Source: Sneathiella glossodoripedis JCM 23214 (lineage in GTDB: Bacteria; Pseudomonadota; Alphaproteobacteria; Sneathiellales; Sneathiellaceae). Taken from it: a stretch of DNA of 64,000 bases. Below the pieces are notes generated by a model that was not told where the DNA came from, made no database searches, and was given only the letters and a program-made list of their open reading frames with translations. Both the position numbers and the translations under genes were made by a program. Position 1 is the first letter of the stretch. Each line of letters opens with the position of its first letter. Below are positions 1 through 64,000 of the stretch, one piece after another. Location of the stretch: contig NZ_BAMS01000003.1 in NCBI RefSeq assembly GCF_000616095.1, forward strand, positions 310,001 to 374,000. The letters run 5' to 3'.

Positions 1-1
1 T

Positions 2-1171
2 GATCCTTCGAACACAGATCGTGGCGGTTTGCTACCGGTTACTGATTTTTTACTGACGATGCAGCAATACAGGCGTGTTCTTACAAAATCACTGAAAGAT
101 GCAGAAGAGAGCCAAAAAGACGCGGCGCTGTTGTTCAATATCTTGCCAAATTCCGTTTTGGTGCTGGACCACCGTCGTCGGGTTGTACAGTTTAACAATG
201 CCGCCACCGTGTTCTTTGGTCGTACGAATATGGAAGGTGATTTAACCACATATTTGCGAAATCCGTCATTGATCAAGGCGGTTGATGCGACCCTTGCCGG
301 TGAAATTACCGGTCGTCGGGTAGAGTTTGAAATGGTGGGAGAGGTCTCTCGCCATATTGCTGCAAATGTCGTTGCATTTGATAGCGGAAAATCTGAAAAG
401 CTGAGAGTTATTATTACTTTGCATGATTTAACAGCGATCAGGAAAACCGAGCAGATGCGTGTTGATTTTATCGCCAATGCCAGCCATGAATTGCGTACGC
501 CCCTCGCTATTTTGATTGGGGCAATTGAAACGCTGTTGGGGCCTGCGGCAAATGACCCAAAGGCCCATAAGAGGTTTTTGGAAATTATGCAGGCTCAGTC
601 TACTCGTATGTCGCAGTTGATTGATGATTTGTTATCTTTGTCGCACATCGAAATGAATGAACATAGCAGGCCTTCAGATGAGGTGAATCTGGGTGATGTC
701 CTGAACTCTGTTGAAAGTCTGCTCGCAGCCAAGGCCGTGGATTTACAGAAACAGTTGGCTCTTGAAATCCCTGAGCACCCTGTTGTTGTTGCCGGAGACA
801 AGGACCAGCTTTCTCAGGTGTTTACGAACCTTATTGATAATGCTCTGAAATACAGCCGTGACAATAGCACAGTAACAGTTCGCTTAAAAGATATGGGTAA
901 AGAAGCTCGTGTACTGATAATCGACCAGGGGGAGGGGATTCCCTCCGAACATCTACCGCGCCTTACAGAGCGATTTTATCGAGTTGATAGTGACCGAAGC
1001 CGTGAGATGGGTGGGACCGGTCTCGGCCTCGCGATTGTCAAACATATTGTGAGTCGCCACAGAGGGCAGCTTGATGTTGACTCGGTGGTAGGAAAAGGCT
1101 CAGTCTTTTCTGTAACACTTCCTTTAAATCAGGCAAAAAACAGCGGAAGTTCAACACTTTCCGAGCTGTAA
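2..1171 (+). CDS. phoR: PhoR, phosphate-regulon sensor histidine kinase (5' end outside window)
   Basis: Sensor kinase that phosphorylates PhoB when phosphate is scarce. The frame is open from base 2 with no stop, so the gene starts before the window and its N-terminal membrane part is missing. About 390 residues are visible: a PAS-like segment (reading RRRVVQFNNAA), then a HisKA dimerisation helix with the phospho-acceptor His in ANASHELRTPLA (about nt 473-510), an N-box NLIDNALKYS, a G1 box DQGEGIP and a G2 box GTGLGLAIVKH of the ATPase domain. It directly precedes pstS and is in the same orientation as pst-phoU-phoB, a common alphaproteobacterial layout. The gene ends just before the Pho box. 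The identity rests on the kinase type plus this context and is secure. Confidence 0.93.
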   Translation, partial: DPSNTDRGGLLPVTDFLLTMQQYRRVLTKSLKDAEESQKDAALLFNILPNSVLVLDHRRRVVQFNNAATVFFGRTNMEGDLTTYLRNPSLIKAVDATLAGEITGRRVEFEMVGEVSRHIAANVVAFDSGKSEKLRVIITLHDLTAIRKTEQMRVDFIANASHELRTPLAILIGAIETLLGPAANDPKAHKRFLEIMQAQSTRMSQLIDDLLSLSHIEMNEHSRPSDEVNLGDVLNSVESLLAAKAVDLQKQLALEIPEHPVVVAGDKDQLSQVFTNLIDNALKYSRDNSTVTVRLKDMGKEARVLIIDQGEGIPSEHLPRLTERFYRVDSDRSREMGGTGLGLAIVKHIVSRHRGQLDVDSVVGKGSVFSVTLPLNQAKNSGSSTLSEL

Positions 1172-1177
1172 CAATAG

Positions 1178-1206
1178 TGTCATACAACTGTAGTACTAAC
1201 GTCATC
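1178..1206 (+). promoter_or_regulatory. Triple Pho box upstream of pstS
   Basis: Three 7-bp units start exactly 11 bp apart: TGTCATA at 1178, TGTAGTA at 1189 and CGTCATC at 1200. The 7+4 bp direct-repeat spacing is the known PhoB-binding pattern (CTGTCAT-like units). It lies in the only gap between phoR and pstS, so PhoB very likely activates pstSCAB-phoUB here and could feed back on its own synthesis. The units fit the consensus less well from left to right. I could not pin down a convincing -10 element. Confidence 0.8.
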
Positions 1207-1269
1207 GCCAAAAGGCACTGTCCGCGCATCGGCAGGATCTGCTGTCGTTAGATATAACGGAGATATGAC

Positions 1270-2301
1270 GTGTTTAAGAAAACTCTCGGACTTGCTGTCG
1301 TTGCGACAGTTGCTATTGCGTCTCAAGCAGTGGCTCGCGATCAAATCAGAATTGTTGGCTCTTCAACAGTATTCCCTTTTTCCACAACTGTTGCAGAAAC
1401 TTTTGGTAACAAAGGCAACTTCAAGACCCCTGTTGTTGAAAGCACTGGCTCTGGCGGCGGATTGAAACTGTTTTGTGCAGGTATCGGTGTTGAACATCCG
1501 GATATTACAAATGCATCTCGGCGGATTAAAAAATCCGAAGTCGAAAAATGTGCAAAAGCCGGTATCACGGACATCACAGAAGTGAAAGTTGGTTTTGACG
1601 GAATCGTTGTTGCAAATGCCAAGTCAGCGGCTCCCCTGAACCTGACGAAAAAGCAGATTTTCATGGCATTGGCCAAGCAGGTTCCAATCGATGGCAAGCT
1701 TGTCGACAATCCATATAAAACATGGAAAGACGTTGATCCTTCTTTGCCAAATACAGCGATCAAAGTATTTGGTCCTCCTCCAACCTCAGGGACACGTGAT
1801 GCGTTCGCTGAACTGGCTCTTGAAGGGGGAGCAAAAGCATTTCCAAGTCTCAAGGCTCTGCGTAAATCAGACAAAAAAGCATTTAAAGCCATCGCTCATG
1901 CCGTGCGTGAAGACAATGTTTATGTAGAAACGGGTGAAAATGACAACCTGATTGTTCAGAAACTCGTCGCAGAACCAACAGCCGTTGGCGTATTTGGTTT
2001 TAGCTTCCTCGATCAGAACGCAGATCAGATTCAGGGCGCGAAAGTCGGCGGTGTTGAGCCAACTTTTGAAAATATCTCAAGTGGTGACTATGGCATCTCC
2101 CGCTCACTGTTCTTCTATGTGAAAAATGCACATGTGGGTACAGTACCAGGCATCAAGGAGTATATTGCTGAGTTCACAAGCGAAGATGCGTTTGGCGAAT
2201 TTGGTTACCTGACTGAAAAAGGTCTGATCCCATTGTCAGAAGAAGAGCGGGCGAAGGTTCGCGACGAAGCGACTTCTCTGACAAATCTTAAAATGATGTA
2301 A
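1270..2301 (+). CDS. pstS: PstS, periplasmic phosphate-binding protein
   Basis: High-affinity phosphate receptor of the PstSCAB ABC importer, 343 aa. It starts with GTG after a GGAG ribosome site (1259-1262). An N-terminal signal peptide of about 22 residues (KKTLGLAVVATVAIASQAVA) ends at an AxA-like cleavage site. The mature protein begins DQIRIVGSSTVFPFS, the GSST phosphate-loop motif of PBP-like PstS proteins, with a second ligand loop around PPPTSGTRDAF. It is of the proteobacterial 'RIVGSSTVFPF' PstS branch. First gene after the Pho box and followed by a hairpin that may limit readthrough, so more receptor than permease would be made. Confidence 0.95.
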   Translation: MFKKTLGLAVVATVAIASQAVARDQIRIVGSSTVFPFSTTVAETFGNKGNFKTPVVESTGSGGGLKLFCAGIGVEHPDITNASRRIKKSEVEKCAKAGITDITEVKVGFDGIVVANAKSAAPLNLTKKQIFMALAKQVPIDGKLVDNPYKTWKDVDPSLPNTAIKVFGPPPTSGTRDAFAELALEGGAKAFPSLKALRKSDKKAFKAIAHAVREDNVYVETGENDNLIVQKLVAEPTAVGVFGFSFLDQNADQIQGAKVGGVEPTFENISSGDYGISRSLFFYVKNAHVGTVPGIKEYIAEFTSEDAFGEFGYLTEKGLIPLSEEERAKVRDEATSLTNLKMM

Positions 2302-2310
2302 GTCATTCAG

Positions 2311-2336
2311 TGTGGAGGCTTTGGCCTCCACACTCT
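2311..2336 (+). terminator. Hairpin between pstS and pstC (attenuator-type terminator)
   Basis: A perfect 11-bp stem (AGTGTGGAGGC, 2311-2321, with GCCTCCACACT, 2326-2336) with a TTTG loop starts 9 bases after the pstS stop and is followed by a short T-rich stretch (CTTTTATT). Most likely a partial terminator that sets receptor above permease expression. The U-tract is imperfect, so it may leak by design. Confidence 0.7.
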
Positions 2337-2401
2337 TTTATTGGTTTGAAGTGTTTATTTTTTTTGATGTTTTTGATTTCAATCCAGCAAGGCACGTTTA
2401 T

Positions 2402-3642
2402 ATGAGTACTTTACCGCTAATTATTGTTCTGCTCGCGATGTGTGCTGTTGGATACTGGTTTGGCTCCAAAAAAGCGTTGCAGACATCAGCCCAGTCCGGA
2501 AAGGTGCTGGGGAGTCGCCCGCACCAGTTTGGAATTTATGTTGCCATATGGGGGATACTTCCGCCGCTGGCTCTTTTAGCCATTTGGGCGGTATTTTCCT
2601 CTCTCTCGGATACTGTTAGTGGTGGTATCGTTTATCAGATCAACACTGTTGTGATACCAGCCCTTATTTTGGTAAGTGCGGCTGGCGGACTTTATTTTGG
2701 TATTCAGAAAATTACTCCCTCCCTTCGTACCCGTATCCTGATCGAACGTGTGGTTCTGAGCGTGCTGGTTCTGGCGTCCACGATATCTGTCTTTACGACA
2801 ATTGGTATCGTGTTTTCTCTTCTTTTTGAGACTGTCAATTTTTTTGAAAAAGTCCCGCTTCTCGAATTTCTCACGGGCTTGAACTGGAGTCCACAGACTG
2901 CTCTTCGTGCCGATCAGGTTGCTCCTCAGGCGCCTTTGGGGCGGTTCCCCTGTTTCTGGGAACGTTATTGATAACCTTGATCGCCATGTTGGTCGCAATC
3001 CCTTTGGGATTAATGAGTGCGGTGTATATGACAGAATATGCAAGCGAAGGGTTTCGGGCGTCAGTAAAGCCTGTTCTAGAAATTCTGGCTGGCATCCCAA
3101 CCGTAGTATACGGTTTTTTCGCCGCGCTGACTGTTGGTGTGTTTTTTCGCGATATGGGTGATGCTATTGGCATCCGGATTGTCTCCGAAAGCGCGCTGGC
3201 TGCGGGTGTGGTTATGGGAATGATGATTATTCCTTTTATCTCTTCATTGAGTGATGACATCATTATGGCGGTTCCGCAGAGTTTGCGTGATGCCTCATAT
3301 GGTCTGGGAGCTACAAAATCTGAAACGGTTCGCAAGGTTATCTTGCCGGCCGCGCTTCCTGGTATCGTTGGTGCCGTGTTGCTGGCAGTAAGCCGCGCAA
3401 TCGGGGAGACGATGATTGTGGTAATGGCGGCGGGTTTTGGCGCCAATTTGACAATCAACCCACTGGAATCTGTCACGACAGTTACAGTACAGATCGTCGG
3501 TCTGCTTGTCGGTGATCAGGAATTTGACAGTGCTAAAACTCTGGCTGCCTTCGCACTGGCGCTTGTTCTGTTTTTAATTACTCTTTGCCTGAACGTGATC
3601 GCGCTGGTCGTTGTTCGTAAATATCGGGAAAAATATGACTGA
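2402..3642 (+). CDS. pstC: PstC, phosphate ABC transporter permease (frame slip near 2919)
   Basis: Inner-membrane permease of the Pst importer. The first frame begins at ATG 2402 (MSTLPLIIVLLAM) and has several hydrophobic segments. It loses frame after LRADQV; the second frame resumes at once with the permease core, reading GTLLITLIAMLVAIPLG and the EAA-like loop SYGLGATKSETVRKVILPAALPG. Adding one G to 'gttgctcc' near 2919 restores DQVGSSGAFGAVPLFLG, the expected sequence, giving 413 aa. I infer a missing base rather than two genes. The enlarged N-terminal domain (about 170 residues before the permease core) is typical of alphaproteobacterial PstC. It overlaps pstA by 8 nt (ATGACTGA). Confidence 0.9.
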
Positions 3643-4942
3643 TATGCATTCCTCATCCTCCAGATCACTGTTGCGTGATGAACAAACCTCGCCGGATTTA
3701 ATCCGCCGACATCGCTCAGAGCGTCTTTTTCGGCGTTTGGGTTTGTCCGCAATCCTTGTCGCGTTGACTTTATTGGGAATTCTGATTTTCAGTATTGTTA
3801 GCAAAGGGTATTCCGCATTTGTCTATACGACTATTGATCTTGAAATTCACTTCGATGAAAAAGTGATAGATCCCGATGGTGCCAGAGACAAAAGCACCCT
3901 TCAGTCAGCCTCCTACGGCTCCCTGCTCAGGGATGCTATGCGGGCGGAATTTCCTGAAGTAAAATCCAGACGTGATCTTAGAACCCTCTTTTCTGTATTG
4001 AGTAAAGGGGCCGCGCATGAATTGCGGGAAATGGTGCTGGAAAACCCGGATCTGATTGGAACGCGTCAAGTGGTAACTCTGACAGCAAATGATGATCTGG
4101 ATATGCTCAATAAGGGATTCATTAAAAGAGATGTTCCCGAAGAAGATCGCCGTGTTAAGGATAAAGAGATAGCATGGTTTGATCATTTAAAGGAAAAAGG
4201 CGCGGTCGCTACACGCTTTAATAGCCGTTTCTTTACAGGTGGGGATAGCCGTGAGCCTGAGCTTGCAGGTATTTGGGGCGCGATTGTGGGCTCTTTTTAC
4301 ACGCTCCTGACGACGTTTCTTATTTCGTTTCCCATCGGTGTTATGTCCGCTATCTATCTTGAGGAATTTGCCCCCAAGAATAAACTTACGGACCTGATCG
4401 AAGTTAATATCAATAACCTCGCAGCAGTTCCTTCCATCGTGTTTGGTCTGCTCGGGCTCGCACTCTTTTTAAATGTCGCGCATCTGCCAAGATCAGCACC
4501 TGTTGTTGGTGGTTTGACTTTGGCTCTTATGACGCTGCCGACAATTATTATTGCCGCGCGCGCCTCCATTCGTGCTGTCCCCGACAGTATTCGAAACGCT
4601 GCACTGGGTCTTGGAGCCTCTCGCCAACAGATGGTTTTTCACCATGTTTTGCCGCTCTCCATGCCGGGTATCATGACTGGAACCATTATCGGCTTGTCGC
4701 AGGCATTGGGAGAGACCGCTCCGTTGTTAATGATCGGAATGGTCGCTTTTATTGTGGATATTCCGGGCGGGGTAACGGATCCGGCAACCGTGTTGCCTGT
4801 CCAGGTCTTTTTGTGGGCCGATAGCCCGGAGCGCGCATTTGTGGAAAAGACCTCTGGTGCCATTATGGTTCTGCTTGGCTTCCTCGTGTTTATGAATGCT
4901 ATTGCAGTGGTTTTGCGTAAAAAATTCGAACGTCGTTGGTAG
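3635..4942 (+). CDS. pstA: PstA, phosphate ABC transporter permease
   Basis: Second permease subunit, 435 aa from ATG 3635, the start preferred because it is coupled to the pstC stop and follows CGGGAA. One transmembrane helix lies near residues 40-60 ([18 protein letters not shown]). It is followed by a polar, probably periplasmic, domain of about 150 residues ([16 protein letters not shown] through [14 protein letters not shown]), then the five-helix BPD_transp_1 core with the EAA loop [20 protein letters not shown]. The large periplasmic insertion is seen in alphaproteobacterial PstA and is absent from E. coli PstA. Next gene is pstB, 14 nt on. Confidence 0.94.
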
Positions 4943-4956
4943 AAGGGAAATTAGGA

Positions 4957-5757
4957 ATGCAAATGTTAGCCGATGTGGAAAAACCGGAAAAGATGCAATC
5001 AAAAGCCATAATTTCTGCCCGCGATGTCAGCGTATATTATGGAGAGAAGAAAGCACTGAATGGTGTCAATCTGGATATTCTTGAAAACCAGATCACAGCA
5101 TTAATTGGCCCCTCAGGATGCGGTAAATCAACGTTTCTACGCTGCTTAAACCGAATGAATGATACAGTTGAAGGGTGCCGCGTAGAAGGCGATATTCGTC
5201 TTGATGGTCAGGACATTTACGCGCCAAATGTGGACGAAGTTTTGCTTCGGGCTCGCGTTGGAATGGTGTTTCAAAAACCCAATCCGTTTCCCAAGTCAAT
5301 CTACGATAACGTGGCCTACGCACCGCGCATTCACGGTCTAGCGCGGAACAAGGATGAACTGGATGATATTGTTCTTTCCAGTCTGGAAAAAGCGGGCCTC
5401 CTCACAGAAGTGCGGGATCGCCTGCATTCAACGGGTACTGGCCTCTCTGGTGGTCAGCAGCAGCGACTGTGCATCGCGCGGGCACTTGCTGTTCAGCCAG
5501 AAATCATTCTGATGGATGAGCCTTGTTCTGCACTTGATCCGATTGCAACCGCAAAGGTTGAAGAGCTGATCGAGGAGCTTAGAGAGAATTATACCATTGT
5601 AATCGTTACTCATTCCATGCAGCAGGCGGCCCGTATTTCACAGAAAACAGCTTTTTTCCATTTAGGAGAAATCGTTGAGTACGGTGAAACAGAAAAGCTT
5701 TTCACCAGCCCAAGTGACGAGAGAACACAAGGCTATATCACAGGTCGCTTTGGTTAG
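4957..5757 (+). CDS. pstB: PstB, phosphate ABC transporter ATPase
   Basis: Cytoplasmic ATPase that powers PstSCA, 266 aa. Start chosen at ATG 4957, downstream of GAAGGGA; the frame also has a TTG at 4936. Walker A is GPSGCGKST, the signature is [15 protein letters not shown], Walker B is [13 protein letters not shown], and the H-loop reads [12 protein letters not shown]. The LNRMND and [17 protein letters not shown] segments are diagnostic of PstB. It completes the importer and, through PhoU, contributes to PhoR signalling. Confidence 0.97.
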
Positions 5758-5780
5758 GATCAGCGTGAGAGGAACATGAA

Positions 5781-6524
5781 ATGAACGGCACAGGACATAT
5801 CGTCACATCCTTTGATGAAGATCTGCAGGAGGTTCGAAACACCATTGTCCAGATGGGAGGTCTCGCGGAATCTCAGCTTCAGGATGCGACCCGTGCACTG
5901 GTTGAGCGAAACTCGGAGCTGGCTCAGGAAGTGATCGACGGGGATCGGGAAATCGATCAGCTGGAGAAAAATATCGACAATATGACCATTCGGTTACTGG
6001 CCCTTCGGAACCCGGTAGCCCATGATCTGCGTTTGGTGATTTCGGCGCTCAAAATAGCGTCCATTCTGGAGCGGGTTGCAGATTATTCTGCCAACATGGC
6101 CAAGCGGGTAATTGCCCTTAATCAGGCGCCAGCATTGGGACCTGTTTCGACAGTTCCGCGCATGAGTGAGCTGGTCAGACGAATGATCCATGACACTTTG
6201 AGCGCGTATGCCGAAGGGGACGCATCGCTCGCCCGCGAAGTTTGGCATCGTGATCAGGATGTTGATCAACTTTATAACAGCATGTTTCGCGAGCTCTTGA
6301 CCTATATGATGGAGGACCCGCGCAGCATCACCGGCTGTACCCATCTCATTTTCATGGCGAAGAATATCGAGCGTATGGGCGACCACATGACCAATATCGC
6401 CGAAATCATCATGTATGAGGTGGAAGGTGAAGCACCATCCGGTCCACGCCCAAAAGGGGACAAGACCAGTATGACAATGCTGGATAGTGAAGAATTGTTA
6501 TCCGATGACAAGGCAGTTGAGTAA
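5781..6524 (+). CDS. phoU: PhoU, phosphate-signalling regulator
   Basis: Helical-bundle protein of 247 aa that links Pst transporter state to PhoR and keeps the Pho regulon off in phosphate. Two PhoU repeats are visible: residues about 15-105 (DEDLQEVRNTIVQMGGLAE with the metal-binding E/DxxxD pattern DGDREIDQLEKNID) and about 120-210 (HRDQDVDQLYNSMFRELL; NIERMGDHMTNIAE). It ends TAA one base into the phoB start (TAATG), so the two are translationally coupled. Confidence 0.96.
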   Translation: MNGTGHIVTSFDEDLQEVRNTIVQMGGLAESQLQDATRALVERNSELAQEVIDGDREIDQLEKNIDNMTIRLLALRNPVAHDLRLVISALKIASILERVADYSANMAKRVIALNQAPALGPVSTVPRMSELVRRMIHDTLSAYAEGDASLAREVWHRDQDVDQLYNSMFRELLTYMMEDPRSITGCTHLIFMAKNIERMGDHMTNIAEIIMYEVEGEAPSGPRPKGDKTSMTMLDSEELLSDDKAVE

Positions 6525-7204
6525 TGAATATTCTGATTGTTGAAGACGAACCTTCCATGGTGGAGCTGCTCCGCTATAATCTGGAAAGCGAAGGCTTTCA
6601 GGTCTCCTCAGCCTCTGATGGGGAAGAGGCGATGTTGAGTATACAGGAGCAGACACCAGATATGGTTCTGCTTGATTGGATGCTACCGAAGCTTTCAGGT
6701 ATTGAAATATGTCGTCGGATTCGCCGCGATCAGGATTTTCGAAATCTGCCAGTCATCATGATTACTGCGCGAGCTGAGGAAACTGATCGTGTTCGCGGTC
6801 TTGATGTTGGCGCGGATGATTATGTTTCCAAACCATTTTCACCTGCAGAGTTGATGGCCCGTATTCGTGCAGTTCTACGCCGCCATAACCCTAACTTGGG
6901 GCAGGATACGATTACGGTTGCTGACGTGACGATTGACCTGGTTGCCTACAAGGTAAGCCGCGCAGGTCGGGATGTTCACCTCGGCCCAACTGAATTTAAG
7001 CTGCTGAAGTTCTTTATGGAACGTGCAGGCCGGGTCTTAACAAGAGAACAGCTGCTTGATGGTGTATGGGGGCAGGGGGTTTATGTGGAAGACAGAACCG
7101 TTGACGTTCATATCCGCCGGTTGAGAAAAGCGCTGAATGAAGCGGGTGATATTGATCTTATTCGAACTGTTCGCGCGGTAGGTTACTGTTTCGAGAAGAG
7201 TTAG
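6524..7204 (+). CDS. phoB: PhoB, phosphate-regulon response regulator
   Basis: OmpR/PhoB-type regulator, 226 aa. The receiver domain (residues 1-120) has the acidic pocket ED at 7-8, phospho-acceptor Asp51 in LLDWMLP, and the conserved Lys in VSKPFSP. The C-terminal winged helix (about 130-225) reads GPTEFKLLKFFMERAGRVLTR and VDVHIRRLRKAL, the DNA-recognition helix. It is activated by PhoR and binds Pho boxes such as the one at 1178. It sits last in the operon, rather than beside phoR as in E. coli. Confidence 0.97.
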   Translation: MNILIVEDEPSMVELLRYNLESEGFQVSSASDGEEAMLSIQEQTPDMVLLDWMLPKLSGIEICRRIRRDQDFRNLPVIMITARAEETDRVRGLDVGADDYVSKPFSPAELMARIRAVLRRHNPNLGQDTITVADVTIDLVAYKVSRAGRDVHLGPTEFKLLKFFMERAGRVLTREQLLDGVWGQGVYVEDRTVDVHIRRLRKALNEAGDIDLIRTVRAVGYCFEKS

Positions 7205-7214
7205 GCTCTTCTCG
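7192..7214 (+). terminator. Hairpin at the end of phoB
   Basis: A 9-bp stem CGAGAAGAG (7192-7200) and CTCTTCTCG (7206-7214) with a 5-base loop spans the phoB stop codon, between the convergent phoB and mlaC genes. There is no T-run after it, so it may be an mRNA 3'-end stabiliser or a weak terminator rather than a classical one. Confidence 0.4.
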
Positions 7215-7239
7215 GAACCCGGTCGAAAGCTAACAGAAT

Positions 7240-7881
7240 TTAGCTGGATTTTTCAGCAATATGCGAGCGAAGCTTTTTAAGAAGCCCTTCCACTTTGCCG
7301 CCATTTTGACTGATAACACTTGAAAACTCATCCCGGTGAGTAAGCGCCATGCTTACATTTTCAACCATGATGTCGATGATTTTGAGTTCATTATCTTTGT
7401 TGTTGCGCAAGCGCCAGTCCAGTTTGATGGCGGGACCAGCAGGGCGAATAATCTCTGAATTGACGATATATTCTTTGTCATTGAGTGAACGGGCTTTTAG
7501 AATTTTCAGGTTTTCACCCGAATACTCGCCAATACGCTTTTGATAAGTCGTGATAATATAGGTGTTAAACAGGTCAAGAAATTCCTCTCTTTCCTGTTCG
7601 TTGGCTTTCCGCCAATGCTTTCCAAGAACAAACCGACCGATCAGTCTCATGTCAAAATTGCTGTTAACTAAAACAGAAAACTGTTCGCGCTTTTCTTCAA
7701 CTGAAAGCTTGTTATTGGCAAGAGCTTCAACCGCCTTTTGACCGAGACCTTCTACCAGTTTCAGTGCGGACTGTTCAGCCTGTTCGCTGGCATAGCTGGG
7801 CGTCGCGTTGATTATTACAGCGGGTGCTGCGAGCAGCAAGGGGGCCGCAACTAAAGCTGTCAGGATTCTCAGTCTAAGCAT
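7240..7881 (-). CDS. mlaC: MlaC-family phospholipid-binding periplasmic protein
   Basis: 213 aa, exported: the N-terminus LRLRILTALVAAPLLLAAPAV is a signal peptide ending near TPSYAS. The rest matches the MlaC/Ttg2D family, with the conserved block reading FDMRLIGRFVLGKHWRKA and the tail segment DWRLRNNKDNELKIIDIMVENVSM. MlaC ferries phospholipids across the periplasm between the outer-membrane MlaA complex and the inner-membrane MlaFEDB transporter. It lies 20 nt downstream of mlaA on the same strand. The MlaFEDB genes are not in this window, which is usual when mlaA-mlaC form their own locus. Confidence 0.9.
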   Translation of the reverse strand: MLRLRILTALVAAPLLLAAPAVIINATPSYASEQAEQSALKLVEGLGQKAVEALANNKLSVEEKREQFSVLVNSNFDMRLIGRFVLGKHWRKANEQEREEFLDLFNTYIITTYQKRIGEYSGENLKILKARSLNDKEYIVNSEIIRPAGPAIKLDWRLRNNKDNELKIIDIMVENVSMALTHRDEFSSVISQNGGKVEGLLKKLRSHIAEKSS

Positions 7882-7901
7882 TGAAGAAATCCGCTTTAAT
7901 T

Positions 7902-8756
7902 TCAGTTTTTCGCTGCTGCGGAATTCTTTTCAGTTGTTTCGTCACTTTCAAACAGCAATGATACTTGTTTCAATGTTGGTTTGTCATTTTCCTGCTCAAA
8001 AGAGATATCTGGCAATGGCGCATTTTCCGCTTCACCATCCAGAATCAGGTTTTTCCGATTTTGGCGGTACAGGCTTCGGATTGCTGCGTAGAAATCAATA
8101 GAATTTTTCTCAATTTCATCCAGCGCATCTAATGATCTGGAACGGAAATCAACCGCGGTTACACCGGCACGAACCAGCGGAAAATTTTCCATATCATTAT
8201 TGCGTACCACCAGATTCGCTGGGTCAATAAAATGCTCTCCAACCATTCCGACAGCTTCGCGTGTTGTGTTGGGGCCCAGAACTGGCAGAACCAGATAAGG
8301 GCCTTCGCCTATACCCCATACAGCAAAAGTCTGCCCCAAATCTTCTTCGTCTGTGTCCAATTGCGCTACATCAAACAATCCACCGAAACCCAGCACAGTG
8401 TTTGTAAAGAAAGCACCCATGTTGTCACCAGCACCGTCCAGGTCTCCCTGTGCAACGTTGTTGAGGAAGTAAATGGGCTGCGAAAGGTTTGTCAGGAAAT
8501 TGCTTACGCTGTTCTTCACACCTTCTGGCAATGCATCGCGGTATATGTGAGAAACGGGTTTAAGCGCCAGTTCATCTAGTGCGAAATTTACATCGTGGAA
8601 ATATCTGTTCATTGGCTCAAGCGGGTCATTGACTTCAGCGTTCATACCGCCGGCAGTGTTTTCACCTGGTGGTGTTGCGCACGCACCCAGTAATCCCGCC
8701 AGTGCGATTGCAAAACAGCCGTTTAGCAGCTTCGATTTGAACTTTAATGAAATCAT
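7902..8756 (-). CDS. mlaA: MlaA (VacJ) outer-membrane lipoprotein
   Basis: Outer-membrane component that extracts mislocalised phospholipids from the outer leaflet. Start set at 8756 (MISLKFKSK) because it places a lipoprotein signal with lipobox LLGAC at residues about 20-24; the open frame extends further upstream to 8894 but that extension looks unlike coding sequence. Length from this start is 284 aa. Family motifs: DPLEPMNRYFHDVNFALD, the donut-forming segment GVKNSVSNFLTNLSQP, and GEGPYLVLPVLGP. The polar C-terminal 50 residues are an extension beyond the fold. First gene of the mlaA-mlaC pair. Confidence 0.9.
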   Translation of the reverse strand: MISLKFKSKLLNGCFAIALAGLLGACATPPGENTAGGMNAEVNDPLEPMNRYFHDVNFALDELALKPVSHIYRDALPEGVKNSVSNFLTNLSQPIYFLNNVAQGDLDGAGDNMGAFFTNTVLGFGGLFDVAQLDTDEEDLGQTFAVWGIGEGPYLVLPVLGPNTTREAVGMVGEHFIDPANLVVRNNDMENFPLVRAGVTAVDFRSRSLDALDEIEKNSIDFYAAIRSLYRQNRKNLILDGEAENAPLPDISFEQENDKPTLKQVSLLFESDETTEKNSAAAKN

Positions 8757-9006
8757 TTTTTTACCCAAGCTCTTTTCCACTCCTGAAACATAACACTGCC
8801 ATAAAGCACAACAAACGTTACAGAAGTCTTTAATGTGCCAAAAAAACGTACACTTAATTCTTATGCATAATTGCTCATTTGGCAAAATATACACTTTTTC
8901 AGCTTATTAGCATAGCAACGATCTCGTGACTAGTGACAGATTTTGGGTGTTTTATGATTCCAGTTCTGTGTTGCTAAAAAGTCGCTTCGATAATTTCTGT
9001 ACAAAG

Positions 9007-9026
9007 ATATAAATATATGTTTATAT
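9007..9026 (+). promoter_or_regulatory. Inverted repeat before the ArsR-methyltransferase gene
   Basis: ATATAAA (9007-9013), six bases, TTTATAT (9020-9026): a perfect 7+7 palindrome 29 bases before the ATG at 9056. ArsR-family dimers bind such short palindromes, so an autoregulatory operator is likely. The surrounding 8757-9055 gap is AT-rich and also must hold the mlaA promoter; I saw no riboswitch fold in it. Confidence 0.55.
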
Positions 9027-9055
9027 GATTTTCAGGTTTTTTGAAGGTTGTTGAG

Positions 9056-10011
9056 ATGGAATATCTGCTACAGGGGCTGCGAGCTGCGGGTGAAGAGACG
9101 CGTATGCGTCTGCTTGTGCTTTGTGCTCACGCAGAGCTAACGGTGAGTGAGCTAATTCAAATACTTGGGCAGAGCCAGCCGCGTGTGTCCAGGCATTTGA
9201 AGTTGCTCTGTGAGGCAGGCTTGCTTGATCGTTTTCAAGAGGGCAGCTGGGTATACTACAGACTTGCATCAAAAGGCGATAATGCTCTGCTTGCTCGTTA
9301 TCTGGTGGATTTGACCGAAGAAAATGACGCGGTTATTTCGAGAGATCTGGAGAGACTGGATTCGGTTCGTCAGGCCCGGAATGATGCTGCGCTTGAATAT
9401 TTTAAGCAGAATGCCTCTCGGTGGAATGAAATCAGGTCGCTGCATGTGGATGACGCCATCGTGGAAAAGGTGCTTCGGCGTAGGGTTCAGGAGCATACTC
9501 GCAAAAATGGATCTGCTATAGCCGATTTTTTGGATATTGGTACCGGAACAGGGCGGATGCTGGAACTGTTCTGCAATCAGGTTGAACATGCCACTGGCGT
9601 CGATAATAGCCGAGAAATGCTGAGCTATGCTCGCGCCAGTATTGAAGAAAAAGGCCTGCGAAAATGTCAGGTGCGACTTGCGGATATGTATACTCTGCCA
9701 TTCGCTAATCAGAGTTATGATCTGATTGTTGTGCATCAGGTACTGCATTATTCAGACCGTCCGCGCAGCTATTGGAAGAGGCCCAGCGACTTCTGAAGCC
9801 GAAAGGACTGATGTTGTTGATCGATTTTGCACCTCATAATGTCAAATCACTGCAGGAAGATCATGCCCATGTTCAGATGGGCTTCGATGCGGATGAAATG
9901 CTGAAGTTGTGCAAGGAAATCGGCTTTGTAAATCCGACCGTTGAAACTCTGGAAGGAAACCCTCTCACTGTGAATATCTGGTCGGCGGAAGCTGCCAGCG
10001 ATAAAAATTAG
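9056..10011 (+). CDS. ArsR regulator fused to a SAM methyltransferase (frame slip near 9761)
   Basis: Two-domain protein, 318 aa after repair. Residues 1-85 are an ArsR winged helix (EETRMRLLVLCAHAELTVSELI; QSQPRVSRHLKLLCEAGLL). Residues about 150-310 are a class I methyltransferase with motif I DIGTGTGRMLELF, motif II VDNSREML and motif IV YDLIVVHQVLHY. The frame breaks after HYSDRP and resumes with LLEEAQRLLKPKG; adding one C to 'gtccgcg' near 9761 joins them. Start at ATG 9056 follows GAAGG; a TTG lies five codons upstream. It is 10 nt from metF and followed by metH. In alphaproteobacteria such fusions sit at methionine-cycle genes, so sensing of SAM or S-adenosylhomocysteine is a reasonable inference, not shown here. 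Confidence 0.85.
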
Positions 10012-10021
10012 GAATAGAGAA

Positions 10022-10942
10022 ATGTTGGCTTCAACAAACTCACAGATTACACAACAAAGCTCAGCACCACTTGCTATTGGGAAGCGCTCCGCCGTAAAGG
10101 TTTCCTTTGAATTTTTTCCTCCAAAAACGGAAAAAATGGCAGAAAATCTTTGGCAGACAGTGAAAAGGCTGGAGCCCTTGGATCCCAGTTTTGTATCGGT
10201 AACTTACGGAGCTGGAGGTACAACACGCGATCGTACTCACGAAGCGGTAAGCCGTATTCGTAACGAAACAAGGATGGACCCAGCTGCTCATTTGACGTGC
10301 GTGGGGGCATCTGTCGCTGAGATTGAGGAAATTGCCGAAGAATATTGGCAAAGTGGCATAAAACACATTGTGGCGCTTCGGGGAGATCCACCTGAGGGCG
10401 AAGCTCGTTTCAAAGCCCGCAAAGATGGATTTGCCGGGTCGGTGGAACTGATTGAGCACCTGAAAAAGCTGCATGACTTTGAAATTAGTGTCGGCTGCTA
10501 CCCAGAAATTCATCCCGATGCAGCCAGTAGTCTGGCTGACCTTGATTATCTCAAACGGAAAATGGATGCGGGTGCAACGCGCGCTATTACACAGTTCTTT
10601 TTTGATCCTGAAACTTACCTGCGGTTTCTGGATCGGGCACTTGCACAAGGAATTGACATTCCAATTATTCCGGGGATCTTACCAGTAACGAGTTATTCAA
10701 ATATAAAGAAGTTTAGCGCACAGTGCGGCATGCAGGTGCCAGCTTGGCTTACCCATCTGTTTGAAGGGATAGAGGAAGACGCGGCAACCCGCAAACTCGT
10801 AGCTGCAATGGTTGCATCAGAACAATGCAGAATCCTGCAAAAAGCTGGTGTAAGTGATTTTCACTTTTACACCCTGAACCGCGCGGATCTGGTATATGCC
10901 GTTTGTCATTCGATGGGTGTTCGTCCAAATCCAGCCTCCTGA
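10022..10942 (+). CDS. metF: MetF, 5,10-methylenetetrahydrofolate reductase
   Basis: Flavoprotein that makes 5-methyl-THF for MetH, 306 aa. The TIM-barrel begins at [12 protein letters not shown], where the EFFPPK Glu is the catalytic residue. FAD and folate motifs follow: [43 protein letters not shown], and AITQFFFD. The C-terminus [12 protein letters not shown] is the usual NFYTLNR motif. The roughly 25-residue N-terminal extension before VSFEFF is low in complexity. It lies between the regulator/methyltransferase and metH, all in the same direction. Confidence 0.97.
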
Positions 10943-10989
10943 AGGGGGCATTAGTAACATTAAATTTGACCGCCAAATGGTGTTTTGAA

Positions 10990-13900
10990 ATGAAAAAGTC
11001 TCAGAGTTATCTCAAGCTGGAAAAGCTGTTGTCTGATCGTATTCTTGTGCTTGATGGTGCAATGGGCACCATGATCCAAACATATGGATTGACAGAACAG
11101 GATTATCGCGGAGAAGACTTTCAAGATACCGAGGTGGATCTGAAAGGGAACAGTGATCTGTTATCCCTTACCAGACCAGACGTGATTGAGCAGATACATG
11201 ATCAGTTTCTGGCCGCTGGTGCTGATATATTGGAAACTAACACTTTCAGCGGGACGTCAATTGCGCAAGCTGACTACAAGCTGGAAGACCAGGTGTACCG
11301 GTTAAACCGACAAAGTGCTGAGCTGGCCCGGAAAGTCGCCGATCGTTGGAGTGAAAAAACACCCGAAAAACCGCGATTTGTTGCGGGAGTGCTTGGTCCT
11401 ACCAATCGGACTGCGTCCATTTCACCAGATGTAAATGATCCGGGCTTTCGCAACGTTACTTTTGATGAAATTGTTGACGCCTATGATGAGAATTTGCGAG
11501 GGTTAATTGACGGTGGCGCTGATATCATCCTTATTGAAACAGTGTTCGATACGCTAAATTGCAAAGCTGCAATTTATGCGGTGCTTCAGTATTTTGAAGA
11601 AACCGGTGTTCGTTATCCGGTCATGGTCTCAGGAACAATCACGGATGCATCAGGGCGGACGCTATCCGGTCAAACAGCGGAGGCTTTCTGGGCGTCAGTT
11701 GCGCATGTTGAACCAATATCCATAGGGTTCAATTGCGCTTTGGGCGCCAAGGATTTACGTCCTCACGTGCAGGCCGTTTCTTCAATAGCGGATACTGGTG
11801 TTAGTGTACATCCCAATGCAGGTCTACCAAACGAGCTTGGCGAGTATGATGATACACCGGAATATATGGCAAGCATGCTTGGTGAATTTGCTAAAAGCGA
11901 GCTTGTGAATATTGTCGGTGGTTGTTGTGGAACGCGGCCTGAGCATATTGCCGCTATTTCTAAGGCCGTGTCCTTATTTGAACCTCGTAAAATCCCCGAA
12001 AAAGATACGATTTGCCGATTAAGTGGTCTTGAGCCACTGTATTTGAACGACACTGTCGGATTTGTAAATGTTGGTGAGCGAACCAATGTGGCAGGGTCGG
12101 CCAAGTTCAAAAAACTGATCATGAATGGGGATTTTGATACTGCACTGGATGTAGCTCGCGATCAGGTGGAAAACGGTGCACAGGTTGTGGACGTCAATAT
12201 GGATGACGCCATGCTGGAAGCGGAAACAGCGATGCCCACCTTCTTGAAGCTGATTGCGTCAGAGCCGGATATCAGCCGGGTGCCAATCATGATTGATAGC
12301 TCCAAATGGGCTGTTCTAGAAGCAGGCTTGAAGACGGTTCAAGGTAAAGGCGTTGTCAATTCCATATCCCTTAAAGAGGGACGCGAAGAATTTATTCGAC
12401 ATGCTCGGGAAATTCGAAAGTTTGGATTTGCTGCTATTGTCATGGCGTTCGATGAGCAGGGGCAGGCGGATTCATTTGACCGCATGATCGAGATTTGCAG
12501 TAAATCCTATAAAATTCTGACCGAGGAAGTTGGGTTTCCGCCACAGGATATTATTTTTGATCCTAACATTTTCCCGATCGCAACGGGAATTGATGAACAT
12601 AATAATTTTTCAAAGGATTTCATCGAGGCAACGGCCTATATCAAGAAAAACCTGCCTTTCGCCAAGGTAAGCGGTGGTGTGAGCAATATGTCCTTTTCCC
12701 TTCGCGGGAATAACCCCATGCGCGAAGCTATGCATGCTGTGTTTTTGTACCATGCGGTGAAGGCTGGAATGGACATGGGCATCGTCAATGCTGGTCAGCT
12801 TGCTGTATATTCGGATATTCCTGAAGATTTGCGCGAGCGGATAGAAGATGCGGTCTTAAATCGCCGGAGCGACGCTACAGAAAGGCTGCTTGAAGTGGCA
12901 GAGCAGGCCGTTGGTCAAAAAAGTACCAAGGCACAGGATGATAGCTGGCGAGAGGGGAGCGTTGGTGAACGTCTTACTCATTCTCTAGTCAAAGGAATTT
13001 CCGAATTTATCGAACAGGATACCGAAGAGGCACGTCAGCAGTTCGATCGCCCGATACAGGTGATTGAAGGTCCGTTAATGGATGGAATGAATGTGGTCGG
13101 CGATCTGTTTGGATCGGGTAAAATGTTTTTGCCTCAGGTGGTTAAAAGTGCCCGTGTCATGAAACAGGCAGTGGCCTATTTGCTCCCCTTTATCGAGGCA
13201 GAAAAGTCAAGCACCGGTGAATCGGATAGCAAAGGGAAAATCCTACTCGCGACTGTGAAGGGCGATGTTCATGATATTGGCAAGAATATCGTGGGCGTGG
13301 TTTTGCAGTGTAATAATTTTGAGGTGATTGATCTGGGTGTGATGGTTCCATATACCAAAATCCTCGAAACCGCGAAGGCTGAAAATGTGGATATTATTGG
13401 TCTGAGTGGCCTCATCACCCCCTCACTTGAAGAGATGGCAACTGTAGCTGCGGAAATGCAACGCAGTGAGTTTCATACACCTCTGCTGATCGGCGGTGCG
13501 ACAACTTCCAAGGTCCACACAGCACTAAAAATCGCTCCCAATTACGAGGGGACGACTATTTATGTGACTGACGCGTCGCGGGCGGTGGGTTTTGCGACCC
13601 AGTTGATCAGCGCGGATAACCGACAAAAACTGGTGAATGACATTAAGGCTGAATACGAACAGGTTCGCGAAAATTATTATCGAAAATCTAAGCCTGATGC
13701 GTTTTCCCCAATTGAGGAGGCGCGTAAAAATGCAGCTACGGTTAATTGGCAGGGGTATGAGCCACCCAAACCGGCTTTTGTAGGAATTCGTCAGTTCGAC
13801 GCTATCGATCCAGCGACCATCATTAACTATTTTGACTGGTCACCTTTCTTTAGAACCTGGGAGCTGGCTGGACATTTTCCGCAGATTTTGGAAGATGAAG

Positions 13901-14688
13901 TTGTTGGGGAGACTGCAACCGAGCTCTATAATGATGCGCAAACTATGTTGAGCCGCATAGTTGAGGAAAATTGGCTGCAGATTAAGGCTGTGGTCGGGTT
14001 TTTCCCAGCAGCAAGAGATGGTGATGACGTGGTGCTTTACAAGGATGATAACAGAGATGAAGTCATCCACCGCTTTCATTTCCTGCGCCAGCAAATGAAC
14101 CGCTCAAATTCACGCGCCAATTACTCCCTCGCGGATTTTATTGCTCCAATTGATATGGAGATCCCGGATTATCTAGGCTGCTTCATGGTTACAGGAGGGC
14201 TTGGAATTGAAGAAAAGCTCGCGGAATTTGAAAAGACACATGATGATTATAGCAGCATCCTGTTAAAAGCACTGGCAGACCGGTTTGCAGAAGCGACAGC
14301 GGAATATATGCACGAAAAAGTTCGCACTGAACTTTGGGGATATGCCGCTGATGAAGCATTGGACAATAGTGATCTGATAAAGGAAAGATACCGGGGTATT
14401 CGGCCAGCTCCTGGGTATCCGGCATGTCCTGATCATTCCGAAAAGGTAGGTCTGTTTGATCTATTGGAAGTCGAAGAAAGAATAGGAGCCACCTTGACGG
14501 AAGGCTTCGCCATGCTGCCTGCATCCTCTGTTTCGGGATATTATTTCTCTCATCCGGATGCACGATATTTTGGTGTCGGCAAGATTGCGCAAGATCAGGT
14601 GGAAGATTACGCGAAAAGAAAAGGTGTTGATTTACAGCAGGCTGAACGATGGCTGGCTTCAAACCTGGGTTACGATCGAAGCCGCTAA
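10990..14688 (+). CDS. metH: MetH, cobalamin-dependent methionine synthase
   Basis: Transfers the methyl group of 5-methyl-THF through cobalamin to homocysteine, 1232 aa. Start taken at ATG 10990 ([14 protein letters not shown]); an earlier in-frame start at 10903 would overlap metF. Domains in order: homocysteine-binding barrel (about 1-330; zinc Cys in NCALG and [10 protein letters not shown]), pterin-binding barrel (about 340-620; [18 protein letters not shown]), B12 cap (about 640-730), B12-binding domain with the axial His in DVHDIGKN (about residue 760), and the SAM-binding activation domain (about 890-1230; [18 protein letters not shown]). All domains are present and the frame is intact, so the protein is full length. 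Confidence 0.98.
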
Positions 14689-14755
14689 CGCAAAAGTGAT
14701 TTAACAGGAGCATGATCGCCGGTCATTAAGATAAGTCTCTTTACGGGAGGATGTA

Positions 14756-15205
14756 ATGATCCAGAAAGTGTTAATCACGGCCGTTTGCTTGCTTTTTTCC
14801 ACTGGCGCGCTCGCCTTTGAACAAATCAACACAGGCTATTTTGGCAACTCTGCTCTTCATGGGTATGATGCGCCAAGATATTTTTCTGAAGCAAAGGCTG
14901 TTGAAGGTGACAGCAATTATGAGTTTGAGTGGAAAGGCGCCCTTTGGCAATTTGCGGATGCCAATAGCAGGGATCTTTTTGCCGCGAACCCTGAACAGTA
15001 TGCGCCTCAATATGGGGGATATTGTTCCAACCAGATGAGTTTGGGTAACCTTTCGGATATCGATCCGGGAGTTTGGCTTATTCATAAGGGAAAACTCTAT
15101 TTTTTTGGACATGAGGCGGGCCGTAAAAGGTGGCAAAGCACAGGCATTGATGCCCGCATCAAAGATGCTGACAAGCATTGGCAAGCATTACTCGCACAAG
15201 AGTAA
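14756..15205 (+). CDS. Exported YHS-domain protein, function unknown
   Basis: 149 aa, with a signal peptide (QKVLITAVCLLFSTGALA) and a strong ribosome site GGGAGG before ATG 14756. The mature part resembles YHS-domain proteins: GYDAPRYFSEAKAVEG, then EWKGALWQFADANSRDLFAANPEQY and PQYGGYCSNQMS with one Cys in the GGYC motif. YHS domains are often found near heavy-metal or envelope functions, but the single Cys gives no firm metal site. It is unlinked to metH by function and may have its own promoter in the 67-nt gap. Family is clear, role unknown. Confidence 0.8.
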   Translation: MIQKVLITAVCLLFSTGALAFEQINTGYFGNSALHGYDAPRYFSEAKAVEGDSNYEFEWKGALWQFADANSRDLFAANPEQYAPQYGGYCSNQMSLGNLSDIDPGVWLIHKGKLYFFGHEAGRKRWQSTGIDARIKDADKHWQALLAQE

Positions 15206-15267
15206 CTCACTACTTGCCCTGCAATTTAAGACCCGCTACGCTGCGTAAAAAATTTCAGGGACATAAA

Positions 15268-16194
15268 ATGCAAGTTATCTCGTTCGAGCAAGCGGATCCG
15301 CTATTAAACTGGACTGAAACTGCTGATGCGATTGAAGCAGGCCACCGTTTGAAAGAGGCGCAAATTGGTGATCTTCTGCTGACTGAGGGCGATAAAAGTC
15401 TGCTTTCGCGCGGTGCATGGATTGATGGTTTGGGGATCGCCCTTAAATCAGTGACTGTATTCCCGGAAAACCCGGCTAAAAAGCCGCCGCAACCTTCCGT
15501 GCAAGGGGCTATGTTGATCTTTGATCCACAGAATGGCGCACTGCGCTCTGTCATCGATGGTCCGTTGGTGACGAAGTGGAAAACAGCAGGAGATAGCGTT
15601 TTGGGTGCGCGAATTCTCGCTCGAAAGGATGTTCAAACGTATTTGGTCATCGGGGCAGGTACTGTGGCCGAAAGTCTTATTGATGCCTATCGGGAAGTAT
15701 TCCCATCACTGCAGCGATTTGTCATCTGGAACAGAACAATTGAAAAAGCCCAGAAACTTGCTGACGCGTTCGCTCAAAAAGGTGTTGAAGTGGAAGTGGC
15801 TGCGGATCTGGAGAATGCCGTTCGAACTGCAGACATAATTTCAACCGCAACCATGTCAAAATCACCGGTTTTGAAAGGGGAGTGGGTTCAGCCCGGCTCT
15901 CATATCGACTTGATCGGCGCCTATCGCCCCGATATGCGTGAAGCGGACGACGACCTCATTCGCAAAGGGCGACTTTTCGTAGACGCGAGAGAGACAACCA
16001 TTGGCGAAATTGGGGAGCTCATTATTCCGATGCAGAGCGGCATCCTTAATGAAGCTGATATTTTGGGGGATTTTCGGGATTTATGCAACGGCGGCACTGG
16101 GCGGCGATCAGAAGAGGAGATCACAATTTTCAAAAATGGGGGCGGGGCGCACCTGGACCTGATGACTGGCCTTATGATCTCCGATAAGGTTTAA
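15268..16194 (+). CDS. Ornithine cyclodeaminase / mu-crystallin family dehydrogenase
   Basis: 308 aa from ATG 15268 after CAGGGAC; the frame is open further upstream but overlaps the YHS gene. The dinucleotide fold is VIGAGTVAESLIDAY (about residues 125-140), and the substrate domain includes GIALKSVTVFPENP and the GALRSVIDGPLVTKWKTAGDSVLGARILAR stretch typical of this family, with the conserved Lys and Asp. Members include ornithine cyclodeaminase, ketimine reductase and delta1-pyrroline-2-carboxylate or alanine dehydrogenases, so the exact substrate cannot be told from sequence. Its stop overlaps the stop of the convergent cyclase gene by 4 nt. Confidence 0.85.
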   Translation: MQVISFEQADPLLNWTETADAIEAGHRLKEAQIGDLLLTEGDKSLLSRGAWIDGLGIALKSVTVFPENPAKKPPQPSVQGAMLIFDPQNGALRSVIDGPLVTKWKTAGDSVLGARILARKDVQTYLVIGAGTVAESLIDAYREVFPSLQRFVIWNRTIEKAQKLADAFAQKGVEVEVAADLENAVRTADIISTATMSKSPVLKGEWVQPGSHIDLIGAYRPDMREADDDLIRKGRLFVDARETTIGEIGELIIPMQSGILNEADILGDFRDLCNGGTGRRSEEEITIFKNGGGAHLDLMTGLMISDKV

Positions 16195-17336
16195 AAATCG
16201 GGTATGAAATAAACGGTTTGCGGGGCTTCAATTCCGTGTAGGTTGAATACGCCAATCGGGTTGCTTTTCTGAACGCTGATCGTTGCAAAATCTTCTGACA
16301 ACAATAGGTTATGAGATGCCGACTTTGTTAAAGCCTCAACTCTCGAGGCCAGGTTCACTGCGTGACCAATGACAGTGAAATCCAGGCGGTTGCTGGTTCC
16401 TACATTTCCAAACATGGCTTTACCATAATGTAAGCCAATACCGAAATTCAGATGGTCAACATTTTTTATTGCCTTGGCTTCTGCAAGTGCGGATTGTGCT
16501 GCTGAAAGAGCATCAGCACAGCATTGTTCTTTGCTGCGTTCGTGTTCTTTTGGAAAAACGGCTAGAACCGCGTCGCCGACGAACTTTAAAATCTCTCCAT
16601 TGTTTTCGGTGATATGACGACCTACGATTTCAAAATAGGTGTTGAGTAACGAAAACAGATCGGCTTTGGGCAGGCTATTGCTAAGTCGCGTAAAACCGCG
16701 CAAGTCACAGAACCAGATAGCGGCCTCAATCTCTTCGCCATCACCTCGCTGGATTTGTCCTTCAAGCACATGCTGACCGGATCGGTGCCCCACATATGTC
16801 TCCAGAAGTGTCACCGCTATTTTCCGATTGGCGTGAATTTCGATGATAGGAGAAACATATTTCGCCAATACTTCCAGGTCCGCTACCATCTGATCGGTGA
16901 AACCTTCGCTATGGTCCGTGACAAATGTAATAATGGGGATGGTGTCATCCATGAACCACATGGGCAGCATCAAATAATCAACAAGCCCTTCTTTCGCTTG
17001 CTCGAATAAAACATTATGGTCCGTTTCTGGGTCGAGCCTGTCCAACCGACGCCGAAAAGGTTTCTGATGTTTGTGGACCCATTCAGCAGGGCTGCCATAA
17101 TAGCTGGAGCTACTTCGAATTCCGTGTTCACCGCCCCAGTCAACGGCGCGGCCATCTTCTCTTGTCCAGATGTAAGCCCAAATATCAAGCTGAGGATGAA
17201 TGGTGCGAAACCCGATCCGCATTCGGGCGATGGGTATGCCATATCCAAGTATGCGATCACATAGGGTGTTGATAAAGGAAAGGGCGTCTTTCTCTCTACG
17301 TCCGTCACTCAAAACCCAATCGATTACCTGTTGCAT
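16191..17336 (-). CDS. Class III adenylate/guanylate cyclase with N-terminal sensor region
   Basis: 381 aa, no membrane segments seen, so probably soluble. Residues about 1-185 form a GAF-like or unassigned sensor part (reading IPIARMRIGFRTIHPQLDIWAY). Residues about 205-375 are the catalytic domain: WFCDLRGFTRLS carries the first metal Asp, LKFVGDAVLAVFP the second, and VIGHAVNLASRVEAL the C-terminal active-site motif with Asn and Arg. It therefore should be active after dimerisation. Alphaproteobacteria often carry many such cyclases; the signal is unknown. Convergent with the cyclodeaminase gene and divergent from rfbA. Confidence 0.88.
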   Translation of the reverse strand: MQQVIDWVLSDGRREKDALSFINTLCDRILGYGIPIARMRIGFRTIHPQLDIWAYIWTREDGRAVDWGGEHGIRSSSSYYGSPAEWVHKHQKPFRRRLDRLDPETDHNVLFEQAKEGLVDYLMLPMWFMDDTIPIITFVTDHSEGFTDQMVADLEVLAKYVSPIIEIHANRKIAVTLLETYVGHRSGQHVLEGQIQRGDGEEIEAAIWFCDLRGFTRLSNSLPKADLFSLLNTYFEIVGRHITENNGEILKFVGDAVLAVFPKEHERSKEQCCADALSAAQSALAEAKAIKNVDHLNFGIGLHYGKAMFGNVGTSNRLDFTVIGHAVNLASRVEALTKSASHNLLLSEDFATISVQKSNPIGVFNLHGIEAPQTVYFIPDF

Positions 17337-17503
17337 GTGATAACTTTCGAATTATAGCTTCCCATATGAATATCGGATTTCGTTTAAATGCTTCAAGGAA
17401 TGAATTCTATTAGTGATTTTTAAAGTCAATTGCGGTAGCCAGAGTATGAAATTATCGGACTTACATCTTATGATGGCAGGTCATATCGAGGGGATTGGAT
17501 CAA

Positions 17504-18373
17504 ATGGCACATAAAGGGATTATTCTGGCAGGAGGAACCGGCTCTCGTCTGCATCCGCTTACTTTGGCAGTTAGCAAGCAACTTATGCCAGTATATGACA
17601 AGCCAATGATTTATTATCCTCTAACGACTTTGATGTTGGCTGGGATCCGTGATGTTTTGATAATCACCACCCCAGAAGAACAATCATTGTTTGTGCGTTT
17701 GTTAAAAGATGGCTCGCAATGGGGGATAAATATCTCCTATGAGGTTCAGCCATCGCCCGATGGCCTTGCTCAAGCCTTTATAATTGGGGAGAAGCATATA
17801 GGCAATAATCCTTCAGTGTTGATCCTGGGAGATAATATTTTTTATGCGACGCAGTTCAGCAAATTGCTGTCAAATGCTGTATCACGGCAAACTGGTGCAA
17901 CTGTTTTTGGCTATCATGTGTCAAACCCAACTGCTTACGGCGTTGCTGAATTTGACGGTTCTGGAAAAGTGATCGGTGTGGAAGAGAAACCCGAAAACCC
18001 AAAATCCAATTACGCGATTACAGGACTTTATTTTTATGATAGCCAGGTAGTTGAAATGGCTAAGTCTCTAAAGCCCAGCGCCCGGGGTGAATTGGAAATT
18101 ACTGATCTGAACCGATTGTACCTTGAAAAGGGCGAGTTGCAGATGGAATTTTTGGGGCGCGGCAGTGCTTGGTTGGATACAGGAACTCATGATAATTTGA
18201 TGGAAGCATCTTCCTTTGTGCAAACCATCGAAAAGCGGCAAGGGCTGAAAATAGCCTGCCCAGAAGAAATCGCCTACATGCGTGGATATATTGATAGCGC
18301 GCAATTAGAGCTTCTGGCGGCTCCTCTTATGAAAAGCGGGTATGGTGAATATCTGATGCGGCTTGTGAAATAG
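17504..18373 (+). CDS. rfbA: Glucose-1-phosphate thymidylyltransferase RfbA/RmlA
   Basis: Makes dTDP-glucose from glucose-1-phosphate and dTTP, the entry step to dTDP-rhamnose and related sugars of surface polysaccharide. 289 aa from ATG 17504, behind CGAGGGGA; a TTG at 17495 is in frame. Motifs: [11 protein letters not shown] (nucleotide loop), [25 protein letters not shown], the acidic [19 protein letters not shown] sheet, ITGLYFYD and [15 protein letters not shown]. The usual partners rfbB, rfbC and rfbD are absent here, so it is an isolated copy followed by a terminator. Confidence 0.95.
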
Positions 18374-18376
18374 CCA

Positions 18377-18397
18377 TCCGGGGGCAGCGCCCCCGGA
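18377..18397 (+). terminator. Rho-independent terminator between rfbA and cysNC
   Basis: Nine-bp GC-rich stem TCCGGGGGC (18377-18385) and GCCCCCGGA (18389-18397) with an AGC loop, then GTTTT. It lies 4 nt after the rfbA stop and just before the end of the convergent cysNC, so it probably serves rfbA. Confidence 0.8.
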
Positions 18398-18406
18398 GTT
18401 TTGAAA

Positions 18407-20301
18407 CTAAATCATGCCTCTGCTTTTCAGTTCGGCAATGATGATATCTGCCGCGTCTTCTATGGCAGTATTGGCGCCGTCAATTATAATTTCTGCGTTT
18501 TCCGGTCTTTCATAATCGGAATCAATGCCTGTGAAATTTTTAATTTCTCCGGCACGGGCTTTCGCATAGAGGCCCTTGATGTCTCTTTGTTCGCAAATCT
18601 CAAGCGGTGTGTCGACAAAGACTTCTAAAAACTCTCCCTCTTCCATCAGGTTACGGGCCATTTGACGTTCACTGCGGAAAGGTGAAATAAACGACACCAA
18701 GGTGATGAGGCCTGCGTCAACAAAGAGTTTAGCCGTTTCACCGACACGCCGAATATTTTCAACGCGATCCGCGTCGGTGAAGCCCAGATCTTTGTTTAGG
18801 CCATGACGAACATTATCTCCATCCAGTAGATATGTATGCTTACCTATGGAATGAAGTTTTTTCTCTAACGCATTGGCAATTGTCGATTTTCCAGATCCGG
18901 ACAATCCAGTAAACCAAAGAACCGCTGGTCTCTGCCCCTTTTGTTCTGCCCTAGCATCTTTATGGATGTCGACAGATTGCCAATGGATATTTTCGGCGCG
19001 GCGCAAGGCAAAATCGATAACTCCGGCCCCTACAGTTGCATTGCTAAAGCGATCGATCAGAATGAACGAGCCGGTTTTTCGGTTCTCCTGATAGGGGTCG
19101 AACGAGATCGCTTTGTCTAACGCGAAATTACAGACACCAATCTCGTTGAGCTCAAGTGTCTTGGCTGCGGTTTTCTCAAGTGTATTGACGTTGATTTTAT
19201 GTTTCAGCGCAGTGACCCGCGCGGATGACGTAGTGGTTCCCAGTTTTAAAATATAGTTTCTGCTGGGCAGTAATTCCTCATCACTCATCCAGACAAGCTT
19301 GGCTTCAAATTGGTCTGCTGTTGCCGGTCTGTCTTGTAAGGCGCACAATACATCTCCGCGACTGATGTCAATTTCGTCTTCAAGCGTGATTGTCACAGCC
19401 TGACCGGCAATGGCTTCATCCAAATTACCATCGAAGGTCACAATTTCTCTAACTTTGCTTGATTGTCCGGAGGTTGGTTCAACAATACCATCTCCGACCT
19501 TGATCGAGCCACTTGATACGGTGCCGGAAAAACCTCGGAAATCAAGATTGGGACGATTGACCCATTGCACAGGCATCCGAAACGGTTTTTCAACCAAATC
19601 TTCGGTTGTCTGAACTGTTTCCAGCTGAGTAATTAGCGAAGGTCCTTCATACCAAGGAGTGTTGGTACTTGGCGCAATAACGTTATCTCCCTCCAGTGCG
19701 GAAAGAGGGATAGCTGTTATCGTCTCAAAGGTTAGTTGAGATGCAAATTTTTCATAAGCGCTAACTATTTCGCGGAAGGTTTTTTCTTCATACTCAACCA
19801 GATCCATCTTGTTCACTGCCAGAACAATGTGTTTGATACCTAACAGGGAAACGAGGAAGCTGTGGCGCATGGTTTGTGTCAGGATACCTTTGCGGGCATC
19901 AATCAGGATAACTGCCACGTCCGCTGTAGAAGCACCAGTGACCATATTGCGCGTATACTGCTCATGGCCCGGTGTATCGGCCACAATGAACTTGCGTTTA
20001 TCGGTTGCAAAAAAGCGATAGGCAACATCAATTGTTATACCTGTTCGCGTTCTGCCTGAAGCCCATCCAGAAGAAGCGCATAGTCAATGTTGCCTCCCTG
20101 CGTACCTACGCGTTTACTTTCGGACGCGAGCGTAGCTAGCTGATCTTCAAACAGCATTTTGGAATCCCAAAGCAAGCGCCCGATCAACGTGCTTTTCCCA
20201 TCATCCACGCTGCCGCATGTGATGAAGCGCAGCATTCCTTTTTCTTCCTGTGACTTCAGATATTGTTCAATATCGGCGCTGATTTCCTGTTTAACGCTCA
20301 T
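18407..20301 (-). CDS. cysNC: CysN-CysC fusion: ATP sulfurylase large subunit plus APS kinase (frame slip near 20039)
   Basis: 631 aa after repair. CysN GTPase part: G1 [10 protein letters not shown]3 DTPGHEQY, G4 NKMDL, followed by translation-factor-like barrels; it drives APS formation by CysD. From about residue 455 the APS kinase CysC starts: [13 protein letters not shown] (P-loop), [24 protein letters not shown]; it makes PAPS. The first frame ends after LQAEREQV; the next resumes with [11 protein letters not shown]. Adding one G to 'caggtataac' (minus strand) restores EREQGITIDVA, the expected GTPase switch region. A single missing base is therefore the best reading. It overlaps the cysD stop by one base, so the two are coupled. 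Confidence 0.92.
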
Positions 20302-21209
20302 TAGAAATAGCCCTCCTGTTTTTTTCTTTCCATCGAACCTGACTGGTCCTTGTCGATCAGGCGGCCTTGTCTTTCCGATGTCTTGGCAACCAGCATTTCC
20401 TGAATGATTTCCGGAAGGGTCGCTGCAGTAGATTCAATTGCACCCGTTAGCGGATAACAGCCAAGCGTTCTAAATCGAACAGATTTCATTTGCGGAACTT
20501 CCCCTTCATTCAGAGGCATGCGCTCATCATCTACCATTATCAACATACCGTCCCGTTCAACCACGGGGCGTTCTTTTGCAAAATACAGCGGCACGATGGG
20601 GATGTTTTCCAGATAGATATATTGCCAAATATCCAACTCCGTCCAGTTGGATAATGGAAAGGCCCGGATGCTTTCACCTTTGCGAACCCTTGCGTTGTAA
20701 ATATTCCAGAGCTCAGGGCGCTGGTTTTTGGGGTCCCAGCGATGAGTTTCGGTTCGAAACGAGAAAATACGTTCTTTTGCCCGGGATGCCTCTTCGTCTC
20801 GGCGTGCTCCGCCAAATGCTGCATCAAATTTATAATGGTTGAGGGCCTGTTTCAGAGACTCCGTTTTCATCACATCCGTATGAAGCGCAGATCCATGAGT
20901 AAATGGGCCAATTCCTTGTTTGACGCCTTCCTCATTTATATGCACCAGAAGATCCAGATTATAATCTTTGGCAATCTGGTCACGAAAAGAAATCATCTCA
21001 CGGAATTTCCACGTCGTGTCTACATGTAATAATGGGAAGGGAATTGGCGATGGATGAAAAGCCTTGCGCGCTAGGTGTAACAGAACGGAACTGTCCTTGC
21101 CGATTGAGTATAGCATGACAGGTTTTTCAAACTCCGCAGCAACCTCGCGAAATATGTGGATGCTTTCAGCCTCAAGTTGACGCAAATGAGTAAGATGTTT
21201 TTCTATCAT
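20301..21209 (-). CDS. cysD: CysD, sulfate adenylyltransferase small subunit
   Basis: 302 aa, adenylates sulfate with the CysN GTPase. The PP-loop nucleotide motif [17 protein letters not shown] sits at about residue 36, followed by [35 protein letters not shown] and the C-terminal [12 protein letters not shown]-like tail (here [25 protein letters not shown]). It is the first gene of cysD-cysNC. The 212 bp upstream (21210-21421) is AT-rich and should hold the promoter; no clear operator was found. Downstream sulfate-reduction genes are not nearby, so PAPS may feed sulfation or assimilation elsewhere. Confidence 0.96.
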
Positions 21210-21421
21210 AAATTAACTCTTGATTTTCGGCAGTGATTCAAATTCTCTGACTTTGAGTTAGTCTGTTTTCAGCGGAGCCACAAGCTCAAAACGTCAATTT
21301 TCACAAATATTATTGTAAAATTATGTAAATACAATAGTTAAATGTGATTTATGTCATCTCCTTGAAGAATTAATCTTGAAAAGTTCGATGGCAAAATTCG
21401 TCATAGGTTATACTATGGGTC

Positions 21422-22081
21422 TTGAAGCTGTGCGGGCAAAAATTGGGGGCAGATCGTTTGAAGGCAAAAATCCATCTTTGTCATGAGTGCGACCTGGTAC
21501 ATAAAAATACTGATTTGGTGCATGGAAGTTCCGCTCATTGCTCCAGATGTGGTGCATTATTGTATCAGAAGCAGGGGAGCGAATTCTCTGTTCCGCTGGC
21601 TTTTTCCATAGCAGGTTTCATGTTCTTTGTTCTCGCCAACATGTTTCCTATTCTGAGTTTTTCCATGCGTGGGAATACGAAGCAAAATCAGTTAATCGAT
21701 GGTGTTCTCATATTTTTGCAGACAGATTACTGGATGCTCGGCGCATTGGTGTTGTTGTTAAGTGTGATTGCACCAGTTTTAATTCTCTGTTTTCTAATAA
21801 GCCTCCTGTTGCCATTGCAGTTTGGGTTTCGGCCCCGATTTTTTGAATGGCAGCTCAAATGTTTGATTTTTCTGCGCCCTTGGGCGATGGCAGAAATCCT
21901 TCTGGTTGGCGTCATGGTTGCCTATGTAAAGCTTGGTGATTTTGCGGTGGTTCATATAGGGTTATCCCTTCTTAGTATTATCGCGATGGTGATTTGTACT
22001 TTGCTGGCTTTTGCGACGCTGGATTTCCAGGCACTTTGGCGTCGTGCTCCTTTCGCACAGCAGGAGGCTGGGTATGTCTGA
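21422..22081 (+). CDS. PqiA-type membrane protein, first copy
   Basis: Inner-membrane partner of an MCE lipid-transport system, up to 219 aa. It opens with a zinc-ribbon-like region: CHECDLVH and CSRCGALLY, followed by four hydrophobic segments (about residues 55-75, 100-125, 150-172, 175-200). No ATG fits: the frame offers TTG at 21422, 21443 or 21458 (MKAKIHLCHECDL), the last 3 nt into the GGGGG-led region, so the true start is uncertain by about 12 codons. It overlaps the next pqiA copy by 8 nt. PqiA is the inner-membrane anchor for PqiB tubes that span the periplasm. Confidence 0.85.
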   Translation: MKLCGQKLGADRLKAKIHLCHECDLVHKNTDLVHGSSAHCSRCGALLYQKQGSEFSVPLAFSIAGFMFFVLANMFPILSFSMRGNTKQNQLIDGVLIFLQTDYWMLGALVLLLSVIAPVLILCFLISLLLPLQFGFRPRFFEWQLKCLIFLRPWAMAEILLVGVMVAYVKLGDFAVVHIGLSLLSIIAMVICTLLAFATLDFQALWRRAPFAQQEAGYV

Positions 22082-22712
22082 ACTGCAAACCGGAAAAGCC
22101 ATTGGTGTAACCAGTTGCCTTGTTTGTCATTTGATTATTGATATGAACTCGGTCGGCGTTGAAACCGTGCATTGCCCCAGATGTCATAATGAGGTCTCTT
22201 TTCGAAAAAAGTATAGCATCGGCAGATGCTGGGCATATTTGAGCGCAGCTTTTATTCTTTACATTCCAGCAAATATTTTTCCTATAATGACGCTGACTTC
22301 CTTCGCCAGACAAAGCAAGGAAACTATTTTGAGCGGGATAATCCAGCTATTTCATACGGGGCAGTGGGGGATTGGGATCGTGGTTTTTATTGCCAGCGTC
22401 TTTGTGCCAATATTTAAGATTGCGGCATTGGCCTTCTTAACGCTTTCAGTTCAATTTGATTGGCAGTGGAACCCGTTTTTTAGATCCAGACTTTATCGGT
22501 TTGTGGAGTGGATTGGGCGCTGGTCCATGATCGATATTTTCATGATTTCGATATTGGTGACAATTGTAAGTTTGAAGGAACTCGCCAGTATTGAGCCGGG
22601 CGTAGGGGCAATGGCATTTGCCGCAGTTGTGGTGCTGACAATGTTGGCTTCTCGGGCATTTGACCCGCGACTGATTTGGGATAAACTTCACAGGAACCCT
22701 GATCATGTCTGA
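22074..22712 (+). CDS. pqiA: PqiA-type membrane protein, second copy
   Basis: 212 aa from ATG 22074, coupled to the preceding gene by an 8-nt overlap (ATGTCTGA). It again has two Cys pairs, CLVCHLII and CPRCHNEV, then four predicted helices (AYLSAAFILYIPANIFPIMTL; IGIVVFIASVFVPIFKIAAL; WSMIDIFMISILVTIV; AMAFAAVVVLTMLAS). In E. coli both halves of PqiA are one protein of about 417 aa; here they are two separate genes, which is common in alphaproteobacteria. It overlaps pqiB by an identical ATGTCTGA. Confidence 0.88.
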   Translation: MSELQTGKAIGVTSCLVCHLIIDMNSVGVETVHCPRCHNEVSFRKKYSIGRCWAYLSAAFILYIPANIFPIMTLTSFARQSKETILSGIIQLFHTGQWGIGIVVFIASVFVPIFKIAALAFLTLSVQFDWQWNPFFRSRLYRFVEWIGRWSMIDIFMISILVTIVSLKELASIEPGVGAMAFAAVVVLTMLASRAFDPRLIWDKLHRNPDHV

Positions 22713-24412
22713 AAAGGAAGAGTTGAGAGCGCCAAAGCCTTTGGTCAAGCAGGGATATTGGGGACTGCTCAGTATCTGGCTCATTCCGCTTCTCGCTGTC
22801 GGTATTGCAGCTTGGCTTATCCTCAAATCCTATATCAATGAAGGTCCGGAAATTTCCGTCCTGCTCTCCAGTGCGAAGGGTATTGAAGCGGGTGTCACCG
22901 AAATACGTTACAGAGATGTTGCTATCGGCACCGTGGATCGCATTGAAATCACAGATGAACTGGACGGTGCGCGCGTTTTTGTCTCCATGCAGAAGAGGGC
23001 GGAAAAATACCTCACAGATACGGCTCGCATCTGGGTAGTGTCACCTGCGATTAGTCTTGATGGCATCAAGGGGCTCGATACCTTGCTGTCTGGCTCCTAC
23101 CTTGAAATCGACCCGGGGGAGGGAGGGGAGCCTCTTCGGGAGTTTAAGGGCCTCGCCAGTCCGCCTGTTATTTCCTCCACCGTACCGGGGCGGGAATTTA
23201 TCTTGCGGGCTGAACGCCTTGGCAATGTTAAGCGCGGAACACCAGTGCTTTACAAGGGGTTGCAGGTTGGAAATATCCTGGGATATCGTCTGTCCGAAGA
23301 CAAGCAAAGTGTAGAATTGGTTACGTTTATTGAAGACCTTACAGTGCCTTGGTTCAGGAAAATACGCGCTTTTGGGATGCGGGCGGGGTTTCTGTAAATG
23401 TAACTGCCTCCGGTATTGAAGTGGGCGCTGATAGCTGCAAGCGCTCTTGTCTGGGGCAATCGAATTTTTGCCGCCAGTTTATGTGACCAACTCACCCCGT
23501 GCGGGCGAAGGACATGAATTCAAACTCTTTTCCAGTCGACAGCAGATGCTGGATTCCAGCTATACTGAGCGTAAGCGGTATGTACTGTATTTTAAAGGGT
23601 CAGTTAGTGGTTTGACCGTTGGCTCCGCGGTAGAGTTCAAGGGCATCAAAATCGGGACAGTTCAAAATATTACGCTGGAGATCCATGAAGACAGTGGTGA
23701 TTATTACATTCCGGTAGTGATAGATATCGAACCTCAACGTCTGAAGGTACACCGCCGAAGTGATGCGCTACTCAAGACCCGAATTGGTGAAGCCCTTCGC
23801 AACAAGGCAATTGGCGCATTGGTTAAAAAGGGGCTGCGTGCGCGGCTTAAATCAACAAACTTTCTCACAGGTCAGCTGATTGTTGATCTTGACCTTTTTC
23901 CGGAAAAGGAAGGCAATTATGTAGATGTACAAACATCTCTTGAACAACTTCCGACTCTGCCAACCGAGCTTGAGGAAATCACAACTTCATTGAGCCGGCT
24001 GGTTGAGAAAATTGAGGGGCTTCCCATCGAAACCCTTACAAATTCAATGGTTGCAACAGCCAAAGGGTTGGAAGCCATATTTGCAAGTGGCGAACTTTCC
24101 TCCGCCATATCGGAGGTTAAAAATGTCGCGGTCTCTGTTGGGAATGTTGTAAATAGCGTTGATCGAACCACAATTCCGCGGATAAATGAGGCCGTAATAG
24201 AGGGGCGTAATGCTTTACGGCGGGTGGATGACAGCTTGCGATCTGCAACCCATTTATTCGAAACGGCCAACGCGACGATTGCCGACGGGTCCCCTCTGAA
24301 ATATGATCTGTCGGTCATGCTGCGTGAACTCGCTGCGGCGAGCCGTTCTGTTCGGAATTTGGCCGAATTTTTAGAGCGAAATCCAAATGCACTGATTAGC
24401 GGAAAGAAATAG
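22705..24412 (+). CDS. pqiB: PqiB-family MCE protein (two frame slips, near 23362 and 23435)
   Basis: Periplasm-spanning MCE protein that forms a lipid conduit, about 569 aa after repair. One N-terminal membrane anchor (LLSIWLIPLLAVGIAAWLIL, residues 18-37) is followed by MCE domains; starts are visible at PEISVLLSSAKGIEAGVTEIRYR, GREFILRAERLGNVKRGTPVLYKG and KRYVLYFKGSVSGLTVGSAVEFKG, so three domains. The frame breaks after FRK and again after GADS. Adding one A to the run at 23359-23362 gives KNTRFWDAGGVSVNV, and one C near 23435 gives ADSLQALLSGAIEF, both expected. The C-terminus is a predicted coiled-coil-like helix (ELEEITTSLSRLVEKIEG). Pairs with the two pqiA and pqiC genes. Confidence 0.9.
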
Positions 24413-24413
24413 C

Positions 24414-25037
24414 ATGAAGAATTTTCAGGCGATGACATTTGTGCGGTGGTTGATCATGATTGGCCTGTTGCCTCTGCTGATCGCGTGCGAGGGGATCGTG
24501 GGTCCTTCAACGCCCACAGAATTCTACCGTTTGACCGCAGTTGACCTCTCAGCGCATGCTAAAGGCGCAGTGGACGGCACTGACCGGTTTATCGGGATTG
24601 GTCCCGTGTCCATTCCGGGATATGCGGATCGCCCGCAGATTGTCACCGCTGAGAAGGACGGCCGCCTGCTGGTGGACGATCTTCATCATTGGGCGGAGCC
24701 TGTTCAGGAAAATATAGAGCGGGTTTTGGTGGCCGATTTCGCATCATTAATGCGTTCAAGTCAGGTTTTTCGCTATCCGACAAATTTCACACCACCCGCG
24801 GGCAGTCTTCAGATTGAAATCGTGATCGGCGAGATGCTGAAAATGCCGGATGGCAAAATTCATCTCGAAGCGAGCTGGACCGTGAAAAATCTGGTTGATA
24901 ATCGGCTTTTGCTGCGTAATTCAATAAAATATGTTAGTAGCGATAGCGCTTCAAATTACACTCAGTATTCTGTGATTTTGAGCGGATTACTTGGGCAACT
25001 TTCCATTGATATTCTGAAAACCCTCCCAAGGGGTTGA
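24414..25037 (+). CDS. pqiC: PqiC/ABC-auxiliary outer-membrane lipoprotein
   Basis: 207 aa, begins one base after the pqiB stop, and carries a lipoprotein signal with lipobox LLIAC near residue 25. The rest follows the ABC_trans_aux (DUF330/PqiC) family: EFYRLTAVD near the N-terminus, IGIGPVSIPGYADRPQIVTAEKDGRLL-type strand, HHWAEPVQENIERVLVADFASLM, and IEIVIGEMLKMPDG. It is expected to sit in the outer membrane and dock the tip of the PqiB tube. Last gene of the pqi operon; the next frame starts within 25 nt. Confidence 0.88.
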   Translation: MKNFQAMTFVRWLIMIGLLPLLIACEGIVGPSTPTEFYRLTAVDLSAHAKGAVDGTDRFIGIGPVSIPGYADRPQIVTAEKDGRLLVDDLHHWAEPVQENIERVLVADFASLMRSSQVFRYPTNFTPPAGSLQIEIVIGEMLKMPDGKIHLEASWTVKNLVDNRLLLRNSIKYVSSDSASNYTQYSVILSGLLGQLSIDILKTLPRG

Positions 25038-25057
25038 TCAGCAACGGCGGAGCAAAC

Positions 25058-26613
25058 ATGCAAGCACCAGATGGGCATAGCAACATGAATGTATTGTTTA
25101 TCACGATTGATCAGTGGCGATATGACTGGTTGGGTGCAAATGGCAGCGATTTCGTTGAAACTCCCAATCTGGATCGATTGGCAGCTTTAGGCACAGTGTT
25201 CCAAAATCACTATACCTGCTCTGCACCGTGCGGCCCCTCCCGTGCAACCTTGCATACAGGGCTTTACCCAAGTAATCACCGCGCGATCAGCAACGGATCA
25301 CCTTTAAGCGTGTCCTTTACAAATCTGGCGAAAGAAGCGCGCAAAGGCGGGTATGAGCCGACATTGTTTGGCTATACGGATATTACGGCGGATCCCCGGC
25401 AAAAGCATCCCAACGATCCTGATTTGAAAACATACGAAGGGGTTCTCGATGGGTATTTTGTGGGCGCGCGTCTGAACGAAGCCAGCAAACCCTGGCTCGC
25501 TGATCTGATGTCCAAAGGTTATGATGTTCGCCAAGCGGGTTACGAAATTTATAATCCGGACCCAGATTTCACTCTGCCAGCGGATCGGCACATAACTTAT
25601 GCACCAGCTCGTTTTAGCGCAGCAGATAGCGAGACGGCCTGGCTCACCAACCGGGCGATTGACTTTGTAAACAGCCAGTTTGGCGATCCGTTTTTTTGCC
25701 ATGTCAGCTACTTGCGGCCTCATCCTCCTTTTATTGCGACCCCTGAATATCATGACATGTATGACCCGGCACATATGCCTGAACCGATTGATTTTGGTGA
25801 TCCGACCTCGCTGGAGGGAAAGCATCCGCTACTTGGTTTCGCACTCGGACATATTGAGCAATCCACATTTTTTATGACCGGAGACGGGCTCGCTCGCGAT
25901 CTGGATTTGCAGGCCGTCCGGCAGATACGTGCGACTTACTCAGCGCTGGTCAGTGAAGTGGATGCAAATGTGGGGCGGCTTTTGGATGCTCTTGAGCAGA
26001 GAGGGCAGTTGGATAATACCCTGATTGTGGTCACTGCTGATCATGGGGAGCAACTTGGTGATCATCACCTGTTTGGTAAACTTGGATTTTATGATCAAAG
26101 TTTTCACATCCCTCTGATTATCAAGCACCTACTCAGACGGGGCAGAAGCCGGGCGTGGTCACTGCATTTACTGAGTCTGTCGATATCATGCCAACGATCC
26201 TGCAGGTGATGGGACAGGATATTCCCTTGCAATGTGATGGTGCATCCCTATTGCCTTGGCTCAAAGGGGATACACCATCCAAATGGCGTGACGCTGTATA
26301 CTGGCTGTTTGATTTCAGGGACATAGAGCTGGCTATCCCTGAAAAGGCGCTTGGGCTCGCCCATGATGAATGCAGTTTGCTTGTCTGCCGGGATGACAGT
26401 TTCAAATATGTCCATTGTGTGAACCTGCCCCCCTTGTTGTTTGACCTGCGCAATGATCCTGAAGAGTTGCATAATCTGGCTGAAGAGCCTGATTATCAGG
26501 CTGTCCTTCTGGATTATGCGCAGAAAATGCTATCCTGGCGGATGAAAAATGAATTCGGCGCGCTGGATCATTACAAAGTCACAAGTAACGGAAAGATGGT
26601 CCTAGCCCGTTAA
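25058..26613 (+). CDS. Phosphonate monoester hydrolase / arylsulfatase family enzyme (frame slip near 26128)
   Basis: Alkaline-phosphatase-superfamily hydrolase, 518 aa after repair, cytoplasmic by the lack of a signal peptide. The formylglycine motif C-x-P-x-R is Cys58-Gly-Pro-Ser-Arg62 (SAPCGPSRATLHTG). Metal ligands include ITIDQW and TADHGEQLGDH. Segments such as ESVDIMPTIL, FDFRDIE, ECSLLVCRDDSFKYVH and LPPLLFDL follow rhizobial phosphonate monoester hydrolases closely as I remember them. The frame breaks after HIPLIIKH; adding one C to 'caccta' near 26128 gives IIKHPTQTG leading into VVTAFTESVD. Likely substrates are phosphonate or phosphate monoesters or sulfate esters. A formylglycine-generating enzyme is not in the window. 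Confidence 0.85.
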
Positions 26614-27578
26614 ATAGAAATGGGATTGGGCAGGGGCTTGCCGCTGAAAAAAGCATCAAGATTATCACAGCATTTAAACCCCATCGCATCACGTGTCTCA
26701 AAGGTTGCACTGCCGATATGCGGCAGTAAAAATACGTTATCGAGCTCTAGATAGCGTGGATCAAGATTTGGCTCATTTTCAAAAACATCCAGACCAGCCG
26801 CTGCCACTTTGCCAGATTTAAGCGCGTCTATCAGCGCTGAATCATCGACAACAGGGCCGCGTGCGGTATTCACAATAACCGCATTGTCTGGAAGCAGGTT
26901 TATACGCGCCTCATCAATCAGATGATGTGTTTCTGGTGTGAGGGGACAATTTATGGATAAAAATTGACAGTGTTTGAGCATCTGCTCAAGTGTTTCATGA
27001 TAGGTGGCCTCTTCCAGGCCTTCGGCGGTTACAGGCCGCCTGTTATGATAATGAATATTCATGTCAAAGCCACGGGCACGGCGGGCAACAGCCTGTCCAA
27101 TTCTGCCCATACCAAGAATACCCAAACTTTTTCCGCTCATATGGACGCCCAGAAACTCTGTCGACGACCAGCGACCCCATTTCCCGTCTCTGAGTGTCTT
27201 GGCGGCGGACGTTGCCTGCCGCGCTGCCCCCAGCATACATAAGAGGGCAATGTCTGCTGTTGCGTCTGTGAGCACATCAGGGGTATTACCGAGCAATATG
27301 CCTTTTTCACGGGCTGCTTGAGCATCCAGATGGTCATATCCCACTGAAAAAGTTGTGATCAGTCCAATGCTCTCTGGCAACTTTGAAATCAGCTTTGCGT
27401 CAAAAATATTGGTTGGATCGCACATAATCGCGCTAACATCGCTGGCAAGTGACAGGATTTCATCCGCTGCCATGTGGTGATCGTCTTCATTCCTGATGAT
27501 TTCAAAGCTGTCCTGCAAGCGTTTCATGACTGCAGGTGGGAATTGCCGCGTAACCAGAACCTTATGCTGCTTTGTCAT
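26610..27578 (-). CDS. D-2-hydroxyacid dehydrogenase (glyoxylate/hydroxypyruvate reductase type)
   Basis: 322 aa, NAD(P)-dependent reductase of a 2-keto acid. Catalytic set: Arg in NTARGPVVDD, Glu in FENEP, His in LPHIGSAT, the standard R-E-H triad. The nucleotide loop is LGILGMGRIGQAVARR (about residues 150-165), followed by NRR, suggesting NADP preference. Closest type is glyoxylate/hydroxypyruvate reductase (GRHPR-like); substrate not certain. Converges with the sulfatase gene (4-nt overlap of the ends) and runs into no gene downstream. It is preceded by the alpha/beta hydrolase on the same strand with a 4-nt overlap (27575-27578), so the two are probably co-transcribed. Confidence 0.9.
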   Translation of the reverse strand: MTKQHKVLVTRQFPPAVMKRLQDSFEIIRNEDDHHMAADEILSLASDVSAIMCDPTNIFDAKLISKLPESIGLITTFSVGYDHLDAQAAREKGILLGNTPDVLTDATADIALLCMLGAARQATSAAKTLRDGKWGRWSSTEFLGVHMSGKSLGILGMGRIGQAVARRARGFDMNIHYHNRRPVTAEGLEEATYHETLEQMLKHCQFLSINCPLTPETHHLIDEARINLLPDNAVIVNTARGPVVDDSALIDALKSGKVAAAGLDVFENEPNLDPRYLELDNVFLLPHIGSATFETRDAMGFKCCDNLDAFFSGKPLPNPISI

Positions 27579-28453
27579 GATCTTACCCCTTCCTCTGGCG
27601 AACCGATGACCTGTCGAACCATTTGGGCGGGTGCCGATGTGGGATCAGCGAAGGCAGACATGATGGTGAAATGATTATAGGGGTTCATGTTGATCGGGCT
27701 AAGCGATATGGGTTCCCATTTACGGTAAAGGCTTTCGCTTTGCTTTGCATATTCTGGTCCTTCTTCACTTCCGACAATTATCTGCATTTGGCCGTTGGCG
27801 GGAGCGTCCAGATATGCAGGACTGAGCTCACTTACATCCTCATTTGATAAATGCAAATCGTCCTGCAAAAAGCAGTTTGAAATCGGTTCGAGATCATAAA
27901 GACCACTGATCCCTGTTGCTGATTGCAATATTTGATCGGGTAAATCTGCTGCAAATTGGCTCCAGTCGGTCGCAAGGCACATGGCGCTGATATGCCCTCC
28001 TGCAGAATGTCCAAAGCAGTGAATATTTGCGTTATCCAGTCCCAAGCGCTCCGATTGTCTGTACAAGAAAGCGATGGATTCCCTGCATTGACGTATCAAT
28101 TCAGGCATTTGAATTGTGGGAATCAGTTCATAATCGACGACAGCTGTTGCTATTCCATAGTCGGCGAAGGAACGTGCAACAAAATAAAACAGCTCCCTGT
28201 CCAGTGCTTTCCAGTATCCCCCATGGAAAAAGACCTGCACCGGCAGGCTTTCGGTGACACCCTCAAGTGGGAATATCAGATCAAGTTTCTGGCCGGACTT
28301 TTGATCATAGGTTAGCACCTTTACATTGGGAATTTCACTGCGTGCGGTTGCGCTGAGTGCCCGCCATTCCCCCACGTAATTCTTGAAATTTTTCACTTTT
28401 GCCTGATTGTTGTATTCTCGGTCAAGATATTCCCTATCGGACATATGCTGCAT
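27575..28453 (-). CDS. Alpha/beta hydrolase, kynurenine-formamidase-like
   Basis: 292 aa from the ATG at 28453, chosen because GGGAGG lies just before it; the open frame runs on to 28531. Motifs: oxyanion HGGYW (about residue 76), nucleophile elbow GHSAGG, and a late His in NPYNHFTIM. The HGGYW plus GHSAGGH pair is typical of arylformamidase (AFMID) and related small esterases. I cannot tell a formamidase from another carboxylesterase. The gene is coupled to the D-2-hydroxyacid dehydrogenase and divergent from the maoC operon across 137 bp. Confidence 0.8.
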   Translation of the reverse strand: MQHMSDREYLDREYNNQAKVKNFKNYVGEWRALSATARSEIPNVKVLTYDQKSGQKLDLIFPLEGVTESLPVQVFFHGGYWKALDRELFYFVARSFADYGIATAVVDYELIPTIQMPELIRQCRESIAFLYRQSERLGLDNANIHCFGHSAGGHISAMCLATDWSQFAADLPDQILQSATGISGLYDLEPISNCFLQDDLHLSNEDVSELSPAYLDAPANGQMQIIVGSEEGPEYAKQSESLYRKWEPISLSPINMNPYNHFTIMSAFADPTSAPAQMVRQVIGSPEEGVRS

Positions 28454-28547
28454 TTGCCTCCCTGTATTGACGCGGGCGAGTGTAACTTCTTTGTCAGTCA
28501 AGAAAACTGTTTTTTGCTCTTTTTCTGACACTGGAAACTGTCTATCT

Positions 28548-28575
28548 TGCTAGTTGAATAAAAATAACAAGCAAA
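28548..28575 (+). promoter_or_regulatory. Imperfect palindrome before the MaoC gene
   Basis: TTGCTAGTT (28548-28556) and AACAAGCAA (28567-28575) pair at 8 of 9 positions around a 10-bp AT-rich spacer, 15 nt before the ATG at 28591. Size and position suit a TetR-type operator, and a TetR gene lies at the end of this operon. Also within the divergent gap to the alpha/beta hydrolase. Inference only. Confidence 0.35.
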
Positions 28576-28590
28576 ACCGAAGGGGAGACC

Positions 28591-29061
28591 ATGACTGGTA
28601 CAATTTCCAAAGAAGAGTTTCTGGCATCTGCAGGCACAGAATATGGACCTGGCGAATGGATGAAAATAGATCAGGACCGTATAAATAAATTCGCTGAGGC
28701 AACTGGAGACTTCCAGTTTATTCATGTGGATCCGGAAGCCGCAAAAAAAACGCCGTTTGGAACTACAATCGCGCATGGCTTTTTAAGCCTGAGCCTGCTG
28801 GCACATTTGGCGCCACAAATTACACCCAAGCCGGAAAATGTGGCGATGGGTGTGAACTATGGACTGAATAAACTGAGATTTCTAAACCCTGTGAAAGTGG
28901 ATCAGGAAGTCCGCGTAAAAAGCAAGGTGCTGGAAGTTGTTGAAAAACGCCCCGGGCAAATTCTTGTGACATCCGAAGTCACCCTTGAAATCAAAGGTGA
29001 AAAAGCTCCGGCGTTGATTGCTGAATGGCTTGGAATGACATTTTTGGCGGAAGCCGCATAA
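28591..29061 (+). CDS. MaoC-family (R)-specific enoyl-CoA hydratase
   Basis: 156 aa single-hotdog hydratase, with GGGGAGA before ATG. The catalytic motif is ATGDFQFIHVDPEAA (Asp and His, about residues 36-50), followed by PFGTTIAHGFLSLSLL, the second MaoC motif. Hydrates trans-2-enoyl-CoA to (R)-3-hydroxyacyl-CoA, or does the reverse. It is 24 nt before an SDR of the multifunctional-enzyme-2 type, so the pair could run a beta-oxidation-like cycle on an unusual acid. A TetR gene follows. Confidence 0.9.
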   Translation: MTGTISKEEFLASAGTEYGPGEWMKIDQDRINKFAEATGDFQFIHVDPEAAKKTPFGTTIAHGFLSLSLLAHLAPQITPKPENVAMGVNYGLNKLRFLNPVKVDQEVRVKSKVLEVVEKRPGQILVTSEVTLEIKGEKAPALIAEWLGMTFLAEAA

Positions 29062-29085
29062 TATTTTTTAAATACAGGAGTAACT

Positions 29086-30003
29086 ATGACTATCCGTTTT
29101 GATGGCCGTGTGGCCATTGTTACTGGCGCTGGAAATGGTCTCGGTCGATGTCATGCGATAGAACTGGCAGCCCGCGGCGCAAAAGTGGTGGTAAATGATC
29201 TTGGTGGATCCCGCGATGGTAGTGGGGCATCCAGTGATGCAGCGAAAGCAGTTGTGGCTGAAATTGAAAAAGCTGGCGGTGAAGCGATCGCAAATGGCGC
29301 GGATGTTACCAACTTCGCTCAGGTGCAGGCTATGGTTGACGAGGCCAAAGCCAAATGGGGAAGCGTCGACATTCTTGTCAATAATGCAGGCGTATTGCGT
29401 GACAGGTCATTCAATAACGTTGATTTACCTGATTTCAGCTTTGTCGTGGATGTCCATTTAATGGGTGCTGTAAACTGCACTAAAGCGGTATGGCCTTTAA
29501 TGCGGGAGCAGAATTACGGTCGCATCGTGATGACAACCTCTTCAAGTGGACTTTATGGCAATTTTGGCCAGACCAACTATGGGGCTGCCAAAATGGGCGT
29601 CATCGGGTTGATGAATACGCTTGTTCTTGAGGGGGGTAAATATGGCATTCGGGTAAATGCCCTGTCCCCTTGCGCGGCGACACGTATGACCGAAGATCTC
29701 ATGCCTGAAAACCTTCTGGAACTTCTAAAGCCAGAATCTGTGACACCAGCTTTGTTGTATCTGGTATCTGAAAATGGTCCCAACCGGACAATTCTGACGG
29801 CTGGTGCAGGCACTTATGCTCGCTCAATCGTCTACGAGACAGGTGGTATGTGGCTTAGCGAAGAAGATCAGACGCCTGAGAAAATTGCGGAAAACTGGGA
29901 AGCTATTTCTGATCCGTCGACTCAGAAAGAATATACCAGCGGTAATGATCAGACGCAGAATATGCTGACCAAAGCTGCAGAAGGCCTTGGGATCAAGCTT
30001 TAG
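29086..30003 (+). CDS. SDR dehydrogenase, (R)-3-hydroxyacyl-CoA dehydrogenase (MFE-2) type
   Basis: 305 aa, good ribosome site CAGGAG. Cofactor loop TGAGNGLGRCHA, NNAG in ILVNNAGVLRD, catalytic Ser-Tyr-Lys in TTSSSGLYGNFGQTNYGAAKMG. The N-terminus FDGRVAIVTGAGNGLGR and NDLGGSRDGSG are typical of the dehydrogenase half of peroxisomal multifunctional enzyme 2. The C-terminal 60 residues (TAGAGTYARSIVYETGG onward) match that family also. Likely oxidises (R)-3-hydroxyacyl-CoA from the upstream MaoC hydratase. Followed by a long perfect hairpin. Confidence 0.88.
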   Translation: MTIRFDGRVAIVTGAGNGLGRCHAIELAARGAKVVVNDLGGSRDGSGASSDAAKAVVAEIEKAGGEAIANGADVTNFAQVQAMVDEAKAKWGSVDILVNNAGVLRDRSFNNVDLPDFSFVVDVHLMGAVNCTKAVWPLMREQNYGRIVMTTSSSGLYGNFGQTNYGAAKMGVIGLMNTLVLEGGKYGIRVNALSPCAATRMTEDLMPENLLELLKPESVTPALLYLVSENGPNRTILTAGAGTYARSIVYETGGMWLSEEDQTPEKIAENWEAISDPSTQKEYTSGNDQTQNMLTKAAEGLGIKL

Positions 30004-30012
30004 CACCCACTA

Positions 30013-30055
30013 GCGGTAAAATTGAAGTAGCTGAATTTGACTTCAATTTTACCGC
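30013..30055 (+). terminator. 15-bp perfect hairpin after the SDR gene
   Basis: GCGGTAAAATTGAAG (30013-30027) pairs perfectly with CTTCAATTTTACCGC (30041-30055) around a 13-base loop, starting 9 nt after the SDR stop. The flanks lack a U-tract, though the 3' arm itself contains TTTT. Probably a terminator or transcript-end element between the maoC-SDR pair and the TetR gene. Confidence 0.6.
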
Positions 30056-30133
30056 CTCAATTAGCTGCGCCGCATTTAATGATCTGTTAATGAAGAAAAA
30101 ATTCTTGTACACTCCTTGAAAAGGGGTGGGGAA

Positions 30134-30754
30134 TTGGCAAGAAAAACAGGATCAAATGCGAAAGATACATTGCGCGCCCTGCAGTTGGCGGGATTGCAGC
30201 GACTGTATAAGCAGGGATATGCCGGTATGACCTTGCGTGAATTGGCAGCGGATGCTGGCATTCAGGCAGGTTCAATCTATAATCACTTTGCAAACAAGCA
30301 GGAACTTCTGTTTAGTGTTCTAAGCCTTGTTTTGAACGAGCTTCTCGAAGAATTACAGGATAAGTTGAAAGGGGCGGAGAATCCTACTGCCGCCTTAATG
30401 TCATTTGTTGAGTGCCACGTGATATTCCATAGCGATCGTCGGCGTGAAGTTCAGATCAGCACAAGTGAACTTAGAAGTCTCGAGCCTGAAAATTATCGTA
30501 AAATCGTAAAACTGCGGGATCGTTATGAAAACCAACTGCTATCCATTCTTGAATGGGGATACAAGGAAGGTGACTGGGGGTATCTGGATTTTCGAATTGC
30601 GACGAAAATGATCATTGGAATGATGACCAGTGTGGGGGTGTGGTATCGTCCGGATGGCCCGATCAAGCAGTCGCAAATTGTGGATATATACAAATCCATG
30701 GTTTCTGGGCTTTTGCAGAACGATACGGAATTGCTCAAACGAAAAGTGGTTTGA
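30134..30754 (+). CDS. TetR-family transcriptional regulator
   Basis: 206 aa from TTG 30134 behind GGGTGGGG; no ATG precedes the helix-turn-helix. The HTH lies in the first 55 residues (MTLRELAADAGIQAGSIYNHFANKQELLF). The C-terminal ligand-binding domain is helical (ELRSLEPENYRKIVKLRDRYENQLL). The length and the YNHFxNKxELL motif are those of fatty-acid/acyl-CoA-responsive TetRs (FadR/KstR2-like), which fits control of the MaoC-SDR pair upstream. Operator candidate noted at 28548. Confidence 0.85.
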   Translation: MARKTGSNAKDTLRALQLAGLQRLYKQGYAGMTLRELAADAGIQAGSIYNHFANKQELLFSVLSLVLNELLEELQDKLKGAENPTAALMSFVECHVIFHSDRRREVQISTSELRSLEPENYRKIVKLRDRYENQLLSILEWGYKEGDWGYLDFRIATKMIIGMMTSVGVWYRPDGPIKQSQIVDIYKSMVSGLLQNDTELLKRKVV

Positions 30755-30863
30755 TGGACTAACAACCACATCACCGTCGGTTTGGCTGAATTGCCTGGCA
30801 GATGTCTAGCCGCTTTAAGAGTGTTTAACTGGTTCAACTGTGATTAAATAGTTTGTTGGATTA

Positions 30864-33104
30864 ATGCTGGAAGAAAACCTGCTTTTTGCACAGACCAAAG
30901 TGCGTAGCCGAATTCAGGAACTGGTGATACCACTGTTCATATTTGTTGTGGTGTCATTTGGGGTTCTTGTTTATGGCGTCTGGCAAAGTGCGCAAATTCA
31001 GAATGAAACAGAAATCAGAAATTCTGAAAAATTTTTTGCAGCCGTTATTCGTGAACAGCGAAAAGAGATGCGCAGCAATGTTTTCGACGTCACTTACTGG
31101 GATGCGGCGGTCGAAAATCTGGTTATCAATCTGAACCCTGGCTGGGCCGATGATAATGTAGGGTCATATCTGGTTGACCTTTATGAACTGAGTGCAAGCT
31201 ATGTTCTTGACACTGAAAACCAGACTATTTTCTCCGCAGTTGCCGGGGATGGGCATGGGGCCGACTTGCTTGAGGAATTCCCAAATATAAGGCCTGCACT
31301 TGATTCAATCAGGGCTGATTTTGTTGAAGGGGATCGCGAAAAAGTTCAATCATTCTTTCTTAAAAAGAATGACGGTATTCTTTACCTCATTGCCGCAGCT
31401 GTGTTGCAATCTGATAATGTAAGCCTTGATCGCGATGTGGGCAGGATTGCGACTGACAAGCGGTTTCTAATTGTCCTGACCCGGAAAATGGACGAGGCAT
31501 ACTTTATTGAACTGGCTTCGCAATATTCGTTTCCAAAAATCAGCCTCTTAGATAATCCTGATGCAATCGATGAAAAAGTGGCTCGCTATCAGTTTCCGAA
31601 TTTTATTGAGCAAGATAAATCTGCTTGGGCGGTCTGGCATCCAAAATTTTCATCGACAGACTTGGTCTTAAATGTTGTCAAAAGCCTCTCCATAATTTTT
31701 GTGTGTCTTTTTGTTTTGATGGTGTTCATCGGCTTGCGGGCGCTGCGGATGAAACGGCTGATTGATCAAGGCATAAACGACTATTTGAAAGAAAAGAAAA
31801 TTCTTCAGCAGTATGAAAAGGCGATCAGAGATTTGGGGCAGGGCCCAACCCTCTTTGATCTGGAAACTGAAGAAGCATTTGCAAAAATTGCCAAATACGC
31901 CACCAGTACATTGCGGGTTTCGGAAATTGGTCTTTGGGAATTTAACGAAGAAACACGCTATATGCAGAATGTGGCCTGTTTCGAAAAAACCGAAATTTCG
32001 ACCAAAGTAGGTGTTTCCTTTGATCTGGATGCCTACCCGGAACTGGACGAGATTTTTGATCAGGGTTTCCCCTATCATTGCGAAAATATCCAAACGGAAG
32101 AAATCCTGCAAAATGTCGCCAAACTCTGGTTCGACCTAAACGTATCGACGGCTTTACTGATCATTCCCGTTAGGCGGTATGGAACCGCAAGGGGCTTCGT
32201 GCATTTTGCAGTAATTAATGAAGAGTATCGCTGGAGCGAAGAAAAAATAAGATTTGCAAGCAGTCTTGTTGATTTTGTCTCTTTGAATTTTGATATTCAG
32301 GATCAAAAGAAAATCGAAACGCAATTGCGAATTGCCAAAAATGTAGCCGAACAGGCCAATGTATCGAAAACGCAGTTTCTCTCAAATATGAGCCATGAAT
32401 TGCGAACGCCATTGAACGCAATTATTGGATTTTCGGATCTCATTCGACAGGGGATTTTTGGGCCACTTGGGGCGCCGCAATATCAGGAATATGTGGATGA
32501 CATTAACACCAGTGCCCGCCATTTACTGGGGTTGATCAATGAGATTCTCGAAATAGCCAAGACGGAATCGGGGAATTATCGAATTCAGCCGCGCGAACTG
32601 CACTTGCAATCTGAGGTGGATACCTGTCTCAAATTACTTGAAGGACGGTTTAAGGACAAAGCATATACGCTCGATGTTGAAATCTCCGATGAACTGAAAA
32701 TTGTGACTGTGGATGCGAGCGCCTTTCGTAAAATCCTTCTGAACCTGTTAACAAATGCGGTCAAGTTTACAGTAGGCGATTCAAAAATATCTCTGTCCAT
32801 CACCGACGTGGATGATCATTTTGAAATTGTGGTAGCCGATAACGGAATTGGGATATCTGAATCTGATCAGAAAACCATATTTGACCCCTTTAAGCAGGCT
32901 GATAACACATTGAGCAAACGGTTTGAAGGAACAGGGCTTGGGCTGTCCATTACCAAGGCACTGGTTGAGCTGCATGGTGGGGAAATCTCGTTGCAAAGTA
33001 CCCTCGGTGTAGGAACTACAGTACGAGTGCTTTTGCCGCGCTTAACTGACCCTCTGGATGAGGAGGAAGCTATTGCCGCGCAGACCCAAAAGACGATCCT
33101 TTAA
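30864..33104 (+). CDS. CHASE4-GAF sensor histidine kinase, orphan
   Basis: 746 aa membrane sensor kinase. Helix 1 (about residues 20-42, LVIPLFIFVVVSFGVLVYG) and helix 2 (about 275-295, SLSIIFVCLFVLMVFIGL) bracket a periplasmic CHASE4 domain, whose signature VFDVTYWDAAVENLV is visible near residue 75. A GAF-like domain follows (about 340-480), then HisKA (SNMSHELRTPLNAIIGFSDLI, His about residue 513) and HATPase_c (NLLTNAVKFT, DNGIGISE, GTGLGLSITKALVELHGG). No response regulator lies beside it, so its partner is elsewhere. Flanked by the TetR gene and the glutamine-synthetase-like gene; no functional tie seen. Confidence 0.9.
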   Translation: MLEENLLFAQTKVRSRIQELVIPLFIFVVVSFGVLVYGVWQSAQIQNETEIRNSEKFFAAVIREQRKEMRSNVFDVTYWDAAVENLVINLNPGWADDNVGSYLVDLYELSASYVLDTENQTIFSAVAGDGHGADLLEEFPNIRPALDSIRADFVEGDREKVQSFFLKKNDGILYLIAAAVLQSDNVSLDRDVGRIATDKRFLIVLTRKMDEAYFIELASQYSFPKISLLDNPDAIDEKVARYQFPNFIEQDKSAWAVWHPKFSSTDLVLNVVKSLSIIFVCLFVLMVFIGLRALRMKRLIDQGINDYLKEKKILQQYEKAIRDLGQGPTLFDLETEEAFAKIAKYATSTLRVSEIGLWEFNEETRYMQNVACFEKTEISTKVGVSFDLDAYPELDEIFDQGFPYHCENIQTEEILQNVAKLWFDLNVSTALLIIPVRRYGTARGFVHFAVINEEYRWSEEKIRFASSLVDFVSLNFDIQDQKKIETQLRIAKNVAEQANVSKTQFLSNMSHELRTPLNAIIGFSDLIRQGIFGPLGAPQYQEYVDDINTSARHLLGLINEILEIAKTESGNYRIQPRELHLQSEVDTCLKLLEGRFKDKAYTLDVEISDELKIVTVDASAFRKILLNLLTNAVKFTVGDSKISLSITDVDDHFEIVVADNGIGISESDQKTIFDPFKQADNTLSKRFEGTGLGLSITKALVELHGGEISLQSTLGVGTTVRVLLPRLTDPLDEEEAIAAQTQKTIL

Positions 33105-33293
33105 AGTGGTAGCTACAACAGTTTTTCCAAATATTTGGCCGCATTTGCTATTTTTTGTGGGGATTTGTGAATTCAATGCGTGGATCAGGTTCGAAATTTC
33201 CGCATTTTAAACTGTTCTCTTGAGCTTTTCCCATAAACAGCTACTCTAGCAAAAAATTTTTCCAATAAATGATATTTCAACAGGTAGAGAATA

Positions 33294-34661
33294 ATGGAAG
33301 CCAGAGATGTTAAAACTGTCGAAGACGCAAAAAAAATAGTCGAGGAGCGGGGCCTTGAATATGTAAAAGTTGGTATTTTTGACGTTGATGGTGTCATGCG
33401 GGGAAAATATCTGAGCAAGGCAAAATTCTTCAGTATCCTGGACAAGGGATTTGGTTTTTGTGACGTTGTGTTGGGTTGGGACGTTAATGACCAGCTATAT
33501 GATCAGGAAAGCTACACAGGCTGGAAAACAGGATATCCTGATGCCAAGGTGACTGTTGTTGTAAATAGTTGCCGTGATTTACCCATGGAAGACAACATGT
33601 TGCTGTTTCTGCTTGAGTTTGGAGATCGGGCAGAAAGCGTGTGTCCACGCGGCACTCTGAAGCGGGTGATCGCGAAAGCCAAAGATATGGGATATTTGCC
33701 AACCGCCGCCTGCGAGTATGAATTTTTCCTCTTTAACGAAACACCGAAATCGGCACGGGAGAAAAATTACAAGGATCTTGAGAATTTTACGCCCGGTTTT
33801 TTTGGATATTCAATGCTGCGGGCTTCGACGGAGTCTGAATTTTATGAGCAGCTGCTCGAATTATGTTTGCTTATGGATATGCCTGTTGAAGGTTTGCATA
33901 CGGAAACCGGGCCCGGCGTTCTGGAAGCAGCTATTGCATATGACGATGCGCTTAGCGCAGCAGACAAGGGGGCTTTGTTCAAGACGTTTACGAAAGTCCT
34001 CGCTCAGAAGAATGATATGATGGCGACCTTTATGGCGAAATGGTCCCCTGATTATCCCGGGCAAAGCGGACATATTCACATGTCTTTGCAATCACAGGAT
34101 GGTGGGAGCGTCTTTTATGAGGAAGGCAAACCCGATAACATGAGTGATGCCATGAGGCATTTTATTGGTGGCCAGCAAAAATTGATGCCCGAACTTCTGG
34201 CAATGGTCTCACCAACAATCAATAGTTATACACGTTTGATTCCGGGCTTTTGGGCCCCGACTGAAGCGAGTTGGGGGGTCGAAAATCGGACCTGTGCACT
34301 TCGTGCTATTCCCGGCGATGCAAAATCTCAGCGCGTGGAATATCGCATAGCGGCGGCTGATATGAACTCTTACCTCGCGATTGCTGCTGCACTCGGATCT
34401 GGACTTTGGGGAATTGAAAATAAGGTCGAGCCTACCGAAGGAATCGTAGGAAGCGCTTATGATCGTGAATTTCCTGAGGAATTGGCGCTGCCTCGTACAT
34501 TGGGAGAGGCTGCCGAGCGTCTTCGGAAATCTGAAGCAGCACGGGAAATTTTTGGGGATGCCTTTGTCGATCACTACGCGATTACGCGCGACTGGGAAGA
34601 GAGAGAGTTTCGCAAAGCAATTACTGACTGGGAAATGCAACGCTACTTCGAAATCATCTGA
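33294..34661 (+). CDS. Glutamine-synthetase-like gamma-glutamyl ligase
   Basis: 455 aa, glutamine-synthetase superfamily. The beta-grasp N-domain has VGIFDVDGVMRGKYL and GWDVNDQLY; the catalytic domain has ACEYEFFLF (metal Glu), TGPGVLEAAI, SGHIHMSLQS, and RTCALRAIPG. The normal GlnA adenylation and dodecamer features are not obvious, and such copies often act on amines (PuuA, IpuC, GlnA3/A4 types) rather than ammonia. It heads a run with a MocR regulator, a TauD-type dioxygenase and a class I amidotransferase, which together suggest gamma-glutamylation of an amine followed by release. Substrate unknown. Good ribosome site (CAGGTAGAG). Confidence 0.88.
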   Translation: MEARDVKTVEDAKKIVEERGLEYVKVGIFDVDGVMRGKYLSKAKFFSILDKGFGFCDVVLGWDVNDQLYDQESYTGWKTGYPDAKVTVVVNSCRDLPMEDNMLLFLLEFGDRAESVCPRGTLKRVIAKAKDMGYLPTAACEYEFFLFNETPKSAREKNYKDLENFTPGFFGYSMLRASTESEFYEQLLELCLLMDMPVEGLHTETGPGVLEAAIAYDDALSAADKGALFKTFTKVLAQKNDMMATFMAKWSPDYPGQSGHIHMSLQSQDGGSVFYEEGKPDNMSDAMRHFIGGQQKLMPELLAMVSPTINSYTRLIPGFWAPTEASWGVENRTCALRAIPGDAKSQRVEYRIAAADMNSYLAIAAALGSGLWGIENKVEPTEGIVGSAYDREFPEELALPRTLGEAAERLRKSEAAREIFGDAFVDHYAITRDWEEREFRKAITDWEMQRYFEII

Positions 34662-34696
34662 GGGTAAAATGGGCGTTGCGATGAAGGTGTGTTTGA

Positions 34697-36190
34697 ATGT
34701 TCATACCCATTGATCGCAATGCCCCCGTCAGCCTGCAGGAACAGCTTCGCACCCATTTTGTGGCAGCGATTGTAACGGGCAAGCTTGCCAGCGGCACGGC
34801 CTTGCCATCCAGTCGGGAAATTGCCCGTAAAAACGGGCTCTCGCGAACTACGGTTGTTCTCGTCTATGAAAAGCTGGTCGAAGATGGCTTTCTGATTGCC
34901 AAAGATCGATCAGGCTATTTTGTTGCGGATGATTTTCAGGCTCCGCCCAAGGAAAATAAAACCAGCTCATTGAGGGGCTCCGGTGGTCTTGATAGCGTTG
35001 CCGCAGGGGAAGCCGTTGATTGGTCTGCGCGCTTTGCTTTGACCCCTTCGACGCAACGAAACATCACCAAGCCCTACGATTGGCAGGCATATCAATACCC
35101 CTTTGTTTATGGGCAACCCGACCCTTCTCTTTTTCCGCTTGCAGCCTGGCGAGAATGCTCCCGCCAGGCCATGAGTGAACTTTCCATGCGCAGTTGGGCC
35201 AACGATGCCATATCGCAAGATGACCCGGCACTGGTGGAGCAGATTAAGAGCAAATTACTGCCACGGCGCGGAATTTTCGCAGATGATAGCGAGATCCTGA
35301 TTACGGCCGGCGCACAGAATGCCTTGTTTTTATTGGCCTATTTGCTGTTTGGGAAAAAGACATGTGTGGCCGTTGAGGACCCCGGTTATCCGGATGCTCG
35401 AAATATCTTTGCACTTCACGGAGCCCATCTGAAGGCATTGAAGCTGGATCAGGAAGGGGCGATAATAGGCGCTGATTGCCGCGACTGTGATTATTTGTTT
35501 GTGACCCCCAGTTGCCAGTCGCCAACCAATGTCGTGATGAGCGCGGAGCGTCAGAAGAAACTTCTGGAATTTGCCAACTCCAAGGATCGTATCATTATCG
35601 AAGATGATTTCGAATGTGATTTCAATGGTTTGGATGGCCAGTCACCAGCACTTAAAGCGCAGGATAATGGCGGTCGTGTGATCTATCTTGGCAGCCTTTC
35701 AAAATCCATGTTTCCCGGTTTAAGGCTTGGATATATTGTCGCCAGTCCCACTTTGATTTCGGAATTGCGCTCCCTAAGACGGCTTATGTTGCGCCATGTC
35801 CCCAGCAATAACCAGCGGACAACTTCGCTGTTTATCGCCCTTGGCTATCATGAGAGCTATTTGCGGAAATTAAGTCGTATTTATTCAGAGCGGGCGGAGG
35901 TGATGTCGGATTGTATCGATACAATTTTTGCGAAAATGGATACAATGTCAAATTGTATCAATACAAGTGTCTGGTTGCAGGGGCCGGCAAAACTCGATGC
36001 GGACCAGCTGGCAATAAAAGCGCGTGACCAAGGCTTGCTGATCGAGCCGGGAAGCCCTCATTTTATGAAACCAGAAAAGAACCGGAATTTCATGCGACTG
36101 GGTTTTTCTTCAATCGCCACCGACCAAATCAGGCCAGGGCTTGAATTATTGGCCCGGTTAATGGAAGAACAACTTTCTGGTATTAATTAA
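34697..36190 (+). CDS. MocR-type PLP-dependent transcriptional regulator (GntR-aminotransferase fusion)
   Basis: 497 aa. Residues 1-75 form a GntR winged helix (LQEQLRTHFVAAIVTGKLASGTALPSSREIA); residues about 120-490 are an aminotransferase I-like domain with DDFECDF (PLP ring Asp region), SLSKSMFPGLRLGYIVA (Lys that would bind PLP) and an EPGSPHF segment. Such regulators (TauR, GabR, PdxR, EnuR types) sense an amine or amino acid bound to PLP and control adjacent catabolic genes. It lies between the GS-like gene and the TauD gene, so both are probable targets. A strong palindrome cluster lies inside its 3' end (35910-35966). Confidence 0.88.
   Translation: MFIPIDRNAPVSLQEQLRTHFVAAIVTGKLASGTALPSSREIARKNGLSRTTVVLVYEKLVEDGFLIAKDRSGYFVADDFQAPPKENKTSSLRGSGGLDSVAAGEAVDWSARFALTPSTQRNITKPYDWQAYQYPFVYGQPDPSLFPLAAWRECSRQAMSELSMRSWANDAISQDDPALVEQIKSKLLPRRGIFADDSEILITAGAQNALFLLAYLLFGKKTCVAVEDPGYPDARNIFALHGAHLKALKLDQEGAIIGADCRDCDYLFVTPSCQSPTNVVMSAERQKKLLEFANSKDRIIIEDDFECDFNGLDGQSPALKAQDNGGRVIYLGSLSKSMFPGLRLGYIVASPTLISELRSLRRLMLRHVPSNNQRTTSLFIALGYHESYLRKLSRIYSERAEVMSDCIDTIFAKMDTMSNCINTSVWLQGPAKLDADQLAIKARDQGLLIEPGSPHFMKPEKNRNFMRLGFSSIATDQIRPGLELLARLMEEQLSGIN
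35910..35966 (+). repeat. Paired palindromes, 42 bp apart, inside the MocR gene
   Basis: ATTGTATCGATACAAT (35910-35925) is a perfect 16-bp palindrome. TTGTATCAATACAA (35953-35966) repeats it with a two-base central difference, exactly 42 bp on. A loose half site ATACAA lies between (35940). The larger units ATGTCxxATTGTATCxATACAA match at 19 of 22 positions, so this looks like a 14-codon tandem duplication. Both coding (DCIDTI / NCINTS) and operator roles are possible. Confidence 0.7.
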
Positions 36191-36231
36191 TATTCAAAAT
36201 TGGACCTAATGAAATTTCGGGTCTTGTATTA

Positions 36232-36250
36232 CCTGTTTTAACAGGCTTTT
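36232..36250 (+). terminator. Short terminator-like hairpin after the MocR gene
   Basis: CCTGTT (36232-36237), TT loop, AACAGG (36240-36245), then CTTTTT. A 6-bp stem with a very small loop and a T-run 42 nt after the MocR stop and before the TauD gene. The loop is tighter than usual, so terminator strength is uncertain. Confidence 0.4.
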
Positions 36251-36292
36251 TGCCAGAAATTTTGTCCGGATTTGCCGTAGCGAGGAAAAATA

Positions 36293-37147
36293 ATGACATA
36301 TTCAACCATCGAAGTTGAGCCAATGGCAAGCGCACTGGGCGCCTATATCCATGGTGTTGATTTCTCAAAACCACTCTCAGACGAACAGTTTCAGGATGTT
36401 CATGACGCGCTTGTTGATAATTCGGTTATCTTCTTTCGCGATCAGGATTTATCTCCTGAAAATCAACTGGATGTTGCCCGGCGTTTTGGGACGCCAGAAG
36501 TGCATCCAATTGTTGAAGGTTCCAACGATCATCCGGAGTTGATTGAGGTGTTAAAACCTGCCGGCGAGGGAGCCTCCTTTGGTACCGGCTGGCATACGGA
36601 TAATACGTTTTTTGAAAAGCCCAGCATGATCACCATGCTTTACGGTATCGAAACCCCGCCCGTTGGGGGAGACACCATGTGGGCAAGCATGGAAAAGGCC
36701 TATGATCATTTGTCCGACGGAATGAAGGAGTTGCTGGATGGACTGGTTGCGGTGCATTCCGCGAAAGTCGCTTTTGATCCGCGTACAACCGCAGAAAAAT
36801 ATGAAGGGAAGCATTCCCTTAAATACAAGTATTCGGATGCTGTGACAGCGGAAGTTGAACATCCCCTGATCAGAACTCACGACGTATCGGGGCGAAAATC
36901 CATTTTTGTCAATCCGATGTTCACGATCCGCATTAAGGGGATGACGGAAAAAGAAAGCGCCCCAATCCTGCAATATCTCTATGATTTTTCAACGCAGCCA
37001 GAATTCGCCTGTCGTTTCAGATGGGAAGATCGCTCAATCGCGATGTGGGATAATCGTTGCACGCAACATTATGCAATGAATGACTATGTTCAATATAAAC
37101 GTTTGATGCGCCGGGTGACCATTGGTGGCGACAAGCGCCCATCTTGA
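36293..37147 (+). CDS. TauD/TfdA-family Fe(II)/2-oxoglutarate dioxygenase
   Basis: 284 aa; GAGG ribosome site. The facial triad is visible: His and Asp in WHTDNTFFEKPSM (about residues 101-103), and the distal His in DNRCTQHYAMNDY (about 260), with the 2-oxoglutarate Arg in RLMRRVTIGGDKR. Such enzymes hydroxylate a C-H next to a heteroatom and use taurine, sulfonates, phosphonates, herbicides or betaines. The substrate here is not known. It follows the MocR gene and is 21 nt before the amidotransferase, so it is part of the same proposed amine pathway. Confidence 0.9.
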   Translation: MTYSTIEVEPMASALGAYIHGVDFSKPLSDEQFQDVHDALVDNSVIFFRDQDLSPENQLDVARRFGTPEVHPIVEGSNDHPELIEVLKPAGEGASFGTGWHTDNTFFEKPSMITMLYGIETPPVGGDTMWASMEKAYDHLSDGMKELLDGLVAVHSAKVAFDPRTTAEKYEGKHSLKYKYSDAVTAEVEHPLIRTHDVSGRKSIFVNPMFTIRIKGMTEKESAPILQYLYDFSTQPEFACRFRWEDRSIAMWDNRCTQHYAMNDYVQYKRLMRRVTIGGDKRPS

Positions 37148-37168
37148 TTTAGGGGCTGAAAGTCGCAC

Positions 37169-38025
37169 ATGAGTAGTCATTCTTATAAGATACTGGTCCT
37201 TGATGGATACCCTAAGGACCACAGGAAGTTGCTGGCAGATCATCAAGGAACGCTGGCTGGGGAACTTTACGCCAAACGTCTGAAAGCGGTAAGCAGTAAA
37301 TGTGAGCCGACGGTTTTATACCCTGCGGATGAGGATTGTGAATTACCCGGCGGTGTAGCGCTTGCCGATGTGGATGGAATTGTCTGGACCGGGTCCAGTC
37401 TGACCATCCATGATGATAAAGACCCACAGGTGCAGCGTCAGATTGCCTTTGCCCAAGCAGCTTATGAGGCACAAGTTCCCATGTTTGGCAGTTGCTGGGC
37501 CGCACAAATGGCTGTAACTGCTGCCGGTGGTCGATGCGCGCCGAGCCCGCGCGGGCGAGAGTTCGGTGTTGCGCGTAAGATTGCACTGAATGACGCCGGT
37601 CGAGGACATCCGATGTATGCGGGCAAGCGATCCGTGTTTGATGGATTCACAAGTCATCAGGATGAAATAACGCATGTTCGCCTGGTGCCGTTGTACTGGC
37701 TTCCAATAATTTTTCCGCAGTACAGGCCGTCGATGTGACCTTCAGAGGAGGGAGCTTTTGGGCCGTTCAGTATCATCCTGAGTATGATTTGCACGAAATT
37801 GCAAGCCTGTGCCGCTGGCGTAAAGAGGGGCTAACGGCGCAGGGAAATTTTGCCTCTGTCGCCGAGGCAGAAGTCTTTATTGACAGGTTGCAGGACCTTC
37901 ATAGTGATCCCGGGCGAAGTGACCTGCGCTGGCAGTTGGGTATCGATGACGATGTTCTCAATTCCGATATCCGCCATCTGGAAGTTAGAAACTGGCTTGA
38001 GCGCAAAGTGTTTGCAACACTTTAG
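37169..38025 (+). CDS. Class I glutamine amidotransferase-like hydrolase (frame slip near 37692)
   Basis: 285 aa after repair. The nucleophile elbow is FGSCWAAQMAVTA (Cys about residue 111), and the partner His-Glu are in AVQYHPEYDL. The frame breaks after RLVP and resumes at ASNNFSAVQAVDV; adding one G to 'ccgttgtac' gives VPVVLASNNFS. The protein is of the GMP-synthase-like class I amidotransferase type and has no synthetase domain, so it may be a gamma-glutamyl hydrolase (PuuD-like role) or a stand-alone glutaminase. Right behind the dioxygenase, and its last bases overlap the convergent DeoR gene by 4 nt. Confidence 0.82.
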
Positions 38026-38780
38026 GGTGCAACAAAAATTCGGTTGCTGCCGATAGACTCAACAAGGTCTGCTGGCGGCATCTGATCGGTTACAAGTTTA
38101 TCAACGGAAGTAAAGTCTGCGACCCTTACTGTGCCTGATTTGTTGAATTTTGTGTGATCAGCGACGACAATAATCTGTTCCGCTTGAGGCAGAATTGCGC
38201 GTTTGAATTCTGCTTCTGCCAAGTCAAAATCCAAGTAGCCTTGTTGTGCATGGACAGAACCCATGGATAGGATCGCTTTATGTGTAGTGAACTGCCTTGC
38301 AAATTCGATAGCAGTTGGGCCATAGGCTGCGCTGTCGTCTGAACGGATTTCGCCGCCAGCCATAAAAACACGGTTGTTGTTACGCGAGCAGAGCTCGCGT
38401 GCGACTTCGGTGGAGTTCGTGACAATTGTGAGGTTTCTGTGAGTAATCAGTTCTTTAGCAATATAGCATGACGTACTGCCATTATCGATTAACAGGGTCT
38501 CTCCATCTTTTATGAAGCTGGTTGTCAGCTTGGCAATGCGTTGTTTTTCTTCACGTTGTTCCTGCAGCCGGCTCAGAAAAGGGGGTTCGGCCGAATTATG
38601 AGGGAGCATCACCCCACCATGTATTTTTTCGACCGCGCCAGTGGAAGCCATATGCCGAATATCGCGGCGGATGGTTTCATCTGAGACATCAAGTTGCTCC
38701 GCAAGTTCAATAACACTGCAAGACTTGCGAACCTGCAGTACTTTCATGATTTCCTGTTGTCTTTTGGATTGCTTGATCAT
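38022..38780 (-). CDS. DeoR-family transcriptional regulator
   Basis: 252 aa from the ATG at 38780 (an upstream GTG at 38795 is also in frame). The N-terminal HTH reads SVIELAEQLDVSDETIRRDIRHM, and the DeoR sugar-phosphate-sensing domain contains TLLIDNGSTSCYIAKEL and ADFTSVDKLVTDQMPP. These regulators usually repress a catabolic gene in response to a phosphorylated sugar or related metabolite. It is divergent from the aldehyde dehydrogenase/alcohol dehydrogenase pair across 254 bp and probably controls it. Confidence 0.88.
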   Translation of the reverse strand: MIKQSKRQQEIMKVLQVRKSCSVIELAEQLDVSDETIRRDIRHMASTGAVEKIHGGVMLPHNSAEPPFLSRLQEQREEKQRIAKLTTSFIKDGETLLIDNGSTSCYIAKELITHRNLTIVTNSTEVARELCSRNNNRVFMAGGEIRSDDSAAYGPTAIEFARQFTTHKAILSMGSVHAQQGYLDFDLAEAEFKRAILPQAEQIIVVADHTKFNKSGTVRVADFTSVDKLVTDQMPPADLVESIGSNRIFVAP

Positions 38781-39034
38781 GTAATGCAGACTCACTTACG
38801 GTTAAAATATCCACAACGCTAGCATAGGTTGAGGATACTGCAAACCAGTTTGTGGGAATCCAAAATTTATTGCCCTGATTTGTTGGAAATGTGAAGGATA
38901 TTTTGTGATGTATGACCTTTGTTTCAAATGGCATGAAAAATGTGTTGAGATTGCAGGCTTAAAATGACTAAAGTGCCGCGCAGGATCGAAATGATTTAAA
39001 ACTTTTCCCTCAAATTTGTAAGTGGATTTGCCTA

Positions 39035-40426
39035 ATGTCAGACAGTTTGAAATGTTTTACGCCAGTTGACGGAAGCCTGTATCTTGAAAGGCCCTACATG
39101 TCGCCTGACGTAATTCCCGAGCTTGTTGAGAAAGCTCGCACCGCGCAGGCTCAATGGAAGTTAAAACCCATTTCCGAGAGGGCGGAAATTCTGACTAAAT
39201 GCGTTGAGAATTTTGTGTCCCGACAAGATCAGATCAGTGAGGAACTGGCATGGCAGATGGGGCGTCCAATCCGCTATGGTGCAGGAGAAGTTGGCGGCTT
39301 CAAAGAGCGGGCAACTTACATGATTGAAGTCGCTGAAAAGGCACTTGCAGACGTTCAGGTGGGTGAGAAGGAAGGTTTTACACGTTATATCAAGCGTGAA
39401 CCTTTGGGTGTGGTCTTTACGATCGCTCCGTGGAATTTTCCATATATGACTGCAGTAAATTCCATTGTTCCTGCATTAATGGCAGGTAACGCTGTGATAC
39501 TGAAGCATGCAACGCAGACCCATTTGTGCGGAGAGACAATGCAAAGCGCATTCGTTGAGGCAGGCCTTCCTGAAGATTTGTTTCAGCTTGTCGTTGCAAC
39601 ACATCAGTTTGCCGCAGATCTGATAAAATCAGGTGGGGTTAATTTTGTTGCATTTACCGGATCCGTTCCGGGTGGCGCTGCGATCGAAGAAGCTGCGAAA
39701 GGTCAGTTTATTGGCGTTGGTCTGGAGCTTGGCGGTAAGGATCCCGCTTATGTGAGGGCGGATGCGGATCCACAGTTTGCTGCGGAAAACCTTGTTGATG
39801 GGGCTATGTTCAATTCTGGGCAGTCCTGCTGCGGGATCGAGCGCATATATGTGCATGAAGATGTATATGATGCTTTCGTTGAAGGTGTCGTAAATACAGT
39901 CAATGGCTACAAGCTTGGCTCCCCCCTTGATCAGGAAACAACACTTGGACCCTGCGTGAATGCCAAAGCAGCGGATTTCGTTCGGGGACAGATTAAAGAT
40001 GCGGTAGCGGCAGGTGCTCGGGCGCTTATCGACCCATCCAATTTCCCAATGGATAAAGAGGGAACCCCATATCTTGCCCCGCAGGTCCTTGTCGATGTTG
40101 ATCACAGCATGCGGGTGATGACCGAAGAGAGTTTTGGTCCTGTTGTCGGTATCATGAAGGTTGGCTCAGACGAAGAGGCTATTGAATTGATGAATGACAG
40201 CGAGTTTGGTTTGACCGCGTCTGTCTGGACAAATGACGAAGCGAAAGCCATTGAGATCGGAGATCAGATTAATACCGGCACATGGTTTATGAACCGGTGT
40301 GATTATCTTGATCCTGCGCTGGCATGGACAGGGGTTAAAAATTCCGGTAGAGGCTGCACGTTGTCGAGTGTTGGGTATGAAAGCCTGACCCGCCCAAAAT
40401 CCTATCATCTGCGTCATTCTGTATAA
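39035..40426 (+). CDS. NAD(P)-dependent aldehyde dehydrogenase
   Basis: 463 aa. Catalytic Cys in FNSGQSCCGIERI (two adjacent Cys), Glu in LELGGKDPAYV, cofactor motif FTGSVPGGAAI, and Asn in APWNFPY. The enzyme oxidises an aldehyde to an acid. The C-terminus is NRCDYLDPALAWTGVKNSGRG, unlike betaine or succinate-semialdehyde types, so the substrate is not assigned. It is 10 nt before an iron-type alcohol dehydrogenase, which would make the aldehyde from an alcohol. The ribosome site is weak (AAGTGG). Given the AEP genes nearby, phosphonoacetaldehyde is a possible but unproven substrate. Confidence 0.85.
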   Translation: MSDSLKCFTPVDGSLYLERPYMSPDVIPELVEKARTAQAQWKLKPISERAEILTKCVENFVSRQDQISEELAWQMGRPIRYGAGEVGGFKERATYMIEVAEKALADVQVGEKEGFTRYIKREPLGVVFTIAPWNFPYMTAVNSIVPALMAGNAVILKHATQTHLCGETMQSAFVEAGLPEDLFQLVVATHQFAADLIKSGGVNFVAFTGSVPGGAAIEEAAKGQFIGVGLELGGKDPAYVRADADPQFAAENLVDGAMFNSGQSCCGIERIYVHEDVYDAFVEGVVNTVNGYKLGSPLDQETTLGPCVNAKAADFVRGQIKDAVAAGARALIDPSNFPMDKEGTPYLAPQVLVDVDHSMRVMTEESFGPVVGIMKVGSDEEAIELMNDSEFGLTASVWTNDEAKAIEIGDQINTGTWFMNRCDYLDPALAWTGVKNSGRGCTLSSVGYESLTRPKSYHLRHSV

Positions 40427-40436
40427 GGAAGTATAT

Positions 40437-41614
40437 ATGTCTATTACTGTTGAACAGCTTTCAGGAAACTGGAACTATCCCACTTCTGTTCGTTTCGGTG
40501 TTGGCCGGGCGAAGGAAATTGGCGCAGCCTGTGCAGAGCTGGGAATGAAAAACCCGCTTCTGGTAACTGACCCGGGACTGGCGGCCTTACCAATGATTGC
40601 AAACGCGGTTAAATCCTGCGAAAGCGCCGGTTTGGGATGTGCTGTCTTTAGCAACGTGAAGCCAAATCCGGTAGGCGAGAATGTGGAAGAAGGAGTTTCT
40701 GTATATCACGAAGGCAAGCATGACGGTGTGATCGCCTTTGGTGGTGGATCAGGACTGGATGCAGCAAAAGCAATTGCGCTGATGGTTGGGCAGAGTGGCT
40801 CTGTGTTTGACTTTGAAGATGTGGGCGACAACTGGACACGTGTAAAGCCAGAAGGGGTTGCGCCAGTGGTTGCTGTTCCGACTACGTCTGGTACTGGATC
40901 TGAAGTTGGCCGTGCATCAGTGATTACAGATGCGACAAATCATGTGAAGAAAATCATTTTCCATCCAAAAATGCTGCCAGGAATAGTTATCGCTGATCCG
41001 GAGCTGACTGTTGGGTTGCCACCACATATTACAGCGGCAACAGGAATGGATGCGCTGTCTCATAATCTGGAAGCTTATTGCTCTCCCTTTTATCATCCAA
41101 TGGCTGAAGCATTGCCGTAGAAGGGATTCGCCTTGTGAAGGAATATCTTCCAGCAGCGACAAAGACAGGAGATGATCTGGTTGCAAGAAGTCAGATGATG
41201 GTCGCATCAACCATGGGGGCAACAGCCTTTCAACGGGGGCTTGGCGGTATGCACGCATTGGCTCACCCGTTGGGTGCCTTGTATGACGCGCATCACGGCT
41301 TGCTAAACGCGATTCTGATGCCCTATGTGCTGATCAGGAATAAAGAAGCTATTGAGGATCGCATTGCGCGACTTGCAGCCTATATGGGTCTTGCAGATCC
41401 CAATTTTTATGGTTTTTTGAGCTGGGTTCTGGATATTCGCAATGAGTTGAATATTCCCAATGACCTGGGCGCACTGAATATTGATGATCAAAAAGCTGAA
41501 CTGATTGGCAAGATGGCTGTTGAGGATCCATCATCAGGTGGAAATCCGATCCAGTTGACAGCTGAGGAATATACGGAGCTGTTCCTGAATGCGGTCAAAG
41601 GTGATCTTGGCTGA
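40437..41614 (+). CDS. Iron-containing alcohol dehydrogenase (frame slip near 41109)
   Basis: 392 aa after repair. Nucleotide motif FGGGSGLDAAKAIALM (about residues 100-115), and PTTSGTGSEVG; metal ligands Asp and His in ATGMDALSHNLEA, MHALAHPLGA and DAHHGLLNA. The frame breaks after HPMAEA and resumes with GIRLVKEYLP; adding one G to 'gaagcatt' gives AEGIAVEGIRLVKEY. This group III family includes butanol, 1,3-propanediol, lactaldehyde and phosphonoacetaldehyde reductases, so the substrate is open. Co-transcribed with the aldehyde dehydrogenase; followed by a strong terminator. Confidence 0.85.
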
Positions 41615-41637
41615 TTGAAACGGTCAATTCGAAATAT

Positions 41638-41664
41638 AAAGCCGGGCTTTGCCCGGCTTTTTTT
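41638..41664 (+). terminator. Strong bidirectional terminator between ADH and EamA genes
   Basis: GCCGGGC (41641-41647), TTT, GCCCGGC (41651-41657) flanked by AAA and seven Ts: a classic Rho-independent terminator for the alcohol dehydrogenase operon. On the minus strand the A-flank gives a shorter T-run, so it may end EamA transcription as well. Confidence 0.9.
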
Positions 41665-42526
41665 ATCCCAACAAGATAACCGTGATTATTCCGGCGCTTA
41701 GGATGAAGGATGCAAACAGACGCCTTAGGATAGCTCCTTCATTGAGGAAATATCCCCCTATAATGACGGATAAGGGGATGGATGCCTGCCGGACAGTGGT
41801 AACAATTGCCACATCTGCCCCCTGTTCATAGGCGAGCAGGATCAGGAAGTAGGAGCCATAAAGGCACACGGCAAGTTTCAGGTGTAGAACCGGAGTCCTG
41901 ATGACACGCAGAAGTCCGCCATATGCAGGAAACGGGTAGCCGTTTCTGATATAGATCAAGGCCAGAAGCGGCCAAATGATGATCTGTACCCAAAAGAACA
42001 GTACAGGTGCCTCGATCGTCATCATTAATTGGGAATCAGAGAGGGAGTAGATGCCGGTGCCACACATGGCTAGTATCGCCAGAGCGAGAGTTCTGGTGTC
42101 GGAAAGCAGGTTTACACCGCGTCGGTAAAGAAGCAGAACGGCACCGATGATCACCAGTGCGATACCCAACAGAATTTCCCAGTCATAGACTTTTCCCAGA
42201 AACAGAAAACTGAAACAGACGATAAAGACAGGGGATGCTCTGATGATGGGGTAATAGGCAGAAAGATCTCCCCGTTTGAGGGTCGCAATAAGAGACAGAC
42301 TGTAGAGGAGTTGACCTGCAACGGAAATTCCAACCAAAAGCCATTCATCAGGGGAAAGCCAGAAGTCTGCTCCTATCGCTATGCCATGCACCAAACCAAC
42401 AAGTGCGACAATAAGAGCGAGGGTCAGAAACGCATTTTCCGGTTCGGGGTCTTTTTTGATGAGCAGGTTCCAAAGCGGATGAAGTGTCGCGGAACATAAA
42501 ACCAGCAAAGTAATCGTGAGTGACAA
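41663..42526 (-). CDS. EamA/DMT-family transporter
   Basis: 287 aa inner-membrane protein, two EamA repeats of five helices each (about residues 1-140 and 150-287; GIALVIIGAVLLLYRRG ends the first). DMT transporters usually export or import small amines, amino acids or nucleotides. It lies 24 nt downstream of the LysR gene on the same strand and so is likely co-expressed with it. The neighbouring AEP genes suggest a role in moving an amine or aminophosphonate product, but nothing in the sequence shows the cargo. Confidence 0.85.
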   Translation of the reverse strand: MSLTITLLVLCSATLHPLWNLLIKKDPEPENAFLTLALIVALVGLVHGIAIGADFWLSPDEWLLVGISVAGQLLYSLSLIATLKRGDLSAYYPIIRASPVFIVCFSFLFLGKVYDWEILLGIALVIIGAVLLLYRRGVNLLSDTRTLALAILAMCGTGIYSLSDSQLMMTIEAPVLFFWVQIIIWPLLALIYIRNGYPFPAYGGLLRVIRTPVLHLKLAVCLYGSYFLILLAYEQGADVAIVTTVRQASIPLSVIIGGYFLNEGAILRRLFASFILSAGIITVILLG

Positions 42527-42550
42527 GAAGCTGTCCTTTTGTGTCAGGGG

Positions 42551-43417
42551 TTAATTGTCTGCAATCGCGTTACATTCATAAAATGCACTGATTGTTTTCA
42601 GGTGCCGCTTTTCTTTGAGGCACACCAACGACTCCGTCATGGTGGCTTTGCAGTCACTTAATCTAAGGGATTTCAAACGGCTGTCATGGCCAAACTCGGG
42701 TTCACTGACAATGCCCACACCGATTTCAGCGGCAACGGCCTCTCGAACGGCCTCGCGTCCTTGCACTTCCATTACAATATTCATGGGAAGCCGTGCATTT
42801 GAAAATTCTTCCTCCGTGTGGTTGCGGGTGCGTGAGCCGGGCTCGCGCATGATCAGGGGGAACTTTGATAGTTCTTTAAGCGTTATGGAGTCGCGTTGCG
42901 CCAGTGGATGCGTGCGTGAGACAAATGCGACCAGCGGATCTTCACAGAGGGTGAGAGACGTGAAGCGGCTGTCTTTTTCCATGTCAGCCACAATTCCTAA
43001 ATCATAGGAAAAATCGAGTAATCCCGAAATGATCTGTTCAGCGTTTCCAATATGCATGCTGACGGCCACCCCTTCGTAGGATTTCTTAAATTTTCCAATC
43101 AGGGGAATTACATGTAATGGGGAGTCCGCAGCGACACTCAGATGTCCTTTTGCGAGGGTTTGGTGGGCGGACAGCAGATCAATTGCCTGTGTTTCAAGTT
43201 GAAAGGATTTTTGCGTGATCGCAAAAAGCTGCTCTCCCAGCGGGGTCAGGCGGACGACGCGTTTGTGACGGTGAAATAAAAGAACGTTAAAGCGTTCTTC
43301 AAGTTTCTTGACCTGATCGGAAAGGGCGGGCTGCGTCAGGCCCAGACTGTCCGCCGCTTTTGAGAAGCCTCCATGCGTGGCTACCGCGTGAAAGGCGCGA
43401 AATTGAGAGTAATACAT
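42551..43417 (-). CDS. LysR-family regulator, probable AEP-module activator
   Basis: 288 aa. N-terminal HTH (GGFSKAADSLGLTQPALSDQ, residues 16-35) and a substrate-binding domain from about residue 90 (LSVAADSPLHVIPLIGKF). Divergent from the 2-aminoethylphosphonate ABC transporter across 346 bp, the usual place for the LysR regulator of that system. Co-directional with the EamA gene. The inducer could be AEP itself or phosphonoacetaldehyde. Family certain, target inferred from position. Confidence 0.88.
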   Translation of the reverse strand: MYYSQFRAFHAVATHGGFSKAADSLGLTQPALSDQVKKLEERFNVLLFHRHKRVVRLTPLGEQLFAITQKSFQLETQAIDLLSAHQTLAKGHLSVAADSPLHVIPLIGKFKKSYEGVAVSMHIGNAEQIISGLLDFSYDLGIVADMEKDSRFTSLTLCEDPLVAFVSRTHPLAQRDSITLKELSKFPLIMREPGSRTRNHTEEEFSNARLPMNIVMEVQGREAVREAVAAEIGVGIVSEPEFGHDSRLKSLRLSDCKATMTESLVCLKEKRHLKTISAFYECNAIADN

Positions 43418-43763
43418 AATATTTTCTTATATATATGATAAAATAAAGAACTTGGATTTATATTATTTTGCAGGCTAAAGTGGGGTCAAGCACAATTGCT
43501 AATTTATGAAAATACGAAGCCCGATTTGTGAATATTTTGGGCGAAGTTGTGGGAAATAAGACAGTTTTGTGAAAATGTCTTTTATAATTCCAAAAAAATT
43601 CAATAAACTAGTAAGTGCGTTATGAAGATTTGGGAGGTCGTCATAAAAGCATAACAGAATGGGAGCATGAATTAAGCGAACCAAATAACAATCGTCTATT
43701 GAAAAAAGGCGGGCGCTATTCAGGCAGTTTATTCATAAATGTCAAACAGAAGGGGATGCAGCT
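43418..43763. promoter_or_regulatory. Divergent control region between the LysR gene and aepX
   Basis: A 346-bp AT-rich gap with no gene. Three phased copies of TTGTG appear: 43526 (TTGTGAA), 43547 (TTGTGGG) and 43567 (TTGTGAA), spaced 21 and 20 bp, about two helical turns each. They lie between the divergent starts, so they are candidate regulator half-sites. AAGGGG precedes aepX by 8 nt. I found no convincing Pho box. Confidence 0.45.
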
Positions 43764-44792
43764 ATGAAATCCAAGACATTAAAATCAGTACTCGCAAGTG
43801 TTGTCGGCGTTATGCTGGGAACGGTTGCGACAGTATCCGTTGCAGAAGAATTGACCGTATATACCGCGGTTGAAGCGGAAGACCTTAAGAAGTATGCGAA
43901 AAACTTTAATGAGGATTACCCTGACATCAAAATAAACTGGGTTCGCGATTCAACTGGTATTATCACAGCAAAACTATTGGCAGAGAAAAACAATCCTCAG
44001 GCAGATGTTGTATGGGGACTGGCTGCGACAAGCCTGATGCTGCTCAAAGAAGAAGGTATGCTTGAGGGCTATTCGCCTGTTGGCGTTGAAAAGCTGGACA
44101 GCAAGTTTAGAGATGCAGACAACCCAACCACATGGACTGGTATGGATGCATGGGTGGCTTCCGTATGCTTTAACACGGTAGAGGCTGAAAAAGCCGGACT
44201 TCCTATGCCAACTTCATGGAAAGATTTGACCAAGCCTGTCTATAAAAATCAGGTCATCATGCCAAATCCAAACTCATCCGGAACCGGTTTCCTTGACGTT
44301 TCTTCGTGGTTGCAGCTCTTTGGTGAGGAAGAAGGCTGGAAATATATGGATGCATTGCATGAGAATATTGCCAGATATACTCACTCAGGCTCCAAGCCAT
44401 GCAAGTTGGCCGCAGCCGGTGAAATTCCTATCGGTATTTCTTTTGCTTTCCGCGGTGCCAAGTCCAAAGCAAAAGGGGCTCCGCTTGAAATTATCGTACC
44501 ATCCGAAGGTGTCGGTTGGGATATGGAAGCAACTGCAATCATCAAGGGTACGAAAAAACTCGAAGCGGCTAAAAAGCTCGTGGATTGGTCAGTTACCCGC
44601 AAGGCAAACGAAATGTATAACGAAGGCTATGCTGTGGTTGCATATCCTGGGGTTGCCAAGCCTGTAAAATATTTCCCTGAAAATATTGCAGATGCGATGA
44701 TCGACAATGATTTTGGTTGGGCTGCGTCAAATCGCAAGCGTATCCTGGCTGAATGGCAAAAGCGTTACGATTCCAAGTCGGAAGCTAAATAA
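43764..44792 (+). CDS. aepX: AepX/PhnS, 2-aminoethylphosphonate-binding periplasmic protein
   Basis: 342 aa with an N-terminal signal peptide of about 27 residues (LKSVLASVVGVMLGTVATVSVA; cleavage near VAEE). The mature part is a type 2 periplasmic binding fold: EELTVYTAVEAEDLKKYAKNF, DSTGIITAKLLAEK, PQADVVWGLAATS, and PNPNSSGTGFLDVSSW. This is the pattern of putative 2-aminoethylphosphonate receptors close to iron(III)-binding proteins. First gene of the importer and followed by a terminator hairpin. Name follows the AepXVW importer described in other proteobacteria. Confidence 0.88.
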   Translation: MKSKTLKSVLASVVGVMLGTVATVSVAEELTVYTAVEAEDLKKYAKNFNEDYPDIKINWVRDSTGIITAKLLAEKNNPQADVVWGLAATSLMLLKEEGMLEGYSPVGVEKLDSKFRDADNPTTWTGMDAWVASVCFNTVEAEKAGLPMPTSWKDLTKPVYKNQVIMPNPNSSGTGFLDVSSWLQLFGEEEGWKYMDALHENIARYTHSGSKPCKLAAAGEIPIGISFAFRGAKSKAKGAPLEIIVPSEGVGWDMEATAIIKGTKKLEAAKKLVDWSVTRKANEMYNEGYAVVAYPGVAKPVKYFPENIADAMIDNDFGWAASNRKRILAEWQKRYDSKSEAK

Positions 44793-44814
44793 ACAAACCT
44801 GAAAAGGTCGCTGG

Positions 44815-44848
44815 GGCCTTCGCTTGTCAGACTTGCGAAGGCCTTTTT
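44815..44848 (+). terminator. Terminator/attenuator between aepX and aepV
   Basis: GGCCTTCGC (44815-44823) pairs with GCGAAGGCC (44835-44843) around an 11-base loop, then TTTTT (44844-44848). A typical Rho-independent terminator placed inside the importer operon after the binding-protein gene, as seen after pstS. It would raise receptor transcripts over those of the ATPase and permease. Confidence 0.85.
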
Positions 44849-44899
44849 CATTTATATGCGGTCTGTGACCGCAACGATTGTTGAGCAAGAGCTGGAATT

Positions 44900-46009
44900 A
44901 TGAGTAAGGACGTTGCTGATCAGAAGCGCGAAGCCTATCTGCGGGTTCGTAATGTAACTAAAAAATTTGGCTCCTTCACTGCACTACGCGACATATCGCT
45001 GGATGTGTATGAAGGGGAATTTGTCTGTTTTCTAGGCCCCTCCGGTTGCGGGAAAACAACTCTTTTAAGGGCCATTGCCGGGTTGGATATCCAAACCCAC
45101 GGGTCTGTGTTTCAAGGGGGGCGGGATATCTCTGGCCTGCCTGCATCGGAACGTGATTTTGGAATTGTGTTCCAGTCTTATGCGCTCTTTCCAAATTTGA
45201 CCGTGAATGAAAATGTGGGCTATGGCCTTGTCAATATCCGCAGCTCTAAAGCGGAGATAGCCGCCAAGGTTGCAGAGCTTCTCGAGCTTGTGGGGTTGCC
45301 TGAGCAAGGAGACAAATATCCATCGCAACTTTCCGGTGGTCAGCAGCAACGCGTCGCTCTGGCACGGGCGCTGGCAATGTCGCCCGGACTTTTGTTACTT
45401 GATGAACCCCTTTCAGCACTTGATGCCAAGGTTCGTGTTCATCTGCGCCATGAAATGAAGGAGCTGCAGAGGCGCCTTGGGGTCACAACGGTCATGGTAA
45501 CCCACGATCAGGAAGAAGCCCTCACCATGGCCGACCGCATTGTGGTCATGAAGGATGGCGTTATTGAGCAAGTGGGGACACCGGAAGAAATTTATCGCAA
45601 TCCGGCGAGCGCTTTTGTTGCGGAATTTGTAGGTACCATGAATTTCCTTAATGCCAGCAAAGCCAACGATGAGCAAATCCTACTGGGTGAAAATCTGCTT
45701 AATCTGGATGAGGCCGAACGACAAAAATTGAATGGAAGCCCCATTCTGGCTTGCGTTCGCCCTGAAGATATTCAGGTTCGCAATATCGACGATGCTACAG
45801 AAAATGCCTTTATGACAACTGTGAAGGATCTGGAGTTTCTTGGCTCTTTTTGCAGGGCAACGTTGTGCTACGGTGACGAAGGATCGAATATCAACGCAGA
45901 TTTTTCCATTAATCTTGTTCGTGATCGCAACATAATACCCGGCGCCAAAATTCGAGTGGCGATCCCGGCAAACAGTCTTCATATTTTTCCAGCGGATACA
46001 GCGAAATGA
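44900..46009 (+). CDS. aepV: AepV/PhnT, 2-aminoethylphosphonate ABC transporter ATPase
   Basis: 369 aa. Walker A GPSGCGKTT, Q-loop VFQSYALFP, signature [15 protein letters not shown], Walker B LLLLDEPLSALD, H-loop VTHDQEEAL; a C-terminal TOBE-like domain (about 285-365) includes LACVRPEDIQVR. This is the Fe3+/polyamine/AEP transporter ATPase type. Ends overlapping the permease start by 4 nt (ATGA). Confidence 0.9.
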   Translation: MSKDVADQKREAYLRVRNVTKKFGSFTALRDISLDVYEGEFVCFLGPSGCGKTTLLRAIAGLDIQTHGSVFQGGRDISGLPASERDFGIVFQSYALFPNLTVNENVGYGLVNIRSSKAEIAAKVAELLELVGLPEQGDKYPSQLSGGQQQRVALARALAMSPGLLLLDEPLSALDAKVRVHLRHEMKELQRRLGVTTVMVTHDQEEALTMADRIVVMKDGVIEQVGTPEEIYRNPASAFVAEFVGTMNFLNASKANDEQILLGENLLNLDEAERQKLNGSPILACVRPEDIQVRNIDDATENAFMTTVKDLEFLGSFCRATLCYGDEGSNINADFSINLVRDRNIIPGAKIRVAIPANSLHIFPADTAK

Positions 46010-47709
46010 CGGATCAGGGATTTTCTGTAACGCCGCCTGTCGTTAAAGCAAGGCTGAGCCGCGATGACTGGGTCATGCGTGCGTTTATTGTGGGAATTGG
46101 ATTATGGCTGGTTGTTACGTTATTGCTGCCGCTTTATGCCATGTTGTCCAAAAGTGTGCAAAGCAAGGATGGAACCTTTACAGGGCTTGCAAATTATATT
46201 GAATATTTTTCAACCCCTGCATTGTTCAATTCAATTAACAACAGCTTCTTCATCGCGATTACCTCCACCATAATAACAATTTCACTGGCATCCGTATTTG
46301 CCTTTGTTCTGGCGCGATCCAGCATTCCCTTTAAAGGGTTTTTCAAAGGAGCAGCGCTGCTGCCACTGCTCGCCCCATCCTTGTTGCCAGGCATTTCATT
46401 TGTGTATCTCTTCGGCCGTCAGGGCGTGTTGAAGGATCTACTTGGGGACGCAAGTATTTACGGGCCTATCGGGATAATCATGGGGGAGGTTTTTTATACC
46501 TTTCCGCATGCATTGATGATTCTGATTGCAGCATTTTCCATTGCAGACGCTCGCCTGTATGAGGCTGCTCAGGTTTTACGTACTGGCCGAATTCGAACTT
46601 TTTTCACGGTTACGCTGCCCGGCATCAAATATGGTTTGATCAGTGCAATTTTCGTTGTTTTTACGCTGGTGATCACAGATTTTGGTATCCCCAAGGTTAT
46701 TGGCGGTCAGTATAACGTTCTGGCAACGGACATATACAAGCAGGTTATTGGTCAGCAGAATTTTGAAATGGGCGCTGTTGTCAGTGTTGTTTTGCTTATA
46801 CCTGCTGTTGTTGCTTTCGCGGTCGACCGATTTGTTCAGCGCAAGCAAGTGGCCATGCTGACGGCGAGGGCGGTACCCTATGAGCCCAAGCCGCATTTCT
46901 GGCTCGATAGTGTCTTTTTTATCTATTGTGTCGTTATCAGCGCTATGATTATCGGCATTATTGGGATGGCAGGGTATGCATCCTTTGTCACTTTCTGGCC
47001 TTATAACCTCGAGCTTTCACTGAACAATTATAATTTTGATGTCATGGATGGCGGTGGTTGGGCGTCCTTTTACAATTCTTTGAAAATGGCGACTTATACT
47101 GCCATTTTCGGGACGATAATCATCTTTACCGGCGCCTATATGGTGGAAAAAGCCAAGGGATTTAAAGCGATCAGAGGCGTTATCCAGTTTCTGTGCATGA
47201 TCCCAATGGCGGTTCCGGGCATGGTGTTGGGTCTTGCCTATATCTTTTTCTTTAACCATCCAGATAATCCGTTGGGGTTCATTTACGGAACCATGCCCAT
47301 TCTGGTAATCGTGACCATTGCTCATTTTTATACGGTGAGTCATTTAACATCCATGACTGCATTGAAGCAGATGGATCCGGAATTTGAAACTGTATCTGCG
47401 TCTCTTAAAGTTCCGTTTTTCCGAACATTTCTGAAGGTGACGGTTCCCGTTTGTTTGCCAGCAATTCTGGATATTTCCATTTATCTGTTTGTAAATGCCA
47501 TGACGACTGTGTCTGCGGTTATTTTCCTCTATTCCACCGATACGTCACTGGCATCAATAGCGGCGCTTAATATGGATGATGCTGGTGATGTGGCACCCGC
47601 TGCTGCGATGTGTATGGTGATTGTAGCAACTTCGGCAACGGTCCGTTTAATCCATGCGCTGCTTTCAAGGGGGCTTCAGTTGAAAACCCAAGCGTGGAGA
47701 AAACGGTGA
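46006..47709 (+). CDS. aepW: AepW, fused two-domain permease of the 2-aminoethylphosphonate importer
   Basis: 567 aa with two BPD_transp_1 permease units in one chain, as in AepW and FbpB. First core about residues 75-270 (EAA loop YEAAQVLRTGRIRTFFTVTLPG), second about 350-555 (EAA-like loop DPEFETVSASLKVPFFRTFLKVTVP). About 12 predicted helices. The fusion means no separate second permease gene is needed. One base overlap with the downstream PLP gene (TGATG). Confidence 0.9.
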   Translation: MTDQGFSVTPPVVKARLSRDDWVMRAFIVGIGLWLVVTLLLPLYAMLSKSVQSKDGTFTGLANYIEYFSTPALFNSINNSFFIAITSTIITISLASVFAFVLARSSIPFKGFFKGAALLPLLAPSLLPGISFVYLFGRQGVLKDLLGDASIYGPIGIIMGEVFYTFPHALMILIAAFSIADARLYEAAQVLRTGRIRTFFTVTLPGIKYGLISAIFVVFTLVITDFGIPKVIGGQYNVLATDIYKQVIGQQNFEMGAVVSVVLLIPAVVAFAVDRFVQRKQVAMLTARAVPYEPKPHFWLDSVFFIYCVVISAMIIGIIGMAGYASFVTFWPYNLELSLNNYNFDVMDGGGWASFYNSLKMATYTAIFGTIIIFTGAYMVEKAKGFKAIRGVIQFLCMIPMAVPGMVLGLAYIFFFNHPDNPLGFIYGTMPILVIVTIAHFYTVSHLTSMTALKQMDPEFETVSASLKVPFFRTFLKVTVPVCLPAILDISIYLFVNAMTTVSAVIFLYSTDTSLASIAALNMDDAGDVAPAAAMCMVIVATSATVRLIHALLSRGLQLKTQAWRKR

Positions 47710-49121
47710 TGTCTGGTGGTGCAGCTTCCAATCAAACACCTCATCAATCGGAAGGGGATGTTAATTTTTCCAAGCGGAGACAAGACTGGGCGGCAACAAA
47801 TATTGATGCTGAAAGCAACGCGCTACTAGCCCGAGATGCGAAAGCTTTCCTGCATCAATCTGTGTCTACACCTTGTCTTAATACCATTTCAAAAGCTGAA
47901 GGCGCCTATATTTACGATGGTCAGGGGCGTCGGTATTTGGATTTTCATGGGAACAATGTTCATCATATCGGTTATGGGCATCCAAAACTGAAAGAAGCGA
48001 TTAACCGTCAGATGAACGAGTTGCCGTTCGCGCCGCGTCGTTTTACCTGTGAACCCGCGGTGGCGTTGGCCGAGAAACTCGGGGAAATATCCCCCGGCGA
48101 TTTATCGAAAGTTCTGTTTGCAACCGGCGGATCCGACGCCATAGAAATGGCGCTTAAAGTGGCACGTGCGAAAACGGGGCGTTTCAAGACAGTCTCTTTT
48201 TGGGATGCATTTCATGGTGCCGGCTTTGGAGCATCCAGCGTTGGAGGAGAGCAGCTTTTTCGGGGCCAAGCCATAGGGCCGTTACTTCCGGGGAGCGAAC
48301 ATGTTGCACCCTTCGCCTGTTATAGATGTCCGTATGGATATGACGTTGACAAGAATGGTGCGCCTGACCAGAGCGTCTGCAAGACCACCTGCGCGAATAT
48401 GATCCGTTATGTTTTGGAAAAGGAGGGAAATGTGGCCGCGGTGATCGCAGAGCCCGCACGCGCAGTTCCCTATACCCCACCATCTGGATTTTGGAAGATG
48501 GTTCGAGAAGCATGCAATGACGCTGGAGCGTTGTTGATTTTCGATGAAATCCCGACAGGACTTGGAAAAACCGGCAAGATGTTTGCCTGCGATCATGACG
48601 AGGTAGTGCCGGATATTCTGGTGATGGGGAAAGCTTTGGGCGGGGGAATTCTTCCGATCGCGGCGATGTTATGCAGACCAGAACTTGATGTTCTGGGCGA
48701 TTACGCCATCGGTCATTACACGCATGAGAAAAATCCGGTTACCACACAGGCTGCGCTTACAACGATTGAGATTATTGACGAGGAAAAGCTCGTAGAAAAT
48801 GCTGAAAAAGTAGGGACTTACGCGATTAACCGTATGAAAGACATTAAGAATAGATTTTCTATGGTTGGCGATGTAAGAGGTCGTGGTTTCCTGTTGGGAA
48901 TGGAGCTTGTGACAGATCAGGAAACAAAGGAACCAGCATCCGATGCGGCGGAGGAAATCCTGTATCATGCTTTTGACAAGGGGCTGAGTTTCAAAACTAC
49001 TATGGGGAATGTATTGACCTTCACGCCGCCTCTTATCACCACAATTGAGCAATTGGATTTTGCTTTAGACGTGATTGAAGAGGGGCTCAAACACGTACAA
49101 AGCAGGTCGAAAAATATATAA
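47709..49121 (+). CDS. PbfA-like (R)-1-hydroxy-2-aminoethylphosphonate ammonia-lyase (class III aminotransferase fold)
   Basis: 470 aa from the ATG coupled to the aepW stop; a longer frame begins inside aepW. Class III aminotransferase fold: DFHGNNVHHIGYGHP, ATGGSDAIEMALKVARA, FDEIPTGLGKTGKMF, and the PLP Lys in VMGKALGGGILP. Enzymes of this family lying beside AEP importers and phnW have been described as PbfA, which eliminate ammonia from (R)-1-hydroxy-AEP to give phosphonoacetaldehyde. The extra CYRCPYGY and CKTTC stretch (about 200-230) resembles a small Cys-rich insertion. An ordinary transaminase role cannot be excluded. Confidence 0.78.
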   Translation: MSGGAASNQTPHQSEGDVNFSKRRQDWAATNIDAESNALLARDAKAFLHQSVSTPCLNTISKAEGAYIYDGQGRRYLDFHGNNVHHIGYGHPKLKEAINRQMNELPFAPRRFTCEPAVALAEKLGEISPGDLSKVLFATGGSDAIEMALKVARAKTGRFKTVSFWDAFHGAGFGASSVGGEQLFRGQAIGPLLPGSEHVAPFACYRCPYGYDVDKNGAPDQSVCKTTCANMIRYVLEKEGNVAAVIAEPARAVPYTPPSGFWKMVREACNDAGALLIFDEIPTGLGKTGKMFACDHDEVVPDILVMGKALGGGILPIAAMLCRPELDVLGDYAIGHYTHEKNPVTTQAALTTIEIIDEEKLVENAEKVGTYAINRMKDIKNRFSMVGDVRGRGFLLGMELVTDQETKEPASDAAEEILYHAFDKGLSFKTTMGNVLTFTPPLITTIEQLDFALDVIEEGLKHVQSRSKNI

Positions 49122-49223
49122 GTTAAAGTGATTAATTTGATCGAAAATAGCAATTTGACTTATCGATGGTAAGGACGCCAAATGAGGAAAATTACCATCG
49201 GCCCTTCAATAAAGGAGAGGGAA

Positions 49224-50408
49224 ATGTCTAGTCAAGCCTTGCAACTTCCGCAATATAGTACGAGCGAGGGTACCCATCGCGTTGGGGAAGAGCCCTATCT
49301 GCTGACGCCCGGTCCACTAACTACTGCGGTATCAACCAAAGCTGCGATGCTCAAAGATTGGGGGTCGTGGGATGATGATTTCAAGGCAATTACTGCAGAA
49401 ATCAGAAAACGATTGGTCGCCATGTGTTCGGGTGAGAGTGATTATGACTGTGTATTGATGCAAGGGAGCGGCACTTTTTCAGTAGAAGCCGCTTTGGCGT
49501 CATTTATTCCGAAAGATGGAAAAGCGCTGGTTTTAATGAACGGTGCGTATGGTCAGAGATCCGCTAAAACCCTTGAATATCTAAAGAGGGATTATATTAC
49601 CTTGGACAAGGGGGACTATCTGCCGCCAATGCCTGAAGAGGTCGATGCAATCCTGGGCGAGAATCCTGACGTTACCCATGTAGTTGCCATACATTGTGAG
49701 ACCAGTTCAGGGATATTAAACCCTCTTAAAGGGATTTCGGATGTCGTTCAGCGGCAAGGTCGCAAGTTAATTGTAGATAGCATGAGCGCTTTTGGGGCCA
49801 TTGAAATTGATGTCGCGGACATCCCGTTTGAAGCGCTTGTATCATCGGCAAATAAATGCATTGAGGGTGTTCCCGGGTTTGGTTTTATTTTGGCGCGTAA
49901 AGAAGCGTTGCTGGCTGCAAAAGGGAACAGCCACTCACTTAGTCTGGATATTCACGATCAGTGGATTTACATGAATAATACGGGGCAATGGCGTTTTACA
50001 CCACCTACACATACTGTCGTCGCGTTTTTGGAAGCACTCCGTCTTCACGAAGCGGAAGGAGGCGTGAAGGGGCGGCTCGCTCGCTACACTGCCAATAGAG
50101 ATGTCTTGGTAAGGGGAATGAGAGCGCTTGGGTTTGAAACGCTTCTGGATGATGAATGGCTTTCTCCCATCATAACTACCTTTTTCAGCCCAAATGATTC
50201 AAAATTTGAATTTTCCAGATTTTATAACGAGATAAAGCAACGTGGATTTATTATTTACCCTGGAAAACTAACGGTGGCGGACAGTTTCCGGGTTGGATGT
50301 ATTGGCGCGCTTGATCAGCATGTCATGAGTGGTGTAGTACAGGCAGTCAAGGATAGCTGCGAAGTGATGGGGGTTACGAATTTCGGCCCGCCAGATGGAG
50401 TGAAATAG
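49224..50408 (+). CDS. phnW: PhnW, 2-aminoethylphosphonate:pyruvate transaminase
   Basis: 394 aa, start at ATG 49224 behind GGAGAGGG. Class V aminotransferase: LLTPGPLTTAVSTKAAMLKDWGSWD near the N-terminus is diagnostic of PhnW; PLP Lys in SSANKCIEGVPGFGF; IIYPGKLTVADSFRVGCIG at the C-terminus. Makes phosphonoacetaldehyde and alanine from AEP and pyruvate. Preceded by the PbfA-like gene and followed closely by a Na/Pi transporter. The usual next enzyme, PhnX or PhnY/PhnA, is absent from the window. Confidence 0.95.
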   Translation: MSSQALQLPQYSTSEGTHRVGEEPYLLTPGPLTTAVSTKAAMLKDWGSWDDDFKAITAEIRKRLVAMCSGESDYDCVLMQGSGTFSVEAALASFIPKDGKALVLMNGAYGQRSAKTLEYLKRDYITLDKGDYLPPMPEEVDAILGENPDVTHVVAIHCETSSGILNPLKGISDVVQRQGRKLIVDSMSAFGAIEIDVADIPFEALVSSANKCIEGVPGFGFILARKEALLAAKGNSHSLSLDIHDQWIYMNNTGQWRFTPPTHTVVAFLEALRLHEAEGGVKGRLARYTANRDVLVRGMRALGFETLLDDEWLSPIITTFFSPNDSKFEFSRFYNEIKQRGFIIYPGKLTVADSFRVGCIGALDQHVMSGVVQAVKDSCEVMGVTNFGPPDGVK

Positions 50409-50415
50409 AGAAAAA

Positions 50416-52119
50416 TTGGACGCAACAACAGTATTGATTAGCCTTTTGGGTGGAGTATCCCTGCTCCTGTGGGGATTGCGCATGGTGAACACTGGTGTCA
50501 CACGCGCGTTTGGTCGTGAACTTGGTAAAATTCTGAATTTTAGTCTCAAGAACAGGATCAACTCATTTTTCGGTGGCCTAGGGGTTACAATGCTGTTGCA
50601 GAGCAGTACAGCAACGGCACTGTTGACTGCATCCTTTGCTGGAAGAGGTTTAGTAACTGCGTCTGCGGGAATCGCTGTAATGCTTGGCGCCGATGTCGGT
50701 ACGACGCTGGTTGCGCAAATTCTGACCTTTGATTTATCCTGGTTGGCGCCGGTTTTACTTTTTATTGGATTTGTCCGGCACTCGACAGCCAAAAGCACTC
50801 GTGCAAAAAACCTTGGTCGCATTATGCTGGGCCTTGGTATGATGCTGACGTCATTGAAATTACTCGTTGCTGCATCAGAACCCATTCGTGATTCCAGTGT
50901 CGCTCAATATGTGTTTTCCTCTCTCACGGGAGAGCCGGTACTGACTGTATTATTGGGTGCAATACTGACTTTCGCGGCACATTCAAGCCTCGCCACCGTG
51001 TTGTTTATTTTGACATTGGCAGCGACCGGTGGTGTCCCTATGGATGTGGCGCTGGCCATGATACTTGGGGCTAATCTGGGCGGAGCGTTACCACCGGTTC
51101 TGGCGACCATGAATGCAGATGCCGCTTCAAGGCGTCCGCCACTTGGAAATTTAATCTGTAGATTGACCGCTGTCGTATTTGTATTGCCGTTCTTGCATCT
51201 GATCGAGCCGGAGCTTTCCCGATTTGCTCAGGATCCAGCCCGTCAGATCGTGAATTTCCATACATTTTTCAATTTTGGTCTTGCCGCCGTATTTATATTT
51301 TTTACGGGCCCGCTTGGCAGGCTGACACATGCAATTGTTCCGGACAAGACTGTAACAGATAATTTGGCGCCCATTCCCATTCATCTGGACCGCGCAGCAC
51401 TTGAAAGTCCGCAGTTGGCTATTGCGAACGCTGTACGAGATACGTTGCGCCTTGGTGATGTCATGGAAAAAATGTTCCGTGATTACAAAGTTGCGTTTGA
51501 GAAAAATGATCCTGTTATCCTGCAGCGGGTTAGGGACGCCGACAATAGTATCAAGGAATTTAATGCAGGAATTAAAAGCTATTTGACGGAACTTGGGCGC
51601 GAAAGCCTTGAGGATGAAGATGAGCGGCGCTGTACAGAAATAATGACGTTTACAACCAATATGGAAAATATTGGTAATATTGTCGTTTTGAATATGGCGG
51701 AGCTATTGGAGCGGAGCAGTTCTGATCAGGTTGTTTTTTCTGAAGAGGATATCGCTGATCATCACAGGTTGTTTGACCTGCTTCTGACAAGCCTGAAACT
51801 ATCCTTCACAGTTTTCCTGACGCAGGATGAACAACAAGCTGCTCAACTTGTGCGTAATAAGCAGATTTTGCGCGAGCAGGAGCGAACTGCCGTAAATGCA
51901 CATTTGACCAGATTGCGGCAGGGGCCTGCTATGGATGAAGTTTCAAGTGCGCTCCATCTGGGCCTGCTAAGTGACTTGCGCCGCATTAATTCGCTGATTT
52001 CTTCCATTGCCTACCCTTTGCTGGAAAGAAAAAGCAAATTGAAAGAATTCGGTAACAAAAGTGACAGCAAAAAGAAGGATAAATCCAAGAAGAAGAAATC
52101 ACGCGACCAACTGCACTAG
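50416..52119 (+). CDS. Na/Pi cotransporter family protein with PhoU-like tail
   Basis: 567 aa. The membrane part has two NptA-type repeats with QSST signatures: MLLQSSTATALLTASFAGRGL (first) and the related HSSLATVLFILTLAATGG (second, QSST replaced by HSSL). A helical PhoU-like domain fills residues about 330-550 (NAVRDTLRLGDVMEKMFRDYK). Start is TTG 50416, eight bases after the phnW stop; an ATG start would cut off the first helix. Such proteins move phosphate with sodium in either direction. In this AEP operon, export of phosphate freed from AEP is a fair inference. The Lys-rich tail KKKDKSKKKKSRDQLH is unusual. Confidence 0.85.
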   Translation: MDATTVLISLLGGVSLLLWGLRMVNTGVTRAFGRELGKILNFSLKNRINSFFGGLGVTMLLQSSTATALLTASFAGRGLVTASAGIAVMLGADVGTTLVAQILTFDLSWLAPVLLFIGFVRHSTAKSTRAKNLGRIMLGLGMMLTSLKLLVAASEPIRDSSVAQYVFSSLTGEPVLTVLLGAILTFAAHSSLATVLFILTLAATGGVPMDVALAMILGANLGGALPPVLATMNADAASRRPPLGNLICRLTAVVFVLPFLHLIEPELSRFAQDPARQIVNFHTFFNFGLAAVFIFFTGPLGRLTHAIVPDKTVTDNLAPIPIHLDRAALESPQLAIANAVRDTLRLGDVMEKMFRDYKVAFEKNDPVILQRVRDADNSIKEFNAGIKSYLTELGRESLEDEDERRCTEIMTFTTNMENIGNIVVLNMAELLERSSSDQVVFSEEDIADHHRLFDLLLTSLKLSFTVFLTQDEQQAAQLVRNKQILREQERTAVNAHLTRLRQGPAMDEVSSALHLGLLSDLRRINSLISSIAYPLLERKSKLKEFGNKSDSKKKDKSKKKKSRDQLH

Positions 52120-52128
52120 GGGGTGAGG

Positions 52129-52998
52129 ATGTCAGAGCGAGGGCTGGAATTTCGGGATTTAGGTGCAATGGATGCCCATAATTTGCTGAATTTGTCGAAT
52201 TTAGTGGGATGGGACTATACGCTTCAATACTGGCAATTGTTAATCGCCACGAGCACGGTTATCGGCGCCTTTTCAGATGAAGGACGCTTAATCGCATGCG
52301 CCAGTCATATCTGTTTCCCCCCAACTCATAGTTTCGTCGGTGCGGTAATCGTAGTGCCTGAATGTCAGGGTAAAGGTATCGGCCGAATGGTCATGAAGCA
52401 CCTGCATGAAAAGATTGCGCAAAAAAAGCTGCCTGCACGGTTGATTTCAACGCCCGAAGGGGCACCGTTGTATCAGAAACTTGGATATGAAACAGTTGAC
52501 CAGTGTCACAAGTTGATGCGGGTGAGGCGCGAAGTTCCAAGTCAACTTGGTGAGTTGGACGGTTATGTTTGCAAACCTGTTAATGCGGATGCCATGCCGT
52601 TACTAATAGAGCTGGACCGTCAGCAATTTGGTGCAAATAGATCTCATTTGCTTTCTGCGATGCAACAGGGCGGATTTGCAGGTGTTTATCTGATTAACAG
52701 AAACACGGAAGTTATTGAGGCCTATGCCTGCAGATATATCAGAGATGGGTATTCGGTGATCGGGCCTGTTGTTGCGATAACACAAAAACAGGCCTTAACG
52801 CTGTGTCAGATGTTGGCGTATGGTCAATCATCGAAGCTGAGAATAGATACTTACTCCAACCAGTCCAGCTTTCGTGAACAACTGTTTCAAATGGGGTTTG
52901 AAGAGGTGGATAGATCACCCGTTATGGCGTTGAACGAAGTCTTTCCTTATGAGGAAAAGCCCGGTATCTTTGCATTGGTTTCGCACGCTTTCGGCTAG
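52129..52998 (+). CDS. Two-domain GNAT acetyltransferase
   Basis: 289 aa from ATG 52129, after GGGGGTGAGG. The first half is a GNAT domain: GAVIVVPECQGKGIGRMVMKHL (acetyl-CoA Q/RxxGxG/A loop, about residues 80-100). The second half, residues about 140-289, is a degenerate GNAT-like domain with no clear CoA loop. Such tandem-GNAT proteins have mixed roles and no substrate is suggested by the motifs. It follows the Na/Pi transporter by 9 nt and is convergent with the GDPD gene, sharing 4 nt at the stops. Not PhnO, which is a single domain of about half this size. Confidence 0.8.
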   Translation: MSERGLEFRDLGAMDAHNLLNLSNLVGWDYTLQYWQLLIATSTVIGAFSDEGRLIACASHICFPPTHSFVGAVIVVPECQGKGIGRMVMKHLHEKIAQKKLPARLISTPEGAPLYQKLGYETVDQCHKLMRVRREVPSQLGELDGYVCKPVNADAMPLLIELDRQQFGANRSHLLSAMQQGGFAGVYLINRNTEVIEAYACRYIRDGYSVIGPVVAITQKQALTLCQMLAYGQSSKLRIDTYSNQSSFREQLFQMGFEEVDRSPVMALNEVFPYEEKPGIFALVSHAFG

Positions 52999-53738
52999 CT
53001 CAGTTCAGACATGCGATCTGGAAAGTCGGTGATTATCCCATCAACACCCCAGCCTAGGAATTGTTTTGCCTTTGCTGGATCGTTCAGGGTGTAGGTCAAT
53101 AATCTGATGCTGGCCTCATGTACCTCATTGACTATATCGCGGTTTATGAAATCACAGTCCATATGCAGGCTGGCGGCATTCACCGCAGATAGACGTTCTT
53201 TCCAGTTGTGGGGCAGGGTGTCGCTCAGATACCCGATAGGGACATCTGGCAGGAGTTTATTCACTACCTGCAGACTTTCAATATTAAAAGACGAAATCAG
53301 GAGTGGCGGCAGTTGCGACTGAAGGCGTTTAAGTTCGGCGCAGACAATTTCGGCGGTGGGAACCTGCCATCCATCGAGTGGTTTTATTTCCAGATTAACG
53401 CTCATTTCGCGTTCAGCGATGAGTTTCATCGCTTCAGATAAGGTGGGTATTTTTTCGCCCTTAAATTCTGAAGAGAACCAACTACCTGCATCCAGCTCTT
53501 TTATTTCGCTGAGAGTTTTCAGCCGGACTTTCCCTTCACCGTTCGTACAGCGTCTTACATTATGGTCGTGACAGATGACACACTGGTTATCAGCCGTAAT
53601 CATTACATCGATTTCGACTGAACGGATTCCCAACTTTGCAGCGAGATCAATGGCGGCCAGAGTGTTTTCCGGTGCCAAGCCGGATGCGCCTCGATGTGCG
53701 ATAATTCGAGGCATATTGTTAAAATATGGGTACTGCAT
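52995..53738 (-). CDS. ugpQ: Glycerophosphodiester phosphodiesterase (UgpQ type)
   Basis: 247 aa, cytoplasmic (no signal peptide), GGGGAG ribosome site. Releases glycerol-3-phosphate from phospholipid head-group diesters. Catalytic and metal residues: HRGASGLAPENT (His, Arg, Glu), EIDVMITAD, HDHNVRRCTNG (second His), and EIKP. The C-terminal motif VDGIITDFPDRM is standard. The gene adds to the phosphorus-scavenging flavour of this stretch, but no Pho box was seen before it. Follows the ung gene on the same strand. Confidence 0.93.
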   Translation of the reverse strand: MQYPYFNNMPRIIAHRGASGLAPENTLAAIDLAAKLGIRSVEIDVMITADNQCVICHDHNVRRCTNGEGKVRLKTLSEIKELDAGSWFSSEFKGEKIPTLSEAMKLIAEREMSVNLEIKPLDGWQVPTAEIVCAELKRLQSQLPPLLISSFNIESLQVVNKLLPDVPIGYLSDTLPHNWKERLSAVNAASLHMDCDFINRDIVNEVHEASIRLLTYTLNDPAKAKQFLGWGVDGIITDFPDRMSELS

Positions 53739-53766
53739 TTGTGGGCTCCCCAGCCGATTAACTTTA

Positions 53767-54475
53767 TTACAAGAGTTTAGGTTGTTCCTGCGGAATTTGC
53801 CAAGTAATAGGAGAAATATTGTTTTCTATCAAATAGTTATTTGTTGCAGAAAAATGACCGTTTCCAATGAAGCCCCGATGCTGATAATGGCGATGGGTGG
53901 GGGCTGCTCAAGATCAGGTGACGTGTCCTGTCTATTAGCGACTGTTTGCTAAGTGCTGGTTTACCCCATAACAAAAATACAAGTGAATTCCTGTCATCCG
54001 ATAGTTTTTTTATGAAGCTGTCAGTTAGAGTTTCCCAGCCCTTATTTCTGTGTGATCCGGCTCTGCCAGCCTCAACGGTGAGGACAGAGTTAAGAAGCAG
54101 AACCCCTTGTTTAGCCCATGTTATGAGATTACCATTTTCAGGTGGCGGATATCCCAGATCGCGCTCAATCTCGCGAAAAATATTTCGAAGGGATGGGGGA
54201 ATTTTAACGCCATGTCTTACGGAAAAACTCAATCCGTGGGCCTGACCTGGGCCATGATAAGGGTCCTGCCCAAGGATCACCACTTTTACATCTTGAAACG
54301 GGGTAAGGGAAAGGGCCGCGAATATATCAGTCTCTTCAGGGTAAATAATTTTGCCGGCATTTTTCTGACCACTCAGAAACTCTTCAAGCTTCTGAAAATA
54401 AGGCATGGAGATTTGCAATTGCAGGTGAGTTGACCAGTCGCCGTCAATATGATCAAGTTTCGCCGAGAGCTTCAT
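53767..54475 (-). CDS. ung: Uracil-DNA glycosylase Ung (frame slip near 53879)
   Basis: 236 aa after repair. Family 1 UDG: VKVVILGQDPYHGPGQAHGLSF (catalytic Asp and His), SLRNIFREIERDLG, VLLLNSVLTVEAG, and the leucine-loop LSSPHPSPLSA (His). The frame as read ends early with ASGLHWKRSFFC; shifting by two missing bases in the minus-strand 'cagcatcgg' (for example GCCCAT read as GCAT) gives SAHRGFIGNGHFSATNNYL, the normal end, with the stop at 53767. So the gene spans about 70 nt more than its first open frame. Removes uracil from DNA. It lies beside ugpQ by chance. Confidence 0.88.
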
Positions 54476-54601
54476 TTTTAATTTCAGGACACTGTTTTGG
54501 TATTATTCGGGTTTTCAGATCGAAACTATCGTAGTTGTAATTCCTCAACAACAGGTCATGGCGAATGGAGTAAATATTTTTCGTGTGCTGAAAAGTCCTG
54601 C

Positions 54602-54607
54602 TTGACA
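54602..54607 (+). promoter_or_regulatory. Possible -35 box before the molybdenum hydroxylase operon
   Basis: TTGACA at 54602-54607, in an otherwise empty 182-bp gap (54476-54657). Seventeen bases on, the -10 position reads AACATT, a poor match. It lies 50 bp before the ATG at 54658, so it is the best sigma70 candidate, but only weakly supported. Confidence 0.3.
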
Positions 54608-54657
54608 GAAATCTAATTTTTACCAACATTGTTCGTATACATATAAAGAGGAATGAA

Positions 54658-55503
54658 ATGGGAGAGTTCTTCCGACCGGAAAACAGGGATGCCCTTGTGT
54701 CTGCGTTGTCGCGGCGCCATTGGCGGTATTTGGCAGGTGGAACGGACTACTATCCCTCAATTGTCGGAAAAACAGAAACGTCAGATATTCTGGATTTAAC
54801 CGCTGTTGCGGAATTGCGAGGTATTTCTGAAGACACGGCTTACTGGCGAATAGGGGCGACAACCAGTTGGTCTGAAATTCGGGATTATAATTTTCCTCCG
54901 TTTTTTGATGGGTTAAGGCTCGCTGCGAAAGAAGTGGGCGGTATGCAAATTCAGGCAAGCGGCACGATTGGCGGAAATATATGTAATGCGTCACCTGCAG
55001 CGGACGGTGTGACAGCTTTACTCGCTTTGGATGCTGAAGTCGAAATTCTCGGTCCTCAAGGAATTAGAGTACTTCCCATCGATCAGTTTGTGATCGGTAA
55101 CCGCCGAACTGCCTTGAAAGAAGCTGAGATTGTCTATGGTATTCGCATTCCTAAACCAGCTGGTGATAGCGCGTTTGGGTATTTTAAAAAATTGGGATCC
55201 CGTAGATATTTGGTTATCTCGCTGGTTATGGTGTCGGCTGTTTTATGCCTGACAAAGGATCGTAAAATCACAGATGTACGAATAACGGTTGGGGCTTGTT
55301 CAGAAGTTGCCTGCCGTCTTTTTCAGCTGGAAAAAGCCTTGGCGGGAGCTTCCATAGATGAAAATCTGGAAGATGCTGTAAAGGCTGAACATCTTGCGAT
55401 TTTAAGCCCAATTGATGATGTTCGGGCGAGCGCTGAATACCGGTTGCAGGCTGCTCAATCGATGCTCCGCGATATGTTGAGTGAGTGGGGTCAATATGAG
55501 TGA
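54658..55503 (+). CDS. Molybdenum hydroxylase FAD-binding (medium) subunit
   Basis: 281 aa. FAD-binding motifs AGGTDYYPSI and TIGGNICNASPAAD (about residues 99-112), followed by FKKLGSRRYL, typical of the CoxM/XdhB family. Passes electrons from the fused 2Fe-2S/Mo subunit to FAD. GAGGAA ribosome site. Overlaps the next gene by 8 nt (ATGAGTGA). First gene of an operon that runs to the right edge. Confidence 0.9.
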   Translation: MGEFFRPENRDALVSALSRRHWRYLAGGTDYYPSIVGKTETSDILDLTAVAELRGISEDTAYWRIGATTSWSEIRDYNFPPFFDGLRLAAKEVGGMQIQASGTIGGNICNASPAADGVTALLALDAEVEILGPQGIRVLPIDQFVIGNRRTALKEAEIVYGIRIPKPAGDSAFGYFKKLGSRRYLVISLVMVSAVLCLTKDRKITDVRITVGACSEVACRLFQLEKALAGASIDENLEDAVKAEHLAILSPIDDVRASAEYRLQAAQSMLRDMLSEWGQYE

Positions 55504-58224
55504 ACGTTTCGTCTTATCTGTAAATGGTACGCAGCATGAGGTGGAAACATCACCGATCCGCCGGTTATCTGAGGTTTTGCGGGAGAATTTGCAACTTACG
55601 GGTACTAAAGTGGGGTGTAACGCGGGGGATTGTGGTGCCTGCACCGTACTGATCGATGACGAACAGATGTGCGCCTGTCTCACACCAGTTGCGCAAGTGC
55701 AAGGGCGTAGGATTGAAACAATAGAAGGGCTTGGAAAGTCCGGTGAGTTGAACGCGCTGCAACAATCGTTCAAACGTCATGGGGCTGCTCAATGCGGCAT
55801 ATGTTCTCCCGGGATGTTGGCTGCGGCGACATCGTTACTGCGCAAGGTTGAAACGCCCACGCAAGAACAAGTGGAAGATGCGATTGGGGGAATATTGTGC
55901 CGCTGCACAGGTTATCAGAAAATTGTGGAAGCCATTTTGGATTACCGCGGCACTAAGATGCAACAAGCCGTTGAAGCTGGTTCCGCTGTCGGTCAATCCC
56001 TTGCAAAAGTTGATGCGGATCCAAAATTGACAGGGGCCGAGCGGTATGGCGCAGATGACATTCCTGCCAATGCCCTGTGGGTTAAGGTTTTAAGGTCTCC
56101 ATTGTCGCACGCGAAGATTAAGCTGGGGAACTTGGATGAGGTGGTTCAGCAGATATCGGGACTGTACGAAATTCTGACCCACCGTGATGTTCCGTTTAAC
56201 CGGTTTGGTATTTATCCAGAGGGCAAAGATCAGCCAGTCCTGTGTGAAGATGTTGCCCGCTATCGAGGAGATGCAATTGTCGCTCTGGTGGGTGAAAAAG
56301 AGGTTATAAGCAGGCTAAATCTTGAAGATTTGCCCATTGACTGAGTGAATTGCCAGCGCTGTCAACCACCAAGGATGCTGTATCATCCAATGTTCCCATA
56401 TTGCATGAAGATCACCCGGATAACGTACTTATTGAAGGCAGCGTCGAAAAAGGGGATGTGACGCAATGCGGGGAAATTGTCGTGAGGGGAGAGTTTGAAA
56501 CTCGCTTTGTCGAACACGCATACATTGAGCCAGAGGCGGGATGGGCCCAGCGGATTGGGGATCGCATTGAAATGCATGTCACAACGCAAGCGGTTCATAT
56601 GGACCGCGATGAGATTGCGAGTGTGATGCGGCTTGAAAAAGAACTGGTTCGAGTAATTCCGAGTGCATGTGGTGGCGGTTTCGGCGGCAAACTGGATGTG
56701 TCCGTACAACCCCTTCTTGCAATTGCAGCTTACCGAAATGATCGGCCGGTGGCGATGGTATATGAACGTCCTGAAAGCATGATTGCGAGTACCAAACGGC
56801 ATCCTTCGCGCATTTGGACCGAATTTTCAGCGGATCGACAGGGGTATTTGCAGACTGCTCAGATGCAGGCGGATTTTAACACTGGTGCTTATGCCTCTTG
56901 GGGGCCAACTGTTGCTGGGCGCGTGCCAGTGCATGGGAGCGGTCCTTATTTTGTGCCCAGTGTGAAAATCACTGGCCGGGGAATATACACTAATGGTCCA
57001 CCCGCTGGGGCATTCCGGGGATTTGGTGTGCCACAGGCTGCCATTGCCCATGAGTGTATGATGGATGATTTGGCGGAAGAGTTAAAAATGGACCGCCTGG
57101 AAATCCGTCTCAAAAACGCGATCCGGGAGGGGCAAGAGACAGCTACGGGACAAGAACTGAAAGCAAGTGCGGGGCTTGCAGAATGTCTGCAAATGCTGCA
57201 GCCACATTGGCGGAGATTGATGGCTGAAGTGGATCAGTTCAATCAAGCGCAAAATGGTCGGTTGCGACGGGGTATTGGTATCGGTGCCATGTGGTATGGA
57301 ATTGGAAACACAGCCCTCTCCAACCCCTCCACCATGGAAGTTGGTATTAACAGGAAGGGTCAATTAACGTTATTTAACGGGGCGGTGGATATCGGGCAGG
57401 GATCTAATACTGTTCTACTGCAGATCTGCGCAGATGCCGCAGGCTTACCTGTCGCGGATTTTCACTATGTAATGGGTGACAGTGATTTGACGGAGGATGC
57501 TGGCAAAACATCGGCGTCGCGCCAGACATTTGTATCGGGAAAAGCCGCAGAGCTTGCAGGACTGGAATTGAGGAGGAAAATTCTACGCCATGTGAATGCA
57601 GGCGAAGATGCTCGGTTAAGTATGCAAGACAGATCACTGGTGGTTGAGGATCAAACCTCCTGTCACGAAATTCAGCTTGAAACCCTTACTCCAGATGAAA
57701 AAGGGCAAGTTTTTGTAGGGCGCGGCCGCTTCGATCCACCGACGACCATGCTGGATAAAAATGGTCAGGGTATTCCATATGCAACATATGGGTTTGCTGC
57801 TCAGATCGCTCTTGTCGAGGTGGATATGGAACTGGCAACCACTCGGGTGCTGGAAATCTTCGCAGCCCATGATGTTGGCCGTGCGATAAATCCACAGCAG
57901 GTTGAGGGACAAATACAAGGTGGAATTGCGCAAGGATTAGGGCTTGCCTTGATGGAGGAGTATGTCCCCGGCAAGACAGAAAATCTTCATGATTACCTCA
58001 TCCCGACAGTCGGGGACATGCCTGATATGACGGTGATTATAGTTGAGGACGCTGAGCCACTTGGCCCCTACGGTGCGAAGGGTGTGGGCGAGCCGGGACT
58101 GGTTCCGACGGCGCCAGCTATTTTTAGTGCGATCAGGCACGCAAGCGGAGTACGTGTGACGGAGGCGCCAATGCTGCCACACAGGCTGAAAGCTGCTTTG
58201 CAAAAACAGGAGGTAACAAGATGA
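55496..58224 (+). CDS. Fused 2Fe-2S and molybdopterin subunit of a xanthine-dehydrogenase-family hydroxylase (frame slip near 56343)
   Basis: 909 aa after repair. Residues 1-155 carry two [2Fe-2S] sites: CNAGDCGACTV and, later, CGICSPG with CRCTGY. From about residue 170 the molybdenum domain begins (AERYGADDIPANALWVKVLRSPL). It has GGGFGGKLD, PPAGAFRGFGVPQA and the catalytic Glu in GAKGVGEPGLV. The frame breaks after LEDLPID; adding one G ('gactgagtg' to 'gactggagtg') yields LPIDWSELPALSTT. So iron-sulfur and molybdenum parts form one chain, unlike the separate small and large subunits of most bacterial enzymes. Likely hydroxylates an N-heterocycle; nicotinate or a relative fits the next gene. 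Confidence 0.85.
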
Positions 58225-59662
58225 CCAAAACCTCAACCGGTTCGAAGCGTCAACCGCTGGATCAGGACTTGATCCGATGTGATGCATGTCCGGTGCTTTG
58301 CCGCATCAGGGTAGGTCAAACTGGCGCTTGCGACCGGTACGGAAATGTGGATGGGGTGCTGACCAGAATGGATCCCCTTGTCGTTACAGAAACGGCGCAG
58401 GCGGATACTCTTGCCCAGCCGATCAGGCCGATTGGGATGGAAATATTTTAAAGCCGCAGAACGTAACCATAACAGGTATCGGGTCCGGCACGACTTATCC
58501 GGATTACAAGCCAGCCCCGTTCATTGTGGGAGCAGAGGTGGATGGCGTTGATACTGTAACAGTCGTCTCTGAGGGCGTATTCAGTTATTGCGGCACAAAA
58601 ATAAAAATCGATACGGATCGGTATGTGGGCGATGAAACTGCGGCAGTCTTCGCTGAGGGTGAGCAAGTCGGCCATGTGACAACAGCAGAATATGGGAGCC
58701 AGATGCTTGCCATCGGAGGGGTTCGTCATTTGACGGGCGGGTCCAAAAAAGAAGGGCGGGTGACCTGCGATACGTTGCTGCGTTTGTGTAATAGAGAAGC
58801 TGTTACCCTTAACGTTGAAAATGGGGCAAAAGTTGTCGTTCAGGCGGGAAAACCTCCCATAATTGATGATGTGCAGGAAGAACGAATGCGGGTCGGGTGT
58901 GGCTCCGCTACCATTGGCATATTTGCACCTCAGTGGCATGGAAAAGTTGATGAAGTCATAGTCGTTGATGATCACATCACTGGTGTATTGAGCGAGCATC
59001 AAGCGGGTCAATTTTTACAAATGCCCTTATCAGGTATTCGGGTGCGTGGTCGTAAATCCACCCCAGGGCGATATTTTCAAGTCGCTGATCATGGTGCAGG
59101 TTGGGGAGGGACCGATATTACAGATCCACTTGATATCATATCGAAAATTGATCCGGAGCGGGCTTATGCGGGTATGCGGTTGCTGATGGTATCAACCACG
59201 GGGCAGGATAGTGCCTGGTACGTACTTGATGAGAATCTGGTGCCTGTCCCTACAGCCATGCCCGAAGAAATTCGCCAGATTGTTGATAGAATTGCCGAAA
59301 ATTGTGAACCCGCGCTTTGTACTGTCTTGTTTATGGCGGGCGCCGGAGGATCTTTGAGAGCCGGTGTTACGGAAAATCCGGTGCGATTGACGCGATCTGT
59401 TAAAGAGAGCCTGACCAAGGTGACCTGCGGAGGTGTGCCCGCCTATATCTGGCCTGGGGGAGGAATTACGATGATGGTGGATGTGTCGCAGATGCCGGAA
59501 AATTCGTTTGGGTATGTGCCGACACCAGCCATTGTCGCGCCAATCGAATTTACCTTATCGAAGCAGGATTTTGGCGAACTCGGTGGTCATGTGGAGAGAA
59601 TAATACCAGTTGAGGATGTACTGAAATCGCGAGATTTGAAGCGTCTTAGGTTGGAGCAATAA
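58221..59662 (+). CDS. 6-hydroxynicotinate reductase-like iron-sulfur protein (frame slip near 58430)
   Basis: 480 aa after repair. The N-terminus has a four-Cys cluster motif CDACPVLCRIRVGQTGACDRY (residues 20-40). The main body is a long conserved domain with SYCGTKIKIDTDRYVG, GGVRHLTGGSKKEGRV, VGCGSATIGIFAPQWHG, AENCEPALCTVLFMAGAGGS and PAYIWPGGGITMMVDVSQMP. The frame breaks at RPIGMEIF; one G added to 'ccgattgg' gives RPDWDGNILKPQ. This family is annotated as 6-hydroxynicotinate reductase, which partly reduces the pyridone ring. Overlaps the upstream gene by 4 nt (ATGA) and has GGAGG before the start. Activity on a different heterocycle is possible. Confidence 0.8.
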
Positions 59663-59663
59663 G

Positions 59664-60548
59664 GTGGTGGGGCAAGCTGTCGTCAGAATGATGCCCGATG
59701 GCAGGAGACTGCATCTGCAGCATGGTCCGATAGATCTAATTTGTCTGGCTGAAGGACCGGATATAGAAGTTTACAAAGCATATCAGCAGGCAGATCGATA
59801 TTTCGAGACCTTGTTACAAGGACTTGTGAATGATTTGCCGATTTTGCGACAAAAAGCTGGTGAAGAGGGCCGCTGGATCAAAGCTCCAAACATATGTGCT
59901 GTCAGCGAAAATATGATTAAAGCGGCCGAGCAATTCAGCCATTCATATTTTGTAACTCCGATGGCCGGTGTTGCCGGTGCGGTAGCGGATGCTGTGTTGA
60001 CTGAAATGTGCCGAGAAACAAACCTGGCGAAAGCATATGTGAATAACGGGGGGGATATTGCCTTTAGTTTAAGTCCCGGAAAAGTCTTTAAGACTGTAAT
60101 CGTGGATAATCCAGACAATCCGCGCTGTGATGCTGAAATCGAAATTACAAATAGCCAACCGGTTCGCGGCATTGCAACAAGTGGTTGGCGGGGTCGCTCT
60201 TTGTCCATGGGGATTGCGGATGCCGTAACGGTGCTTGCAAGAAACGCTGTTGATGCTGATATCGCAGCGACACTTATTGCCGGTGATGTGTACGTTGCAG
60301 ACAATGCTGTCTTGCAAAGACCTGCCGAAGAAATTGATGCGAGTACAGATTTGGGGCGGAGGCTGGTCACTGTAGATGTCAAAACCCTGTCTCCTCAAGC
60401 GCGCAGGGAGGCTTTGATGAAGGGGATGAGGACAGCAAACGTATTTATGTCAAAAGGGGTGATTTCTGGCGCTTATCTCTCACTTCAGGGAGAAGTGAAA
60501 AGCGTCAGTATGTCCAAAAGAATTTTCAGGGAGAGGTTACATGTCTGA
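59664..60548 (+). CDS. UPF0280 family protein
   Basis: 294 aa, GTG start behind TTGGAG. Matches the UPF0280/ApbE-like family: YFVTPMAGVAGAVADAVLTEM, AYVNNGGDIAFSL, and RGIATSGWRGRSLSMGIADAVTVLARNA, with DADIAATLIAGDV near the C-terminus. ApbE relatives transfer FMN to proteins, but UPF0280 has no proven reaction. It lies between the reductase-like gene and an AA_synth gene, so a helper role in the same pathway is likely. Overlaps the next gene by 8 nt (ATGTCTGA). Confidence 0.85.
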   Translation: MVGQAVVRMMPDGRRLHLQHGPIDLICLAEGPDIEVYKAYQQADRYFETLLQGLVNDLPILRQKAGEEGRWIKAPNICAVSENMIKAAEQFSHSYFVTPMAGVAGAVADAVLTEMCRETNLAKAYVNNGGDIAFSLSPGKVFKTVIVDNPDNPRCDAEIEITNSQPVRGIATSGWRGRSLSMGIADAVTVLARNAVDADIAATLIAGDVYVADNAVLQRPAEEIDASTDLGRRLVTVDVKTLSPQARREALMKGMRTANVFMSKGVISGAYLSLQGEVKSVSMSKRIFRERLHV

Positions 60549-61128
60549 ATTGGTGCAAATTCGCAAAATTAAAGTCGATGTGGAAGAGGTTTATCACGAG
60601 CGAGGGCCAGCGTTGGAAACTCCAATTTTAAAAGGAGCGGTAACAGTCGTTGTAAAAAACCCGTACGCAGGAAGATACGAAGAAGACCTGCTGCCATTTA
60701 TGGATGCTTTAAAACCGTTAGGACTCCAGCTTGCAAACAAGCTCATCGCCGCTTTGGGTGGAGACGCGAATGCTGTCTGTAGTTATGGTAAAGGTGCCAT
60801 TGTTGGTGAGGATGGCGAACTGGAGCATGGCGCAACCTGGCATGTAGCAGGTGGGTACGCCATGCGTGAAGCACTTGGGCAAGCTCTGGCAATTGTGCCA
60901 TCGAGTAAAAAGATCGGTCATTTGGGGGCGCGTCTGGAAATTCCTTTGACACACAAGGATGCCTCATATGTGAGAAGTCATTTTGACGCAATGGAAGTCG
61001 GTGGGGGAGACAGCCCTAGACGGGATGAAATCCTGTTTGCTCTTGTGATGGCAACAGGCGGACGACCTCATGCAAGGCTTGGCGGATTGGCCGCGGATCA
61101 GATTTCAAAATTTGACGGATTGCGATAA
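60541..61128 (+). CDS. AA_synth ('amino acid synthesis') family protein, function unknown
   Basis: 195 aa. Recognisable family segments: LKGAVTVVVKNPYAGRYEEDLLPFM, HVAGGYAMREALGQALAIVPSSKKIGH and EVGGGDSPRRDEILFALVMATGGRPHARLGG. No catalytic residues are assigned. These proteins often neighbour molybdenum hydroxylase, UPF0280 and ring-opening amidohydrolase genes. Ends 19 nt before the hydantoinase A gene. Confidence 0.82.
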   Translation: MSELVQIRKIKVDVEEVYHERGPALETPILKGAVTVVVKNPYAGRYEEDLLPFMDALKPLGLQLANKLIAALGGDANAVCSYGKGAIVGEDGELEHGATWHVAGGYAMREALGQALAIVPSSKKIGHLGARLEIPLTHKDASYVRSHFDAMEVGGGDSPRRDEILFALVMATGGRPHARLGGLAADQISKFDGLR

Positions 61129-61147
61129 TCAGAAACAAGGGGCGCCT

Positions 61148-63190
61148 ATGAAGGGTATTGAAATTGGTGTGGATGTTGGAGGCACTTTTACTGATCTGAT
61201 TTCGGTAAATCCGCAGAGCGGAGATATCAAGATCGCAAAAGTACCAACCACGACTGATAATCAGGCTTATGGGGTTATGAATGCTCTGGGTTCAGTTGGC
61301 GTTGATCTGAAGGGTGTCTCAGCAATCAGTCATGGCACTACAACCACGACAAATGCGCTGCTTGAGAGAAAAATTGCGAAAGTCGGTCTTATTACCACAA
61401 AAGGGTTTCGGGATATTTTGGAGCTGGGGCGGCGGACAAGACCAAAACCCTATGGGTTAAAAGGTCAGTTTACACCGCTCATTCCCAGAAACCTGAGACT
61501 TGAAGTGCCCGAACGTATGGATGCGGATGGAAAAGTGGTAACCCCGCTTGATGAGGCCGCGGTACTTGAAGCCGTAGGAAAATTGCGTGAGCTGGGCGTT
61601 GAAAGTATCGTCATTCATTTTCTGCATTCCTATAAAAATCCAACGCATGAGCGTCGCGCCAAGGAGATAGTGCTGCAAAACTGGCCCAACACATATGTAA
61701 CTGCGGGGCATGAGTTGTTATCGGAATATCGGGAATATGAAAGGGGTACAACAGCAGCCATTAATGGGGCGATCAAACCGGTGCTCGACCGATATATCAT
61801 GCGATTACAGTCTGAACTTGAAGATGCCGGTTTTACACATGATTTGCTAGTCATGCAGGGAAATGGTGGAAGCGTTGCCGCGTCCATGGTCACTGAAGGG
61901 GCGGTGAGTACAGTTATGTCGGGACCTGCTTCGGGTGTTATGGCTGCAGCGGCTACGTCACGGGTTGCGGGAATTGATCGTGTGATCACCTACGATATGG
62001 GGGGAACCAGCAGCGATGTTGGCGTCGTGCAGAATGGCATACCACAAGTTACATCTGAACTGGATCTGGAATACGGCTTGCCCATTCATGTCCCTATGGT
62101 TGATGTGCACACAATTGGGGCGGGCGGTGGCTCGATTGCCTATCTGAATGAGGCAGGTCTGTTGGAGGTGGGGCCGAGAAGCGCTGGCGCCATGCCGGGA
62201 CCAATCTGCTATGGGCGCGGTGGTCGTGAACCCACAATTACAGATGCCAACCTGTTACTTCGCAGACTTGATCCCGAAGCTTTGCTGTCTGTTGAAAGTT
62301 CCGTTTCTATTTCTGAAATTGAACAGATTTTTGAAAAGAAAATTGGACGTTTTCTGGGCATGAACGCGCTGGAAGTTGCGGATGCAATATTGAAAATCGC
62401 GAATAACAAAATGGCGGGTGCCATACGGATGGTTAGCCTCTCCAAAGGGCTGGATCCGCGAGATTTTGCGTTATTTGCGTTTGGCGGCGCAGGTCCTCTT
62501 CACGGAGTCTCTCTTGCAAGGGAACTTGGAATTCCGAAAGTCGTTTTGCCTGCCAGACCAGGAATAACCAATGCGCTTGGGTGTGTTGTTTCTGATCTGA
62601 GGCATGATTTTGTAAATACGATCAATTGCCCATTACAATCGCTTGATATTGAGGAGGTACGCAGCCTAATTCGCTCACAAATCCAGCAAGGGCTGTCGGC
62701 GCTTGAAAAAGACAACATAGTGGTTTCGAAACAGGCTTTTGTGTTTTCTGCAGATATGCAGTTTCAAGGACAAAGCCACATTTTACCGGTCACGATCAGC
62801 GGACCTGATGTTACCCTTGAAGAATTGCAAAGCCGTTTCGATGAGGTTTATTGGACGCGTTTTGGTGTGGAACTTCCGGAAATAAGAGCTGTTCTGGTAA
62901 ATGTGCACACTGCGGTTATCGGGCGTCGTGAAAGCGTGGATCTGGCAATGTTAAAAAGCAACACTCCTGCCGCGACGCTGGAGCAAGCTGTTGTATCCGA
63001 CCGCCCTATCCTGTTTGACGGTAAATGGCATGTAACTCAAATTTATGAGCGTGAGAGGTTACCAGACCAATTCAGATTGCAGGGGCCGGCCATTATTACT
63101 CAGTTGGATACAACAAGTGTCATAGAGCCCGGTTGCACAGTAGTTCAGGACGATTACGGGAACCTGATCGTGGAGATTTCCAATGAGTGA
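61148..63190 (+). CDS. hyuA: Hydantoinase/oxoprolinase subunit A (HyuA type)
   Basis: 680 aa from ATG 61148. ASKHA-type ATP-binding fold: GVDVGGTFTDLISVN, SHGTTTTTNALLER, YDMGGTSSDVGVV, VHTIGAGGGSIAYLNEAG, PGPICYGRGG, and FALFAFGGAGPLHG. Uses ATP to open a cyclic amide (hydantoin, 5-oxoproline, or a lactam from the hydroxynicotinate route). Works with the B subunit that starts 8 nt before its stop (ATGAGTGA). Confidence 0.9.
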   Translation: MKGIEIGVDVGGTFTDLISVNPQSGDIKIAKVPTTTDNQAYGVMNALGSVGVDLKGVSAISHGTTTTTNALLERKIAKVGLITTKGFRDILELGRRTRPKPYGLKGQFTPLIPRNLRLEVPERMDADGKVVTPLDEAAVLEAVGKLRELGVESIVIHFLHSYKNPTHERRAKEIVLQNWPNTYVTAGHELLSEYREYERGTTAAINGAIKPVLDRYIMRLQSELEDAGFTHDLLVMQGNGGSVAASMVTEGAVSTVMSGPASGVMAAAATSRVAGIDRVITYDMGGTSSDVGVVQNGIPQVTSELDLEYGLPIHVPMVDVHTIGAGGGSIAYLNEAGLLEVGPRSAGAMPGPICYGRGGREPTITDANLLLRRLDPEALLSVESSVSISEIEQIFEKKIGRFLGMNALEVADAILKIANNKMAGAIRMVSLSKGLDPRDFALFAFGGAGPLHGVSLARELGIPKVVLPARPGITNALGCVVSDLRHDFVNTINCPLQSLDIEEVRSLIRSQIQQGLSALEKDNIVVSKQAFVFSADMQFQGQSHILPVTISGPDVTLEELQSRFDEVYWTRFGVELPEIRAVLVNVHTAVIGRRESVDLAMLKSNTPAATLEQAVVSDRPILFDGKWHVTQIYERERLPDQFRLQGPAIITQLDTTSVIEPGCTVVQDDYGNLIVEISNE

Positions 63191-64000
63191 GCTAGATCCA
63201 ATCACCCTTTCGGTTATTCAAAATGGCCTGGTTCAGGTTTGCAACGAAATGGACCTTGCTTTTGTACGGGCTGCTTTCAGTCCTGTAATATCAGAAGCGC
63301 TGGATCGCTCAGATGGCATATATGCAGCAGACACGGGTGAATTGATTGCGCAAGGTGAGCTGGGTTTACCTGTTTTTGTTGGTACAATGCAGTTCTCCAC
63401 TCAAGCAGTGATTGAGCGGGCGAAAGACGTACAGCCTGGTGACATTTATATCGTCAACGACCCTTATTTGGGTGGTACGCATCTTATGGATGTTAAATTT
63501 GTAAAACCATTTTTCTATAGGGGGAAACTATGGTCATGGCTCGCCAATACTGGCCATTGGCCTGATTTTGGCGGTGCTGTTCCTGGAGCTTTTCTGCCAA
63601 TGCAACGGAGGTTGAGCAAGAAGGGTTGCGACTTCCACCAGTAAAACTTTTCAAAGAAGGCAAGCTTGATCAGGAAATCCTTTCGATCGTGCTATCAAAT
63701 ATCCGAATTTCTGATCAGCGAATAGGTGACATAAAAGCTCAATCTGCAGCACTGCATGTTGGAGAGCAACGCTTGACCGAATTACTCGATCGATATGGAG
63801 AGGACACAGTTACGCAAGCAATTGGTGAGTTGAAGTGCCGTGCAAGGCAGCAAATGCGCCGCAAAATTAGCGATATACCTGATGGCACATATGAAGGGAT
63901 ATCCTATGTGGATTCCGATGGTGTTGTCGATGAGCCCCTTCGTATTTGTATGAAGGTTACCGTTGAAGGCGAAGAGATGCGATTTGACATGTCAAATTCC
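63183..64000 (+). CDS. hyuB: Hydantoinase/oxoprolinase subunit B, 3' end outside window (frame slip near 63593)
   Basis: Partner of HyuA; 273 residues are visible after repair and the gene runs off the right edge. N-terminus reads LDPITLSVIQNGLVQVCNEMDLAF and SEALDRSDGIYAADTGELIAQG, the family's start, with VNDPYLGGTHLMDVKFVKP. The frame breaks after VPGAF; adding one T to the run at 63590-63593 gives GAFSANATEVEQEGLRLPPVKLF, and this frame then stays open to base 64000. Together with HyuA it would open a ring amide, the expected step after ring hydroxylation and reduction. Confidence 0.85.

Follow-up and report, generated by a model that had tools for sequence, protein, structure and literature searches.

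The window analyzed here, the whole stretch of 64,000 nucleotides from Sneathiella glossodoripedis JCM 23214, contains a single operon in which the genes of a UPF0280 protein and of an AA_synth protein stand together with those of a molybdenum hydroxylase, a 6-hydroxynicotinate-reductase-like protein (Hnr), and the HyuAB proteins (Table 1). Both families were assigned with scores above the cut-offs of their models, UPF0280 with 321.1 bits against NF003322 (cut-off 290) and AA_synth with 232.4 bits against PF06684 (cut-off 27). With HyuA, the top NCBIfam model was that of caprolactamase alpha, the score of 503.9 bits lying below its cut-off of 1000. The second piece of HyuB corresponds to L002:1127-2416 in the extended stretch of the contig. 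Related loci were collected from 60 of the 71 genomes of the class in which UPF0280 was matched; 58 of those fetched had Hnr, and 57 were used for the counts of gaps and neighbors. The first-pass annotation had placed the UPF0280 and AA_synth genes inside a catabolic operon, and this was borne out, within the window by HyuA and the subunits of the hydroxylase, and elsewhere by an amidohydrolase gene present in 16 of the 57 related loci. The same annotation had described the two genes as translationally coupled, or nearly so, to their neighbors. The spacing agrees: a single base separates the Hnr stop from the UPF0280 start, the UPF0280 and AA_synth genes overlap by 8 bases, and 19 bases lie between AA_synth and the ATG of HyuA. 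Over the 57 related loci, with start codons assigned by script, the gap between the Hnr and UPF0280 ORFs had a median of -4 bases and was exactly -4 in 26. A search with PADLOC found no system, and promoter-like sites were rarer than in shuffled sequence.

Table 1. Genes and gene pieces of the operon, in positions of the window.
Feature	Position	Strand	Evidence
Molybdenum hydroxylase (xanthine dehydrogenase family), FAD subunit	54658..55503	+	FAD_binding_5 and CO_deh_flav_C above cut-off
Molybdenum hydroxylase, [2Fe-2S] part and start of molybdenum part; piece 1 of frameshift-split gene	55481..56344	+	Fer2, Fer2_2, Ald_Xan_dh_C
Molybdenum hydroxylase, remaining molybdenum part; piece 2 of split gene	56350..58224	+	MoCoBD_1, MoCoBD_2
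Hnr-like reductase, N-terminal piece with CDACPVLC motif	58221..58451	+	Frame reading; profile match 58245-58406
Hnr-like reductase, main piece, different frame	58421..59662	+	Profile match 58421-59653
UPF0280 protein, ApbE fold (predicted), intact	59664..60548	+	NF003322 above cut-off; model and fold matches
AA_synth (PF06684) protein, intact	60541..61128	+	PF06684 above cut-off; 3byq E 6.3e-60, 2qtp E 1.3e-46
HyuA (hydantoinase/oxoprolinase A)	61148..63190	+	Domain match
HyuB, piece 1 of frameshift-split gene	63183..63644	+	Hydantoinase_B positions 1-146
HyuB, piece 2	63626..64000, continuing beyond the window to contig position 374915	+	Hydantoinase_B positions 145-519

In the window, frameshifts interrupt three genes of the operon: that of Hnr at about position 58430, that of the hydroxylase large subunit at about 56340, and that of HyuB at about 63640. 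The part of Hnr with the CDACPVLC motif thus lies in one frame and the remainder in another, and a profile search returned the protein as two pieces. In related loci these genes are mostly single ORFs, with median lengths of 920 (the fused hydroxylase large gene), 501.5, and 582.5 amino acids. Since the indels hit several unrelated genes, an error of assembly is suggested; decay of the genes may be the alternative. The gene of a downstream aldehyde dehydrogenase (L002:9230-10674) is likewise split, and the sulfatase gene at 25034-26613 may be split as well.

The setting recalls the 6-hydroxynicotinate reductase pathway of Eubacterium barkeri, with which the related loci share the hydroxylase, Hnr, and, in the 16 loci with an amidohydrolase, an enamidase-type gene; the single amidohydrolase tested matched the E. 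barkeri enamidase (2vun) with an E value of 4.8e-109. Unlike the E. barkeri pathway, the one considered here belongs to an aerobic, proteobacterial setting, and the window has HyuAB, not enamidase. HyuA was found in 19 of the 57 related loci, none of which (each about 20 kb or less) has both HyuA and the enamidase-type amidohydrolase. Because the two never share a locus, this distribution suggests that HyuAB can replace enamidase in the opening of the reduced ring. The literature searched gave no relevant account of pyridine clusters.

AA_synth had initially been described as lacking an assigned reaction, and this holds only in part, as a relative with a reported effect exists. In the accessible portion of one report, TgnF, which like AA_synth belongs to PF06684, is said to stimulate TgnE in the degradation of trigonelline, and a TgnF-like stimulation by HcdD, also of PF06684, could not be demonstrated (PMC7913881). 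As presented there, TgnF and HcdD resemble the protein of the window in being PF06684 members of ring-cleavage pathways, and differ from it in that trigonelline or coumarin is the substrate whereas here it would be hydroxynicotinate. The chemistry common to these relatives would be one of 2-formyl diacids or the corresponding enamines, and AA_synth may act after ring opening on the 2-formyl diacid or its enamine, a possible, if rather doubtful, assignment. Among the 385 genomes of the class, AA_synth was present in 59 of the 68 with Hnr and in 23 others. On three plasmids (L201, L202, and L204), AA_synth was found with an LLM monooxygenase, a flavin reductase, an alpha/beta hydrolase, and an aldehyde dehydrogenase, with no Hnr cluster, an arrangement that resembles the trigonelline clusters. 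Two other contexts of AA_synth looked different from those of the three plasmids.

With regard to UPF0280, the first-pass annotation had noted a resemblance to ApbE in the GGDIAFSL motif, and both modeling and profile comparison upheld it. The AlphaFold2 model was obtained with a pLDDT of 95.6, and each of the 16 Foldseek matches with E <= 0.001 was either DVU1097 (2o34) or a structure of the ApbE family. VIA-align gave a Z score of 20.1 to 2o34 and of 14.5-17.3 to ApbE, Ftp, and FmnB over 204-221 residues, the best other fold being that of uricase with a Z of 8.0. The UPF0280 profile aligned with that of 16 ApbE proteins over residues 105-205 (probability 91.5, E 8.7e-7), and the motif itself is present, with N127, G130, and D131 invariant in 49/49 aligned sequences. 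Judged from the predicted fold and the profile match, the relationship of UPF0280 to ApbE is genuine, in structure as well as in sequence.

The kinship does not extend to strict membership of the ApbE family, which was rejected on three grounds: the score of UPF0280 against Pfam ApbE (PF02424) was 19.3 bits, under the gathering cut-off of 25.6; the position aligned with the catalytic His of ApbE is occupied by Met, Leu, Arg, or Phe in all 49 sequences; and the partner Hnr lacks the known acceptor motif. The GGD/GGE region and the other two triad positions are shared with ApbE, Ftp, and FmnB (PF02424), as Ser173 and Asp199 are invariant in 49/49 UPF0280 sequences and align with the invariant triad Ser and Asp of the 16 ApbE proteins. 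Near the lost His, R178 is kept in 48/49 sequences and S179 in 49/49. A further difference from these enzymes is that neither a signal peptide nor a lipoprotein signal is visible in UPF0280. Loss of ApbE-like flavin-binding residues had been named at the outset as the result that would speak against a flavin role; alignment with ApbE found the loss to be partial, the triad His being gone while the fold, Ser, and Asp are retained. In the accessible part of one study, ApbE is described as moving FMN from FAD by means of an Asp-Ser-His triad, with a need for Mg2+, onto the target D-x-x-[S/T]-G-A-[S/T], and the activity of V. cholerae ApbE H257G, in which the His is replaced, is described as decreased (PMC12052999). 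The corresponding part of an earlier study names the metal-binding residues as critical (PMC4767422). Since H257G decreases activity and it is the metal-binding residues that are named as critical, loss of the His in UPF0280 need not be fatal. No PF02424 protein was matched in 39 of the 68 genomes with Hnr, among them that of the window, some of the 39 being incomplete assemblies. Such proteins were somewhat commoner in genomes with Hnr (29/68) than in the others (72/317). Neither UPF0280 nor DUF375 is mentioned in the accessible portion of a survey of ApbE proteins (PMC8238504).

The distribution of UPF0280 follows that of Hnr closely. Among the 385 class genomes, UPF0280 was matched in 71 and Hnr in 68, and the latter coincide, genome by genome, with the 68 in which the UPF0280 match was strong. 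Excluded from these 68 were weak UPF0280 matches in three genomes without Hnr (G009, G143, and G365), with 28-36% identity across a portion of the protein, and the ORFs at two of the three sites lack the GGD motif. In a sample of the phylum, the same 13 of 190 genomes carried UPF0280 and Hnr, 8 of them being absent from the class sample; an Hnr match of 41 residues and 19 bits in a further genome (G444) was excluded. With plasmids, all 26 records with Hnr were among the 27 with UPF0280. On the one remaining record, the Hydrogenophaga plasmid pBPS33-1 (L173), UPF0280 was matched at four places without Hnr, and IS1071 transposases adjoin in the stretch read. A first scan of genome contigs with UPF0280 as the query returned no match, and a second scan used Hnr, the sampling being within Pseudomonadota. 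At least 588 Hnr loci in named genomes were counted by the latter, and the best 80 were taken. Of these, 72 passed a strict filter for UPF0280 adjacency, 5 more carried UPF0280 within the locus, and the remaining 3 had it elsewhere in the genome.

The arrangement of the two genes is equally regular. In 58/58 fetched Hnr loci, UPF0280 follows Hnr on the same strand, with 12 to 205 bases between the end of the Hnr match and UPF0280, and the pair is intact at loci where the hydroxylase does not adjoin (L075, L080, L081, L085, L087, and one of Pleomorphomonas). Because the pair persists in loci without an adjacent hydroxylase, UPF0280 tracks Hnr, not the hydroxylase, by gene content. The association of UPF0280 and Hnr is a real and unusually strict one of two genes; no link between them was found in the open-access papers searched, chiefly in their main texts. 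Co-divergence does not single out Hnr as the partner of UPF0280: in a mirror-tree of 36 loci with checked proteins, the partial r of UPF0280 was 0.04 for Hnr versus 0.27 and 0.32 for the hydroxylase subunits. An earlier mirror-tree of 27 loci, for which UPF0280 ORFs had been chosen by length and are suspected to be wrong, gave an r of 0.01 for UPF0280 and Hnr. With regard to individual loci, the Hnr frame at L139:3856-6549 is open for 898 amino acids and extends back into the hydroxylase region, and may represent a fusion. In L073 (same genus, genome G041), the FAD subunit of the hydroxylase directly precedes Hnr, with no match to the hydroxylase large gene between or near them.

These patterns bear on the question of whether UPF0280 might be a pathway enzyme that acts on a small molecule, such as a reduced pyridone. 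Its location in a catabolic operon would suit such a role, as would the two-domain T-fold that it has in common with uricase. We nevertheless consider this improbable, given that UPF0280 follows Hnr though the downstream step varies between the enamidase-type gene and HyuA, and that the UPF0280 family serves an unrelated pathway elsewhere.

The main piece of the window Hnr has 64-82% identity to its relatives in 66 of the 68 genomes, those in the two others being split or partial. No NCBIfam model matched Hnr, and NCBI annotates the plasmid relatives as 6-hydroxynicotinate reductase. Alignment revealed at least eight conserved cysteines, of which C27, C30, C34, and C44 are present in 40/40 sequences reaching that region and C136, C195, C239, and C374 in 41/41. 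A flavinylation site of the DxxSGA[ST] type is absent from all sequences of both alignments (0/41 and 0/27). The structure model of Hnr was of moderate quality (pLDDT 78.1) and matched no solved structure at an E of 0.001 or better, the best Z score, 4.7, being for a portion of the glycine cleavage T-protein. The E. barkeri Hnr described by Alhapel in 2006 is said to contain covalently bound flavin together with Fe-S clusters. The covalent flavin goes unmentioned in the accessible parts of two reviews that cite Alhapel 2006.

UPF0280 is a family that we take to be COG2122, and this identity fits with the finding that, among 14 control genomes, the UPF0280 models matched only those of two methanogens, M. 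jannaschii and M. acetivorans. DUF39 was matched in these two and in Synechococcus, and gave no match in the genome of the window. DVU1097, MA1715, and DvMF_0044 are members of the same family, 2o34 being the closest PDB entry to the window protein in sequence as well as in structure. According to the accessible part of a genetic study, the synthesis of homocysteine in Desulfovibrio depends on COG2122 along with DUF39 and a NIL/ferredoxin protein; the same source describes a distant relationship of COG2122 to ApbE that seemingly stops before the flavin-binding region of the latter, and cites a suggested role with persulfide (PMC5764234). A flavin role would thus not be the first function for the family, as the first-pass annotation had supposed, since it already has this genetic one. 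The two systems differ in the partner, which in the COG2122 case is DUF39, linked genetically through homocysteine synthesis, and in the present case is Hnr, in a genome without DUF39.

A role in flavin attachment and a role in sulfur handling are accordingly the two main readings of UPF0280. In the latter, UPF0280 would serve in persulfide transfer or Fe-S cluster assembly, with DUF39 as the client in methanogens and Desulfovibrio and Hnr as the client in proteobacteria. The persulfide role suggested for COG2122 (PMC5764234, in the part accessible), the conserved cysteines of Hnr, and the presence of DUF39 in both methanogens with UPF0280 are consistent with such a factor. It is unlikely, however, in view of a predicted fold that coincides, for the greater part of UPF0280, with that of FAD-binding ApbE, invariant UPF0280 residues that include no cysteine, and an Hnr in which none of 41 members matched DUF39 (HcyBio, PF01837) at E values up to 10. 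Homology of Hnr to DUF39 was rejected on this last result, allowing that a very distant kinship may exist.

UPF0280 quite probably has some role in the maturation of Hnr. In the reading that we favor, and to which we assign a probability of roughly 0.45, this maturation would consist of the attachment of flavin. UPF0280 would function as a maturation factor of the ApbE fold with the neighboring Hnr as its client, binding FAD with a metal ion and transferring the flavin onto Hnr to yield a covalent flavin such as that reported for the E. barkeri enzyme. The transfer would be a variant of the ApbE reaction that proceeds without the usual His and at an acceptor site other than DxxSGA[ST]. This proposal is based on the fold, on the two triad residues that are retained, on the strictness with which UPF0280 occurs together with Hnr and next to it, and on the pathway setting; the contact of UPF0280 with Hnr and the covalent flavin as its product are what we infer. 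The lack of a PF02424 protein in 39 of the 68 Hnr genomes also speaks for the proposal. Counting against the flavin step, at the level of sequence, are the missing catalytic His, the lack of a flavinylation motif in Hnr, and the Pfam score below cut-off, to which may be added a co-divergence that does not single out Hnr, the partnership of the family with DUF39 in other organisms, and the silence of the two reviews, in the parts searched, on a covalent flavin of Hnr. The three weak UPF0280 matches and the one plasmid without Hnr also count against the pairing.

With both the His base and the known acceptor motif missing, binding may remain while transfer is lost, and UPF0280 could then be a flavin-binding subunit of Hnr or a non-covalent loader of its FAD or FMN, any covalent link being self-formed. 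The strict pairing with Hnr would suit a subunit. Such a role is nonetheless assigned a low probability: the 64-82% identity of Hnr across the class compares with 38-50% of UPF0280 to the window protein, which is unexpected for partners in a shared active site, and the E. barkeri Hnr was reportedly purified together with its flavin. To return to flavin attachment, a broader proposal, put forward more tentatively than the flavin step itself, is that UPF0280/COG2122 may form a second, cytosolic branch of protein flavinylases that modifies Hnr, and in anaerobes perhaps DUF39 as well. Both the acceptor site and the catalytic base would then be new, the base being provided by the conserved GRSxSxGIAD loop. 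If flavin attachment is true, the origin of the covalent flavin in 6-hydroxynicotinate reductase would be explained, a family so far linked only genetically to homocysteine synthesis would gain a biochemical role, and protein flavinylation would extend beyond the ApbE motif. Given that the genes of UPF0280 and Hnr go together as a unit, this plausible mechanism is directly testable by co-expression.

Two minor observations were made on Hnr. At about residues 140-172 (in the numbering of L106:8959-10464), 40/41 members have a weak similarity to the C-terminal barrel of the glycine cleavage T-protein, with a best E value of 0.00012 and, in one member, a score below the Pfam cut-off. A ferredoxin-NADP reductase is encoded near Hnr in a Sulfitobacter and a Comamonadaceae plasmid.
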